Assembly: GCA_012518355.1 (NCBI GenBank)
Contig: JAAYSP010000070.1
Location: 1-55,215 of the forward strand
Direction: 5' to 3'
DNA: 55,215 nt
Source of the DNA: a candidate division WS1 bacterium
GTDB taxonomy: Bacteria; Armatimonadota; Zipacnadia; Zipacnadales; UBA11051
The translations under genes and the position numbers were made by a program. Under the pieces are notes generated by a model. The model saw nothing but the letters and a program-made list of their open reading frames with translations. It had not been told where the DNA came from and ran no database searches. How positions within the stretch are numbered: the first letter of the stretch is position 1; the number at the start of each line of letters is the position of its first letter. Below, one piece after another: positions 1-55,215 of this stretch.

Positions 1-29
1 CATGCCACTGCACTCGCTCACAGTGTGAA

Positions 30-602
30 CTACGTGCCTGTTTCGGCTGCTGTCTGGGCATTTGGTTGCGCTTCGTTTGACGCTATAGTGTCACCTATCT
101 CCTGCATCAGCGTCTGCTCTCCACGGTTGAGCAGCTTCTGTACATCCAGGATTATGATGAGGCGGCTTATGTCGTCTTTTTTCTGCTTGCCCACACCTGA
201 GATGAACTGAGTATCCACGCTTTTGACCACCGAAGATGGTGGCTCGATGTCATCTTCAGACAAACGCGTGACTTCAGAGATGGCGTCTACCAGGAAACCG
301 ACGATCTGTTCTCCGATCTCGGTTATGACTATCCGCCCCGACTTTTCCACGTCGGTTTTCTCGAAGCCGAAGCGGGTCTTGAGGTTGATGACCGGTATGA
401 TGTCCCCGCGAACCTCGATAACTCCGGCAACGAAATCAGGTGCACGGGGCACAGGAGTTATCTCCGGTATCTGTATGAGCCGCTGGACGTTGTAGATGTC
501 CACCCCGTAGTCTTCGCCTTCGAGCTGAAACAGCACCAGTTGTTGCTCGCCCGCGATGGCTACGGTTGCAGCCTCTGCTGTTGTCATAGTCTGGGTGCTC
601 AT
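30..602 (-). CDS. cheW: CheW-family chemotaxis coupling protein
   Basis: A 190-residue CheW-domain protein that should couple chemoreceptors to the kinase CheA at the cytoplasmic side of the membrane. After a short polar leader the CheW beta-barrel fold is readable, with the family signatures VQRLIQIPEITPVPRAP, GVIEVRGDIIPVINLK and later IVGFLVDAISEVTRL. About 25 extra residues at the C-terminus are Gln/Ala/Thr-rich and probably unstructured. The ATG is preceded by GAGGAG at good spacing. It lies 70 bp downstream of a methyl-accepting chemotaxis protein on the same strand, so the pair is probably cotranscribed; other che genes may continue off the left edge. The family assignment is firm; CheV is excluded because no receiver domain follows. 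Confidence 0.95.
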   Translation of the reverse strand: MSTQTMTTAEAATVAIAGEQQLVLFQLEGEDYGVDIYNVQRLIQIPEITPVPRAPDFVAGVIEVRGDIIPVINLKTRFGFEKTDVEKSGRIVITEIGEQIVGFLVDAISEVTRLSEDDIEPPSSVVKSVDTQFISGVGKQKKDDISRLIIILDVQKLLNRGEQTLMQEIGDTIASNEAQPNAQTAAETGT

Positions 603-672
603 GCTTTATCTCCTCTGCAAGGGATAGGGTGCCGGGGCCGGTTTGTGAGTGGTGTCCGGCCCCGACTGGCGA

Positions 673-2844
673 TTACGCGGCCCTCTGTCCAGAAGAATGG
701 TCGGTGCTATCTACCAGTTCCAGTGAAGCCTGGTGACCGGCCATCCTGTTGACACTAACCTTGAACCGTCCCACCAGACCGGTGAGCTGTGAAGCCATGG
801 CTGCCATCTGTTGGGCAATGCCGCCCATCTGCTGCATGGCGGCCGATTGCTGCTGTACCGAGGCACTGACCTCCTCGGCGCCTGCTGCCGCTTCTTCGCT
901 CACTGAGGCAATCTCACTTATGTGGCCCTCGGTCTGATCGGTATTTTCGTTGACCGCGGCGCTAGCTTCTATCAGCTGTTGCTGCAGGTCGCGCATGCTG
1001 TTCATAGCATCTGCCACTTGCTGGGCACCCGCGCTCATCTGCTGGGAACTGGCGGAGATGTTTTCGATCTGTCGTCCGACCTGCTCTGCCGCCTCGACGA
1101 TCTGGTCGAGTGCCTCGGCACTGCTGACAGTGAGTTGCATTCCCTCACTGACTGCTTCTTCTGCCGCAACTCGCGCGTCGTTGGCGTCGGTTATCGTCTC
1201 CTGGATGCCACTTATCAGCGCTCCGATGCGGTTGACTTCGTTGCCGGTGGATTCGGCCAGGTTGCGAACCTCTTCGGCGACTACAGCGAAGCCACGGCCA
1301 GCTTCTCCAGCTCGCGCAGCCTCGATGGCTGCGTTGAGTGCCAGCAAGTTCGTCTGACCGGCGATGTTAGCTATGGCCTCCACTATGTGGCCGATTTCTT
1401 CGGAGGCATGGGTGAGTTTGTTGATGTTCTCGGCGACAATCGCGTTGCGTTCGGTTATGTTTGTCATGCCATCACCGAGCTGGCGCATGACATCCTGGCT
1501 TTGTGATGCGGTCTGACGAGCGTGGGCGGCCAGTTCTGAGGCCTGAGCCGAATCATCAGCCACTTCGACCACAGCTTTGGTAGTCTGATCTGTAATCGTA
1601 GCAGTCTGCTCGACGGCTTCATCCTGACTTGTCACCGCATCTTGAGCGCGGTTCAGCGCAGTACGAAGTGCCTGCGTGGCCTGGGCAGATTTCTCCGCAG
1701 CTTCGGCCTGTTGCTGGGCACCGGCGGCCAGTTGCTCGCTGGAGGCGTTTATCTGCTGAATAGTGGCGGCGTTTTCCTGGGCAGATGCGCTGATCTGCTG
1801 AGAAGCTGAGTTCAGGTTGCCACTGGCATCCTGTACCTGGGCAATCATGCCCTCAGTGTCATCCAGGAATTTGTTGAGCCACTGGGCCAACTGCCCGACT
1901 TCATCGGTACTGCTTACCTCCGCACGTTTGGTCAGATCGCCTTCACCCTCGGCTATGTCACGGAGCTGCTCGGTCATGCCGATGAGCGGCACCGCTACAG
2001 CACGGTTGACGAGGATAGTCACCATTACCCCGAGACCAATGGCTATGACCAGAATAGCTACGAGAGAACGGATTGCGCTTGCTGAGGCGAGTTGAGCGCG
2101 TTCCGTGGCAGTCTCAGCGATATGAGCAGCACTCTCTTCCAGCTCATCTCCTACCGCTACGATGCCGATGACAGCCTCTTCTCCCATTTCTTTGGCCGCC
2201 AACATTTGCTGGAACTCCGAGGCATACATTTCGCAAGCGGCCATAGCCCCAGCGTGACCGCGGGCCAGTGATTTCATGTTTTCGTATCGCTGTTGCCATT
2301 CCTGCATGTGCTGGTCGCCTTCACCGCGATTGCGGTAGATGACCCAGTTCTTCTCAGACTGACGGCATTCGAGAATGGCCACATCCAAACCGGCAAGCCC
2401 TGCACTCTGGGCAAAGTCTTGCACCTGCCTGGCGGCAAGACGCATCTCTTGCTCGCTTTCGTCGGCCGCATGATTGGCTTTGATGATCTCATTGAAATAG
2501 GTTGTGTAGCCAGCGAGAGCTGTTTGAGCAGCTTCAACATCCTTAAGATCGTCTCCACTGAGGCGACTGCCCAATTCCTCGAGGATTTCCCCGTCTGACT
2601 CTGCGTACTCTACGGTTTGCTGCGCCCACTCGTCGGTTTCATAGTACAGGTAGCGCAACATGGATGTGCGCAATAGGCTGGTCTCGTCGGCTACGTTCTG
2701 AGCGATCTCGGTCAGTGCTCGTTCGCGCTCTAGCGATTGATAACCGCTGTAGGAGACAAAGGCCATCAAGGCACTTAGTGCCAGAACCAGGCCAAAGCCT
2801 ACCATCAGTTTTTTGCCTACTGGCAAATTGTTGAAGAGCTTCAT
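673..2844 (-). CDS. Methyl-accepting chemotaxis protein
   Basis: Full-length 723-residue transmembrane chemoreceptor. A first membrane segment (about residues 13-31) is followed by a roughly 225-residue, all-helical periplasmic/extracellular sensor of the four-helix or HBM type. A second membrane segment (about 258-280), a HAMP linker (about 281-335) and a long cytoplasmic coiled coil follow. The signalling hairpin tip is at about 485-530 and contains [20 protein letters not shown], the CheA/CheW contact region. The Gln/Glu-rich Ala heptads flanking it are the usual methylation helices. The C-terminus ends without a CheR-tethering NWETF-like pentapeptide. A GGAGAAG site precedes the ATG. With cheW immediately downstream it forms a receptor-coupler pair. 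The ligand cannot be told from sequence. Confidence 0.96.
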
Positions 2845-3679
2845 CTATCACTTCTCCTTCGGGGGCTGGACTTAAGTGAGGCCTTGAACTTTGACGACAC
2901 TGTTTGTGATGCCCGACTGGGGCGTGAACAGGTCTGTGAAAGTGACAGGCGGATGGCGCAGTGAGAGATGTCTGGGCGGAGGCGAACGAGACAGCCTGTG
3001 GCAGATAGTGGGCGGCAGAAGCGGTATGGAATTGCTGTGATGCCAAAAGAAAGGCAAACCCGTTAGGCCTGATTTGGAGCATACGGCCGTCCATGCATAC
3101 ATGCACACGCCCTCCTGCCGACATCAGGGCACAAAGCTCGTGTTGGTGCTGCTTGTGGTAGCCATCTAGGGCGGTGCCGCCAGATGTGGCTGCACCGCCA
3201 CTTGTGGCTGTGCAGACCAGCCTGCAACTTGTGTGCCAAAAGCTGCGGTAAGACAGAACCAGATCTGCCCCATGGGCCTATGGAGATGGCGCATGGCGGA
3301 CATGGGCGATGCCCGGTTGGCAGATGAGATAGGTCGCCCTGCGAGATGTGCTGCTCTGCGTAACGCTAGATGGGTTGCGGTCAGAGTTGTCTGGGCAGCC
3401 GCTTTGCTTTAGATATGGGTGACGGAGACATGGCTGACAGTTGATTTTGTAATTGTGCATCAGATTTGCTTCTCACCTGAAAGCAATAAGGCAGAAGCGG
3501 CACTGCAGTTTTACGAAGGTGTGACACTCTGTCCAGGAGAACATGAGGATGTCAGTGTTCGCGTCAGTTGTGGTGTGAATTCTGAAGTGAATTGATCAGC
3601 TTTCCACCATCGCACCTGAGCAATGGTATAGCCGACGGAGCAACAGTCTCAGTCCACAACTCTCTGCAGGAGGAGCCAG
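2845..3679. other. Intergenic region, divergent
   Basis: About 835 bp between the chemoreceptor (minus) and the PL8 lyase (plus). I see no open frame with coding character, no tRNA and no clear hairpin with a T-run. It must hold the promoters of both divergent units, but I found no convincing -35/-10 pair. The last 15 bases carry GGAGGAG, the ribosome site of the lyase. Confidence 0.5.
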
Positions 3680-6655
3680 ATGTCCAACATCGGCACAGTT
3701 ATTCTGAGTCTGACTGTCATTTTGTCTGCGTGCACTATGATGCTGGGCCAGGAAGCGGGCTACTTCGAGTCTTTTGAGGGCGGAATCCCCGAACACTTTA
3801 CCGCCTCTCGCGCGGATAGCCTCAGCCTCTGTCCGTGGCACTACAAGCACGGCTCGGTTTCACTGCGCTGGGATTGGCAGGCCGGAGAGGAGTTGGTCGT
3901 GCGCCATGGTATCGGTGATGTGGAACGGCGCAACGAATTAGGCACTGCACGGGCTAGCTTTGGGGCCTGGGTGTATACAGAGGAGCCGATCCCGGGCGAT
4001 CTCGTGTTCGAGTTCTGTGAAGACGATACGGTCACAGGCTCATTTCGGTTTCCACTCGCTTCGGTCGGTTGGCGCCAGTGCAGAGTCCACTACCACGCTT
4101 TCCCCCAGGGCACGCCAACTGCGGAGGTTGACAGCGTCCGCATCGTGGCACCGACTGACATACCGCAGGGAACCGTGTTTTTCGATTTCATCAAATACAA
4201 CACACTCACTCACACTCGCTATGCGGTGGTTCCTGAGAGAGAGATGCAGTGGAAGCCTCCAGCACCGGATGAACAGCTTTTCCCGCGCCCTGAGCAAGTG
4301 ACCGATGAGCATCTGGCAGGTATCCGCAGCCTGATGGGACCTGATGATGGAGAAGGCGTGGAGCAGGCGGAGGTAGATAGGCTGTGTGAGCAAGTAGAGG
4401 CACTGGGGATAGTGCGTGATGAACACGGTGTGCGCGGCCCCGGCATTGATGGACACTTGCAGTATTTCCCCTCAGCTCGCGAGGCGGCAGCACTGGGTGT
4501 GAGAAATGTGGAGTACTGGCCTGATGAGCATGGGCCCCATTGGGAGGGGATGCAGACCCCCGCCGCTATGTCCAGCCTCGCCCTGCAAGTTGCGGAAACG
4601 TATCGCGCCAGCAACAGCGCTGAGCAACGTGAGCGTCTGGCTGAGGCGTATCTGCTCATCGCCGATCACCTGCATGATCAAGCGCTGCAGGCGGGCTCGG
4701 GCTTTCAGTGGAACTGGTGGTACGGACCAAACTGGGCCGACTCGGTGTTCCTGATGCGCGATGTGCTTGCTCAGACAGGGCGACTGCAGGCCCATGTGGA
4801 CTACCAGATGTACACCTGGGGCAGTGGTGAGATCTTCGATGAAGACGCTCCTCCTTCGAACATGGACTTTTACAACCTGACTGTCCCGCGGCTATTTCGC
4901 CAGTGTCTCTTGCAGGTGGAGCCTGCTGAGCAGGTTCGTTGGCTCAGCGCCTTCAAGATGATGCTGGAGCGCTCTATACTACAGCCGACCAGTGCGTTCA
5001 AGATCGATGGTTCAGCCTATCATCACTCTGCCCACTACCCGAGCTACGCCAACGGAGCACACCGAAGTCTGTCGGTACTGATACAGCAGATGAGCGACAC
5101 TCCATGGCGTTTTAGCTCAGAAATGCACGAACGGGTGCGCCGGGCTGTGATCGTCCAACGGATTTTCAGTAACCTGACGAATGTGCCATCAGCGCTGCAC
5201 GGGCGCAGCACCCTGAAAGCGACCATATACATGAACGCTGCGGCCCTGGGCAACATGGCGCTTGCCGGTACACCTGATGAGCGCGAAGACGTTGACATGG
5301 AGATGGCGGCGGCTTACTTGCGCGTGGTGCCGAAAGCAGTCGAGGAGGGGCCGTATCGTGAGCTGAACATCACACCCGAGTCGCATCCGCAAGGCACGTT
5401 TGTCATGCCCTACGCTGGTCTGCTGTCGCATCGGCGCGACGATTGGCTCGTGAGTCTCCGGGGGCAGAGCAAGTATGTCTGGGCCAGCGAGCGTCAGGAT
5501 CATCACAACCGCTTCGGAGTCTTCCAGAGTCTCGGCCAGTTGGAGGTTCTGGCAGGCGGCAGCCCCGTCACGGCAGAAGCCAGTGGGCGACAGGAGGCCG
5601 GGTGGGACTGGGCACGCTTCGAGGGCACAACGGTGCCTCACCTGCCTCAGCCGATGCTGGCTGAAGCCTGGCCAAGCAGTACCACCTACTCACCGGAGAC
5701 CTTCATGGGCGGCCTGTCGCACAGAGGCCGTCAGGGCGTCTTCGGCATGATACTGAACCCGCGTATCCGGCCCGATACGACTCTCACCGGCAGACAGAGC
5801 TGGTTCTTTGTGGACAATCAGATCATCTGCCTCGGCTCGGACATCCTTTGTGACGAGGCAGAGCACCCCACGCAGACCACACTCTGCCAGAAGAGCCTCA
5901 AAGCCGACGATGAAGGCGAGTTTGCGCCCATCATCGTTGACGGCGACGAAGTCAGCGCATTTCCGGACGAACGAGTACTGGATCCAGCTCAGCGGCACTG
6001 GTTCATAGATGCTTACCAGGTCGGATATTATCTTCCTGCAGGACAGCCGACTACAGTAGCGCGGCAACATCAGACCAGTCGCAGCGGCTGGGACCTGGAT
6101 GACACTGAAGGCGACATGCTGGTGGCGTGGATTGACCACGGCATTGCGCCGACCGACGCCTCCTATGAATACATGATGGTGGTGCGCGCGACACCTGAGG
6201 CGATGCACAGCCTCAGTGCCGAGCCGCCTTATGCAGTTGTCCAGCGTGACCAGGATGCTCATATCATGCGCCATGCGGCTTCAGGCCTGTGGGGCTGCGT
6301 ACTGTTCACCGAGCAGGAGGTCGTGGAACACACTTCTGATGGCGACATGTTGCCGCTGAAAGCAGTTGACCGCGCATGTTTGGTCATGGCTGAAGTGGCC
6401 GACGATGGGCAGTTGTACCTGAGCGTGGCCGATCCTGACCTAAATCTGGTGGATGGGGTGAACGAAGCGCGGGAATTGCGGGTCACGCTGCGCGGGCCAT
6501 GGCAGCTACTCGATGCCAGTGGGACGGTGTGCGCGTGGGAACTGGAGGGCGTTTCCGACAGAGTACGCGTGCTTTCTGTCAGCGCCGACGAGACAGTGCT
6601 GGAGATCCAGTGTGAACACGGCGCCAGTTATGATTTCGCTTTATCTCGCGGCTGA
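3680..6655 (+). CDS. Polysaccharide lyase family 8, chondroitin-ABC-lyase-like
   Basis: A 991-residue exported protein resembling chondroitin sulfate ABC lyase (about 1,000 residues), which cleaves glycosaminoglycan chains by beta-elimination. The N-terminus is a hydrophobic signal ending in LSAC (Cys18), a possible lipobox. Residues about 25-180 form a beta-sandwich-like lyase N-terminal domain; the alpha/alpha-toroid follows (about 200-560), then C-terminal beta domains. The catalytic set of the Proteus enzyme (His501, Tyr508, Arg560, Glu653) can be matched with near-identical spacing to His449 and Tyr456 in HHSAHYPSYANG, Arg509 in ALHGRS and Glu604 in YVWASERQDHHNRFG. GWDWARFEGTTVPHLP (about 641-656) is a further family signature. 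GGAGGAG precedes the ATG. It stands alone; the true substrate is unknown. Confidence 0.88.
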   Translation: MSNIGTVILSLTVILSACTMMLGQEAGYFESFEGGIPEHFTASRADSLSLCPWHYKHGSVSLRWDWQAGEELVVRHGIGDVERRNELGTARASFGAWVYTEEPIPGDLVFEFCEDDTVTGSFRFPLASVGWRQCRVHYHAFPQGTPTAEVDSVRIVAPTDIPQGTVFFDFIKYNTLTHTRYAVVPEREMQWKPPAPDEQLFPRPEQVTDEHLAGIRSLMGPDDGEGVEQAEVDRLCEQVEALGIVRDEHGVRGPGIDGHLQYFPSAREAAALGVRNVEYWPDEHGPHWEGMQTPAAMSSLALQVAETYRASNSAEQRERLAEAYLLIADHLHDQALQAGSGFQWNWWYGPNWADSVFLMRDVLAQTGRLQAHVDYQMYTWGSGEIFDEDAPPSNMDFYNLTVPRLFRQCLLQVEPAEQVRWLSAFKMMLERSILQPTSAFKIDGSAYHHSAHYPSYANGAHRSLSVLIQQMSDTPWRFSSEMHERVRRAVIVQRIFSNLTNVPSALHGRSTLKATIYMNAAALGNMALAGTPDEREDVDMEMAAAYLRVVPKAVEEGPYRELNITPESHPQGTFVMPYAGLLSHRRDDWLVSLRGQSKYVWASERQDHHNRFGVFQSLGQLEVLAGGSPVTAEASGRQEAGWDWARFEGTTVPHLPQPMLAEAWPSSTTYSPETFMGGLSHRGRQGVFGMILNPRIRPDTTLTGRQSWFFVDNQIICLGSDILCDEAEHPTQTTLCQKSLKADDEGEFAPIIVDGDEVSAFPDERVLDPAQRHWFIDAYQVGYYLPAGQPTTVARQHQTSRSGWDLDDTEGDMLVAWIDHGIAPTDASYEYMMVVRATPEAMHSLSAEPPYAVVQRDQDAHIMRHAASGLWGCVLFTEQEVVEHTSDGDMLPLKAVDRACLVMAEVADDGQLYLSVADPDLNLVDGVNEARELRVTLRGPWQLLDASGTVCAWELEGVSDRVRVLSVSADETVLEIQCEHGASYDFALSRG

Positions 6656-8015
6656 GGCAAAGGTCAACCGATGGCCGCATGTACTATAGGTGTAGCATTT
6701 GCCACGACGGAGGGCCAGAGCGTGAGGCTACTTCGCGGGGCGTGCTCCTCATCAGCGACACTGAACGGATCTCGAACTCGAGAATGCTGGGCACTGCATG
6801 TAGAGCAGTTCGGAGACGCCGCCCTCCGTTAGGCGTGGCGTTTGAGGCAAATCAAGAGTTGCCGGGATGTGTTGCGGTTGAGTGGCCACTACACTCACAA
6901 CAGAGTGGGCGTGTAGGAAGATAGACCGCCATGTTGAGTGGATATGCTACATGGCAATAGGCTTTTCTGTTTTCTGATAGTACGGGTGGCTGGCCTGCAT
7001 CTGCATCTGTCTGACCCGTCTGTCCCTTCGGCCGCCTCGGGCAGTGCACGAGAGCATAGGAGACGCCCTGATACGTGCGCACTGCTTCATCCTGACAGCT
7101 ACTGGTGCCTGGCCAAATGCTGGATAATTATCGAGCTACGCTGAACGCGTTCTCATCTTTTGTCGCGGTGGCTGCATCACTTTACGTCAACTGTAAAGGC
7201 CATGCGATGACAGCCTGGTTAGTGCATGCACTGAATGGCTGGATGACGCCATCAGGCAGTATACCAAATGCAGATGGTTCGTATGTGCAGAACCGAGTAT
7301 GCGAGTTATTGCTGCCTGCAATGCGCTGTTAACGGACTGACAGTACTATATATTTCGTCTCATATCATATATATGTTTGTGCGCTTTTGATGGTAAAAAG
7401 CTTAACAATTGCTCGGATAAATGCTAGTGAGACGCTCTCCAGTTAAGCGAGTATTATTTCGCTATATGACGGAGTGCTTGTGGACACAGATTTCAACTAC
7501 GAGAAGGCTCCCGCAATAGATCTGGGGTGGCAAGAGGTGCGGATGGCCGAGCGGCGAACAGTAGCCTCGAAGTGCTACTTTGTGGTGGAACACCAGACGA
7601 GCATTCTCTGGAGTGCAACATGACTACCATTCGAGAAATGCCTGATCCAATCCTAGCATTATGAAGGGCGAAGGCAGGATGGCCCGTCTTGAGTATGTAC
7701 AATTGCTCTCAGAAGCTGTGTTAGGGGCGATTGACATACTGGCGATATCTCTGCAACTGTCGATGGGCGGTGTCGGCTTCTTCTGCGCCCAAATACATTT
7801 GCCTCTGGCGAAAGGCGATTAAGGGGTGTCTTTCGCCGGCAGTTGTGCTATACTCTATATGCCTATATGCAATGTATATGATGTATGTGATGCGAAACCC
7901 TATGTGATGTGATTGTGGATTTGAAGTGACAGGAACAATTGAGTTGTCTGGCAGGTCAAAATAGCTGCGTTGGTATAGCGGTACTGTGGGCGCGCAAAGG
8001 CCAAAAAGGGGTGAC
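6656..8015. other. Long gene-poor region
   Basis: About 1.36 kb with no confident gene. AT-rich patches with ATATAT runs lie near 7345-7375 and 7845-7890. One short frame, GTG at 7480 (or 7474) to TGA at 7621-7623, has a GGAG upstream and reasonable codon use over 47 codons, but I recognise no family; it could be a gene remnant. No tRNA, no inverted-repeat ends of a mobile element and no terminator for the upstream lyase were found. An extended -10 sequence near 7846 probably serves the next gene. Confidence 0.4.
7846..7854 (+). promoter_or_regulatory. Extended -10 promoter candidate
   Basis: TGC-TATACT reads as an extended -10 (TGnTATAAT) with one mismatch, in an AT-rich stretch. No good -35 is present at 16-18 bp. 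It lies about 160 bp upstream of the PKD-protein start. The surrounding 15-mer TTGTGCTATACTCTA recurs exactly upstream of rpmB at 25995-26009, which supports a promoter role. Confidence 0.4.
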
Positions 8016-9128
8016 ATGATGACACGTTTGTGGAGCGTATGCATCCCACTAGCAATCGTGCTAGTCAGCCTCACGACGGGAGCTGCAGCTCAAACTGATC
8101 GTGAGGTCGTGTTGTTTAGCGGCGAACTGAACACTGTCGAGCCGGCGTCGTGGGGCACCGGAGACGCAATGCTCAGTGAGGAAGAAGAGTATCTGGAACG
8201 CGATGTGCTAGAGATAGACACAAAAGGCTTCCATGAAGGCGGTCGGTTGACACTCAAACAACCACTGGCTATGACGCCATTTTTGACCGCGCCAGAGAAG
8301 AGCTTCCTGGTACTGATAGTCAGAGTCCACCAGGCAGTGCCGGAAACACATATGCCGATGGGCCCGGATGATATGATGTTTGGCCCTGATGGTATGCCTA
8401 TGGATCCCATGGATCCTATGGGACCTATGGGGCCTATGGGTCACCCCGGCGAGTTTGTACCGGAAGCGGCGCCTCCTCCCCCGGGGGCGGCACCTCCTCC
8501 CCATGCCCATGTTCCTGGAGCCTGGGATCCCATGATGGATCTACCTCCACACGAGGATATCATGTTGCCGGGCATGGAAGACATGCCGGGCATGATGGGA
8601 GGCCCACAGGCGCCTCCAGCCCCCGTGGTGACCAAGCTGCGAGCTCTGTTGGTCACGGACAAAGGGCAGATTGACTCGGGCGCAGTTGAGATTCTCGATA
8701 CTGAGGACGCCCTGGAAAACTGGTACACGATGGTCATCCCACTGGCGAGTTTCTCCGGCGAGGGCATGGATCGTGAAGCCCGTCTGGAGCACCTAGCCCT
8801 ATTTGGCAACGCCGAGGAAAAGTTTTGGGTGGCCACAGCAAAGTTGGTTGCTGAAAGCCAGCCTCTGGTGGCTGATGCGGGCCAGCCCAAGACCGTGAAG
8901 GTAAACACAGATGTTGAGTTTGAAGCTGCGCCACAACCCGGCGGCATATCCGCACAGTATGTTTGGGATTTTGACGATTGGGACGGCATTGGTGACGATG
9001 CACACGGTCAAAAGGTGCCATGGTCCTTCGCCGAACCCGGTTTTTATGTGGTGACGCTAACGGTCAACGATCGCAGCGGACGAAAACTGCCCCAGATGGC
9101 GCGTGTACACGTCAAAGTCGAAGAGTGA
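8016..9128 (+). CDS. Secreted Met/Pro-rich protein with PKD domain
   Basis: A 370-residue exported protein of unknown function. A signal peptide (about 1-25, ending TGAAAQ) leads to a small beta-rich domain (about 30-110). Then comes a low-complexity segment (about 112-200) with 17 methionines and five histidines among prolines, glycines and acidic residues, for example MDPMDPMGPMGPMGH. A second small domain follows (about 203-280), and a PKD/Ig-like domain ends the protein (about 285-368, with YVWDFDDWDG and FYVVTLTVNDRSG). The start is one of two adjacent ATGs (8016 or 8019) after AGGGGTGA; an upstream in-frame start at 7986 would spoil the signal peptide. Met-rich stretches can bind copper, but that is only a possibility. 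It is a single-gene unit closed by the terminator at 9155. Confidence 0.8.
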   Translation: MMTRLWSVCIPLAIVLVSLTTGAAAQTDREVVLFSGELNTVEPASWGTGDAMLSEEEEYLERDVLEIDTKGFHEGGRLTLKQPLAMTPFLTAPEKSFLVLIVRVHQAVPETHMPMGPDDMMFGPDGMPMDPMDPMGPMGPMGHPGEFVPEAAPPPPGAAPPPHAHVPGAWDPMMDLPPHEDIMLPGMEDMPGMMGGPQAPPAPVVTKLRALLVTDKGQIDSGAVEILDTEDALENWYTMVIPLASFSGEGMDREARLEHLALFGNAEEKFWVATAKLVAESQPLVADAGQPKTVKVNTDVEFEAAPQPGGISAQYVWDFDDWDGIGDDAHGQKVPWSFAEPGFYVVTLTVNDRSGRKLPQMARVHVKVEE

Positions 9129-9154
9129 AGTGTGATACCCAAAGCATCTGAACA

Positions 9155-9184
9155 GGACCCTCCGTACCGCCGGAGGGTCCGTTT
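9155..9184 (+). terminator. Rho-independent terminator
   Basis: A perfect 10-bp GC-rich stem, GGACCCTCCG paired with CGGAGGGTCC around a six-base loop, is followed by GTTTTGT. It lies 26 bp after the PKD-protein stop and separates that gene from pyrC. Confidence 0.88.
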
Positions 9185-9202
9185 TGTGTGTGAGGATTGC
9201 AA

Positions 9203-10504
9203 GTGTCTGATGAGGCTTTCGTCCTGACTGGCGCCACCGTTATCGACCCTGCATCTGATTTTGTCGGTCTGGCAGAGGTCGTGGTGGCTGATGGTGTGAT
9301 CCGAAATATCTGCCCACCAGGACAGACCCAGGTGACTGGTGAGCGCATCTCACTTGAGGGCAAGCTCATAGTGCCCGGGCTCGTGGATATGCACGTGCAT
9401 TTGCGGGATCCCGGGCAGACGCACAAGGAAACTGTGGCTTCAGGTACGCGAGCAGCGGTTGCCGGCGGCTTCACTACGGTGTGTTGCATGTCTAACACGA
9501 CGCCTCCGGTGGATACCGCCTATCAGGTGCAGAGTCTGCTCGGACATATCCGAGAAACTGCTGTGTGCAACGTCTATCCAATCGGTGCTGCTACTGTTGG
9601 CCATGGGCAGGATCAGTTGACTGACTTTGCAGCTCTGCGTGCGGCTGGTTGCATCGCCATCACCGACGATGCATTCCCCCTGCACTCTTGTGAGCTGAAA
9701 AGGCGTGCTCTGGCGGCGGCGGCACAGGCCGATTGTCTCTTCATAGCACATGCAGAAGACAAGTCGCTCAGTGGCCAGGGTGTGATGCACGAGGGCGACC
9801 TCAGTGCTCTGTTGAAGTTGCCGGGAATTCCTGCCGCAGCGGTCACGGATGCCACCACAGAATGGCTGCAGCTGCACGGCTTGTCTGGCCGCCTCCATCT
9901 GGCCCATGTCTCCACGAGACAAGAATTGGACATGATCCGGCAGTACCGCCACTTGTGGCAGGAACGCCTGACACTTGAGACAGCACCTCACTATCTGCAG
10001 GTTACGCACGACGCGGTTCTGACTTTCGGGGCCAGTGCCAAGGTCAACCCGCCCCTGAGATCGCATGAAGATGCCGTCGCCGTGTGTCAGGCCGTCCGTG
10101 ATGACATGATCGAGATAGTCGCCACCGACCATGCCCCTCATGCACCGGATGAAAAAGCTGTTGGCATAGTGGCGGCACCGTTTGGCCTGGTAGGGCTCGA
10201 GACGGCGTTACCTGCGGTGGTCACCGCACTGCAGCCGCATGATGAGCGAGACTGGCTGCCACTTGTGCGCAAGCTTACCTGGGCACCGGCACGTTTGCTG
10301 GGGCTGCGGGCGGGACGATTGGCGGTTGGCTATCCCGCGGACATAGCCATCATAGATCCTCACGCAGAGTGGGTAGTGCAGCCCAGCCTCTTCCATTCGA
10401 AGGGGAGAGCCACACCTTACGCAGGCAAGCCTCTTCGCTCAGCGGTGTGGAGCACCGTAGTCGCCGGGAAATTCGTACTCCGCGAAGGTCGTCTGCTCGT
10501 GTAG
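9203..10504 (+). CDS. pyrC: Dihydroorotase (class I)
   Basis: A 433-residue amidohydrolase-superfamily dihydroorotase, the third step of pyrimidine synthesis, interconverting carbamoyl-aspartate and dihydroorotate in the cytoplasm. The metal site is intact: HVH of VDMHVHLRDPGQTHKE (His64, His66), the bridging aspartate in AITDDAFPLHS as in class I enzymes, the histidines of FIAHAEDKS and LHLAHVSTR, and the catalytic Asp of ATDHAPHAPDEK. I chose the GTG at 9203 because GAGGA sits 6-7 bases before it; the TTG at 9197 is too close. carA follows after 107 bp, so this is a partial pyr operon; pyrB and carB are not in the window. Allantoinase or hydantoinase are less likely given RDPG and TDHAPH. 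Confidence 0.94.
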   Translation: MSDEAFVLTGATVIDPASDFVGLAEVVVADGVIRNICPPGQTQVTGERISLEGKLIVPGLVDMHVHLRDPGQTHKETVASGTRAAVAGGFTTVCCMSNTTPPVDTAYQVQSLLGHIRETAVCNVYPIGAATVGHGQDQLTDFAALRAAGCIAITDDAFPLHSCELKRRALAAAAQADCLFIAHAEDKSLSGQGVMHEGDLSALLKLPGIPAAAVTDATTEWLQLHGLSGRLHLAHVSTRQELDMIRQYRHLWQERLTLETAPHYLQVTHDAVLTFGASAKVNPPLRSHEDAVAVCQAVRDDMIEIVATDHAPHAPDEKAVGIVAAPFGLVGLETALPAVVTALQPHDERDWLPLVRKLTWAPARLLGLRAGRLAVGYPADIAIIDPHAEWVVQPSLFHSKGRATPYAGKPLRSAVWSTVVAGKFVLREGRLLV

Positions 10505-10611
10505 CAGGTGCTGGAGCTGCAGACTGCGCCGAGGCGGTCGGGTGCGGCACCGCACGACGGACGGCAGTACCTAATTCGTTCATGGGATCCAAATGCGAGG
10601 TTATAGGCCTG

Positions 10612-11805
10612 ATGAAGAAGGCGATTTTGGCTTTAGCTGACGGCACTATTTTTGAGGGGTATAGCTGTGGAGCGGATGGCAGCGCTGTGGGTGAGGTGGT
10701 ATTCAACACCAGTATGTGTGGCTACCAGGAGATGCTGACTGACCCCTCTAACCATGGGCAGATTGTCGCTTTGACATACACCGAGATCGGCAACTATGGG
10801 ATCAATCCTCAAGACATGGAGTCGTCACGTCCGTGGGTGCAGGGAATAGTGGTGCGCAAGTGCTCGGAGCAGCCCAGCAACTGGCGAGCAACGATGAGCC
10901 TGGGAGAGTACCTGCGCGAAAATGGTATACCTGCAATTGAAGGCGTCGACACGCGAATGCTAACCAGGCATGTGCGCTATAACGGCACTCAGGCAGGCGT
11001 CATCACCAGCAGGGTTGACGATCCAAATGCTGCGGTGCAGATGGCGCGGGAGGCTGCTAAAATAACTGACGTGGACTATGTCATGGATGTCACGCATCCT
11101 GTGCCTCGACGCTGGATTGGCGATCGATACGAAGATAGCGCTCCAGTACCCGAAAGACAATTGCAGTTGCATGATGGCGACGGTGCCGGCCAACACTTCA
11201 GTTTCGGTAGCTTTGGGGGACGTGAGTATGAGCCACATCGGCACTATCGTGTAGTCTGTGTTGACTGTGGTGTCAAACAGAGCATCTTGCGCTGTCTCCA
11301 TCAGCACCACTGCGATGTCATCACTGTGCCTGCCGACTCTACCGCTGCGCAGATTTTAGCCTGGAACGCCGATGGGGTGGTCTTTTCCAACGGTCCGGGT
11401 GATCCCGAAGTGTTGGATTACCTGGTCAACGCGGCGCGAGAGCTGCTGGGACAGGTACCGATCTTCGGCATCGGTCTGGGGCACCAGATCCTCGGTCGCG
11501 CACTTGGTGGCTGCACCTTCAAGCTGAAAGCAGGTCATCGTGGCAGCAATCACCCGGTGAAAAGTCTGCTCACCGAGCACGTGGATATCACCTATCAAAA
11601 CCACGGATTTTGTGTGGACATAGACAGCCTGCCGAAAGCCGATGTCGAGGTCACTCATGTGAGCTTGAACGATGGCACCTGCGAAGGGCTGCGTCATCGC
11701 GAGTTGCCTGTGTTTGGTGTTCAGCATCATCCAGAAGCAGCGCCAGGGCCGCATGACAGTGACCACTTATTCGATGACTTCATAGCACTCATGGCCGGAC
11801 AGTAG
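10612..11805 (+). CDS. carA: Carbamoyl-phosphate synthase small subunit, nucleophile Cys replaced
   Basis: A 397-residue CarA: an N-terminal CPSase small-chain domain (about 1-150, with FEGYSCGADGSAVGEVVFNT and GYQEMLTDPS) and a class I glutamine amidotransferase domain (about 205-395). The normal protein hydrolyses glutamine and passes ammonia to CarB. SNGPGDP, QNHGF and the His-Glu pair of GVQHHPEA are conserved. The nucleophile elbow, normally GICLGHQ, reads GIGLGHQ: the catalytic Cys is Gly288 (codon GGT, 11473-11475). If real, glutaminase activity should be lost and the complex would depend on free ammonia. A Cys to Ser change at this site occurs in vertebrate ammonia-dependent CPS1. The start is the ATG giving MKKAILALADG, with GAGG 11 bases upstream; an upstream ATG at 10582 is possible. 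carB is not adjacent. Confidence 0.92.
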   Translation: MKKAILALADGTIFEGYSCGADGSAVGEVVFNTSMCGYQEMLTDPSNHGQIVALTYTEIGNYGINPQDMESSRPWVQGIVVRKCSEQPSNWRATMSLGEYLRENGIPAIEGVDTRMLTRHVRYNGTQAGVITSRVDDPNAAVQMAREAAKITDVDYVMDVTHPVPRRWIGDRYEDSAPVPERQLQLHDGDGAGQHFSFGSFGGREYEPHRHYRVVCVDCGVKQSILRCLHQHHCDVITVPADSTAAQILAWNADGVVFSNGPGDPEVLDYLVNAARELLGQVPIFGIGLGHQILGRALGGCTFKLKAGHRGSNHPVKSLLTEHVDITYQNHGFCVDIDSLPKADVEVTHVSLNDGTCEGLRHRELPVFGVQHHPEAAPGPHDSDHLFDDFIALMAGQ

Positions 11806-12437
11806 TCACATCGTCCCCCACTGCAGTCGGGCCTGCCACAGATCTGGGCGGATATCCAGTCGCCGGAGTTGGTACTTCCTCGCAGCCAGTTCAGCCGGTC
11901 GGTTCATGTGCATTGTTGGCGAGATGAAACCCCTGCATCCACACACCTCTGCGGCCAGATCGCGGCTATAGCATCATGCCCACACGAGACGATGGCACTA
12001 TAGCTGTACTAGCCCTACTCCGTGGGGTGTGCATTGAGTGCAAGCAAATCGAGTTGATGGCAGGGCAGAGGTGTGGCTTCTGACAGAGGAGGACAAGATT
12101 TTGGGGCCCGAGGTTGTGTTGACCCCGGGCCCGCACCTGGGTGGGAGAAGCGAAGTCTTGCGCGTTTGTAGGGCTGTCGCGAAGACTACATCCATAGCAG
12201 AAGCAATTGCCGTGCCAACGGCTGTAAAGTATGTGGGTGCTGCCTCAGAAAAAACTCAGCTTTTGTAGTGGTACTGCCGAACAATGTAGAGGGATGCTCA
12301 GTCTAAACAGTAAAAGGCTAGACAAGCCTGTACTATTCGCGTTTAGAAGCAAGTGGCTTTGTGGTACACTTGATTTGGGAAGATGTAGTACAGTGGGCTT
12401 CTGCATGGTGGTGAATTTGGTATCGGGGAGGTGCTAG
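11806..12437. other. Intergenic region after carA
   Basis: About 630 bp. One plus frame from GTG 12038 to 12268 would encode 76 residues (starting MQANRVDGRAEVW), with weak ribosome-site support and no family resemblance; I do not call it a gene. No tRNA or clear terminator for carA is visible. The right end holds the promoter candidate at 12342-12370. Confidence 0.4.
12342..12370 (+). promoter_or_regulatory. Promoter candidate for the RNase H-like gene
   Basis: TTTAGA (12342-12347), a 17-bp spacer ending in TGG, and TACACT (12365-12370) form a sigma70-like site with an extended -10, about 67 bp before the ATG at 12438. Confidence 0.5.
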
Positions 12438-12905
12438 ATGGACGACAAGCGCACCGGAGTAGCCACACACGCACTGGTCAGCGCCGTAACCTCGTCCGAC
12501 TCCGACCGCGCCGGCATAGCCATCCTTTTGCGTGATCGTCAAAGAGACACCATCTACTCAACCAGCTACAGCACGCCGGGTGTATCTGTGGAGACGGCAG
12601 CATATCGGGCGATCACTCAGGCATTGCGCAGTGCACGGGATGTCGGGGCGTATACTATGATGGTCTACTGTGATGTGGCGTCAGTAGTGGCACAACTGAA
12701 CCGACAGGAGGATGTGCCTGAGCACTTGCTGGGAGTAAGTCTGGAACTGAGGGCGGTGATGAACCGATTCCGCTGGGTGAAGGTCAAACTGGCGCAGTCT
12801 GGCAAGCATTTCATCGCCCACAAACTGGCGGAGGGCGCATCCCACGGCGATGGTGACAGCCAGCCGTTACAACACAGTTTGCGGCTGCATTTCGGCGTAA
12901 CCTAA
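12438..12905 (+). CDS. RNase H-like fold protein, active site incomplete
   Basis: A 155-residue protein whose centre fits the RNase HI / reverse-transcriptase-like (RVT_3) fold. It has VETAAYRAITQALRSARDVG (helix with the acidic Glu52), then YCDVASVVAQLN (Asp79 at the place of the family's third carboxylate), then a late helix ending HFIAHKLAEGA. The usual first motif (DGS after strand 1) is replaced by VSAVTSSDSDRAG, and the final Asp of DALA is Lys in AHKLA. At least two of the four metal-binding carboxylates therefore look absent. It may bind nucleic acid without cutting, or the gene may be decaying. GGGGAGG precedes the ATG. It is a monocistronic unit with its own promoter candidate and strong terminator, which argues for expression. 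Confidence 0.68.
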   Translation: MDDKRTGVATHALVSAVTSSDSDRAGIAILLRDRQRDTIYSTSYSTPGVSVETAAYRAITQALRSARDVGAYTMMVYCDVASVVAQLNRQEDVPEHLLGVSLELRAVMNRFRWVKVKLAQSGKHFIAHKLAEGASHGDGDSQPLQHSLRLHFGVT

Positions 12906-12964
12906 GTACAATACTAGCGCATGTCTGCGACAGATAAACCAGATGAATTGGTGCTCACTATAGA

Positions 12965-12999
12965 CTGCTACCGACAACAGCCGCCCGGTAGCAGTTTTT
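12965..12999 (+). terminator. Rho-independent terminator
   Basis: Stem CTGCTACCG with CGGTAGCAG (9 bp) around a 12-base loop, followed directly by TTTTTC. It lies 60 bp after the stop of the RNase H-like gene. Confidence 0.9.
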
Positions 13000-13166
13000 C
13001 GTTTGCACTTTCCTCTCTCCGTCCAGTAACAGTGTTTTGACGGATGGCCCGCATTCCGTTCAGCCGCTGATTAGGCGCAAGGCTAGGTGGCGATAGTCAC
13101 CACAGATAGGCACAGAGGTATGGTGCGAGAGGCGGCCATCGAGCAGGTTGTCTCGGAGAGGGCTGG

Positions 13167-15254
13167 CTAGTGCAGGCGATAGGCGGTCGGTTGGCGAGTT
13201 ACGCCCTGAGATAGGACGGGCAAGAACTCGTCTGTAAACATCGGACAGTAGTTGAACACTATCCAGCCATCGGCGCCTTCTTCACGAGCGATTTCGATCT
13301 GCTGAACCAGCTGGTAGGGTTCGGTGAAACGGCAGTTGTCCGCGTTCACTCCGATGCCCACATACAGTGGCACTTTTCTGTCTACCCAGCCGTTTTGCCT
13401 GCGTACGTAGGTGCGGAACGTGTCCGGGTTGGCGGTGTAGCTCATAGGTGACACGAAATCTAGCAGACCGTCGTCAACCCACTTCTTCCAGTCCTGCCCG
13501 AAAGTGTCACGGTGGGATTCCCAGTTGAGAAACGCTGCGGCAGAGACCTCTATCCCAGGTCTGGCCGCTCGCACTGCGTTGACAATCTCGGCTACAAGAG
13601 TGTCAATCTGATGCCTGCGGAAATCGGTGTACTGGCCCTTGAGGCTGCCACTGTAGGCATCTGCAGGCCACCGTGCGACTTTGCGCCCCAGCCGGGCCTC
13701 AAATGCTGCTCTACATGCCGGACAGAAGCATGTGTCTCTATTCTCATATCGCAAGTAATCGAATTGTAGGCCAGCTACGTCGTATTCTGTGACGATTTCG
13801 CGGGCTGCGGCCACCTGCTCGCGACGGTTCTGTGCGTTGGTAGGGCACAGCCAGGTGCCGGATTTGCCCTGATGTGTGACGACAAGGCGTCCCTGAGATT
13901 TGAGCCGCTTGCGAGTGGCCTCTGAGGCGAACAGTGTGCTCAGGTTAAGCATACGCGGGTGGAGCTTCAGTCCGTATTTCTTGCAGGCTGATGCGGCTTG
14001 AGCCAACCAGTCGCCTTGAGTTGCAACAGTGTGGTGATGGGGGAGAGTACGGCTTGCGTAAAAGGCCACGCCACCGCTGCATATATATGGGAAGACAGCG
14101 TTGAGATTGGCCTCACTCATGACCGCTGCAGCCTGCTCCCAGGAAGGCTGGGCGTAGTTATGTGTCCACACCCCCCGCATTTCCCCCTCGACATGAGCGA
14201 AGCTTTCCCACACTGCTCGGTGAGCCAGTTCATCAGCTTTGCGTACGGCTTGAAGCGACTCCTCAAAGCGTGCTTCACGTGCCATTTTGTCGGCAGCCTC
14301 CAGCAGTGCTAGCGCCTCGGCCACAGTGACCACAGCCGGTGATACGTCCTGGCCCCTGGCACTTTTGCTATGGACACTTGCAGCAAGATCGCTAAGCGTG
14401 GAGTACGGCCCATATGGCCCCAGCCGATCGGGTGATGACGGGATAGACTGCTCCCACACCGCCGGTACGAGATGGCCGATAAGCGCCCGCAGCAGTTGAG
14501 CCGTTTCCGGAACATGGTCGCTAGTCAGGCCGGTCGTGATGAAAGCGCCCTCCGAGTTCAGTACTGCAGCGGGAGCAACTCTTGTCCCGTCGTTTTCCCA
14601 CCATGCAACCGTAGCTGCACCAGCTAGCGGTTGACACTTCATCACATATGCTGCCGGTTGACGCACCCGTCGAGGCATACCGGCAACAGTTCCATCTGCC
14701 GATACGATGTCAGCGCCCGTGATGCCCAGGTCGGCAGCCGTACTGATGCCCTTCGGGTCAACACCCAACGCGTACAGCAGGTCGTTTCTGCCCAGCAAGC
14801 AGGCGACAACCTTGCCGCCTCCATAGATGAAGTGCAGAAGGTGACCCAACTGGATTTCGCTGACGGCCCGATTGTAGGGTAGGATGAGCAACTCGATGTT
14901 GGCGGGCACACCGTCACGCTCGACAACGCTGTCGGATGTCACTACGTAGGGGATGCGCGCTGCGTCCAGAGCTTTGGTCATTGCCTGGAAATGGCGGTCG
15001 GCTGTGGCGGCCATACTCTCACCGCCGGGGCCCAGCTTATCGCCACGAATCACGGCAATAAGTGGCTGTTGTTTGTGGCTTTGCAGCGCGGGTGCCGCCT
15101 CAGCGGTGGCTGCTGAAGATGGCGTGGGGACCAGTCGGACAGCGATGGCAGTCAGTAGACATGCGCAAACTGCGAAGGCGATCAGACGAGATCGCTGAGT
15201 AGTGAAAAACGCGGGTAACACAAGGCGCAAGCGGGCCGGAAACGATAGTCTCAT
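13167..15254 (-). CDS. Membrane-anchored GHL10-type (DUF187) glycosidase-like protein
   Basis: A 695-residue protein with a basic N-terminus and one membrane segment (about 23-43), then an exported body. Residues about 65-300 resemble a Rossmann/GATase-like domain (PLIAVIRGD, LLILPYNRAV, YGGGKVVACLLG). After a helical linker comes a glycosyl-hydrolase-like TIM barrel of the GHL10/YddW type (about 355-690): MRGVWTHNYAQPSWEQ, AGLQFDYLRYE, then LLDFVSPMSY. The barrel carries a CFCPAC cysteine cluster that may bind metal. Relatives act on, or are thought to act on, cell-wall or exopolysaccharide glycans. The ATG overlaps the DUF4127 stop as ATGA (15251-15254), showing translational coupling, so a longer start inside DUF4127 is rejected. 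It is the last gene of the apgM-led block. Confidence 0.85.
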   Translation of the reverse strand: MRLSFPARLRLVLPAFFTTQRSRLIAFAVCACLLTAIAVRLVPTPSSAATAEAAPALQSHKQQPLIAVIRGDKLGPGGESMAATADRHFQAMTKALDAARIPYVVTSDSVVERDGVPANIELLILPYNRAVSEIQLGHLLHFIYGGGKVVACLLGRNDLLYALGVDPKGISTAADLGITGADIVSADGTVAGMPRRVRQPAAYVMKCQPLAGAATVAWWENDGTRVAPAAVLNSEGAFITTGLTSDHVPETAQLLRALIGHLVPAVWEQSIPSSPDRLGPYGPYSTLSDLAASVHSKSARGQDVSPAVVTVAEALALLEAADKMAREARFEESLQAVRKADELAHRAVWESFAHVEGEMRGVWTHNYAQPSWEQAAAVMSEANLNAVFPYICSGGVAFYASRTLPHHHTVATQGDWLAQAASACKKYGLKLHPRMLNLSTLFASEATRKRLKSQGRLVVTHQGKSGTWLCPTNAQNRREQVAAAREIVTEYDVAGLQFDYLRYENRDTCFCPACRAAFEARLGRKVARWPADAYSGSLKGQYTDFRRHQIDTLVAEIVNAVRAARPGIEVSAAAFLNWESHRDTFGQDWKKWVDDGLLDFVSPMSYTANPDTFRTYVRRQNGWVDRKVPLYVGIGVNADNCRFTEPYQLVQQIEIAREEGADGWIVFNYCPMFTDEFLPVLSQGVTRQPTAYRLH

Positions 15255-16930
15255 GAGCTCGCTACGAGCTCCATGCCGAAGTTGAAGTGCAGATCCACCT
15301 CGAACAGTCTTCCCCAGGGCAGGGTGATACGGGTTTCCTCGAGTTCTGCCAGAGCCACGCTGGCTGCGTTGTCTTCGGGACCGATACGGACGGATTCCTT
15401 GCCCAGAAAATGTGTGGCCCACAGGTCGGCTGCAGCGCGGGTGAGCATATCACTTACCATGTTCTGCACCTGCTGACTACTGTCAGCCAGGTCGAAGATG
15501 GAAGCTCGCAGTAGATTGACGACGTGTTCGGTGACCTGTGGACGGATTTGCGTCTGGTACAGCCAATCATCAGCCAGATGCGAAAAGAGCAGGCCTGCGT
15601 GGGCGGTCTCCGAGTCGATGAGGGTGTCAAGCAGTTGCAGGTAGCGCATCGGAGAGAGGTCCACAAGCAGGCTGGCCAGGTCGAAGGCGCCCTTGTCCTG
15701 CAGCGCAATCAGGCGCAGGCTGGCATGAGCCAGGGCTGAGCCGACTGAGTTGGCAGCAGTGTTCCATGCCGAAAAGCTCAGCATCTGACGCAGAGGTACC
15801 CGCTGGTCGAGAAGAGCGCGTGCAAAGCAGTCTTCGGCACCGTTTGCGAAAGCCACATCGCAGATAGCCATACGCTTGTCTCCGGCGGTCTGCAGAAGCA
15901 TGTCGAAAAACTCACGGGCCTGCTCCTGACGGGCTGTTAGCATGTCGGAGCTTTGATAGTCAGCTCGCTCGCCGGTCGCCGGAGGATTGATGCCCATGAC
16001 GAAGTCTGCTTCCGCCGGATCGGTTGTGGTTGATACTCCCACAGTCATCAGTTGGCCGCTAAGAGTATCGGAAAACGGCCTGTCCTCGAACTGAGCGACG
16101 TTGTCCGCATCGTCGGGATTGGCGTACAGAACGTATACCGAAGGCGTCTTTTCCATGTGGCTATGGACAAAACGGGCAAACAGGGTCTGCCCCAGTTCAT
16201 CTGCTCCGGGATGGATTGCAAACCGATCAGTCAGTCTGTGCTGGTCGGCCAGGTGTGCCAGGTGCCGTTGCTCCTGGATGTGCGGGCCGTATGGGGCGGC
16301 ATCTTCTTGAGCTAGAACCAGATAGTCGAGGTTACCCTGAGCAGTTTCGTCAATGGCACGTCGGTTGACCTGATGATTACGCTCGCGGCAGGCCTCGTAC
16401 TTACTCAGCAGCGGTAGCGGGATCAGCGTTTCAAGTTCAGCCAGTCTCTGCCGATCGCTGTCTTCGCCCAGTGCCTCCACTCGCCCTTTTGTCACCGAGT
16501 ATTCGTGCAGGAGTTGCCAGTGGACTGCAGCATCGTCCGAGCTAGCCGTAATCGAAAGGCGCATGATGACGTTGTGGGCGTAGATAGCAGCATCGGGCAG
16601 CATTTGGCGCAGCTCCGTCAGTGCGTCAAGGCGCTGCAACGCTGTCTCGGTGCGCACATCAGGTGAACGTGAGCCGACCAGGCCGCCGTAGGCGAGCATG
16701 TCCAGGGAGAGTATGGCGCTATCTATGCTGCCTGCCGAAGCTTCTCGCAGCATCCAGGTGGCAATTGCGTCTGCGTCGCCGGGCCTGGTATATCGCCCCA
16801 GCATCTCTATCGGAGGTATCAGTAGCTCATAGTCTACCATCCGCGCCAGCAACTGCACATGAACCACGTTGCAGGGCCGGTCATCAAGCGGCACGTATAT
16901 AACTCGGTGCACACGATGTCGTATGCTCAC
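15251..16930 (-). CDS. DUF4127 family protein
   Basis: A 559-residue protein of the DUF4127 family. The family hallmark PLDDRPCN is at about residues 14-21, followed by IPPIEMLGRYTRPGD and SLDMLAYGGLVGSR. No signal peptide or membrane segment is visible, so it is probably cytoplasmic. The family is widespread in Firmicutes and related phyla without a demonstrated reaction; conserved Asp, His and Asn residues (DDRPCN, YAHNVIMRLS, AQEDAAPYGPH, HPGADELGQ) suggest an enzyme, possibly metal-dependent. The GTG start is preceded by AGGAGG six bases away. It is coupled to the GHL10-type gene by a 4-bp overlap and lies 37 bp after the TIM-barrel-like gene. The family call is firm, the role unknown. 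Confidence 0.9.
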   Translation of the reverse strand: MSIRHRVHRVIYVPLDDRPCNVVHVQLLARMVDYELLIPPIEMLGRYTRPGDADAIATWMLREASAGSIDSAILSLDMLAYGGLVGSRSPDVRTETALQRLDALTELRQMLPDAAIYAHNVIMRLSITASSDDAAVHWQLLHEYSVTKGRVEALGEDSDRQRLAELETLIPLPLLSKYEACRERNHQVNRRAIDETAQGNLDYLVLAQEDAAPYGPHIQEQRHLAHLADQHRLTDRFAIHPGADELGQTLFARFVHSHMEKTPSVYVLYANPDDADNVAQFEDRPFSDTLSGQLMTVGVSTTTDPAEADFVMGINPPATGERADYQSSDMLTARQEQAREFFDMLLQTAGDKRMAICDVAFANGAEDCFARALLDQRVPLRQMLSFSAWNTAANSVGSALAHASLRLIALQDKGAFDLASLLVDLSPMRYLQLLDTLIDSETAHAGLLFSHLADDWLYQTQIRPQVTEHVVNLLRASIFDLADSSQQVQNMVSDMLTRAAADLWATHFLGKESVRIGPEDNAASVALAELEETRITLPWGRLFEVDLHFNFGMELVASS

Positions 16931-16967
16931 GTCTATCCTCCTGTCCGGCGAGCGAACAAACCGGACT

Positions 16968-17696
16968 TCAGCATAGCCTGTCCAGTGCCAGGCGGAACTC
17001 GGATGTAGCCTGCACGATTGTCTGGGGCTGGCTGCCAGTGACTATCGCACCAATAAGAATGCCACGAATACCAGCTTTATGCAAGCTAGTCACCTCCAGA
17101 GGTGTTATCGCCCTCTGCGTCGGGACGATTACCGGCAGAGGCTTGAGCACTTCAGCCAGCCAGGCATAGCTCTTGAGATCGGCCACACAGAGCGGCCTAC
17201 CGTAGCCTTCATGGCCGAGGATAGAGGCCTCGATCATGCGCACTTGTGGCAGCAGACCGACGCCCTCTGGGGTTCCATGTGGTGGCATATCGTGTTCTCC
17301 GACTGCCGCCATCACCTGGATGTCCGTGGAGTTATCCAGCATCCAGGCGGGCATGTCGGAGAGGTAAGCGTCTACGAAATCTAGCCCCGCAGCAGCCATC
17401 CCCTGTAGGTCATCAGGAGTGCACATGCTGTCGGCGGTGCCGGGGACGATGCCAACCGGTACTCCCAAAGCTATGATGTCAGCGATAACCTGACCTTCCT
17501 GCTCCCAGGAGCCGAAGCTGCGGCCCGATGCTGCATGATGCAGGTTGATGTGCACTTTCAGCCCTTCAGCCCCGGCATCTACTGCAGCCCTGGCCAACTC
17601 CGCATCGTTGCGTGGCAGACTGACCAGCAAAACCGGCCGGTCTGAGATCGTGATACGTTCCAGTAATCGCTGAGGCCTCTCACAAGATATGCTCAT
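16968..17696 (-). CDS. Predicted TIM-barrel protein, unknown function
   Basis: A 242-residue soluble protein with the regular beta/alpha pattern of a TIM barrel. Strand ends are recognisable: VLLVSLPRND, AGAEGLKVHINLHH, VPVGIVPGTADS, LDFVDAYLSD, PLCVADLKSY, PLPVIVPTQRAI, then IRGILIGAIVTG. The last segment is shaped like a phosphate-binding barrel loop, as in PcrB- or ThiE-like proteins, but I cannot assign a family. The start MSISCERP (ATG 17694-17696) lies after a weak purine-rich site; longer starts to 17816 exist but lack conserved character. It is the third gene of the block, 153 bp after the secreted orphan and 37 bp before DUF4127. Confidence 0.72.
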   Translation of the reverse strand: MSISCERPQRLLERITISDRPVLLVSLPRNDAELARAAVDAGAEGLKVHINLHHAASGRSFGSWEQEGQVIADIIALGVPVGIVPGTADSMCTPDDLQGMAAAGLDFVDAYLSDMPAWMLDNSTDIQVMAAVGEHDMPPHGTPEGVGLLPQVRMIEASILGHEGYGRPLCVADLKSYAWLAEVLKPLPVIVPTQRAITPLEVTSLHKAGIRGILIGAIVTGSQPQTIVQATSEFRLALDRLC

Positions 17697-17849
17697 GACG
17701 GTAGGCTCTTTTCTCGTGACGCGTCGGTAATGCACCATGATGGCTGTTGTGGCCGGGCGGCCGTTCGAATTCAGATAAGATTGTCCGTGATCGGAGGCAC
17801 TGCCCCCCGCACTCATGAAGCGGAAACAGTCTGCAGTCTCACCGTAAGG

Positions 17850-19097
17850 CTACTGCTCCTCGGGCCAGTATTCGGCCAGGGGGAAACAGATGCGCAAGTG
17901 GCTGACCCCCCACAAGGCAGTCGAGGCAGCCGCCGGTAGAGGTGCATTGGGGTTCATACTGGTCGGGATGCGCCACAGAGCTGACCGTCCTCGCCTGCTG
18001 TCGTGTTCGTTATCGGATTGAGCCTGTGGGTCGAGAGTAACCCAGGGCATGTGCTCCCACTCGCCATGGTTGAAGCGCACCTGCACCATCAGGCGCGACA
18101 GTGCCCGGTTCATCCAGTCGGAGTGCGGGCCTGTGATGTCGTCAGGACGGTAGCTGGGTAACAGATAGCCCGAAAATAGTGGTGCCACGCCTTCCCATGA
18201 GGGGTCTCTGGCGTCGCAGGGCCCCACTACCATCCACTGTGTCCTCTCGCGGATGTAGCTTACTTCCGGACTGTCGGCGTGCTCACGGGGCACTATCTGG
18301 AAGCCGGCTATCTGCCCCAATGGCGAGGTAGATATGTCTACCACACCGCAATGGTTTGCGCGCAACCTGCCCGGCGCTGCGTACAGACCGCCCTCAAAAC
18401 GTCCAACACCGACCACTGGCCGCAATACCTGGCCGATTACCCGCGGTGGCTGGTTGGGGTACTCCAGCTCGATCAGGCCCCCAAAACGGTTCTCGAACGT
18501 GCAGTACAGGGGACGCTGTTCAGGCTCGAGACGGATGATACAGAGAACATCGCCCTCGGCGGGTACATAGTCGGCAGGAAGCGGGGCAAGGATGTTGCCT
18601 TGTTCCAGGTACACCGGCGAATTGACGTATGGTCCGTACCCGCCGAAGATGCCGGTGCCGCCGGGCATATCCGTCTGGATTGACGCACTGGAGTGGCCTG
18701 CAGCAGCACCGATCGCAGGGGACGCGGGGATGATGCTGAGTAGGATACCTTTTCCAGTCTGAGCATGGGCAGCTACCCGGATATGCAGTGCGTTTACGGC
18801 TGTGGCGGCCACCGCACTGTCCTGGGCCCAGCGGCTGGCCGTATAGCCGGCCGGGTTCACCTGGAGTGCAGGGTGAGTGACCTTCCCGATGACGCGCCAT
18901 GTCTGACCGGCATCATGACTGGCCGATATGAAGCCTCCTGACCGGTTTTCCACTCGAATTCGGAGTGTTTCGTGTCTGGGCTGGTCGGCCTCGAACTGCG
19001 TCTCTTCGCTGGGGCCGCGGCGGATGTCTTCGGCCCACAGCGAGGTGGAGACAAGACACATCGCCATCAGAAGCAGGAGCGCTCGGTTCCAGGTCAT
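17850..19097 (-). CDS. Secreted protein of unknown function
   Basis: A 415-residue exported protein. The signal peptide (about 1-22) has a hydrophobic LLLLMAMCLV core and a STSLWA-E cleavage region. The rest is beta-rich: an early segment SGGFISASHDAGQTWRVIG reads like one BNR/Asp-box turn (S-x-D-x-G-x-T-W) of a sialidase-like propeller. Later GIFGGYGPYVNSPVYLEQGN, NRFGGLIELEYP and SPLGQIAGFQIVP recall repetitive wall-binding beta structures. No catalytic family is recognised. Its ATG overlaps the apgM stop as ATGA (19094-19097), so translation is coupled to a glycolytic enzyme, an unusual pairing for an exported protein. Confidence 0.8.
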   Translation of the reverse strand: MTWNRALLLLMAMCLVSTSLWAEDIRRGPSEETQFEADQPRHETLRIRVENRSGGFISASHDAGQTWRVIGKVTHPALQVNPAGYTASRWAQDSAVAATAVNALHIRVAAHAQTGKGILLSIIPASPAIGAAAGHSSASIQTDMPGGTGIFGGYGPYVNSPVYLEQGNILAPLPADYVPAEGDVLCIIRLEPEQRPLYCTFENRFGGLIELEYPNQPPRVIGQVLRPVVGVGRFEGGLYAAPGRLRANHCGVVDISTSPLGQIAGFQIVPREHADSPEVSYIRERTQWMVVGPCDARDPSWEGVAPLFSGYLLPSYRPDDITGPHSDWMNRALSRLMVQVRFNHGEWEHMPWVTLDPQAQSDNEHDSRRGRSALWRIPTSMNPNAPLPAAASTALWGVSHLRICFPLAEYWPEEQ

Positions 19098-20374
19098 GCG
19101 CCGAATTTCTCCCCGCTTCCCGAATAGTTAGTGAGTATGTTCATCACGTCAGCGCCCAGAAAATGCCCCATGCAGCCCTGGGCACAGGCTCTCTCGCCAT
19201 AGCTCTGCACGCAGTCTGGGGTTACCCCATGCCCGAAGAAAACTGTCGGGATAGGATCACCGGAATGGTCACCGACTGATATGGGAGTGCAGTGATCGGC
19301 GGCCAGCATCATCACGGTAGAGCCAAAATCCAGGTTGTCCAGGAGGTAAGCGACAGCGCGATCTACCTTCTGCACGGCAGCTATTTTCTGCTCAGGGTCA
19401 CGGTCATGGCCGCCCAGATCCGGAGCTTTGATGTTAGCCAGGATGAAATCGTGGTTGGCCAGTGCGGATACGACTGTCTGGGCGATGGATATTTCGTCAG
19501 TGTCGCGGCCTCCAGTTGCCCCAGGAGCGTTGATCACGTCCATACCCAGATACATAGCCAAGCCTCGTACCAGGTCAACTTCAACCACGATTGCACCGTC
19601 CAGGCCATACTTAGTGGCAAATGGTTCGAGGTGGACGGCAGTACCCACACCTCGGGGAAGAGTGATGTTGGCGGGCGGCTTACCTTCTGCAACCCGCTGG
19701 CGATTCACCTCATGAGCGTTGAGGACTTCGAAACAGCGCTGGACGAACTTGTTTACCACCTGTGCGGTGAACAGTGCCTCGGGATCGTCTTCGTGTCCGG
19801 GAAGAGGCTTGCAGTCGTAGTACTGCTCAGCGGGCTGCCCGGGCGCCGGATCGATGTGAGGGTCTACCTCTGTCACGAATTCGTTGATTCCTTCGCCCCG
19901 AAGCACCAACGCGCATCTGTGTTCGACCGATTCCTTGAAGAGGATCTGCACCCCGTCGATTTCAGGTATCTGTTCGTTGATCGCCTGGCGCAACTGGTCA
20001 GTGCCTGAATGGATGCGACCAGCTCGACGATCGAGCACAGTGCGACCGTCGGCAGGGTCTACGGTGGAGAAGTTGCAGCGGAAGGCCACGTCACCGGGAT
20101 TGATGTCAAGACCGACGCCTTTGGCTTCGAAGGGGCCGCGGCCTCGATACAATTCGTACGGATTATAGCCCAGCAAGGCCATATGTGAGGTGTCAGAGCC
20201 CGCAGGGACCCCACGACTGATGGGGCTGAGCATCCCGCATGCGCCATCACGGGTCACACGGTCCAGTGCCGGAGTCGTTGCTGCTTCTATCACAGTGCGT
20301 CCATCAAGCTCTGGCACCGGACGTCCGCCCATACCATCGCCCAATAGCACTAAAATCTTGTTTTTCGAGGCCAT
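19094..20374 (-). CDS. apgM: Cofactor-independent phosphoglycerate mutase, archaeal type
   Basis: A 426-residue alkaline-phosphatase-superfamily enzyme of the ApgM type, interconverting 3- and 2-phosphoglycerate. The metal-binding GDGMGGRPVPELDGRT (about 12-27) and nucleophile serine in PAGSDTSHMALLGYNP (about 58-73) are present. So are the second metal-site motifs KAPDLGGHDRDP and AADHCTPISVGDHSGDP. The length is normal for archaeal-type enzymes and shorter than GpmI (about 510). GGGAGAT lies eight bases before the ATG. Some relatives have been annotated as homoserine kinase (ThrB2), so a check of substrate residues would help. It is the first gene of the five-gene block, joined to a secreted orphan by a 4-bp overlap. 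Confidence 0.93.
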   Translation of the reverse strand: MASKNKILVLLGDGMGGRPVPELDGRTVIEAATTPALDRVTRDGACGMLSPISRGVPAGSDTSHMALLGYNPYELYRGRGPFEAKGVGLDINPGDVAFRCNFSTVDPADGRTVLDRRAGRIHSGTDQLRQAINEQIPEIDGVQILFKESVEHRCALVLRGEGINEFVTEVDPHIDPAPGQPAEQYYDCKPLPGHEDDPEALFTAQVVNKFVQRCFEVLNAHEVNRQRVAEGKPPANITLPRGVGTAVHLEPFATKYGLDGAIVVEVDLVRGLAMYLGMDVINAPGATGGRDTDEISIAQTVVSALANHDFILANIKAPDLGGHDRDPEQKIAAVQKVDRAVAYLLDNLDFGSTVMMLAADHCTPISVGDHSGDPIPTVFFGHGVTPDCVQSYGERACAQGCMGHFLGADVMNILTNYSGSGEKFGA

Positions 20375-20477
20375 CTTGAGTATCTCCCTGTCAGTATTGG
20401 CACCAGAGAATTGTATCTTCTGGCGAGTGGGAGGTCAAGAAAGCCCGCACGTCTCCAAGAGGTGATGAACTTGTCAA

Positions 20478-21173
20478 TCAAGCGACCATGTTGAAGCTAT
20501 AGCCCACCCCGCATACGGTCTGGATGAACCGCGGCCCACTGCTATCGGGTTCGATTTTCGAGCGTAGCCGGTTTATGTGGACGTCCAGTGTTCGGGTGCG
20601 GATGCTGTCATCATAGCCCCACACGTTCAACAGCAGCCATTCGGAGGAGACCACCCGCTCGTGATTTTGCGCCAGAGCAAGCAGCAAGTCGAACTCCTTG
20701 GGCGTAAGATGCACGGCCTGTCCTGCCACAGTCACCTCTCTGGTATCGGGCCGGATCTCCAGTGAATCAAACTGCAGCGAGGGACTATGGCGGCTGCCGG
20801 CGGAGTTTGAGTAGGTAGTACGGACAAGTGCTTTCATCCGCCAGGCAAGCTCGACAGGACGAAACGGTTTGCATACGTAATCATCGGCGCCGAGTTCGAA
20901 AGCACAGATGCGATCCACTTCTGAGGTGCGTAACGTGACGACGATTATCGGAATTGTGCTCTGCCGTCGCAACAGTCGGCACAGGTCCAGGCCATCCATG
21001 TCGGCGAGCATCAGCTCCAGTAGCACCAGAGCCGGATTGCTTTGCATCACCTCCGCAAACGCCTCATCTGCGCCAGGCGCACAGCGCACATGGTAACCGC
21101 AGCCGACCACTACCTGTTTCAGTTCGAGTTGACTCGCCGGATCGGGCTCTACGACAAGTATAGTATATGGCAC
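20478..21173 (-). CDS. OmpR/PhoB-type response regulator with altered receiver
   Basis: A 231-residue DNA-binding regulator: receiver domain (about 1-118) and winged helix (about 135-230, with LTPKEFDLLLALAQNHERVV, RTRTLDVHINRLRSKI and VCGVGYSF). I start it at the GTG giving (M)PYTILVVEPD after GGCGAAGAG; upstream in-frame sequence is not domain-like. With this start the numbering matches PhoB. The phosphoacceptor Asp53 is Glu (VLLELMLADMDG, codon 21015-21017) and the metal-site Asp10 is Pro (VVEPDP). Thr83-type (VVTLR) and Lys105-type (YVCKPF) residues remain. It therefore probably cannot be phosphorylated normally and may be constitutively active or ligand-controlled. No histidine kinase is nearby. 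It is divergent from the glycosyltransferase. Confidence 0.9.
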   Translation of the reverse strand: MPYTILVVEPDPASQLELKQVVVGCGYHVRCAPGADEAFAEVMQSNPALVLLELMLADMDGLDLCRLLRRQSTIPIIVVTLRTSEVDRICAFELGADDYVCKPFRPVELAWRMKALVRTTYSNSAGSRHSPSLQFDSLEIRPDTREVTVAGQAVHLTPKEFDLLLALAQNHERVVSSEWLLLNVWGYDDSIRTRTLDVHINRLRSKIEPDSSGPRFIQTVCGVGYSFNMVA

Positions 21174-21529
21174 GCTCTTCGCCTCCAATGCCGGACTGAC
21201 TTGCAGAAGGATGACGCTTTTGCGCAGGTGCAAAGCGGCGTCACTCCCGTTGTGTCCGGGTAGAAGCGAGGCATGTTCAGTGCGGTGATGTTCCCGAGGC
21301 GGCTTTGTGGCTCCATCACCGCCCGCGTAGTCTCTGCTCACCTCTACCCACCCAGTGTTGTTGTTATCGGCGGCATGGAGGTGAAATTTAGGTTGGCGGG
21401 TAAATATGCTGTGTCATTGCATGGAACCATTTCGCACTGGCGGATTTGTGGCGGCCTGAACAGGCGGTTTGGAAGCCTGCCGGGCGTCTTGTTGCCTGTG
21501 AGTTGAGAATCGAGGGCTGTCTTAGAGTC
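21174..21529. other. Divergent intergenic region, regulator / glycosyltransferase
   Basis: 356 bp between the response regulator (minus) and the glycosyltransferase (plus). No RNA gene or terminator is apparent, and I see no strong sigma70 pair. Candidate OmpR-type direct repeats were not obvious by eye. Confidence 0.35.
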
Positions 21530-22705
21530 ATGACGTCAACACCGTTTAGAGTTGCCTATGTTGATCACGCCTGTGATATCGGCGGCGGTGCGCAGGAAGC
21601 GCTGCTGGATATCTTGCGATATGCTGACCGGCGAATTGTCCAGCCGGTGCTACTGCATGCTGAAGGCGCACAGTGGCTGCGAGATGTGGACCTGAACACG
21701 CTGGAGACGCGTGTCGTCTTCCCGGCTGCAGAGGCGTTTCCCGGTCAGAGTAGAGATGACCTGGGGAGCCTGTGGAGGAGGGCATCGGGAGCTGCTCAGA
21801 GCCTGCAACCCGTGAGGCGTATCCGTCGTGCGCTGGCAGAATGCAGGGTAGATATCGTACACACCAACACACTCAAATGCCACATCCTTGGCGGTCTGGC
21901 GGCACGGCTGGCCGGCAAACCGCTGATCTGGGATGTCCGCGATATCCTGGAAGCCGGGGCTGCGCGGTCGGTGCTGCTCGCAGTCGCTAAAAGAACGCGC
22001 CCTCATGTAGTGGCCATGTCCTCAGCGGTGGCCGACTCACTGGCATCGGCGCGTTGCGAGACTACTGTGGTGCTGGGGGCACGCCCGCTGGACAAGTACT
22101 CGCCGGACGCTCCCGACGATCAGTTGAGAGCAGCAATCGGCATCGAGCCGACGGACAAAGTGCTGTCTGTTATCGCCCGCCTGACGCCATGGAAAGGCCA
22201 CACAACACTGCTTGAAGCGTTCGCATCAGTGTTGCCACAGGAGCCTGCGGCACGACTGCTTGTCATCGGTGACACGGGCTTTTGGGAGAGCGACTATCGC
22301 GACACACTGGAGCGGTTGGCCGAGCAGTTGGGGTGTGCTGACGCTGTACGCTGGCTGGGCTTTCGGGAGGACATAACCGAACTGCTCGCTCTGACCGATG
22401 TGGTGGTGCTGCCTTCACACAACGAACCTTTCGGCCTGGTGCTTATCGAGGCTATGGCGGCAAATAAGCCGGTGATTGCGACCAACACCGCAGGGCCGCT
22501 GGAGATCGTCGCTTCCGGTGCTACCGGACTGCTGGTGGAGCACGGAGACGCCAGGCAGTTGGCTGATGCGATGCTGGAGCTGCTCGGCGACCCCGATAGG
22601 GCGCGAACTATGGGGCAAGCGGGGCGCAAACGCGCAGAGAAGCTGTTCGATATCAGCCGCCTGATGCAGCAGCTCTATGGCGTCTACGAAACGGTCACCT
22701 CATAA
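21530..22705 (+). CDS. Glycosyltransferase family 4
   Basis: A 391-residue GT-B-fold transferase. The N-terminal Rossmann domain carries DIGGGAQEALLDILRY and DIVHTNTLKCHILGGLAARL. The nucleotide-sugar-binding C-terminal domain has SVIARLTPWKGHTTLLEAFA, LVIGDTG, VRWLGFREDI and the EX7E motif HNEPFGLVLIEAM. It should transfer a sugar to a lipid, glycan or small acceptor; which one cannot be told. The ATG at 21530 gives MTSTPFRVAYVDH; GTG/TTG starts upstream lack domain content. Its last 88 codons (22441-22705) are duplicated downstream as a truncated copy. It converges on argS; no partner glycan genes are adjacent. Confidence 0.9.
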   Translation: MTSTPFRVAYVDHACDIGGGAQEALLDILRYADRRIVQPVLLHAEGAQWLRDVDLNTLETRVVFPAAEAFPGQSRDDLGSLWRRASGAAQSLQPVRRIRRALAECRVDIVHTNTLKCHILGGLAARLAGKPLIWDVRDILEAGAARSVLLAVAKRTRPHVVAMSSAVADSLASARCETTVVLGARPLDKYSPDAPDDQLRAAIGIEPTDKVLSVIARLTPWKGHTTLLEAFASVLPQEPAARLLVIGDTGFWESDYRDTLERLAEQLGCADAVRWLGFREDITELLALTDVVVLPSHNEPFGLVLIEAMAANKPVIATNTAGPLEIVASGATGLLVEHGDARQLADAMLELLGDPDRARTMGQAGRKRAEKLFDISRLMQQLYGVYETVTS

Positions 22706-22798
22706 GTTGCAGGCAAAACTTGCCTGTCTGACAGCCGGAGGCAGCCGCGATCTGCAGGCGCACCCACCGTGTCGCCCTGATACCACACACTCTCCGCC

Positions 22799-22916
22799 CT
22801 ACATGCTCTCTGGTGCATCAACGCCGAGAATGCCTAGGCAGTTGTGCCTAGGCAGTTGGCGAGCACCTGCCGGGTAGCCCTGACTAGCTCCATGCGCGCG
22901 GTGGATGTGGCCTGGT
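22799..22916 (-). pseudogene. argS 3' fragment (duplicate)
   Basis: Duplicated last part of argS, homologous to 23274-23377. It retains the original stop codon (22799-22801) and the stretch TSTARMELVRATRQVLANCL, but has no start or body. It contains a 14-bp tandem repeat that shifts the frame relative to the intact gene. Not expected to be functional. Confidence 0.9.
22831..22858. repeat. 14-bp direct repeat with palindromic core
   Basis: TGCCTAGGCAGTTG occurs twice head to tail; the core TGCCTAGGCA is a perfect 10-bp palindrome. In copy 2 of the large duplication the element is single and reads TGCCTAGACA. This looks like slippage in the pseudogene copy. Confidence 0.85.
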
Positions 22917-23181
22917 GCTTATCGAGGCTATGGCGGCAAGCAAGCCGGTGATCGCGACCAACACTGCAGGGCCGCTGGGGATCGTCGCTCCCGGTGCTAC
23001 CGGACTGCTGGTGGAGCACGGAGACGCCAGGCAGTTGGTTGATGCGATGCTGGAGCTGCTCGGCGACCCCGATAGGGCGCGAACTATGGGGCAGGCGGGG
23101 CGCAAACGTGCAGAGAAGCTGTTCGATATCAGCCGCCTGATGCAGCAGCTCTATGGCGTCTACGAAACGCTCACCTCATAG
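22917..23181 (+). pseudogene. Glycosyltransferase 3' fragment (duplicate)
   Basis: Duplicated last 88 codons of the GT4 gene, including part of the EX7E motif region and the C-terminal helices (EKLFDISRLMQQLYGVYE). It lacks the N-terminal domain and most of the nucleotide-sugar site. Against the intact copy I count about ten base changes in 265, roughly half altering the protein (Asn to Ser, Glu to Gly, Ser to Pro, Ala to Val, Val to Leu), as expected once selection is relaxed. No ribosome site precedes it. Confidence 0.9.
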
Positions 23182-23377
23182 TTGCAGGCAAAGCTTGCCT
23201 GTCTGACAGTCGGAGTCAGCCGGGGTCTGCAGGTGCACCCACCGTGTCGCCCTGATACCACACGCTCTCCGCTCTACATGCTCTCTGGTGCATCAACGCC
23301 GAGAATGCCTAGACAGTTGGCGAGCACCTGCCGGGTAGCCCTGACTAGCTCCATGCGTGCAGTGGATGTGGCCTGGT
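22917..23377. repeat. Tandem duplication, copy 2 (461 bp)
   Basis: Second copy of the unit at 22441-22916, 15 bp shorter: one base is missing just after the glycosyltransferase stop, and a 14-bp repeat present in copy 1 is single here. It carries an orphan 3' piece of the glycosyltransferase and the intact 3' end of the working argS gene. Confidence 0.93.
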
Positions 23378-24956
23378 CGCTGTCATCGAGCACCTGACAG
23401 TTGGTGTAGAACTGGTGGAATAGCTGGGTGAGTTCGCGTAGATAGGTGGTCAGTTGATGTGGCGCACGAGTCTGTGCGGCGCTCTCTACCTCATGCGGAT
23501 AGTCGGCAAGCTTGCTCATCAGTGCCATCTCTGAGGAGTGCACCAGCAGCGATAGGTCTGGCTCCGAGGCGAACGCAAACTCGCGGCTTTCGGCCTGACG
23601 GACGATGCTGCATATGCGGGCATGGGCATACTGGACATAGTACACAGGGTTTTCGTCAGACTGCTTTACAGCCAGGTCTAGATCGAAGTCCATGTGCGAG
23701 TCGTTGCTGCGCATGAGGAAGAAAAAGCGAGCTGCATCTTTGCCGACTTCCTCGATGAGATCGCGAACCGAGTATATCTGGCCTTTGCGTTTGGCCAGCT
23801 CGACTGTCTCCCCACCGCGCACCATGCGCACGTTCTGGTATACGATTATCTCCACTCGCTCCAGGTCGAAGCCACAGGCGGCCAGCACGGCCTGTAGGCG
23901 TGGGACGTATCCTGCATGGTCAGGGCCGAAGATGTAGACGACACGATCGAAGCCACGGGCGAATTTGTTCGCAGCATAGGCTGCATCTGCCGCGATGTAC
24001 GTGGGCCTGCCGTCGCTTCGCACCAGCACCCGATCCTTCTCATCCCCGAACTGTCCGGTGCGCAGCCACACCGCGCCATCTTGACGGTAAGCCATGTCTC
24101 TCTCGAGCAGCGAGGAGACTTCTCGGTCGATATCACCCTCATCGTACAGTGACTTTTCGGTGAACCAGACATCGAACTCTATGCCAAAATCGCGGCAGTC
24201 GGCCTCTGCCTGCTGGAGTATCTCATCTTCGAACAGGCGGAAGAAATGGTAGGCGGTCTGCTCATCGTCGGGCAGATCGGCGTACTGAGTGCCGACCTGT
24301 TCGGTCAGACGCTGACCCATCTCGGTCACATAGTCGCCCTGATAGCCATCTTCGGGAAGAGGCTGGTCCTGCCCGAGGGCCTGCAGATACCGAACCCTAA
24401 CGGAGCGGCCGAAATTGAGCGCCTGAGTGTTGTAGGGCCCATCGTTTACGTAGTATTCGCGTTCGACCTCGTAGCCGCTAGTCTCCAGAAGCGAGGCCAG
24501 GGCGTCACCGAACGGCGCTCCGCGAGCGTTTCCGATGTGTATGGGGCCGACAGGGTTTGCGCTTACGAACTCCACCTGCAGCTTCTGGCCCACACCACGG
24601 CTACTCTGCCCGAAACACTCCGTCTCCTCGAGGATTTGCGACAGTGTATCGGTAAACCAGTGATGTGACATGAAGAGGTTGATGAAGCCGGGCCCCGCTA
24701 CTTCTACTCTGTCTATGGGCAGGTCGCTGCTAGCTAGCCGATCGGCGATCGCCTGAGCCAGTTCACGGGGCTTCATGCCAGCTTGTTTGGCGGTCGTCAG
24801 AGCTATATTTGTGGCGAAATCGCCCATATCCCGACTGGGTGGGTGTGACAGCCCCTCTCCGGCGGTTGCAGCTAACTGCTTGCAGGTCTGCTGGTCCAGA
24901 TCGGTTGTCTGGTCAAGCGCCTGAGAGAGCGCGGCTGTGATGCGTGAGCGTATCAT
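23274..24956 (-). CDS. argS: Arginyl-tRNA synthetase
   Basis: A 560-residue class I aminoacyl-tRNA synthetase charging tRNA-Arg. The N-terminal Add1 domain (about 1-105, with HPPSRDMGDFATNIAL) precedes the Rossmann core bearing the HIGH-type motif PVGPIHIGNARGAPFGDAL. Later come YIFGPDHAGYVPRL and the region equivalent to KMSK, here ELAKRKGQIYSVRDL, degenerate as is common in ArgRS. A DALR anticodon-binding domain (about 440-560, with PVYYVQYAHARICSI at its beginning) ends the protein. The ATG start at 24954-24956 is supported by alignment of the first domain. Its last 104 bp lie in copy 2 of the tandem duplication, so the intact gene uses that copy. Confidence 0.95.
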   Translation of the reverse strand: MIRSRITAALSQALDQTTDLDQQTCKQLAATAGEGLSHPPSRDMGDFATNIALTTAKQAGMKPRELAQAIADRLASSDLPIDRVEVAGPGFINLFMSHHWFTDTLSQILEETECFGQSSRGVGQKLQVEFVSANPVGPIHIGNARGAPFGDALASLLETSGYEVEREYYVNDGPYNTQALNFGRSVRVRYLQALGQDQPLPEDGYQGDYVTEMGQRLTEQVGTQYADLPDDEQTAYHFFRLFEDEILQQAEADCRDFGIEFDVWFTEKSLYDEGDIDREVSSLLERDMAYRQDGAVWLRTGQFGDEKDRVLVRSDGRPTYIAADAAYAANKFARGFDRVVYIFGPDHAGYVPRLQAVLAACGFDLERVEIIVYQNVRMVRGGETVELAKRKGQIYSVRDLIEEVGKDAARFFFLMRSNDSHMDFDLDLAVKQSDENPVYYVQYAHARICSIVRQAESREFAFASEPDLSLLVHSSEMALMSKLADYPHEVESAAQTRAPHQLTTYLRELTQLFHQFYTNCQVLDDSDQATSTARMELVRATRQVLANCLGILGVDAPESM

Positions 24957-25121
24957 GTTTTTGAGCCTCTCGAGATTGTTGCGGTGATTTCAGTGGGCTA
25001 TCAGGACCAGCGCGCCTCGGATGCAGCAGCAGTGCGCGCGGGCACGGCAGGCAGTGGCGTAGAGATGGCAGTCTACAGCAGGGCAGATGGGACCTGGCCA
25101 GTCATGATTGCTGTTTTCGGC

Positions 25122-25994
25122 TCAAAAGTCGAGCCACAGGTGCAGGTTGGCATATACATATCCCCAGATCAGTTGCGCGATATACAGGCCCATCAGCATC
25201 TGGGGAATCCCGCGGATCCAGAGTGAACGCAGCCACGGGACCTGACGAGTTGGATCCTCCCGCCACCGGTCAAGCAGAGTCTGACCTGCGCGGATGCCGG
25301 CCATCAACTGTGCGGGAGTCGGCGTTTTTGTGGTGAAGTGGTTCTGCACAAAGTAGCCGGTATGATAGCGGAAATGCCAGCCCAGAAGCGCTACCAGTAT
25401 GGCGGCGGTAGGGTGGACGTACCACATCGGATATGCGACCAGGAGAGTGGGGATCAGCCCGAATAGCAGCACTGTGCCGCATCGGGGATGCACTCTTGGC
25501 ATCTCCACCACGTCTTCGTATCGCAGATGGCCGAAATGTTCGATGGCCGTGACGACCTTGTGTTCGGCAGCATGGTATCCGGACATGGCTGATAGGCGCA
25601 GCATGAGTATGAAGTTGACGAATGGGAGTATGGAGATGACGGCCTCCCAGATCTGCAGGCCCTCCTGATCCATCGGTACTGCAAATGATAGCAGCATGCT
25701 CGACAGTGGCAGCCCTGTCAACAGTTGGAGTACCCATACCTCCACGTAGGTCAGCGCCATGGCGATTGCGCCCAGGCTGATGATGTAGGCGCCGCCCAGC
25801 ACGAGGTGAAGACTGTGGGCAGTCCCATATGCTCCGTTAGACAGGTGTACTCCCAACGGCAGTGCAGTGCCCGAAATTCGCCCCGGTCGCGGAGCAGGCG
25901 GCCTCATAGGGCGCAGCTCTGAGACCGAAACAGAGTGCGTGCATCCCTCTGACGAATTATCTGAAGATGGTGAGCTTGCGCTGCCATGTGGCAT
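25122..25994 (-). CDS. DUF1385-like multipass membrane protein
   Basis: About 290 residues with five or six membrane segments. The centre carries the DUF1385 signature: SGYHAAEHKVVTAIEHFGHL followed by MPRVHPRCGTVLLFG, with His, Glu, His and Cys residues that could bind metal. This family is described as predicted metal-dependent membrane enzymes and is common in Firmicutes, Chloroflexi and thermophiles; no reaction is established. The start is uncertain: ATG 25994 (MPHGSAS) gives a polar, Ser/Pro-rich N-terminus; a longer frame to 26075 or a shorter start at MRPPAPRPG is possible. It sits 165 bp after the argS start on the same strand and may share its transcript; it diverges from rpmB. Confidence 0.83.
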   Translation of the reverse strand: MPHGSASSPSSDNSSEGCTHSVSVSELRPMRPPAPRPGRISGTALPLGVHLSNGAYGTAHSLHLVLGGAYIISLGAIAMALTYVEVWVLQLLTGLPLSSMLLSFAVPMDQEGLQIWEAVISILPFVNFILMLRLSAMSGYHAAEHKVVTAIEHFGHLRYEDVVEMPRVHPRCGTVLLFGLIPTLLVAYPMWYVHPTAAILVALLGWHFRYHTGYFVQNHFTTKTPTPAQLMAGIRAGQTLLDRWREDPTRQVPWLRSLWIRGIPQMLMGLYIAQLIWGYVYANLHLWLDF

Positions 25995-26005
25995 TGTGCT
26001 ATACT
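25976..26005 (+). promoter_or_regulatory. Promoter candidate for rpmB
   Basis: TTGCGC (25976-25981), an 18-bp spacer ending in TGC, and TATACT (26000-26005). The core TTGTGCTATACTCTA also occurs upstream of the PKD-protein gene. It lies about 120 bp before the rpmB start and overlaps the N-terminus of the divergent membrane protein if that gene starts at 25994. Confidence 0.5.
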
Positions 26006-26123
26006 CTAACCCCTCTATGTTACTCTCGAAATTGATCTGGCTGCCCACCGTAGTTTCGTGGAGCGCCAAATACACTGTGTAGACTGTAGCAGATTGTAGT
26101 GGTCTGGAAGGGACTTGAATATT

Positions 26124-26315
26124 GTGGCGAAAGTATGCAGAGTTTGCGGCAAGAAGACATCGACAGGATCCAAGGTTAGCAACTCAATGCGACACACCAA
26201 GCGCACTTTTGAGCCGAACTTGCAGCGTATCAGGATACGGCAGCAAGGTGGCGGCGTGAAGCGCACCTGGGTCTGCACCGGCTGCATTCGTGCCAACAAG
26301 GTTCAGAAGGCATAG
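26124..26315 (+). CDS. rpmB: 50S ribosomal protein L28
   Basis: A 63-residue L28 of the short, zinc-binding type found in Firmicutes, Actinobacteria and relatives. It has CRVC near the N-terminus and CTGC near the C-terminus, with the conserved VSNSMRHTKRTFEPNLQRIR between. It binds 23S rRNA in the large subunit. I start it at GTG 26124, giving (M)AKVCRVCGKK as in homologues; a TTG at 26115 would add three residues and sits close to the AAGGGA site. It is a single-gene unit with a promoter candidate upstream and a hairpin downstream. Confidence 0.95.
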   Translation: MAKVCRVCGKKTSTGSKVSNSMRHTKRTFEPNLQRIRIRQQGGGVKRTWVCTGCIRANKVQKA

Positions 26316-26348
26316 CCTGAACTACTCGTCTACCGAAGACGTAGGAAG

Positions 26349-26375
26349 ACGGCCGGGGTGGTTTACCGGCCGTTT
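26349..26375 (+). terminator. Terminator hairpin after rpmB
   Basis: Stem ACGGCCGG with CCGGCCGT (8 bp) around a nine-base loop, followed by only a short TT tract and then GTG. It lies 33 bp after the rpmB stop; a probable but weak-tailed terminator. Confidence 0.65.
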
Positions 26376-26589
26376 GTGCATGTTGGCAGCAGCCGGTTGT
26401 ATTAAGCCACGCCGAATTATAGCATAGGCCGCGGAGTGCACGCAACTGACCATGCCACAGCTTGATTGAATCCCAAGGCTACTCTGGCGTGCAGGTGACA
26501 GGAGCCTGTCGGGATGCAAATCAGCGCCTGAGCCTTGACCTTCTAGGTCATAGCGTGTGGCGCAACTTCTCCCGGTGACGGAGAGACAC

Positions 26590-27909
26590 ATGGGCACGCC
26601 CACAGCCTCTATCAGGACCCTCGGATGCAAGCTCAATCAGTATGAGAGCGAGCAGATGAGAGAGCAACTCGAGAGCCTCGGCTACCGCATGGTTGAGTAC
26701 AACCATGGGGCCGATCTGTGCATAGTCAACAGCTGCACAGTCACCTCACGCACTGACCGGGAAGCACGTCGGCTGGCACGCGGTGCTAAACGTCTGAACT
26801 CCGCGGCGTTTGTGGTCATGGCCGGCTGCTATGTGGAGGTGGCGGCTGAAGAACTCTCATCCGTAAAGGAAATCGATCTGCTGCTGAGCAACCAAGACAA
26901 GCTGCGGCTTTCTGAATTCGTGCCCCCCGCCGCAAAACATCCACTTCCATCTTCTCCGACTTCCACTCCAGCTCTGATATCCTCGTTTTCAGGACATACT
27001 CGTGCTTTCGTGAAGGTGCAGGAGGGCTGTGATGCGGCCTGTACGTACTGCATCATCCCGCGTGCACGTGGCAGCTCTCGAAGCGTGCCTGTCCAGCGGG
27101 TGCTGGAACAGTGCCGCGTGCTGGCAGATGCCGGCCATCCGGAGGTAGCTCTCATCGGCACACATCTGGGGCGCTATGGTCAGGATCTGGATGAAGACGT
27201 GGACCTGGCCGCCCTGGTCCGCATGATAGCAGAGCTGCCAATCCGCCGCATTCGCCTCAGCTCAATCGAACCTCGCGAAGTGACCACAGACTTGCTGGGC
27301 ATGATACGCGACGGAGGGCGGGCACTAGAGCGCTGCTCTGCGCTAACCGTCGCGGGCAAACTGTGCCGCCATCTGCATATTCCGCTACAGAGTGGCTGTG
27401 ATACGGTTCTGGCACGCATGAATCGGCCCTACGATACGGCTTTTTATCGTGACCTGGTCCTTGCTGTACGGCAGGCCAATCCCGACACCTGCATAGGCGC
27501 TGATGTCATCGTAGGCTTTCCGGGCGAGACAGATGCGGAGTTTGAGACCACTCGCCGCTTCATCGAGGGTCTGCCGCTAACCTATCTGCATGTTTTTACC
27601 TACTCCGAACGACGCGGCACTCCGGCTGCAGATATGCCCGACCAGGTGGATTACGAGGTCCGCAAGTCTCGCAACCACATACTGCGCGCGATTTCCGAGG
27701 ACAAGCGAGAGCGGTTTGCACAAAGCATGGTAGGCAAGCGGCTGGAGGTTGTGGTGCAACAGCCTGCCGGTGAAGGCAGGGTCATGGCGATAAGCGACAA
27801 CTATCTGGAGGTTTGTGTTGCAGGGATAGCCGCACGATCAGGCGAACTGTCATGCGTAACAATACAGTCTGCAAAAGGCGCTGTGCTACAAGGCTGTGCC
27901 ATGCAGTAA
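26590..27909 (+). CDS. mtaB: tRNA methylthiotransferase, MtaB-like
   Basis: A 439-residue radical-SAM methylthiotransferase, most like MtaB, which converts t6A37 of tRNAs reading ANN codons to ms2t6A. The N-terminal UPF0004 domain has the three cluster cysteines Cys13 (LGCKLNQYE), Cys49 (VNSCTV) and Cys80 (MAGCYVE). The radical-SAM cluster motif is EGCDAACTYC (Cys147, Cys151, Cys154). DVIVGFPGETDAEF and a C-terminal TRAM-like domain (about 375-435) complete the family plan. The LGCKLNQYE wording favours MtaB over MiaB or RimO. The ATG at 26590 follows GGAGAGA; the longer GTG at 26557 lacks support. A DegT aminotransferase follows after 25 bp, so they may be cotranscribed. Confidence 0.92.
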   Translation: MGTPTASIRTLGCKLNQYESEQMREQLESLGYRMVEYNHGADLCIVNSCTVTSRTDREARRLARGAKRLNSAAFVVMAGCYVEVAAEELSSVKEIDLLLSNQDKLRLSEFVPPAAKHPLPSSPTSTPALISSFSGHTRAFVKVQEGCDAACTYCIIPRARGSSRSVPVQRVLEQCRVLADAGHPEVALIGTHLGRYGQDLDEDVDLAALVRMIAELPIRRIRLSSIEPREVTTDLLGMIRDGGRALERCSALTVAGKLCRHLHIPLQSGCDTVLARMNRPYDTAFYRDLVLAVRQANPDTCIGADVIVGFPGETDAEFETTRRFIEGLPLTYLHVFTYSERRGTPAADMPDQVDYEVRKSRNHILRAISEDKRERFAQSMVGKRLEVVVQQPAGEGRVMAISDNYLEVCVAGIAARSGELSCVTIQSAKGAVLQGCAMQ

Positions 27910-27934
27910 ATCACACTTCGGGAGAGACAGTCAT

Positions 27935-29161
27935 ATGTCGAAGTTGGCTATCAACGGCGGAGAGAAAACCCGCACCCAATCGTGGCCGTCGTGGCCGATT
28001 TGGGATCAGTGCGAAATAAACGCCGTCACAGAGGTAATCGAAAGCGGTCACTGGGGACGCTTGTACGCTGGTGAGGCGTCCAGATGCTACCAGCTCGAGG
28101 AACAGTTTGCTGCCTATCAGGATGCCAGGTATGGGGTAGCGGTGACTAACGGTACCGCCGCTCTAGAGATCGCCCTCCAGGCAGTAGGTGTGGACATCGG
28201 CGACGAAGTGATATTGAGTCCCTACACATTTGTCGCAAGCGCCACCTCAATCCTGCGCCTCAAAGCGGTGCCAGTGTTCGTAGATTGTGAGCCAGATACG
28301 CGAAATATCGACCCCGATCTGATCGAGGCGGCTATCACCGACCGCACAAAAGCGATTATGCCAGTCCATTTTGGTGGCCGGGCATGCGATATGCAGCATA
28401 TCCTCGATATCGCCAGCAGGCATGGTCTGGCAGTGCTGGAAGACGCTGCTCATGGCTGGGGAGCCACCTGGAATGGGCGTAAAGTGGGAGCCATCGGTGA
28501 CATCGGGACGATAAGCTTTCAGGCCAGCAAGCATATGACTGCCGGTGAAGGCGGTATGGTGCTGACCAACGATGAGGAGTTGGCTGAGAAAGCTTTTTCC
28601 TATCATCACATTGGCCGTCTGCCGGGGCGTCCCTTCTACGAGCACCACGAATGCGCGTCCAACTACCGCATGAACGAACTGACTGCGGCAGTATTGCTTT
28701 GCCAACTGACACGTCTGGAGGCCCAATCGCAGCGCCGCCACGAAAACGGCCTCTACCTGGACGAAAAGCTGGGTGCTATTCCCGGGTTGAAACCGCTGGG
28801 GAGTAAGGACTACATGACACGTATCATCCGGCATTGCCCGGCGATGTTTTACGATGAGGAGGCAGTGGGAGTACCACGCGACAGATTTATCGAAGCGCTG
28901 AATGCCGAGGGGATTCCCTGTAGTATCGGTTACCCACATCCGCTGTACCGCAACCCTCTCTTCACAGAGAAGAGGTTCGGTCGTGCAGCCGAAATTGTGG
29001 ATTATCCTGACTATGGCAGCATGAACCTGCCACACTCCGAGCAGTTGTGCCTGAACCAGGTCTGGATAGCCAACAACGCACTCCTGGCTGAACCCGAGGA
29101 GATGGACGATATAGTCGCGGCTTTCGAAAAGGTCATGGCAAACGTCTCCGAATTGGTATAG
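27935..29161 (+). CDS. DegT/DnrJ/EryC1-family PLP aminotransferase
   Basis: A 408-residue PLP enzyme of the sugar-aminotransferase type (StrS/ArnB-like). Signatures are VAVTNGTAALEIALQAVG, GDEVILSPYTFVASATSILR, the PLP-pocket EDAAHGWGATWNG and the Schiff-base lysine in SFQASKHMTAGEGG. Members aminate keto-sugars for glycan or antibiotic synthesis; some are dehydratase-like or lack activity, but the lysine is present here. The N-terminus (AINGGEKTRTQSWPSWPIWD) resembles the group often found near sugar oxidoreductases. GGGAGAG precedes the ATG; mtaB is 25 bp upstream. A terminator follows at 29224. No other nucleotide-sugar gene is adjacent, so the substrate is open. Confidence 0.92.
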   Translation: MSKLAINGGEKTRTQSWPSWPIWDQCEINAVTEVIESGHWGRLYAGEASRCYQLEEQFAAYQDARYGVAVTNGTAALEIALQAVGVDIGDEVILSPYTFVASATSILRLKAVPVFVDCEPDTRNIDPDLIEAAITDRTKAIMPVHFGGRACDMQHILDIASRHGLAVLEDAAHGWGATWNGRKVGAIGDIGTISFQASKHMTAGEGGMVLTNDEELAEKAFSYHHIGRLPGRPFYEHHECASNYRMNELTAAVLLCQLTRLEAQSQRRHENGLYLDEKLGAIPGLKPLGSKDYMTRIIRHCPAMFYDEEAVGVPRDRFIEALNAEGIPCSIGYPHPLYRNPLFTEKRFGRAAEIVDYPDYGSMNLPHSEQLCLNQVWIANNALLAEPEEMDDIVAAFEKVMANVSELV

Positions 29162-29223
29162 TCCAGCCTGAAGCGTTGTGGGGATGGCAGATGACAAAAG
29201 GCTTCTCCACCGCTAACACAATT

Positions 29224-29259
29224 GGGCCTGACCGGCTTTCACTCCGGCCAGGCCCGTTT
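29224..29259 (+). terminator. Rho-independent terminator
   Basis: GGGCCTG pairs with CAGGCCC and CCGG with CCGG across one A/C mismatch, with an eight-base loop, followed by GTTTCTC. It ends the mtaB-DegT unit, 62 bp after the stop. Confidence 0.85.
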
Positions 29260-29333
29260 CTCTGGCGAGCGTGCATACACTAATCCCGTAGCCTATTGCT
29301 TCATCCACTAATCTTTGGCCACCGCCGCATCAA

Positions 29334-29392
29334 GTACCAGTATCCAGTATCCAGCATCAGTATCAGATGTCAGTGCCTATGCCTATGCCAGT
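29334..29392. repeat. Degenerate short repeats (CAGTAT / GCCTAT)
   Basis: Imperfect heptamer/hexamer repeats: CAGTATC units three to four times, then GCCTAT twice and GCCAGT. They lie in the gap between two convergent genes. Probably slippage-prone filler; no coding or RNA role is evident. Confidence 0.6.
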
Positions 29393-29448
29393 GTGGCCGT
29401 TATCGCTATGGCAGGTGGCAGCAGATGCTTGAGGCACTCGATTGCGCT

Positions 29449-30459
29449 CTACTGCGACCAGAGCTGGCGTTGCACAGCACTACGCTGCGCGAGATGTTCG
29501 TTGCGCGTGGTAACGGTGGGCTTGCGTACCCAGCCCAGATCTTCCAGCCACTGATATGTCTTTCGATAGAAGTGCTCACGATCTGGGACTGATAGATGCC
29601 CCGGGGTATCCTGCACGACCATTTGTCTGGGGCCTCCCAGGTGATTGTAGATGGCCAGTATTTGCTGAGTTGTTGCAACCGGGTCCTGCAGGCTCATGCT
29701 GACCAGTGTTCTGCTTTTGACCTCGGGAGCGAAGTTGAAAAAGTCGAAGTAGCTGAGCACATAGCGCAACTGTTCGTGACTTATCTGGCCCGCCATCGCC
29801 ATCTGCTCCACAGGCTGCAACACTACGGACGAATCGGCCGCAATGCCACGTTTGCGAAAATGGAAACCCGGGACTGGCTCGTGTATCGCTATGAACGAAA
29901 TCAGATCCGGCTCCAGAGCGCCCAGCGCCAAAGCGACGGCACCACCGAGGCCTTCACCGATGATCCCGATTCGCGGTGTGCGGACATCGGGCTGTGACAT
30001 GAGATATCGTAGCGCCTGTCGAGCAGTGAGCACTGCGTCACGCAGGGGTATCGTCGCTGCATCCGGAGGCCCTTCAGCGATCCAACCGCCGCCGGGCATA
30101 GAGGATGGCAGCAGGGTGACATGTAGTGTCACCTTCCCCTCCAGCGCCCCGAGATAGTCATCATCGGCCCACCAGTCGGTGAGATGGAGAATTGGCAGCA
30201 TCAAATTGGAGCTGGCGCATTCGGTGAGTTCAGTGTGACAGACCGGGCGCAAGCCCGCTGTCAGGGTCGCCAGCGGATCTGTCCCAGCACCAGGTGGAAT
30301 TGAGGCCAATGCAGACTGATAGGATGACCTGCCCCAGAACTCGTAAAAGTCGTCCTGGCGCGTCAAGTCCGGCACCCAGCGTTGCCATTCTGCTGGCAGA
30401 GACCATCCTGCAGAAGCGAAAATCACACAGATAAGCGCACAGCATATGATCCGTTGCAT
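29449..30459 (-). CDS. Exported acetyl-xylan-esterase-like alpha/beta hydrolase, nucleophile Ser absent
   Basis: A 336-residue exported protein with a signal peptide (about 1-21, RIICCALICVIFASAGWS) and an alpha/beta-hydrolase body like AXE1/dienelactone-hydrolase relatives. The region before the elbow (LTARQALRYLMSQPDVR) and the Asp- and His-bearing segments (SMSLQDPVATTQQI and DTPGHLSVPD) fit the family. The nucleophile elbow, normally G-x-S-x-G-G, reads GIIGEGLGGAVAL, so the catalytic serine is Gly170 (GGC, 29950-29952). The enzyme is probably inactive as a hydrolase, or the base is an error. I chose ATG 30459 with GAGGAG ten bases upstream; a GTG at 30480 also exists. It is divergent from the exported orphan at 30708. 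Confidence 0.82.
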   Translation of the reverse strand: MQRIICCALICVIFASAGWSLPAEWQRWVPDLTRQDDFYEFWGRSSYQSALASIPPGAGTDPLATLTAGLRPVCHTELTECASSNLMLPILHLTDWWADDDYLGALEGKVTLHVTLLPSSMPGGGWIAEGPPDAATIPLRDAVLTARQALRYLMSQPDVRTPRIGIIGEGLGGAVALALGALEPDLISFIAIHEPVPGFHFRKRGIAADSSVVLQPVEQMAMAGQISHEQLRYVLSYFDFFNFAPEVKSRTLVSMSLQDPVATTQQILAIYNHLGGPRQMVVQDTPGHLSVPDREHFYRKTYQWLEDLGWVRKPTVTTRNEHLAQRSAVQRQLWSQ

Positions 30460-30707
30460 CTCAAGTCGGCTCCTCTTCACATGGGGATGTGCTGACTACA
30501 CTCCTGCTATCGGAACCAAATGCGCCCTGCCCGGTAAGTGTGCTGTAACCTCGGAGTAAATTGCGCTGTTTCGCCCCACCTGTCAGCGCCGTAGAGATGA
30601 TGACCGTTACGCGCGTGAAAATAACGCGTAACGGTGCTGCCAGGGAGGAGAGCAACTGGTCGGCAGCGAAACTGACAGCACTGCAACCATCAAAGGTGGT
30701 GAGTGAC

Positions 30708-31976
30708 ATGAGGATGCTTTGTATCGGAGTCTTGCTGGTACTACTGACCGTGCCCGCCTTCTGCGATGATGTCTATTTCCAGGGTGCCGACAGCACCTGG
30801 CACAGCCTTGAAGCATCGCCCCAGGACGGCCGAATTCAGATTCAATTGGATGCGGCGATGATCGCGGCCGGCCAGACGTTTATCGTGCTGGGAAAGCCCG
30901 AGTGGATGATCCTTGAAGACGACACACCGCCCCACTTGACGGGGTTGGCAGTAGATGGCCGCTCGATTGAGCTCCAGGAGGGCGACGAGATCGTGTTAGG
31001 CGCGATTGATGGCGACAGCGCTCGGGTGGCAATCGGACTGAGTGACGAAAGCAACCCTATCGCTGCCGATGTCTACCTGCAGATAGATGATATTGCAGAC
31101 GGGCAAGTCAGGCTGGACACTTCCGAGCTTGGCCCGCCGAACAAGAGCGGGGATCTGATTGCAGAGCTGTCCGATCTGCCTATCGGCGGCCATCGGGGAA
31201 CTCTACGTGTACGCGATCTGTCACCGATGGGCAACTCGGCCACATGGCCGATCAGCTTCAGTGTCATGGGCATTGCTGTGGCCGATGATGGGCAATCCGT
31301 TACACTGGCCAACAGCGCCGGTGGCTTCACATTCGAACCCGGATTGAGCCGACAGATTAAGCTGCCGACCGAGCAGCAACTGTACCTCACGGGCACTCTC
31401 AAGGGTTGGGTGTATCCGCGGGAGTTGGATGATGTGCAGATAATCGAGGACTCCCCGACACGTAAGACTGTGCTGATCACCAGCACTACTCTGGAAGACA
31501 ACAAGCGTGAGCCGGTGGAGGGTAGCCCGGCGCGCATCGAATACGAATTGACCGTGCGCTCCGACAGTCCTGCCCTGTTTGTGACCAGTCGGCTGTACAA
31601 CATAAGTGGCGACACCGCGAAAGGCGATGCCTTCTGGGGATGGCTTGGAGGCGAGTATTTTGCGACCCCGACCGAAAGCAAGATAGAGTGGGAAGGGGTT
31701 GCACGTGACACGTATGTAGACGTGGGGAATGTCGGCTGGGTATGGATAGCTCCTCGTAGTGAAGGCCGCCCGGGGCTTGTATGGATGGCAGATGGCAAAT
31801 TCGTCCAGAGCCGTTTTGATACGATGCTACTACGCTCCTCTGCCCGAGACCTGGCGGTGGATGAGTGCGTAGAGACGAGCTTCGCTATCGCACCGGCAAA
31901 CACTCCGGAAGATGCGGAGCGGATTTTCCAGGACATCAGAGCCAGCGATTTGTTGCCCGGATTGCCTGTCGAGTGA
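30708..31976 (+). CDS. Exported beta-rich protein, unknown function
   Basis: A 422-residue exported protein. A typical signal peptide (MRMLCIGVLLVLLTVPAFC) precedes several beta-rich domains. Residues about 80-185 look Ig/cadherin-like (PPHLTGLAVDGRSIEL, DSARVAIGLSDESNP, GTLRVRDLSPMGNSA). The C-terminal half (about 190-410) has long beta strands and many Trp and Gly (FWGWLGGEYFATP, NVGWVWIAPRSEGRPGLVWM), reminiscent of galactose-mutarotase-like or sandwich folds. No catalytic motif is recognised. AAGGTGG precedes the ATG. It diverges from the esterase-like gene across 248 bp, so the two may be co-regulated. Confidence 0.78.
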   Translation: MRMLCIGVLLVLLTVPAFCDDVYFQGADSTWHSLEASPQDGRIQIQLDAAMIAAGQTFIVLGKPEWMILEDDTPPHLTGLAVDGRSIELQEGDEIVLGAIDGDSARVAIGLSDESNPIAADVYLQIDDIADGQVRLDTSELGPPNKSGDLIAELSDLPIGGHRGTLRVRDLSPMGNSATWPISFSVMGIAVADDGQSVTLANSAGGFTFEPGLSRQIKLPTEQQLYLTGTLKGWVYPRELDDVQIIEDSPTRKTVLITSTTLEDNKREPVEGSPARIEYELTVRSDSPALFVTSRLYNISGDTAKGDAFWGWLGGEYFATPTESKIEWEGVARDTYVDVGNVGWVWIAPRSEGRPGLVWMADGKFVQSRFDTMLLRSSARDLAVDECVETSFAIAPANTPEDAERIFQDIRASDLLPGLPVE

Positions 31977-32158
31977 AAAAATTCAATGTCTGAGAGATAG
32001 ACGACCTCTCTCTGGGGTATATCACGTCGCGTCGTCCGCCTTGATAGATGATGCCACGCAACGAACGCAGTGGTTGGGCTGCAGTGACAGGCTGGTGCCT
32101 CACGACGATTGAGGCGCTGGTCGGGCGTTTCCGGTCTCGGATGCGGGGCTGGGAGGGC

Positions 32159-32560
32159 ATGCCTTCGATGTCCCGAACTACCCCGTTGACCTCACGGCAA
32201 GTCGGTGCTCTTGGGGAGAAGATGGGGACGTGGTATCTGGCCAGGAGAGGCTATGAAATTCTTGAAACCAATTGGTGGGCCCCTGGACGCCGTGGTGAAC
32301 TCGATATCGTCGCATACCGGAACAATACTCTCATCGCAGTTGAAGTCCGGTCATACCTGACAGGCCAGATGCAGCCGATAGACGTTCTGAGCAGCGACAA
32401 AAAGCGTCGTCTCGTCCGTCTGCTCAAGCAGTATGCCAAGCTACGCCGGTATCATCACTGCCACTTGCAGGTGGATCTGCTGGCAGTCGAATGGGAAAGA
32501 CTTGGCAAGGTGACAAATGTCCGGCACATAGAAAAGGTGGCGACCGAGCACGATGGTTGA
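32159..32560 (+). CDS. yraN: YraN/UPF0102-family nuclease-like protein
   Basis: A 133-residue protein of the UPF0102 family, a restriction-endonuclease-like fold often encoded near rnhB or DNA-processing genes. The conserved core is readable: GALGEKMGTWYLARRGYEIL, NWWAPGRRGELDIVA, then IAVEVRSY, giving the E...D...E-x-K-type site (here EVR, with Arg in the usual Lys place). The C-terminal helices (SSDKKRRLVRLLKQYAKL) are typical. I use ATG 32159 after GGGAGGG; ATG 32168 is an alternative and longer starts to 32048 are unlikely. A role in DNA processing is suspected from the fold; no enzyme activity is established here. Confidence 0.87.
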   Translation: MPSMSRTTPLTSRQVGALGEKMGTWYLARRGYEILETNWWAPGRRGELDIVAYRNNTLIAVEVRSYLTGQMQPIDVLSSDKKRRLVRLLKQYAKLRRYHHCHLQVDLLAVEWERLGKVTNVRHIEKVATEHDG

Positions 32561-32595
32561 CCGGCCTGCTGCCAACCCGGTCATGTATGGTGCTA

Positions 32596-32625
32596 TTGCC
32601 GCTGCAGGTGCTTCTGGTGTACAAT
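32596..32625 (+). promoter_or_regulatory. Promoter candidate for leuCD
   Basis: TTGCCG (32596-32601), an 18-bp spacer and TACAAT (32620-32625), lying 110 bp before the leuC ATG. The predicted transcript would begin near 32632 with a leader of about 100 nt containing two hairpins. Confidence 0.55.
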
Positions 32626-32649
32626 GCATTGCAGCCAGGTAGCCGCATC

Positions 32650-32718
32650 GCGTTCCCATAAGGGAGCGTGTCTTGCCAATCCCCCGACACAAACCTAACA
32701 CGATGCCTTCGGGCGTCG
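32650..32718 (+). promoter_or_regulatory. Two-hairpin leader upstream of leuC
   Basis: Hairpin 1: GCGTTCCC-ATAA-GGGAGCGT (32650-32669), eight pairs including two or three wobbles. Hairpin 2: CGATGCC-TTCG-GGCGTCG (32701-32718), a UUCG-capped seven-pair stem that ends four bases before the GAGGATGG ribosome site. No T-run follows either, so control of translation or RNA stability is likelier than attenuation by termination. No leucine-rich leader peptide or T-box signature is visible. Confidence 0.5.
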
Positions 32719-32734
32719 CAGCGAGGATGGATCA

Positions 32735-34000
32735 ATGCCTGAAGCCATGACCATAACCGAAAAGTTGCTGGCGCGGTCCGCCGGAGTAGACCATGTGAAG
32801 CCAGGTGAGTTTGTCACATGCAAGCTTGATTTGGTGCTGGCAAACGATATCACTGCTCCCATCGCTATAGATCAGTTTTACAGCATGGGCGGCAAGCACG
32901 TGTTTGACCCGGAAAAAGTTGCTCTGGTGGCCGACCACTCGACTCCCAACAAGGACATCAAGTCGGCACAGATGGTCAAACAGATGCGTGATTTTGCACG
33001 CGAACAACAGATGCCTCACTTCTATGACATCGGCTGTGGTGGCATAGAACACATCATCCTGCCGGATTTTGGCCTGGTGCTTCCCGGCGATGTGGTCATC
33101 GGCGCAGACAGCCACACCTGCACATACGGTGCACTTGGGGCGTTCTCTACCGGAGTCGGCTCTTCGGAAGCCGGTGCGGCGATGGCTACAGGCGAAATCT
33201 GGTTTCGGGTGCCGGCCAGCCTCAAGTTCGTGGTTGACGGAAGCCTGAGCCAGTGGGTCGGCGGAAAGGACATCATCCTCTACACCATCGGTAAGATCGG
33301 TGTGGACGGCGCGCGCTATCGAGCCATGGAGTTTGCGGGCTCTACGATTGAGAGCCTCCCGATGGCGGACCGCTTCACCATCTGCAACATGGCCATCGAG
33401 GCGGGCGGCAAGAACGGTGTCATCGCCCCTGGTGCGACGGTGGAGGAGTTCGTCAGTTCCCGAGCCAGCCGTCCCTACGAAATGCTGTCCAGCGATGATG
33501 GGGCCGAGTATGAAGAGGTCTTCGAGTGGAACGCTGCGGATATCGAGCCGCAAGTGAGCTTTCCACACCTGCCGGAGAATGCCAGAGGTATCTCGGAGGT
33601 GGGGGAGATAGTGATAGATCAGGCAGTAGTCGGAGCCTGTACTAACGGCCGCCTGGAGGATTTGCGCTCCGCTGCAGAGGTGCTCAAAGGCCGTCGAGTT
33701 GCGCCTTCGGTGCGCTGCATAATCATACCCGGCAGCCAGCAGATCCATCTCGCAGCGGTCCGGGAGGGCATCGTAGAGACCTTCCTCGAGGCCGGCTGTG
33801 CTGTGAGTACCCCTACCTGCGGGCCGTGCCTGGGTGGGCACATGGGGGTACTGGCAGCAGGTGAGAAGGCGATAGCTACGACTAACCGCAACTTCGTAGG
33901 CCGCATGGGACATCCCGACAGTGAAGTGTATCTGGCTAACCCGGCCATAGCTGCCGCCTCTGCAGTCGCGGGCAAAATCTGCAGTCCTGATGAACTCTAA
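32735..34000 (+). CDS. leuC: 3-isopropylmalate dehydratase large subunit
   Basis: A 421-residue aconitase-family large subunit of the short (archaeal/bacterial LeuC2-HacA) type. It isomerises 2- to 3-isopropylmalate in leucine synthesis as a LeuC-LeuD complex. The 4Fe-4S cysteines are Cys302 (GACTNGR), Cys362 and Cys365 (TPTCGPCLGGHMG). DIGCGGIEHIILP and GADSHTCTYGALGAFSTGVG are family signatures. Homoaconitase or another hydrolyase role in this subfamily cannot be ruled out, because leuA and leuB are not adjacent. The ATG follows GAGGATGG. leuD follows with a 13-bp gap, so one dicistronic message is expected. Confidence 0.94.
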   Translation: MPEAMTITEKLLARSAGVDHVKPGEFVTCKLDLVLANDITAPIAIDQFYSMGGKHVFDPEKVALVADHSTPNKDIKSAQMVKQMRDFAREQQMPHFYDIGCGGIEHIILPDFGLVLPGDVVIGADSHTCTYGALGAFSTGVGSSEAGAAMATGEIWFRVPASLKFVVDGSLSQWVGGKDIILYTIGKIGVDGARYRAMEFAGSTIESLPMADRFTICNMAIEAGGKNGVIAPGATVEEFVSSRASRPYEMLSSDDGAEYEEVFEWNAADIEPQVSFPHLPENARGISEVGEIVIDQAVVGACTNGRLEDLRSAAEVLKGRRVAPSVRCIIIPGSQQIHLAAVREGIVETFLEAGCAVSTPTCGPCLGGHMGVLAAGEKAIATTNRNFVGRMGHPDSEVYLANPAIAAASAVAGKICSPDEL

Positions 34001-34013
34001 GGCTGGTGATGAT

Positions 34014-34514
34014 ATGAAAGTGACAGGCAAGGCGCACAGATACGGCGATCACGTGGACACCGATGCAATCATACCGGCACGGTATCTGAACACTACAGAC
34101 CCTGATGAGCTGGCCAGCCACTGCATGGAAGACATAGACGTGGATTTCGTGCGCAAGGTGCAGTCAGGCGACATGATCGTAGCAGGGCGCAACTTCGGTT
34201 GTGGCAGCTCACGTGAGCACGCCCCACTGGCCATCAAAGCCGCCGGGGTAAGCTGTGTCATCGCGGCGAGCTATGCACGGATTTTCTATCGCAACGCGCT
34301 AAACATAGGCCTTCCGATAGTAGAGCAGCCCGAAGCCGTCGCTGCCATTGCCGATGGCGACGAGTTGGAAGTGGATTTCGCAGGTGGTGTTATCCGCGAC
34401 CTGACCAGCGGTGCACAGTGGCGGTTTTCAGCGCTCTCCGGGCCTGCCGCAGAGCTGATAGAGGCCGGTGGCTTGGTCAATTTGACTCGCAAGAAGCTCG
34501 CATCCCGAGAGTAG
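34014..34514 (+). CDS. leuD: 3-isopropylmalate dehydratase small subunit
   Basis: A 166-residue small (swivel) subunit partnering LeuC. Signatures are YGDHVDTDAIIPARYLN and the substrate-loop GRNFGCGSSREHAPLAIK, followed by FYRNALNIGLPIVE. Length is normal for the short archaeal-type subunit. The ATG at 34014 follows GGTGAT; an ATG at 33990 overlapping leuC is less likely. der begins only three bases after its stop, so leuC-leuD-der and possibly plsY-gpsA form one transcription unit. Confidence 0.94.
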   Translation: MKVTGKAHRYGDHVDTDAIIPARYLNTTDPDELASHCMEDIDVDFVRKVQSGDMIVAGRNFGCGSSREHAPLAIKAAGVSCVIAASYARIFYRNALNIGLPIVEQPEAVAAIADGDELEVDFAGGVIRDLTSGAQWRFSALSGPAAELIEAGGLVNLTRKKLASRE

Positions 34515-34517
34515 AGT

Positions 34518-35888
34518 ATGCTTCCCATCGTCGCTATAGTTGGCAGGACAAATGTAGGCAAATCGGCGCTCTTCAACCGCCTGGTGGGCCGACGGACGGC
34601 TGTCGTTGAGGACAAACCGGGCATCACCAGAGATCGCATCTACGCCGAAGCTGAGCTGGACGTTCGCCAGGTGCAGCTGGTGGATACCGGTGGCCTGGTC
34701 GGGGCTGAAAACGATGAGCTGATCCTTCAGGTCAGGGCACAGGCGATCACCGCCCTGCAGGGGGCCGATGTGGTCATCTTCATGGTGGATGGCCAGGAAG
34801 GTTTGACAAACCTCGATTACGAGGTGGCCGATATCGTGCGTCGGACCGGTAAGCCATATGTACTGACGGCCAACAAGATGGAGAAGCTGTCGGCCGACTC
34901 AAGCGATTTTCTTGCTCTCGGCATGGGGCCTCCGATTGACATCTCGGCCATCCACGGTCGCGGATTGATGGAGCTGGTTGAGACTGTAGAAGATATGCTG
35001 CCGCCTCCGGAGGAGCTGGAGGCGGCGCCTGATGAGTTGGCCGTAGCTGTCGTGGGGCGGCCAAACGTGGGCAAGAGTGCTTTGGTCAATAGAATAGTCG
35101 GCCACGAGCGTGTCATCGTAAGCGACATGCCCGGCACCACTCGCGATGCTATTGATGTAGTCTTCGAGCGCAAAAGGCAACGCTATCGGCTGGTTGACAC
35201 GGCAGGCTTGCGCAGGCGTTCGCACCGGCAGGATGTCGAGTTCTACTCCGGCCTGCGTACCTTCCAGGCAGTGGCGCGGGCCCATATCGTGCTCGTCATG
35301 CTCGATGCACACGAAGGTATCAGTAGACTTGACGCGCGAGTTGCGGGCGAGATCATGGAAGCCGAACGTGCCGCCATCATCGTGGCCAACAAATGGGACC
35401 TGGTCGCCAAATCTGCTGAGCCCGATGAGGAATTTCCGGATCTGGATTACGAAAAGACTGAGAGAACGCTGCGCAAAGACTTCGCCAGGATCGTGCGTCA
35501 CGAGCTGCAGTTTCTCTCCTATGCGCCTATAGCGTACACTTCTGCACTCACCGGCGATGGCATTGGCTCGCTGCTGGCCGATGTCCGACGGGTGCATGAG
35601 CAGTTTGTCAAGCGCATCGACACGGGGCCGTTGAATCGGGTGCTTCGGGACGCGGTGGCCGCGCATAGTCCTCCAACTAGAAGAGGGCGCCAGCCCCGAC
35701 TGTACTATGTGGCGCAGGTGCGAACCGGGCCACCGACATTTGTCATCTTCGTCAACGACCCGGAACTCATCCATTTTTCGTACGAACGCTACGTGAGCAA
35801 CAAGTTGCGGGAGGCGTTCGGATTCGAGGGCACACCTATCCGCATCCTGTGGCGGGCCCGGCAGCGCCGCGATAGCCCGAGAGAGTGA
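34518..35888 (+). CDS. der: Ribosome-assembly GTPase Der (EngA)
   Basis: A 456-residue double-GTPase needed for 50S subunit maturation. G domain 1 has GRTNVGKS (9-16), GITRDR and DTGG (56-59); its NKxD is written NKMEK, with Glu in place of Asp. G domain 2 has GRPNVGKS (180-187), MPGTTRD, DTAGL and NKWD. The C-terminal KH-like domain (about 345-440) includes LYYVAQVRTGPPTFVIFVN and the arginine-rich end typical of Der. It is tightly packed: three bases after leuD and seven before plsY. Confidence 0.96.
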   Translation: MLPIVAIVGRTNVGKSALFNRLVGRRTAVVEDKPGITRDRIYAEAELDVRQVQLVDTGGLVGAENDELILQVRAQAITALQGADVVIFMVDGQEGLTNLDYEVADIVRRTGKPYVLTANKMEKLSADSSDFLALGMGPPIDISAIHGRGLMELVETVEDMLPPPEELEAAPDELAVAVVGRPNVGKSALVNRIVGHERVIVSDMPGTTRDAIDVVFERKRQRYRLVDTAGLRRRSHRQDVEFYSGLRTFQAVARAHIVLVMLDAHEGISRLDARVAGEIMEAERAAIIVANKWDLVAKSAEPDEEFPDLDYEKTERTLRKDFARIVRHELQFLSYAPIAYTSALTGDGIGSLLADVRRVHEQFVKRIDTGPLNRVLRDAVAAHSPPTRRGRQPRLYYVAQVRTGPPTFVIFVNDPELIHFSYERYVSNKLREAFGFEGTPIRILWRARQRRDSPRE

Positions 35889-35895
35889 GCAGCAT

Positions 35896-36537
35896 ATGTG
35901 GCTGGGCCCGGTAGTCGTAGCCGCCTGCTTTCTGATAGGAGGTTTGCCAGCCGGACTGTTGATAGCTCGGAGCTACGGCATAGCCGACATCCGCCGATAT
36001 GGTAGCGGTAACATCGGCGCCTCAAACGTTTTGCGCACTGTAGGCGTGAAGCCTGCGCTCGTCGTGTGGCTTGTGGACATCGCCAAGGGGGCCCTGCCCA
36101 CAGTAGCTGCCGGCATCGTACTCCAGCATGGCGACTGGTGGCATGCTTCCGCGGCTTTTGCAACCGTGGTCGGACACTGTTTTTCACCGTATCTGGGGTT
36201 TCGCGGCGGCAGGGGAGTGGCTACGGGGCTTGGTGTCATGATAGCTATCGAATGGCGAGCCGGGCTGCTGGCTTTTGCTATCTGGATCGTACTAACCGCC
36301 ATCACTCGGTATATATCGCTCAGTTCGGTGCTGGCGGCTCTCTCGTGCAGCCCGCTATACTTGCTGTTTGGCGGTGATTCGAAGCCACTACTGGTGTGTG
36401 TGGTATCCATGGGGGTACTGATCACAGTCCGCCACATGCCCAATCTGCGCCGCCTCCTGGCGGGAACTGAACACAAGATTGGCCAGCGGGTGACGTTGCC
36501 GCATGGGGCATCTGGACATGAGCAGCCTGACCAGTGA
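35896..36537 (+). CDS. plsY: Glycerol-3-phosphate acyltransferase PlsY
   Basis: A 213-residue multipass membrane enzyme that acylates glycerol-3-phosphate from acyl-phosphate in phospholipid synthesis. The three conserved loops are visible: YGSGNIGASNVLRTVG, GHCFSPYLGFRGGRGVATGL and VRHMPNLRRLLAGTEHKIG, between five hydrophobic segments. The C-terminus extends slightly and overlaps the start of gpsA by about 35 bp. Pairing with gpsA, which makes its substrate, is a common arrangement. Confidence 0.95.
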   Translation: MWLGPVVVAACFLIGGLPAGLLIARSYGIADIRRYGSGNIGASNVLRTVGVKPALVVWLVDIAKGALPTVAAGIVLQHGDWWHASAAFATVVGHCFSPYLGFRGGRGVATGLGVMIAIEWRAGLLAFAIWIVLTAITRYISLSSVLAALSCSPLYLLFGGDSKPLLVCVVSMGVLITVRHMPNLRRLLAGTEHKIGQRVTLPHGASGHEQPDQ

Positions 36538-37579
36538 TAACAGAAGCCTCATTTGCGCGGTCATCGGCGCCGGAGCCTGGGGTACTACTCTGGCCCTGCT
36601 TCTCGGCAGACAGGGATGCCAGGTCCGCCTCTGGGCCAGGCGGCCAGAGATGGTTCGGCAGATACAGCAGACCGGCGAAAACCAGCGCTATCTACCCGAC
36701 ATCCAGTTGCCGGATTCGGTGGCTGCTCATCATAGCCTGGGGGCGACTCTTGAAGGCACCGATGCCGTAGTTATCGCCGTGCCGTCAGTGGGTCTGCGAC
36801 AGGTAGCGGCGCAGATGACTGCATATCTGCCGGATCAGGCGCTGGTAATCTGTGCTACCAAAGGCATGGAGCGCGGTAGCGGCAAGCGCATGAGTCAGGT
36901 ACTTGCAGAAGAGTTGCCTGCCTGTCATGCCAGGTCGCTGCTGGCTCTGTCAGGCCCCAACTTGAGCCGCGAGATAGCCGACGGATTGCCCGCAGTCAGC
37001 GTGGTTGCAGGTACTGATTTAGCCGCAGCCGAGAAAGCTCAGGCGCTCTTGAGCAGTGACCTCTTCCGGGTTTACACGAATTGTGATATAATCGGAGTCG
37101 AGCTTGGGGGGGCACTCAAGAATGTCATCGCCGTCGGGGCCGGAATTAGTGATGGCCTTGGCTATGGTGACAATGCCAAAGCTTCCCTGATTACGCGGGG
37201 ACTGGCCGAGATTTGCCGTTTCAGTCGTGCCCTGGGTGCCCTACCGGAGACTCTGTGGGGAATCGCCGGTGTTGGCGATCTGATAGCCACTTGTGACAGC
37301 AAGCTCAGTCGCAACTGGACCCTCGGCTATCGAGTAGGACAGGGCGAGCCGGTAGGAGACGTGCTTGCGAGCATGCACGATGTGGCCGAAGGCTACTACA
37401 CTACTCATGCAGCACGCCAGAAGGCCGGCGAAGTGTCAGTGGAGACACCGATAATTCAAGCAGTTGCCGAAATCTTGTATGAACAGGGTGCACCGGCAGA
37501 GGTGGCGCGGCGTTTGATGGTCCGTCGTCACCGAAATGAACACGAAGATTGGCATGGCGGCGTGGCTGGTAATACGTAA
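36503..37579 (+). CDS. gpsA: Glycerol-3-phosphate dehydrogenase [NAD(P)+]
   Basis: A 358-residue enzyme reducing dihydroxyacetone phosphate to sn-glycerol-3-phosphate, the substrate of PlsY. The N-terminal Rossmann motif is VIGAGAWGTTLALLLG, followed by VIAVPSVGLRQVA, CATKGMERGSG and LSGPNLSREIADGLP. The catalytic lysine lies in ELGGALKNVIAVGAGI, and GDLIATCDSKLSRN and the C-terminal helical domain are intact. Two starts are about equally good, ATG 36503 and ATG 36518; the latter puts the nucleotide motif at a more usual distance. It overlaps plsY. Confidence 0.95.
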   Translation: MGHLDMSSLTSDNRSLICAVIGAGAWGTTLALLLGRQGCQVRLWARRPEMVRQIQQTGENQRYLPDIQLPDSVAAHHSLGATLEGTDAVVIAVPSVGLRQVAAQMTAYLPDQALVICATKGMERGSGKRMSQVLAEELPACHARSLLALSGPNLSREIADGLPAVSVVAGTDLAAAEKAQALLSSDLFRVYTNCDIIGVELGGALKNVIAVGAGISDGLGYGDNAKASLITRGLAEICRFSRALGALPETLWGIAGVGDLIATCDSKLSRNWTLGYRVGQGEPVGDVLASMHDVAEGYYTTHAARQKAGEVSVETPIIQAVAEILYEQGAPAEVARRLMVRRHRNEHEDWHGGVAGNT

Positions 37580-37669
37580 GATGTTTTGACCTACAAGAAG
37601 GAATAGCCGCAAGAGGTGGCGAACTCTAACCATCGCTAGCGGGTGTATGTATCATCCCGGAGGTGCGTG

Positions 37670-37954
37670 ATGGCCGTTACCGCAGGCAAAACCGACATAA
37701 TAGATGCAGTAGCAGAAAAGACAGGGCTCACCAAAAAGGATGCCCAGAGTGCAGTAGATGCGATGCTTGAGGCCATCGTCGACTCACTCCAGCGGGGAGA
37801 GCGAGTGCAACTGACTGGTTTTGGTACCTTCGAGACGCGGGAGCGCAAGGAGCGCAAAGGAAGCAACATCCAGACCGGTGAAGAGATAATCATACCTGCC
37901 TCCACGGTACCTGCTTTCAAACCGGGGAAGGCACTTAGAGATGCGGTGAAGTAG
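37670..37954 (+). CDS. hup: HU/IHF-family DNA-binding protein
   Basis: A 94-residue histone-like protein that bends DNA as a dimer. The HU order is clear: [20 protein letters not shown], an alpha-helical body, [19 protein letters not shown], a beta-arm ([20 protein letters not shown]) and [10 protein letters not shown]. The arm tip has PAS where most HUs have the intercalating proline of a RNP or KIP motif. I chose ATG 37670 because GGAGG lies six bases upstream; the longer frame from 37643 would add a non-conserved leader. It is 90 bp downstream of gpsA and 11 bp upstream of tRNA-Pro. Confidence 0.96.
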
Positions 37955-37965
37955 CAAGTCTGGGT

Positions 37966-38043
37966 CGGGGCGTGGCGCAGTTTGGTTAGCGCGTTGGTCT
38001 GGGGGACCAAAGGTCGCCGGTTCGAGTCCGGCCGCCCCGACCA
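37966..38043 (+). tRNA. tRNA-Pro (anticodon GGG)
   Basis: A complete cloverleaf. Acceptor CGGGGCG pairs with CGCCCCG, D stem GCGC with GCGC, anticodon stem TTGGT with ACCAA around loop CTGGGGG (anticodon GGG at 38001-38003, reading CCC/CCU). The T arm is GCCGG-TTCGAGT-CCGGC, discriminator A at 38040, and the CCA end is encoded (38041-38043). No intron. Confidence 0.98.
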
Positions 38044-38217
38044 ATCTAGGCTTGTTTACTGTCCTACAGCGGCCCCCAGGTGGCCGATACAAGCACCAAC
38101 AGAGGTTCTACAGAGTGAAATGGCCGCCCGATTGCACTATGCGGGCGGCTTTGTCTTATCTGCATCCGTTCGTCGCTCGCAGTCTCGATGACCACTGCCT
38201 TCAGGAGAAAACTACAC

Positions 38218-39468
38218 ATGAACTCCAAAGCGCTCTTCGATCTGACAGCCAGTCGCTACATGCAGCATGCCAACCCGGGAATTGCCACTCTCACCAGGTT
38301 CATGGGCTTGGAAACGGTGGAGCATCGCGCCAAAGGCTGCTATGTCTACGGTCCGGAAGGCGAAGCTTATCTCGACTGCCTGGGAGGGCCGGGCGTGTTC
38401 ACCATAGGCCATCGCCATCCGGCAGTGGTTGAGGCTATGCATAATCAGTTGGAGTTGATGGCACTGGGCAGCCATATACTGCTGGACCCGGTTATGGCAG
38501 AAGCTGCAGAGAAGGTCGCAGCACTCTGCCCGGGTGATATCCAGTATGTTTTCTTCTGCAACAGCGGGGCCGAAGCGGTGGAAGGCGCCCTAAAAGCTGC
38601 CCGTATGCACACTGGCCGACCGGACTTCGTGTGCGCTCAGGGGGGCTTTCACGGTAAGACTTTCGGAGCGCTATCGGCATCAGGGCGCGACGTCTACAAA
38701 ACACCTTTCGAGCCGCTGCTGGCCGGCTTCACTCACGTGCCGTTTGGGGACGAAAGCGCACTTGTCCAGGCTGTAACAGACACCACTGCGGCGGTACTGC
38801 TGGAGCCGATACAGTGTGAAAACGGCATCATCATCCCACCGGCCGGATACCTGCAGACGGCCCGCGAGATTTGCGATCGCAATGGTGCTTTGCTGATACT
38901 GGACGAGATTCAGACTGGTCTGGGGCGCACCGGCCGCATGTGGGCCTGTGATGAGGAAGAGGTGACGCCTGACATAATCACTCTCGGCAAAGCGCTGGGT
39001 GGTGGCATGATGCCTGTCGGCGCATTCGCTGCCAGGCCGGCGGTATGGGATATATTCGAAGAAAACCCATATGTCCATACATCTACTTTTGGCGGCAATC
39101 CTCTGGCTTGCAGGGCCGTCGTATCGGCCCTCGAAGTGATCGTGGATGAAGACATAGCTACTCTTTGTGCACGCCGTGGTGAGCATCTACTCGCAGGTAT
39201 GCAGCAGGTGGCCGCCGAATTTAGTCATGTCATCGCGCAGGTGCGGGGCAAAGGGCTGCTGGTAGGTGTAGAGTTCCCCGATTCAGACATCGCCAATCTG
39301 GTGATTGCTGGTTTGATACAGGAGAAAATCCTGACCGCTTTCACTCTGAATCAGCCGAAAGTGGTCCGGCTGGAGCCGCCAGCCGTGATCACGGAAGCTG
39401 AGATAGATCGGGTGGTGCAGGTGTTCGCCCAGGCAGCGACTGGTGCGGCGGAGCTGCTGCAACTCTGA
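38218..39468 (+). CDS. Class III PLP aminotransferase (putrescine/acetylornithine type)
   Basis: A 416-residue fold-type I, class III aminotransferase. FCNSGAEAVEGALKAARM, FHGKTFGALSASG, ILDEIQTGLGRTGRMWACDE and the PLP lysine in IITLGKALGGGMMPVGAFAA are all intact. The N-terminus (NPGIATLTRFMGLETVEHRA) resembles putrescine and related omega-amino-acid aminotransferases more than ArgD, which usually begins closer to the YPR/FPV segment. Substrate therefore remains open: putrescine, 4-aminobutyrate, or acetylornithine. AGGAGA lies ten bases before the ATG at 38218. It is followed 18 bp later by the deacetylase lipoprotein. Confidence 0.9.
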   Translation: MNSKALFDLTASRYMQHANPGIATLTRFMGLETVEHRAKGCYVYGPEGEAYLDCLGGPGVFTIGHRHPAVVEAMHNQLELMALGSHILLDPVMAEAAEKVAALCPGDIQYVFFCNSGAEAVEGALKAARMHTGRPDFVCAQGGFHGKTFGALSASGRDVYKTPFEPLLAGFTHVPFGDESALVQAVTDTTAAVLLEPIQCENGIIIPPAGYLQTAREICDRNGALLILDEIQTGLGRTGRMWACDEEEVTPDIITLGKALGGGMMPVGAFAARPAVWDIFEENPYVHTSTFGGNPLACRAVVSALEVIVDEDIATLCARRGEHLLAGMQQVAAEFSHVIAQVRGKGLLVGVEFPDSDIANLVIAGLIQEKILTAFTLNQPKVVRLEPPAVITEAEIDRVVQVFAQAATGAAELLQL

Positions 39469-39486
39469 AGGAAGGTCACAGCAAAC

Positions 39487-40557
39487 ATGCGTGCACCATG
39501 GCTTCTGCTGGCGCTGATGGTCACCACGGGGCTATTGCTGACCGGCTGCTCTCGTCGTGCTGAGCAGGAGCTGGCGGAGCCTGTGCCAGTCGCCACACCC
39601 TCTCTACCCTCCAGGACGCTGCACGTGTTTTGCTACCACGGTGTAGAAGACAGTCCGTCGAATACCTTTTTTAACCGCACGGAAGATTTCGCTGCCCAAA
39701 TGCAAGTACTGGCCGACGAGGGCTTCCACTGTATCAACTGTACGCAGTGGGAACAGTACCTGGCAGGCAAACGAGACCTACCCGATAAGCCGGTGCTCCT
39801 GACCTTTGACGATGGCAACATCAGCGTCTACGACACAGTCCACCCGATCCTGCAGCGCCACGGTTTTACCGCTACCCTGTTCGTGTACAGCTCCGCAATT
39901 GGCAATCAAGGCCATATGAGTTGGGAGCAGCTAAAGGAACTACATAGTCTCGGATACGAGGTTGGCTCGCATACAGTGACCCACGCAAATCTGACCAGAC
40001 GCGATGAAGATGAGAGGCTTGAGGCCTATCAGGCGCGGATTGTCGAGGAGTTGACTGACTCTAAGACGCAGATTGAGAACGCTATCGGAGAGCCGATCAC
40101 GGCTCTGGCCTATCCATACGGCAATTATGACGAATTCGTCATGACCGCAGCACGTGACGCGGGATATCGGATCGCCTTCTCCATAGACCGGGGGGCGGCA
40201 GATGAGCGCTCTGATGCCTGGCGCCTGCCCCGACAGATGGTGGTTCGTGACAATTCACTTCACACGTTCAAACGCTGGCTAACTCTGGAGCCACTGCATC
40301 TGACTGACATTTCGCCACCAGTCGGACAGGTTGCCAGCGATGCCAACGTGGAAATCTGCGCGAAGGTGACAGACGATTCCGTAGTTCTAGATCAGATATC
40401 TGTCGAGGGCGGCAAACAGGCAAAGCTCACTACAGATGACCAGACGGGAAATGTAGTCATCAGCACCACTCTATCTGCAGGCGCCAACAACATAAGACTT
40501 CAGTACCGGGGGAACCCGCCCCGTGAGACGTCCTGGGTGATGGTACATCGCCCATAG
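39487..40557 (+). CDS. Polysaccharide deacetylase (NodB-type) lipoprotein
   Basis: A 356-residue predicted lipoprotein: signal MRAPWLLLALMVTTGLLLTGC with lipobox LTGC (Cys21). The carbohydrate esterase family 4 (NodB) domain spans about 38-265, with metal/active-site motif LLTFDDGN, then VGSHTVTHANLTRR (His-x3-His) and LAYPYGNYDEFV. It would deacetylate N- or O-acetylated glycans at the cell surface. The C-terminal approximately 85 residues form a small beta domain of unknown type, perhaps glycan-binding. GAAGGAAGG precedes the ATG. Eighteen bases separate it from the aminotransferase, so they may share a message although no pathway link is evident. Confidence 0.92.
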   Translation: MRAPWLLLALMVTTGLLLTGCSRRAEQELAEPVPVATPSLPSRTLHVFCYHGVEDSPSNTFFNRTEDFAAQMQVLADEGFHCINCTQWEQYLAGKRDLPDKPVLLTFDDGNISVYDTVHPILQRHGFTATLFVYSSAIGNQGHMSWEQLKELHSLGYEVGSHTVTHANLTRRDEDERLEAYQARIVEELTDSKTQIENAIGEPITALAYPYGNYDEFVMTAARDAGYRIAFSIDRGAADERSDAWRLPRQMVVRDNSLHTFKRWLTLEPLHLTDISPPVGQVASDANVEICAKVTDDSVVLDQISVEGGKQAKLTTDDQTGNVVISTTLSAGANNIRLQYRGNPPRETSWVMVHRP

Positions 40558-40680
40558 CGCTTACTATACCCACCGCGACTGCGAACAGCGATACTGGCCA
40601 GGACAGTGCATAAGCTTCTCAGACGAAAGGGCGCTGAGCGTCGCTGAGCGTCACGACAAGAGTGCGAAGGCGTACATTTT

Positions 40681-42807
40681 ATGCGCCAAGAATCCATAAG
40701 GCTGATAAGTCAACGGTCACCGCGAAGTGTGAGACGCCAACGTCAGGCGCAACAGCGCTCGTTTTGCTGCTGCTCGCTGCTGGTCGTGGTGTCACTGTTG
40801 CTAGCTTTGATAGCATTTCGGGGTGCTGCTGGCAATTGGCTTAACAGAGCGGAGAAAAGTAAGTCCGATGTTGGTCCGGTGGTGCTATACCCCCTGGAGT
40901 TGCACGTAGGTCAGGAGGCTTACTATCGGTATGGTCTGGTGCATCTAACCGCAGATGTGTTGGATCCGCATGGGAGCGTTGTGACTGACCAGGACGATCT
41001 GTTAGTCACCGTCATGCGCGATGGCGAGCCGGTCACAACGGTGGGCAACGTGACCAAGGTGCGCTTGAAGTATGACCGCAAGGCCGGGAAATACTCGACA
41101 TTTTGGCCTGTTCCGTGGAATTGCGAGCCCGGCATGTATGTTGCCGAGGCCCAGCTCGAAGTCGCCAATCCCGACCAGTGGCCCTGGGCGCTGCCGCAGG
41201 GCCGTAAGAACGACCAGGATGAAGAGAAGACCGCGATTGAGGGCAAGGCGTGGTGCGTGTCCAGAGTACACTTTCGTGTTGGGGCGGCACCCAGACCCGA
41301 TTTGCCGGCCGGCACATGTATAGCCACCTGGGAGGCAGATTTCCGACCTGATGGGATCACCAAACCTGAGGGCGGTACCGGTGATTGGAGGACGATGTTC
41401 GATTGGTGCGAGTATCTGGGGGCTGATAGTTTCTGGTTCCGCGGAGCAGTTTCGGAGGCCTATCAGGGCACTCTGACCATGGAGCAGCCTTTCAAGGCCT
41501 ACAACTTGCAGGCGATCCCCAGATTGGGCGCAGAGGCGCATCGTCGAGGACTGAAATTTGGTGTTTGGGCCGTCGCCTATGCCACCTATCCCAAGCAGAC
41601 CAATCGTAACAAACCCGAATATCAGTACGCGAAAGACATCAGTCGTGGGACTGGCAAGGTATCCGACCTCGAATTCGTGTCCCTGCTGGATGAACAGCGG
41701 ATTGACCATCTGGCGCGTTTTGTTGCCGACATGGAGGCCCTGCCTGAAGTAGACTATATCGGCTTTGACTATTTCCGAAGCGATCGCGGTGGCTACGAGA
41801 TGGTGGATCGCTTCACTGATGAGATGCCGGTGCAGCTACCCAGCAACTGGGACGGAATGGATGGCACTCAGCGCATGTTGTATGTGGCCAAGGCAATCGA
41901 GGGTGGTGGCTGGCAGAAAAATCCCGACTTTTATGACTGCTGGAACTGGTGGCGCGCCCACATTGGCGCCTCCAACCTGCTGAAAATCCGACAGAAAACG
42001 GTAGTGACCAAGCCTCTTTGGATCTTCGTACTGAGCTGGCGTCATGGAGTGCAGCACGGCCAGGATCCGCTCATGCTAACCGATGCCGGTGTGACCATGC
42101 TCGCGCCCATGCTGTACCAGGTGCCCGGGCGCAGCCACTTCGACACGATGGTCAGGGACTGGAACCAGTATCTTCGCCCTGACCAGATCAACCTCGCGGT
42201 GGGCGATCAGGTGGACTTTTTCTGGCACCAAAAGACTCTCAATCCCGCTGCTCCTGAAGAGCTCTATGACCGAATAGTCAGTGCTCATCGTGACTATGAG
42301 CCCGGCGAAGGCACCACCAGAGGGGCATTTTGGCATGATATCAGTCGTGCTGCAGTGGGTGGTTCACGCGGTCCCTATCCGGGCAGCGAATGGGCACTTG
42401 CCGGGGCCGCGGCATTCACGACGGTGCGCAACAATTGGGAAGTGTACCCGCTGCGCGCCACGATGCAGCAGATCAAACGAACCGGTGGTTCTCAATTTGT
42501 GGCTACTGTTGCAATTGAGAACATCTCTCAAGAACAGATCACAGACATATCAGCACGTATCATGAAGACGCCCAACATCGCCTCAAGCGACCGCGAACAG
42601 CGTGTGGTCAAGAGCCTCGGCCCAGGAGAGACCATAACAGTGCCGTTCGAAGGACGCATCACTGCTTCTGCAGGCGACCGGGCAAATCGTTTCATGGTAG
42701 CAGTGCGACTTGTCTGGCCTGATGGCGACTACGGTGAGATGTTTCGACGCGATTTGCCACGCCAACAGACCGTCATGGAATACGTCAGTCTGGGATCGGG
42801 CGGTTAG
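40681..42807 (+). CDS. Membrane-anchored TIM-barrel glycosidase-like protein
   Basis: A 708-residue protein with a very basic N-terminus, a CCC triplet just inside one membrane segment (about 28-48), and an exported body. Residues about 65-215 look like a beta-sandwich (LYPLELHVGQEAYYRYG). About 220-560 fit a glycosidase-like TIM barrel: GADSFWFRGAVSEAYQG, GLKFGVWAVAYATYP, EVDYIGFDYFRSDRGGY (possible nucleophile Asp region), KPLWIFVLSWRHGVQH and VTMLAPMLYQVPG. A final beta domain (about 600-700) follows. I cannot assign a GH family; the plan resembles GHL/DUF-type hydrolases. GAAGG lies about 11 bases before the ATG. Confidence 0.75.
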   Translation: MRQESIRLISQRSPRSVRRQRQAQQRSFCCCSLLVVVSLLLALIAFRGAAGNWLNRAEKSKSDVGPVVLYPLELHVGQEAYYRYGLVHLTADVLDPHGSVVTDQDDLLVTVMRDGEPVTTVGNVTKVRLKYDRKAGKYSTFWPVPWNCEPGMYVAEAQLEVANPDQWPWALPQGRKNDQDEEKTAIEGKAWCVSRVHFRVGAAPRPDLPAGTCIATWEADFRPDGITKPEGGTGDWRTMFDWCEYLGADSFWFRGAVSEAYQGTLTMEQPFKAYNLQAIPRLGAEAHRRGLKFGVWAVAYATYPKQTNRNKPEYQYAKDISRGTGKVSDLEFVSLLDEQRIDHLARFVADMEALPEVDYIGFDYFRSDRGGYEMVDRFTDEMPVQLPSNWDGMDGTQRMLYVAKAIEGGGWQKNPDFYDCWNWWRAHIGASNLLKIRQKTVVTKPLWIFVLSWRHGVQHGQDPLMLTDAGVTMLAPMLYQVPGRSHFDTMVRDWNQYLRPDQINLAVGDQVDFFWHQKTLNPAAPEELYDRIVSAHRDYEPGEGTTRGAFWHDISRAAVGGSRGPYPGSEWALAGAAAFTTVRNNWEVYPLRATMQQIKRTGGSQFVATVAIENISQEQITDISARIMKTPNIASSDREQRVVKSLGPGETITVPFEGRITASAGDRANRFMVAVRLVWPDGDYGEMFRRDLPRQQTVMEYVSLGSGG

Positions 42808-42876
42808 AAAGAATGCGATATATAGTTGTCCCGGTATACTGGATATAACCGCTGCGGTCCACAGAGACCTATGTGC

Positions 42877-42885
42877 TGTTACAAT
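42877..42885 (+). promoter_or_regulatory. Extended -10 promoter candidate
   Basis: TGT-TACAAT, an extended -10 with one mismatch, 56 bp before the methyltransferase ATG. No clear -35 at the usual distance. Confidence 0.35.
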
Positions 42886-42941
42886 AGCAGCATTGTCGGG
42901 ATCGATTCGCATGGAGAAAGCTACGATGGAGCGTTGCACAG

Positions 42942-43706
42942 ATGGAGTCTTCAGATTTCACCCGTCCGGGTGCAGGCGAGTTTGACCAGGTAGCCGAGTA
43001 CTATGACCACCTGATGAAAACGGTCCCGTATCGGCATTGGGTGGACTACGTGGAGAGCCTGCTGCGGCGATGGGAGGCTCGACCCGTGGATGTTCTGGAC
43101 CTGGCTTGCGGGACTGGGCGAGTGGGTAGTGAGATGGTGCGGCGCGGCTATCAAGTGCGAGGTGCCGACCTGGCCGAGCCGATGGTTCGTGAGTGCATCC
43201 GGCAGGAGCCCCCGTTGCCAGCTATGGTATGTGATGCCAGTCGGATTGGGATCGCTGATACGCGACTTGACCTGGTCGTCAGCCTGTATGACAGCCTGAA
43301 CTACATACTGGTCCCCGAGAAGCTTGCTGCAGCCGTGCGGGAGGCTCATCGCATTCTGCGCTCCGGCGGGCTTTTCATTTTCGATTTGAACACCGAACGG
43401 GCGCTGGCGTCGGGCCTGTTCACTCAAGACAACATGCGTAGTGATGATCCCTTGCAGTACACCTGGGAGGCGCACTGGGACCCCAAAAGCCGCATATGCA
43501 GGGTGGATATGCTGTATTACTGGAACGGTGATGGTGGGCCGAAGCACTTTCGCGAGACGCACTATCAGAGAGCTTACGACAACTCCGAGGTGCTTTCCAT
43601 GCTGCGGATGGCCGGTTTCACACGGTTTGAGTCGTATTCGGCATACACCTTTAGAGCAGTCACACCCCTGAGTGATCGGGCCTACTATGTGGCTGTGAAG
43701 GAGTGA
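42942..43706 (+). CDS. Class I SAM-dependent methyltransferase
   Basis: A 254-residue methyltransferase. The SAM-binding glycine loop is VLDLACGTGRVGSEMVRRG (about 50-68), followed by the acidic post-loop GADLAEPMVREC, LVVSLYDSLNYILVPEK and RILRSGGLFIFDLNTERA. Length and the late YYWNGDGG beta-segment match small-molecule methyltransferases of the Methyltransf_25 type; the acceptor is unknown. GGAG lies nine bases before the ATG. The stop is three bases before the next gene, a small lipoprotein, so the two are cotranscribed. Confidence 0.9.
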   Translation: MESSDFTRPGAGEFDQVAEYYDHLMKTVPYRHWVDYVESLLRRWEARPVDVLDLACGTGRVGSEMVRRGYQVRGADLAEPMVRECIRQEPPLPAMVCDASRIGIADTRLDLVVSLYDSLNYILVPEKLAAAVREAHRILRSGGLFIFDLNTERALASGLFTQDNMRSDDPLQYTWEAHWDPKSRICRVDMLYYWNGDGGPKHFRETHYQRAYDNSEVLSMLRMAGFTRFESYSAYTFRAVTPLSDRAYYVAVKE

Positions 43707-43709
43707 GGC

Positions 43710-44120
43710 ATGGTGAGAGCACTGAGCTTCGGAGCGCTTGCCGTAGTCGTGCTCCTGATCATCGGCATCGGCTGTGGCAAGGCAGGCCCTGAAACCGTGG
43801 CCAAGAGCTTCGTGCATGCCATGCAACAGGGCAACCTGGAGCAGGCTTCGAGTTACTGGGACTATATCACCTATGCTCGTCGAGAAAACCCTGACTGGGA
43901 CACGTTCGGTACCAGCCAGAAGAACCTGATCACCAAGGAGCTATCAAAACAGCGAGCGAGTGAACTGGAATTCTGGCGCACATATTTTCCCCGTGCGTGT
44001 AGGGTTGCAGAAGTCTCTGTCCATGGTGACAGAGCGGTTGCGGCTCTCACAGAGGGGCGGGCCACCGAGATCCATCTGGTCAAGGTTGACGATAACTGGT
44101 ACGTGGATGGCATCAAGTGA
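43710..44120 (+). CDS. Small lipoprotein, NTF2-like/DUF4878-type
   Basis: A 136-residue predicted lipoprotein: hydrophobic signal ending IGIGC (Cys22) and a compact domain. The pattern ETVAKSFVHAMQQGNLEQAS, a central helix, then two beta strands (VAEVSVHGDRAVAALTEG and EIHLVKVDDNWYVDGIK) is that of DUF4878/NTF2-like lipoproteins, which often end in a DGxWxxDG-like strand. No catalytic residues are recognisable. It follows the methyltransferase by three bases. Confidence 0.85.
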   Translation: MVRALSFGALAVVVLLIIGIGCGKAGPETVAKSFVHAMQQGNLEQASSYWDYITYARRENPDWDTFGTSQKNLITKELSKQRASELEFWRTYFPRACRVAEVSVHGDRAVAALTEGRATEIHLVKVDDNWYVDGIK

Positions 44121-44355
44121 GCCTTCAGAGCTGCGTTTTGCGGGCTGACGCCTTCTGTGAACTCTAGCAAATGGCCGCGGATATCACTGTCGCCGCACGG
44201 AAAGCGTTGCGATTTCGTCATAGCATGAAGTGAGTCATGCGCCGATGCCGGTGTGCGGCTTCGAGTACCAGAGCTGTATCGGAATAGAGCTCGGCTAGGG
44301 GTTGGCCCACGCCGACCGACGATACTGCTATGAAGAAGAGGAGGGCGTAGACAGC

Positions 44356-45147
44356 ATGGCCGACATCACACTGCCGGTACGGTACTACAGACTGGGCCCC
44401 AAAGCTGACGAAGCGTTTGTGGAGGCGGAGTTCCACTTCGCTAACACCGACCTGACCATGCCCGCAGAACAGATGGGTTTGGTGCTCGTGGACTGCTGGA
44501 ACAACCACCCATACGAAAGCCATCTGCAGCGGACTAGACAGATATGTGAGACAGTGCTGGCACCGATTGCCCAGGCCTGCCGACAGATGGGGATCGCCGT
44601 GATACACGCGCCGTCTCCCGGTCAGGCCCGTCTCTACCCGCAGTGGACCAGGTACGCACCTGACTCCGATCTTTTCGGCCCCTCTACACCGGGCCCACAG
44701 TGGCCGCCTGCTGACATGCGCAATCGCTGTGGCGACTATGCGCAGTACAGAAAGCCGCAGCACCCCCGGCTGAAACAGTGGCTCGATACCGAACTGCAAA
44801 ACCGCAGGATCGCCGCGTGCCTGGAGCCGCAGCCGGAAGATTTCGTGATTGCCAGCGGCGAACAGTTGCACCGCCTCTGCCATCATCAGGGCATAATTCA
44901 CCTGCTGTACGGTGGCTTTGCGGCCAACATGTGTGTACCGGGCAGAGACTATGGCACTCGCGCTATGAACGCCCTCGGCTACAACACCATACTGCTGCGC
45001 GATGGCACGACTGCAATAGAAGCCGCTCATACGCTCGACGGCATGTGGCTGACTGAGGCGGCTATTCTCGACATGGAGATGATCATCGGCTTCAGTGCTA
45101 CGTCAACCGATTTACTAGCCGCTTGCGAGGTCGCCGAAGAAGCCTGA
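44356..45147 (+). CDS. Isochorismatase-fold hydrolase-like protein
   Basis: A 263-residue cysteine-hydrolase-superfamily protein. It has the first-strand Asp in MGLVLVDCWNNHPYE and the nucleophile cysteine in YGGFAANMCVPGRDYGTRAM. The catalytic lysine that normally follows strand 3 (VIxK...S-A-F) is not evident: the segment reads EDFVIASGEQLHRLC, as though the Lys loop were shortened. So either an atypical catalytic arrangement or a non-hydrolytic relative. I start it at ATG 44356 after GAGGAGGG; the longer frame from 44302 lacks support. It lies 45 bp before the hydroxyacid dehydrogenase, a probable cotranscribed partner. Confidence 0.85.
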   Translation: MADITLPVRYYRLGPKADEAFVEAEFHFANTDLTMPAEQMGLVLVDCWNNHPYESHLQRTRQICETVLAPIAQACRQMGIAVIHAPSPGQARLYPQWTRYAPDSDLFGPSTPGPQWPPADMRNRCGDYAQYRKPQHPRLKQWLDTELQNRRIAACLEPQPEDFVIASGEQLHRLCHHQGIIHLLYGGFAANMCVPGRDYGTRAMNALGYNTILLRDGTTAIEAAHTLDGMWLTEAAILDMEMIIGFSATSTDLLAACEVAEEA

Positions 45148-45192
45148 TGCGATATGTGAGCCGACACCTACAAAACCTGGAGGGTCACAAGC

Positions 45193-46227
45193 ATGAGCTC
45201 TGCTGACAAGACTAAGGTGATTTTCGCCGAGATCAAACCGTGGGAGCGTGACTTACTTCAGCGCGAAACCGAAGCAGCCGGTTGGGATGCCGGTTTCTTC
45301 GCAGAGCAGGCTGAGCAGTTGCCCGCAGAGGTCAAGGCTCAGGCACAGGTGCTGTCTTGCTTCATCCGCTCCCAGGTAAGTGCTGAACTGCTTGACCAGA
45401 TGCCGGAGTTGAAGCTTATCAGCAACCGCTCAACCGGCTATGATCGCATAGATGTCGAGGAGTGCCGGCGGCGTGGAATTGTGGTCTGCAACGTGCCCCA
45501 ATACGGCGAAAATACGGTGGCTGAACACACCTTCGGCCTGATGTTGTCACTTGCGCGGCACATCTACGCCGCCGTAGACCGTGCGAAGCGTGGCGACCTG
45601 TCCATAGAAGGGTTGCTGGGATTCGACCTGTATGGCAAAACGCTCGGGGTGCTTGGAGCCGGCCGCATCGGTCTGCATGTGATACGCATCGGTCGGGCGA
45701 TGAACATGCGTGTGCTGGCGTATGACGCCAAACCCGAGCCGCTGCTGGCGGAAGTGCTCGGATTTGAGTATGTCGAACTGGATGACCTGCTAAGTCAAGC
45801 CGATGTGCTGACTATTCATGTGCCGCTGCTTCCAACAACAAAGCACCTGATAAACAACGAGAAACTGGCGCTCATGAAAAGTTCAGCCATCCTGGTCAAT
45901 ACAGCCCGCGGCGCCATCGTGGACAGTGCTGCTCTGCTGTCAGCCCTGAATGAGGATCGTCTGGCGGGTGCTGCCCTTGATGTACTGGAGGGTGAAGAGG
46001 TGATCTCTGAAGACCGTATTCTGCTTGATGCGCCAGACGTGACTACGGAGAGCCTGTCGCTGGTAGTCGACGCCTATAAACTGATGCATCACCCAAAGGT
46101 GCTGGTCACCGGCCACATCGGCTTCTACAGCCACGAGGCACTTGCCCGGATTCTGCACACTACGCTCGAAAACATACAGGCATTTTTGAGAGGTGAACCC
46201 CAGAACACGGTCTCTTCTCGGAGTTAG
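45193..46227 (+). CDS. D-isomer-specific 2-hydroxyacid dehydrogenase
   Basis: A 344-residue NAD-dependent dehydrogenase resembling D-lactate dehydrogenases. LISNRSTGYDRIDVEECRRR and VPQYGENTVAEHTFGLMLSL form the substrate side. The nucleotide fold has GVLGAGRIGLHVIRIGRAM. Catalytic Arg (VNTARGAIVD), Glu (LDVLEGEEVI) and His (VTGHIGFYSHEAL) are all present. D-lactate, phosphoglycerate-like or other 2-oxoacid substrates are possible. GGAGGG precedes the ATG. It converges on the DUF6785-like gene with only 47 bp between the stops. Confidence 0.92.
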   Translation: MSSADKTKVIFAEIKPWERDLLQRETEAAGWDAGFFAEQAEQLPAEVKAQAQVLSCFIRSQVSAELLDQMPELKLISNRSTGYDRIDVEECRRRGIVVCNVPQYGENTVAEHTFGLMLSLARHIYAAVDRAKRGDLSIEGLLGFDLYGKTLGVLGAGRIGLHVIRIGRAMNMRVLAYDAKPEPLLAEVLGFEYVELDDLLSQADVLTIHVPLLPTTKHLINNEKLALMKSSAILVNTARGAIVDSAALLSALNEDRLAGAALDVLEGEEVISEDRILLDAPDVTTESLSLVVDAYKLMHHPKVLVTGHIGFYSHEALARILHTTLENIQAFLRGEPQNTVSSRS

Positions 46228-46274
46228 CGCTGAGATGTCACGCTGCCGAGGCGGGATAGTTCACGGACAGGCAG

Positions 46275-48245
46275 TCAGTATATGTAGATCATGTTGCTGG
46301 TCACTCCCGCGATACCGTCAACTATCGCCCAGACACTGACGGCGGTGAACTGGCCCAAGACCACGCCCATGAACAGCAGGATTCCTGCTCGATATGCACG
46401 ATAACCTCCCAGCCGTAGTGTGAGCCACTTGGCCAGCCAGCCGTAGAAGATCGACAGCCACAGGTCGTTTACAGGGGTAGTCGAGCCTACGGCGAACCCC
46501 AACGGATGCAGAGGCCATCTCGGCCAGTAGTAGTGCAGAGCAGTTAGCAGCCACATGACGACTCCGCCGACGCCCAGATACGCCATCTTGCTCCAGGACG
46601 GCCCCTGCAGATCCTCCATATGGTTCACCGCAAACCGGTACGCTGCCTGCGGGCAGCCGCTGAACAGCCAACTGCTCATCCACACCGCCCCATCGCTGTA
46701 GCCAAAGTACAGTGTGACCAGCGTTGAGAGTACTGCACATAGGCCGATGCAGATGGCCAGAATCCACACAAAGCCACGTCTTAGCCCCTCGATCTCGCTC
46801 CAGATCTTGGCTGCGTGTGCGAGGAAGGGCATCATGAATACCCTGATATCTGCGCCCCACGAAAATGACGTAGCCAGGCTAGCCAGTCCGGTTGCTCCGA
46901 CATAACGGCTGCCCAGCACTGTGGCCGCAAATGATTGAGGTACGAGCGCTGCCCGAGACACCGGGACACCGCCCTGGATGGTGGCACGGGTCAGCGCGGT
47001 GAAGGTCACAAATGCGGCGAACAGAAACACTACAGCCGTCAGAAGGTTGAGCCCGGCAAGATAGAGCCACACGATCATGATACCGAAGCCGATGATCAGT
47101 GAACCCACGATGAGACGGGGCGATATGATGTCATGCTGGTCCCGCGGACCACTTCGGCCTTCCCAGGCAGATCTGAGCAACTCAGATAGAGGCTGCCTGG
47201 CGGTGTATATGCCATACACCACCAGCACGATCATCGCTCCCATGGCTTGATTTGACACCGCAGGTGAGCCAGCTCCATAGATTTCTTTTGCACCAAGACT
47301 GACACCATACATCCGCATGATCGTATCCTGGAACTGCCCTACGAGCGAGAAAAACCACAGGCTGAATGCCAGGTCCGTGTGGATGAAGTACGTGAAGGCT
47401 GTCACGGAGGGATTGGTCCACAGTCGCAGTGCGATGGTTTCGTTCTGGATCGGTACGTTCATGAAAGTACGCAGCTTGAGGGCCGGAAGTGGTGGCCAGT
47501 AGTGGGCGAATGCCACATATGAGCTGAGCAGAAATGCGGCTCCGAAACCGATCCACATGAGCGGGCTGCTGAAAATGCTGCCTATACGGCGCTCGGGCGT
47601 CACCTCCCGCACCATCTCCAGTGGTAGCTGCATAAGCGGGTACACAAGCTTCTCATGCTCGGCCCACTGGCGGTGGAACAGCAGCGTCACTCCCAGCGTG
47701 GCTGCGTACAGGCCGAAGACAAATACACTCCAGGCCAGCAGGGGAGTAATCCATGGGGCCCAGGGAATCGCCTCTCCAGGCGAGAGGCCCTCATAAAACG
47801 TGTTCACCGAGTCCTGGTGCTTGACGACCATCCAGTCTGGAAGCCGGTCTATGACTTGCAGTTGCCAGCGATTTTCTGGTGAGGCATAGTACTGCGCTCC
47901 ACTGATGATGGGGATGAGCTGGCCGATCAGACCCCAGGTGGGGATAGCAGAAGCGATGAGCAGCATCACGAATATGACCAGGAGTTCGGAGCGCTGCAAT
48001 TGCCAGCGTTTGCGGATGAAGGTCAAAAGCGGATTGAGAGCCGCGACTACCACCGCAAACAGGAAAATCACGCCGAAGGGGATTGCGGTGTTGGCCGGTC
48101 GGGTGCCCTGCACCACGTATTCCACGTACGGAAATCCGACGGCTACAATCGCCACGCCTACTACGCCGGCTGCAACACTTCGGATCGAGACGCCAGTGTC
48201 TCGTGGGGCATCAGCAGTCGCCTGTAGGCTGGGTCTATCTGCCAA
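46275..48245 (-). CDS. DUF6785-like multipass membrane protein (OPT-like)
   Basis: A 656-residue integral membrane protein with about a dozen or more hydrophobic segments, beginning SIRSVAAGVVGVAIVAVG. Features such as FHRQWAEHEKLVYPLMQLPL and ATIQGGVPVSRAALVPQS match the DUF6785/DUF6784 family, which resembles oligopeptide (OPT) transporters and is frequent in Armatimonadota, Planctomycetota and Lentisphaerota next to carbohydrate genes. Transport is inferred, not shown. The start is TTG at 48243-48245 with GAGGGG eight bases upstream. It is the furthest downstream gene of the minus-strand row of surface proteins. Confidence 0.82.
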   Translation of the reverse strand: MADRPSLQATADAPRDTGVSIRSVAAGVVGVAIVAVGFPYVEYVVQGTRPANTAIPFGVIFLFAVVVAALNPLLTFIRKRWQLQRSELLVIFVMLLIASAIPTWGLIGQLIPIISGAQYYASPENRWQLQVIDRLPDWMVVKHQDSVNTFYEGLSPGEAIPWAPWITPLLAWSVFVFGLYAATLGVTLLFHRQWAEHEKLVYPLMQLPLEMVREVTPERRIGSIFSSPLMWIGFGAAFLLSSYVAFAHYWPPLPALKLRTFMNVPIQNETIALRLWTNPSVTAFTYFIHTDLAFSLWFFSLVGQFQDTIMRMYGVSLGAKEIYGAGSPAVSNQAMGAMIVLVVYGIYTARQPLSELLRSAWEGRSGPRDQHDIISPRLIVGSLIIGFGIMIVWLYLAGLNLLTAVVFLFAAFVTFTALTRATIQGGVPVSRAALVPQSFAATVLGSRYVGATGLASLATSFSWGADIRVFMMPFLAHAAKIWSEIEGLRRGFVWILAICIGLCAVLSTLVTLYFGYSDGAVWMSSWLFSGCPQAAYRFAVNHMEDLQGPSWSKMAYLGVGGVVMWLLTALHYYWPRWPLHPLGFAVGSTTPVNDLWLSIFYGWLAKWLTLRLGGYRAYRAGILLFMGVVLGQFTAVSVWAIVDGIAGVTSNMIYIY

Positions 48246-48363
48246 AAGGAACCCCTCGCTATCCTGTGTCGATCATGTATACGCGGTACCCGGCCATTGG
48301 TCCGGCAGCGTCAGTGGCTGAAAAGTCAGGCATCAGGCAACACCTGGTGGCTTGCCGTTACAG

Positions 48364-50289
48364 TCACTGTGTCGGTGCTTTCCACACAAGTAGAGTGGAA
48401 TCCTCACTTGCTGAGATCAAATGGGCGTTGTCACTGGCAATCGCCAGTGAGCTTATCGCGGCAACGTGGCCGCGTAGCGTGTCAAGTCGCCTGCCGTCCG
48501 CATCCCACACGCTGATGGTGCCGTCAGTGCCGCCAGCAAAAATGGTGCTGCCGTCACCGGTACAAGCCAGGCTCGTCACCACACCTCCGTGCTCCATTTC
48601 GGCCATAAATTCGCCGGTGGCAAGATCCCATCGCCGTACCATGCCATCACGACTTGCCGATAGAGCCTCGGCCATCCCGCCGCTGAAGGTGACCGCTTCC
48701 ACCCAGCCCCGATGGTCAGCCAGCACAGCTTTCTGTGTCCCTTCATGCAGGTCCCACAGTCGCACGGTCCCATCGCGCCCCCCGGATAGCAGTAGGGTTC
48801 CGTCCCATGAGACAGCTATCGCGAGTACGCCCCCACGATGGCCCTGTACTCCATCCCGGTCAGCCTGGATGACCTTCAGAGAGTCGCTACCCTTCGCGCC
48901 CCATATCCGCACTGTGCCATCATCAGCGCTGGTCAGCAGGGCTGGCATGATGTCGCTGGTTGACGCATAGGGCATGTAGACCACTGAGCGGATGTAGCCG
49001 AAATGGCCCTTGAGTTCGCGCAATAGTCTGCCGTCGGACGCCGCGAACTCACGTACAACGCCATCTTTGAAGCCTGCCGCGATTTTCTGACCGTCGGGCG
49101 AGGCGGCTAAGGCCCAGGCCTCCTGCATGGCCTCATCAATTCGCAACACCTGCTGCCCGTTGAGCATGTCCCACACGCGAATTGTGCTATCTGAGGAGCT
49201 ACTGAGCACACGACTGTCAGGCATACAAGTGACGGCTCGCACTGCCAACTCATGACGATCCCAGCTCAAGCGCGGACTGCCATCAGTGATACTTCGCTCT
49301 ACCAGCATGTTGCCCCCTCCGTACGACAACACCCACTGGCGATCTGGGGAAACCAGAATGTAGTTGACATGCCCGGAGTGAGCGAACCATCTGGCCAACA
49401 CCTCGCCATCCTTTACCAGCCGATTCCATCGGCGAATGGAGCCATCTCGCGACCCGGTCAGCAGTTCGTCAGGGTTGGCTCCATAGGCCACCGAAGTCAC
49501 GGCATGGCCGTGGTGGCCAGTGAAGGTGTTGAGCAGTTCATAACCTGGTACCACTTGCCATTCAGTGGCTTTGTGGCGGCTGCCGATCAAAAGCCGAGTA
49601 CTGTCAGATGACAGTACGCTGCTGCGAGTGTGTGTATAGTAGTCGTTGAGCCACTCGTGGAGCAGTTCGCCTGTGCGCAGGTCATAGTGCGCGATTACCG
49701 GGTCGGAGCCAGCGGCGCCGTGGATGAATGCTGAGTGGTCGTCGGGCCCATAGATCGCCTGCCGGGCCGAATGCAGTTTGCACTCAATCGCTACTAACTC
49801 CTCGGCGGTGTCCAAACGCCATTCTTTGATGGTTGGCGGGGATGCTCCACAGGTCATCACCCTCGTCTGGTCTGCGGAATAGTACACGCTGGCAAGTCTG
49901 CGCTGACCAGTCGGCCATTCCTGGATGACTTCCGCCTGCTCCATGTCCCACTCATAGACATTGCCGGAGCTGTCGCAAGCGACCATTTTCTGGCCATCTG
50001 TTGTCAGATGGAAGCCGCTGAGCGAACCGGAGCTGATCCTGTGGCGTGCCTGACGGTCGCCTGTACTCATGTCCCATATGTCAATGCCGTTGCCGGAGGC
50101 TACGACCACCCGTCCGTCCGGCAGATAGCCCAGATCGCCTACACTGTCGTATCTCAGACGCAGGCTTCCCAACCGCTGTATTGCACCCTCCGGAAGGTCA
50201 TCTCCAAACAGGTCTGTTGCGGCCTGTGCCGCCACTGTGCCCGTACAGGCCAGTGTGATTGTGATCGCCAGATAGCATAGTCTGTTCAC
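48364..50289 (-). CDS. Secreted WD40-repeat protein
   Basis: A 641-residue exported protein with a signal peptide (about 1-24, TLACTGTVAAQAA) and then WD40 repeats through to the C-terminus. At least nine blade endings are visible: GIDIWDMSTG, NVYEWDMEQ, TIKEWRLDTA, SIRRWNRLV, TIRVWDMLNG, TVRIWGAKG, TVRLWDLHEG, MVRRWDLATG and TISVWDADG, with a closing LLVWKAPT. This gives one large or two seven-bladed propellers for protein or glycan binding; no catalytic part is seen. I use GTG 50289 after GGAGGG; GTG 50304 would overlap that site. Its role in the carbohydrate row is unknown. Confidence 0.88.
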   Translation of the reverse strand: MNRLCYLAITITLACTGTVAAQAATDLFGDDLPEGAIQRLGSLRLRYDSVGDLGYLPDGRVVVASGNGIDIWDMSTGDRQARHRISSGSLSGFHLTTDGQKMVACDSSGNVYEWDMEQAEVIQEWPTGQRRLASVYYSADQTRVMTCGASPPTIKEWRLDTAEELVAIECKLHSARQAIYGPDDHSAFIHGAAGSDPVIAHYDLRTGELLHEWLNDYYTHTRSSVLSSDSTRLLIGSRHKATEWQVVPGYELLNTFTGHHGHAVTSVAYGANPDELLTGSRDGSIRRWNRLVKDGEVLARWFAHSGHVNYILVSPDRQWVLSYGGGNMLVERSITDGSPRLSWDRHELAVRAVTCMPDSRVLSSSSDSTIRVWDMLNGQQVLRIDEAMQEAWALAASPDGQKIAAGFKDGVVREFAASDGRLLRELKGHFGYIRSVVYMPYASTSDIMPALLTSADDGTVRIWGAKGSDSLKVIQADRDGVQGHRGGVLAIAVSWDGTLLLSGGRDGTVRLWDLHEGTQKAVLADHRGWVEAVTFSGGMAEALSASRDGMVRRWDLATGEFMAEMEHGGVVTSLACTGDGSTIFAGGTDGTISVWDADGRRLDTLRGHVAAISSLAIASDNAHLISASEDSTLLVWKAPTQ

Positions 50290-50574
50290 AAGTGATCCCT
50301 CCACTGACAGGTGTGATTAGGCCGGTTTCTACACCGTGTGGTGCTATGTGGCTACTTGACTTGCTCCTGTTCATCCGAATGCAGCAGGAAATACCCTGAG
50401 TTTGGTACCGACTAAAGCCGCTACACTCGGGAACCATGCGATACATATCCCCGTGCCAAGCGGAACGCCAGTAAGTTACGCGTCATCCAGGACACTCTTT
50501 GATGAGTAGCTGTGAGCCTCCTGCAGGACTGGCGACTTGTGACATAGGAAACACGTGTAACTGCCGTCGCCTGT

Positions 50575-51621
50575 CTACTCTATGACCGTTTTGTCAGTGC
50601 CATAGGCGTTGTTGTAGAAGTGGATGTTAGTGCCCTCGTCAGGTGGCCATGGCAGTAGTATTTCTTTTCCCGATGTCTCGAAATCATGGAACCAATTGTT
50701 GTGGATCCATGCACCCTGCGAGGGCACACCACGAATGGCCACCGGTCGCCTGGTGCCCATGAAGGTATTGTGGTGTACGTGTATCCAATCGCCGGCGATG
50801 TCTGTGCCATCACCGCGGTCACGCCCGCCATGGACGTCTACGTGATGGCTGATGGCTTCGGGGCCGATCCAGTTGTAGGCGAATTCATAGCCCGAGCCGG
50901 GACTGCCGCCCGAAGCAACATGGTGACGACCATAATTGAACTGGTTGGCGATGATGCGCACATCACTGGCCGAGACAGACACTGGATAGCCCAACCCCGC
51001 CTGCCAGATGTGATGCATACTGTTGTGGTGGATGTAAGCCCCCATAGCATTGGCGCCGACACCTATGCCGCTGGTGTTGAAGTTGTATATCTCGCAGTTG
51101 TCCACTTCGCAGGCGTAGTGGCCTATGGACATGAAGCGTGATGAAGTGGCCACCCTGTCGTTGCCTCCATAGGCTCCCTCGAAACGCAATCCGGTTAGCC
51201 GAACATGATCTCCACCGGTGGTAAGCATGGTGTTACTCTGGTGCCTGGAGATAAGTAGCGCACCGACAGAACCATCACGCCCCCTGCTGCCGGCCAGCGT
51301 CACACCTCCGGGTATGCGGATGGTGCCGGCCCGAGTCAAGTCTATCTCCACTCCGTCGGGCACATAGATGACCTGGTCGGGCTCGACTTGTTTGAGCGCT
51401 TCGGTGAGCTCCTCAGCACTGGTGACAGTGTAGTCACCCGAGGTCAGTATGCGGCTGTAGCCCTCACCGCCGCCCACAGGGTCACCGGTGGGATTGGGCT
51501 CGTGGCCATACACCTGATCTGCTACGGGATCATCGATTTGCGCAAAACAGATGCTCACGGGCGTCGCCAGCAGGATCCCGGCCATGGCCATGATCAGAAC
51601 GCGTGCAATCAATCCACTCAC
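50575..51621 (-). CDS. Pectate-lyase-like protein, PL1-type beta-helix
   Basis: A 348-residue exported right-handed parallel beta-helix protein. The signal peptide runs to about residue 27 (ATPVSICFAQ). The PL1 plan can be followed: VIYVPDGVEIDLTRAGTIRI, VRLTGLRFEGAYGG, CEIYNFNTSGIGVG, HVDVHGGRDRGDGTDIAGD (acidic, Ca-site-like) and the R-x-P-x3-R-G-x4-G-x-W/H-x-x-N-N block RRPVAIRGVPSQGAWIHNNW, which holds the catalytic-type arginine. It would cleave polygalacturonate by beta-elimination if typical. The start is uncertain (GTG 51621, or the nearby TTG or ATGs). Confidence 0.84.
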   Translation of the reverse strand: MSGLIARVLIMAMAGILLATPVSICFAQIDDPVADQVYGHEPNPTGDPVGGGEGYSRILTSGDYTVTSAEELTEALKQVEPDQVIYVPDGVEIDLTRAGTIRIPGGVTLAGSRGRDGSVGALLISRHQSNTMLTTGGDHVRLTGLRFEGAYGGNDRVATSSRFMSIGHYACEVDNCEIYNFNTSGIGVGANAMGAYIHHNSMHHIWQAGLGYPVSVSASDVRIIANQFNYGRHHVASGGSPGSGYEFAYNWIGPEAISHHVDVHGGRDRGDGTDIAGDWIHVHHNTFMGTRRPVAIRGVPSQGAWIHNNWFHDFETSGKEILLPWPPDEGTNIHFYNNAYGTDKTVIE

Positions 51622-51778
51622 CTGCTTTCAGTTCAAAATCGCTGTGCTTTTGTCATCTCTGCAGCACCTGCGCTGTCGAGTTAGTTCTCAGCTGATCAAG
51701 TTTTGGCTGGGCCAGTATTCTGACATGCCTGTTGCAGCGGGCTGTCTGGCCTACCTAGCAGTCTCCTCGGAGACGCGC

Positions 51779-54751
51779 TCAACCCTCATGTTGGAGCCAT
51801 GCCGAGTGCAGGACGGTGATCTCGTCACACTCCAGCACCGGATAGTCCCGAACCGTGACCGAGTTGGTAGTGGTAGATTCTATCTCGAAGCCGGTGCGTG
51901 GGCGCGGCAGCTCCTCGGTCAGCGATCGCGGGCCGTCAGCCAGCAAATACGTCCCGGCAGGAGCCAGATCGGTCGGCAGCGCCTCGGCCAGGGTGAAAGT
52001 ACGATCCGATACCGAAGTGACGGTGATGGTAGTGCTGGGCTGCGGTAGAGATAGTTCGGTCTGCCCACACCGGAGAGCTGTACCCACCAGCAGATACGCC
52101 TGCACCACCTGGTCCTGTGCATCCACTGATACTACGGCAAACTGTGCACTTGCTGTGACCGGTCCGTACGACCGCTCCTCCTGGTCCAGCGAAGAGACTA
52201 TGTAGTCGGTACGGTCGGCAAAGCGGACCTCCACGGCCATCGCGCCGGTCTCATCGTCGCTGTGCAGAAGGCGGGCCGACAGCACCGGTGAAGCCTCAGT
52301 AGTGTACGGCACTATCACCGCAGCGTACTGAGTGGTCAGCGGCATGCCTTCATCGCCGCGCTTTTCAACCAGTATCTGCTGGATGGGCGGCTTGTCCCAT
52401 TCCGAAGTTACCGCTCGCCTCCAACCCGGCGCATCGGCGATGATGATACGGTCCACCGCGTCTGTGGTGTTGAGCATCAGCAGGTCGAGGTTTACATTTT
52501 GTTGCTGCCAGGTGAACGTGGATGGGCTTGTGGGGATGACTGCGCGTGGATTTTCGAGCCAGCGACTCCAGACTGCGGAGAGCTCTGTCGGTTCCGGTGC
52601 AGGTTCTGCAGGGTTCAAGTGCACCATTTCGCCGTTGCAGTGGAAGTTGTATTGGTGCGTCTGTCCGCCTGTCACGCGGAAAAAGTCTACCACATAGTGT
52701 CCGCCATCCGGCGTTCGGATCATCGCACAGGTGCGCCGGTAGTCATCGCACTGCGGATACACGGCATATCCTGAGGCCTGGATGACCTCCACGCCCGGAG
52801 TAGCACCGAACAGCTCGAGGTTGGAGCCGCACTGCATGTTGTTCTGGCGCTGCTCATCCACTACTACCAGATTGTGTGACATCGTGGATGCAGTCCATGC
52901 CTGGCCCGGACGATCGTCGGCTGTGCGCTGATTGCTTCCGGAAAAGTAGCCGCGATCAGAGGCTAACTCCTGCCCAAATGCATAGTGGCTGATGCTGAGA
53001 ATATCGGGCTGGCGGTGGCCGCTACTTATCGTCCAGCGATGTTCGTTGCCGTTGAAAAACAGCGCAGTATCGTTGTCCTGTGAGCTACCACGCAGTACGC
53101 CAACATGCCAGCCGGGAAACCATTCGCTTCGCAGGGGCATCTGCTCCTGCTGGCTGGCGACCAGGTCCGGATCGCGATACCATAGCGAATACTCGCTGCC
53201 CCAGTCAGACAAACTCCTCCCCCGTATGGCTTCAAGCAAGCCTGCATACGGCCCTCCCAGCCGCGCAGCCAACACTTCTGCATACAGCGGACTGATAGTA
53301 GTGTCAAAAAAAGTGTCGCCGATTGTCGGGAGACGGTTGCCCGGGGCAAGCTGGCGCACCATTGCAAGTAGTGCTCGGTTGAAGTGCCCCATCTCGAACG
53401 GATTGAAGTCCTCGACGCGTGAACCGTCTTCAGGCTGATAGTCGGGCGGGTCGCTGTATCCATAAAGCAAGTCAGGCAACTCTCGCACGTTTCCGAAGTT
53501 ATGCTCTGCGTAGCCAGGCGATTCGGAGTAGAAGCCGTCGAAATGGTACCGGTCACTCATCATTTTTCTGAAGCCGTTGAGAGCACGGTGTGTGTGGGCC
53601 GGAGCCTGCAAAAGAGCTCCCACGGCAGCGCTAAGTGAGAGTGTCGCCACACCTTTGTTGCTCAGATCATCCCAGCATTCCATATCGTTGCAACCGGAGA
53701 TGATTAGGTCGTCAAGAATGCGCTGGTGCATTTGCTCGTCATATACCGGAGTCCCGTCCTGATAGCGGGCGTCGCGGGTTAGATCATATGCGACGGTGAT
53801 ACTCAGAAGCGGTCCTGCGTCGCTACCTTTTCCGTGTGTGGCTAGCCTGCCCGCGCCCCAGAAACCGTTGTGCAGTGTTGAGTACTGGCCCGCATCGTCA
53901 CTATGCTCGTGCAGTCCGTAAGCGTGTCGGACCACGCCGGAAGCGAAACGCCCGCCCCTGGGAGTAGCGGAATCGCCTAGATTGGTCGCCACTTCCGATG
54001 GGGGCCAGTCGGCATAACTGCCATCATAGGAGTGATACAGGTAGTTCGGGTACACTTGGGCAAATCGGTTCAGAATCCAGGCGACGCGCTCGGCGTACTC
54101 CACCTGCTCTGTCACCGCATACAGCTTGGCAAGGGCAAACGCCTGGCCCCACGCCCATCCGATCTTCCTCATCCGGATGAGGCTGCTCAAGCTGGTCATC
54201 TGAGGACGTTGACTGAGCCCCAGCAGCGCATGTTCGCGCCGTTGCTCAGGCGTTGCGTCAGGCCCTAGAGCGCGTTCTGCGGGAAGCTGGTAGTAGGTGA
54301 AGCTCTGTCCCATGTGAGGACACTCGAGTATCCCGGTCTCCGGATACTCATCGTTCGGAAAGACAGTCCCACAGCGGCTACATTTCACTTGATCCGGGGA
54401 GGCGATGCTCCACCCGAAGAGACCGGTTTCTCCCTCAAGCGACTTGACACCCACACATGCCGGGCAGTTCTGGCCGTAAGTAGTCCCTGGAGTGAGGTCT
54501 GGGATCAGGGCCACGAAGAAGTCTCGGTCCTGTTTCATTGCGAACTCTGTGCCACGCTCCCAGGAGGCGACAATGCTGCGGGCCCATCCGTGGCGTAGTG
54601 CGTTTTCGCGGGCGTTTTCGATGTCTGTGGGCTTGTACAGCGTGCGGGGCTGGGCGATCAGTGGACTGCATGAAAGGATGAGGGTTACTGCTAGCAGGCA
54701 AAGCGAGAATCTCGCTATGGCGGCTTGCCATTTCACTGATAGACGCATCAT
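51779..54751 (-). CDS. Heparinase II/III-like polysaccharide lyase with Cys-rich N-terminus
   Basis: A 990-residue exported protein. A hydrophobic signal (about 10-35) has LILSC that could be a weak lipobox. Residues about 90-150 contain two CxxC pairs (GQNCPACVG and VKCSRCGTVFP), a zinc-ribbon-like element seen in several heparinase-like proteins of this kind. The toroid follows (about 180-560), with SKGVATLSLSAAVGAL and FDGFYSESPGYAEHNFG carrying candidate catalytic Tyr/His. The heparinase II/III beta domain (about 570-800) has GNEHRWTISSGHRQPD, STMSHNLVVVDEQRQN and GGHYVVDFFRVTGGQTHQY. The substrate (alginate, heparin-like or other uronic polymer) is unknown. ATG 54751 follows GAGGTG. Confidence 0.86.
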   Translation of the reverse strand: MMRLSVKWQAAIARFSLCLLAVTLILSCSPLIAQPRTLYKPTDIENARENALRHGWARSIVASWERGTEFAMKQDRDFFVALIPDLTPGTTYGQNCPACVGVKSLEGETGLFGWSIASPDQVKCSRCGTVFPNDEYPETGILECPHMGQSFTYYQLPAERALGPDATPEQRREHALLGLSQRPQMTSLSSLIRMRKIGWAWGQAFALAKLYAVTEQVEYAERVAWILNRFAQVYPNYLYHSYDGSYADWPPSEVATNLGDSATPRGGRFASGVVRHAYGLHEHSDDAGQYSTLHNGFWGAGRLATHGKGSDAGPLLSITVAYDLTRDARYQDGTPVYDEQMHQRILDDLIISGCNDMECWDDLSNKGVATLSLSAAVGALLQAPAHTHRALNGFRKMMSDRYHFDGFYSESPGYAEHNFGNVRELPDLLYGYSDPPDYQPEDGSRVEDFNPFEMGHFNRALLAMVRQLAPGNRLPTIGDTFFDTTISPLYAEVLAARLGGPYAGLLEAIRGRSLSDWGSEYSLWYRDPDLVASQQEQMPLRSEWFPGWHVGVLRGSSQDNDTALFFNGNEHRWTISSGHRQPDILSISHYAFGQELASDRGYFSGSNQRTADDRPGQAWTASTMSHNLVVVDEQRQNNMQCGSNLELFGATPGVEVIQASGYAVYPQCDDYRRTCAMIRTPDGGHYVVDFFRVTGGQTHQYNFHCNGEMVHLNPAEPAPEPTELSAVWSRWLENPRAVIPTSPSTFTWQQQNVNLDLLMLNTTDAVDRIIIADAPGWRRAVTSEWDKPPIQQILVEKRGDEGMPLTTQYAAVIVPYTTEASPVLSARLLHSDDETGAMAVEVRFADRTDYIVSSLDQEERSYGPVTASAQFAVVSVDAQDQVVQAYLLVGTALRCGQTELSLPQPSTTITVTSVSDRTFTLAEALPTDLAPAGTYLLADGPRSLTEELPRPRTGFEIESTTTNSVTVRDYPVLECDEITVLHSAWLQHEG

Positions 54752-55049
54752 ACTCACCTCGTAGGAAAACGTAGATGCCTGCATGTGAAATTGAACGTCA
54801 AGTGGGCGGTATGCACGCTGGTTTGCGCATCCCGGCCTCTGTACTGTCCAGCCGCGTCTGTAGTTTTGCCATGCTGCAGTGACAGACCTTCATGCCATCC
54901 GAAAAAAGGTATGTCTCTTATGGTCGGTGTATAGCCGCGATTTACAGCCGGTCCTGACGAAAGCCCCATGGGCATGGGGGTGGACTTTCACTCAGACGAC
55001 CAGCCACCGCCAGTGCTAATCAGAAAAGTCGGTCGCTTGCTCGCCGCTA

Positions 55050-55215
55050 TCACTCCAGTTCGATACGATAGCGATAGTAGTCTCCTATCTGCCACTGGTC
55101 CATGCCCAGTTCTGCCAGACGGGTGACGTACAACACCAACTCGCCAGTAAGCCTGTCCTGGTAGCAGCGGAAGTTCGACAGCAGCAGGTCTGGCGAGTCG
55201 TTGCTGTTTTTCTCG
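55050..55215 (-). CDS. C-terminal end of a secreted-type protein (cut by window edge)
   Basis: Only the last 54 codons are present, stopping at TGA (55050-55052); the rest lies beyond the right edge. The piece SNFRCYQDRLTGELVLYVTR, ending QWQIGDYYRYRIELE, is like the C-terminus of sialidase/BNR-type or related propeller enzymes, where a strand reads xxxGxLxLYxTR. I would not assign a family on this length. Same strand as the heparinase-like gene, about 300 bp upstream of it. Confidence 0.7.
   Translation of the reverse strand, partial: EKNSNDSPDLLLSNFRCYQDRLTGELVLYVTRLAELGMDQWQIGDYYRYRIELE

Follow-up and report, generated by a model that had tools for sequence, protein, structure and literature searches.

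Close direct repeats in bacterial genomes arise by duplication and then decay. In Salmonella LT2, spontaneous duplications are polymorphic in culture, and a junction match of at least 11 bp has been deduced for the true duplications (PMC3411829). Small tandem duplications of eukaryotes that form by staggered-break fill-in depend on Ku80 and CST/Pol alpha-primase (PMC8355091). The locus described here lies in a stretch of 55,215 nucleotides, analysed as a whole and referred to as the window, at the point where the convergent glycosyltransferase and argS genes meet (Table 1). We read it as a neutral short-homology tandem duplication in a lineage where such events form, or are retained, in unusual numbers, with a probability of about 0.85.

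Table 1. Features of the duplicated segment and of its two boundary genes (positions in the window).
Feature	Position	Strand	Basis
Intact GT4 glycosyltransferase gene, last 273 bp in copy 1	21446..22705	+	PF00534, E 7e-46; orthologues in all six family genomes
Left GGCCTGGT site, within the glycosyltransferase gene	22433..22440	+	sequence
Unit 1, 476 bp: glycosyltransferase 3' end, intergenic part, truncated argS end, terminal junction GGCCTGGT	22441..22916		alignment
7-bp perfect stem CAGGCAA/TTGCCTG just past the glycosyltransferase stop, unit 1; no T-run	22710..22726		sequence
Remnant of argS covering roughly its 34 final codons, with a frameshift caused by the 14-bp doubling	22799..22916	-	alignment
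TGCCTAGGCAGTTG twice in tandem, containing the 10-bp palindrome TGCCTAGGCA	22831..22858		TRF, 100% match
Duplication junction GGCCTGGT, with argS sequence on its left side and glycosyltransferase sequence on its right	22909..22916	+	sequence
Remnant of the glycosyltransferase 3' end with a frame that remains open (88-aa ORF starting at GTG 22915)	22909..23181	+	ORF list, comparison with relatives
Unit 2, 461 bp	22917..23377		alignment
Second CAGGCAA/TTGCCTG stem, loop alone changed	23185..23201		sequence
Intact argS (arginyl-tRNA synthetase), 3' end in unit 2	23274..24956	-	PF05746, PF03485, PF00750
Right GGCCTGGT site, within argS	23370..23377	+	sequence

The segments 22433-22916 and 22909-23377 are directly adjacent, head-to-tail copies of one segment with a start-to-start distance of 476, and they form the sole long direct repeat within the 55-kb window. 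The 8-bp sequence GGCCTGGT is present at three sites, ahead of unit 1, where the two units meet and where unit 2 ends, and thus at both ancestral end points as well as at the novel joint; the breakpoint can slide inside these 8 bp. Two random positions of this genome, taken at comparable distances, would share a match of at least 8 bp with P = 0.0004. The preliminary description had placed the two units and the three occurrences of GGCCTGGT correctly, and its proposal of a tandem duplication via 8-bp microhomology is still the best reading, given the junction structure and the single unit found in the congener G004. As in the short-homology duplications of Salmonella LT2, the copies are directly adjacent, both boundary genes are intact, and a short identical sequence marks the former end points and the new joint (PMC3411829). 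Unlike the LT2 cases, this duplication is an old one, with a match of 8 bp and copies that have diverged by 4.6% (PMC3411829).

The glycosyltransferase gene is completed by unit 1 and argS by unit 2, which leaves two spare ends fused through their truncated 5' sides. The layout reported before, in which each full gene keeps one unit and truncated remnants lie back to back, is indeed seen; it is general to tandem duplications, where the left gene keeps copy 1 and the right gene copy 2, so the intactness of both boundary genes needs no special explanation. A duplication by a mobile element does not fit, as the borders fall within two ordinary genes. No further matches of the duplicated sequence were found elsewhere in the genome, and a search of viral contigs for the junction sequence was negative.

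Comparison with relatives defines the ancestral state. In G004, a single unit lies at the convergent glycosyltransferase/argS junction, where 334 bp separate the two genes. In G003, the space is taken by a multi-copy IS-like element whose inverted ends come to within ~50 bp of the end of each gene, and no remnants were found between argS and the glycosyltransferase gene in the readable parts of the locus. The element ends lie at L125:2268-2294 and L124:5104-5130 and carry the motif GTCGGGCTNNNACTGTAGTTATGCAAA, which has 20 copies in G003, many of them at contig ends (reversed control, 0). Between the two genes of G002 are an N4/N6 methylase gene, an XhoI-family endonuclease gene and a ferredoxin-like ORF, and again no remnants were found in the readable parts. 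This restriction-modification insert occupies L122:1155-2872, and its endonuclease matches PF04555 (7.5e-81). The G002 glycosyltransferase copy on C582 is reported to have two stop codons in its matched stretch. The locus of G001 is broken by contig ends; in two other genera of the family, the glycosyltransferase and argS genes are on different contigs. Contigs of G001 and G002 both end near residues 329-331 of the glycosyltransferase; a shared breakpoint was considered and rejected, since assembly breakage at a conserved GT4 motif, or strain variation, is the more likely cause. Because G004 has a single unit and the G002 and G003 loci have no remnants, the duplication is derived in this lineage. 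The gene pair has an age of at least that of the genus, and among the readable species the duplication is specific to this one. The gap between the two genes took a different insertion in three of the four readable species.

The two copies differ at 21 of 461 aligned sites (4.6%), with 18 of the 21 substitutions being transitions, and by two indels, one of 1 bp (22704) and one of 14 bp (22831-22844), in agreement with the divergence of about 5% and the two indels reported initially. The 14-bp indel corresponds to a second, identical TGCCTAGGCAGTTG placed directly beside the first in unit 1, and the argS remnant would end in LGTTA-stop in place of the conserved C-terminus LGILGVDAPESM. Three synonymous and no replacement changes separate the intact argS end from this remnant. 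Five replacement and five synonymous changes are found in the glycosyltransferase part, so that the decay signal at this single locus is modest. The glycosyltransferase remnant has E353G, at a position with E or D in all relatives, and A373V, at a position with A in all relatives; V417L is more likely derived in the remnant, and two further changes cannot be polarised. Divergence at this locus is fastest in the intergenic part (8 of ~93 sites). These changes show in part that the two back-to-back remnants are evolving with little constraint. The pattern, as read from the sequence, is that of two working genes plus two spare ends, with small numbers at this one locus.

By itself, the locus is an ordinary, textbook example; the genome-wide load is the interesting part, and a company of dozens of such duplications had gone unseen in the first reading. 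The burden was estimated from sampled stretches, namely the window and 60 further contigs of the same genome (0.72 Mb, eight masked contigs left out), with close direct repeats defined as at least 100 bp long, 80% identical and spaced by up to 600 bp. The sample holds 29 such repeats, with units of 140-476 bp (median 313). All but one (28/29) are not contained in an ORF of at least 150 aa and sit over gene ends or between genes; the one inside an ORF compares with ~65% expected by random placement (P = 3e-12). The comparison set, 0.71 Mb in all, came from six relatives: four congeners and two further members of the family. It gave seven close direct repeats, all inside ORFs, and therefore none outside ORFs versus the 28 found here (P = 8e-9). 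Compared with close direct repeats in bacteria in general, those of this genome stand out by their density (~39 per Mb), by a narrow unit length and by the fact that the sampled relatives have none outside genes. A limited literature search found no similar genome-wide pattern in bacteria, which does not prove its absence.

The narrow unit length was also seen in an independent scan of spacings from 15 to 1500 bp, which gave a single hump at 140-480 bp, nothing at 60-140 bp and almost nothing above 500 bp; the same scan in the relatives showed no 140-480 bp hump. The ~28 repeats besides that of the window have units of 140-450 bp and are nearly all at gene ends or in intergenic DNA; examples are L143:14918-15789, L169:9379-10273, L198:10650-11444, L195:7895-8525 and L189:12505-13629. 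Identities between copies range continuously from ~80% to 97% across the genome. Among exact tandems the matching sequence at the junction is 0-16 bp long, and clear microhomology is not universal; no shared breakpoint motif was apparent by eye among the sharp junctions. In about ten duplications, 14-236 bp of unduplicated DNA separates the copies, which could be explained by a later deletion in one copy or by another mechanism.

The alternative that survives best, and that we still consider improbable, is that two strain alleles of one region were assembled in series. Such haplotypic false duplication has been described for diploid genomes (PMC2864568). The present assembly is fragmented into 243 contigs and most likely comes from a metagenome, the units, at 140-476 bp, are similar in length to a sequencing insert, and strain alleles differ most between genes. 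Two contig ends of G002 (L123 and L122) overlap by 578 bp at 93% identity, which is raw material for an error of this kind. The same overlap is a sign of strain mixture in the G002 assembly. It should be mentioned that the divergence of 5% had been taken to rule out an assembly error. That argument is weaker than it seems, since two strain alleles could be laid out in series in a metagenome-assembled genome, yet an artefact remains unlikely on other grounds.

These grounds are the decay of the remnants and the structure of the assembly. Two working alleles would look far more constrained than the remnants do. In a pooled test of 18 other duplications and the window, each intact gene end was compared with its own remnant. 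Strong purifying selection is expected for alleles of working genes; instead, the pooled pN/pS is 0.38-0.40 (bootstrap 0.29-0.50), and divergence is 7.2% in coding versus 8.1% in noncoding sequence. Stop codons occur in three remnants of the pooled set and 1- to 2-bp indels in many. When replacement changes were polarised at the present locus and three others, 11 fell in remnants and 7 in intact copies, a weak difference in the expected direction. At the window itself, the frameshift and the lost conserved residues, together with the pooled pN/pS of ~0.4, argue against both copies being working alleles under protein-level constraint. In two pairs of contigs within the sample, exactly 127 bases are common to the contig ends, suggesting an assembly graph with k near 127, in which an 8-bp match cannot join paths. 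The unmasked sampled contigs have no Ns, and arrays of three copies exist (L140 and L189). Considering the remnant decay and the exact 127-bp overlaps without gap Ns, the artefact is unlikely, and the duplications of this genome are very probably real.

A real duplication could also have had copies that differed from birth, with sister-strain DNA joined by homology on one side and through microhomology on the other (homology-facilitated illegitimate recombination). This origin would account for the 4.6% divergence without requiring that an unstable tandem repeat persisted for long. Under it, however, both copies should be conserved, working alleles, contrary to the frameshift and the lost conserved residues, and the continuous range of identities from ~80% to 97% across the genome is what steady birth and decay would give. 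We therefore regard it as very improbable.

Least probable of all is that the duplication was kept for a function, such as a doubled bidirectional terminator between the convergent genes: the stem is perfect in both units, and duplications occur at 7 of 69 convergent (10%), 15 of 301 co-directional (5%) and 2 of 64 divergent (3%) gene pairs, but the stem has no T-run, hairpins are no denser in intergenic regions with duplications than in those without (0.48 versus 0.56 per kb), the intergenic part diverges fastest, and the positions fit simple tolerance rather than function. Hairpins as a cause of the duplications were likewise rejected for lack of enrichment. A GC-rich hairpin (AGGCAGGCTTTCCAGCCTGT) similar to the CAGGCAA/TTGCCTG stem lies between the two copies at L177:1165-1288.

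The preferred reading, a neutral short-homology tandem duplication, implies the following course. The ancestor had a single convergent glycosyltransferase/argS junction, the state still seen in G004. Eight base pairs are too short for RecA recombination. The junction suggests that RecA-independent misalignment or end-joining between two GGCCTGGT sites 476 bp apart produced one duplication. With no promoter involved and a cost close to nil, it could then have drifted to fixation. Both remnants, back to back, have subsequently decayed under little constraint, as is seen in part. In this lineage the process has been repeated many times, and the sampling shows that units of ~140-480 bp persist almost exclusively where they cover gene ends or intergenic DNA. 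In all likelihood the duplication has no function of its own.

The cause of the burden may lie in how such duplications form or are removed. The genome has recA and two MutS-domain genes, and a search of it for a Ku domain found none. Loss of recA or of MutS-type repair, or a gain of Ku-type joining, was therefore rejected as an explanation. Several other loci resemble the eukaryotic fill-in duplications in having two copies, a restricted unit length and microhomology that is short or absent (PMC8355091). With no Ku domain found and 8 bp of homology at the present locus, this likeness is an analogy only (PMC8355091). Simple slippage does not predict a narrow unit length. Either formation could have a length scale, for example through staggered-break fill-in by analogy with eukaryotes, or homologous recombination could remove longer units while shorter ones are rarely made.

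It is possible, and we suggest it tentatively, that this lineage, whose congeners are filed under Armatimonadota / Candidatus Zipacnadia, is subject to a tandem-duplicator process whose characteristic unit is ~310 bp (140-480) and which would have left ~120 duplications when extrapolated from the 28 in 0.72 Mb, either via a changed repair or replication step or through lost pathways of repeat deletion. The genome-wide load raises the question of which repair difference from its congeners produces or preserves the duplications. Being of many ages and filtered by selection, so that they persist only where they break no gene, these tandem duplications of ~300 bp offer a natural record of the birth, decay and size of duplications.
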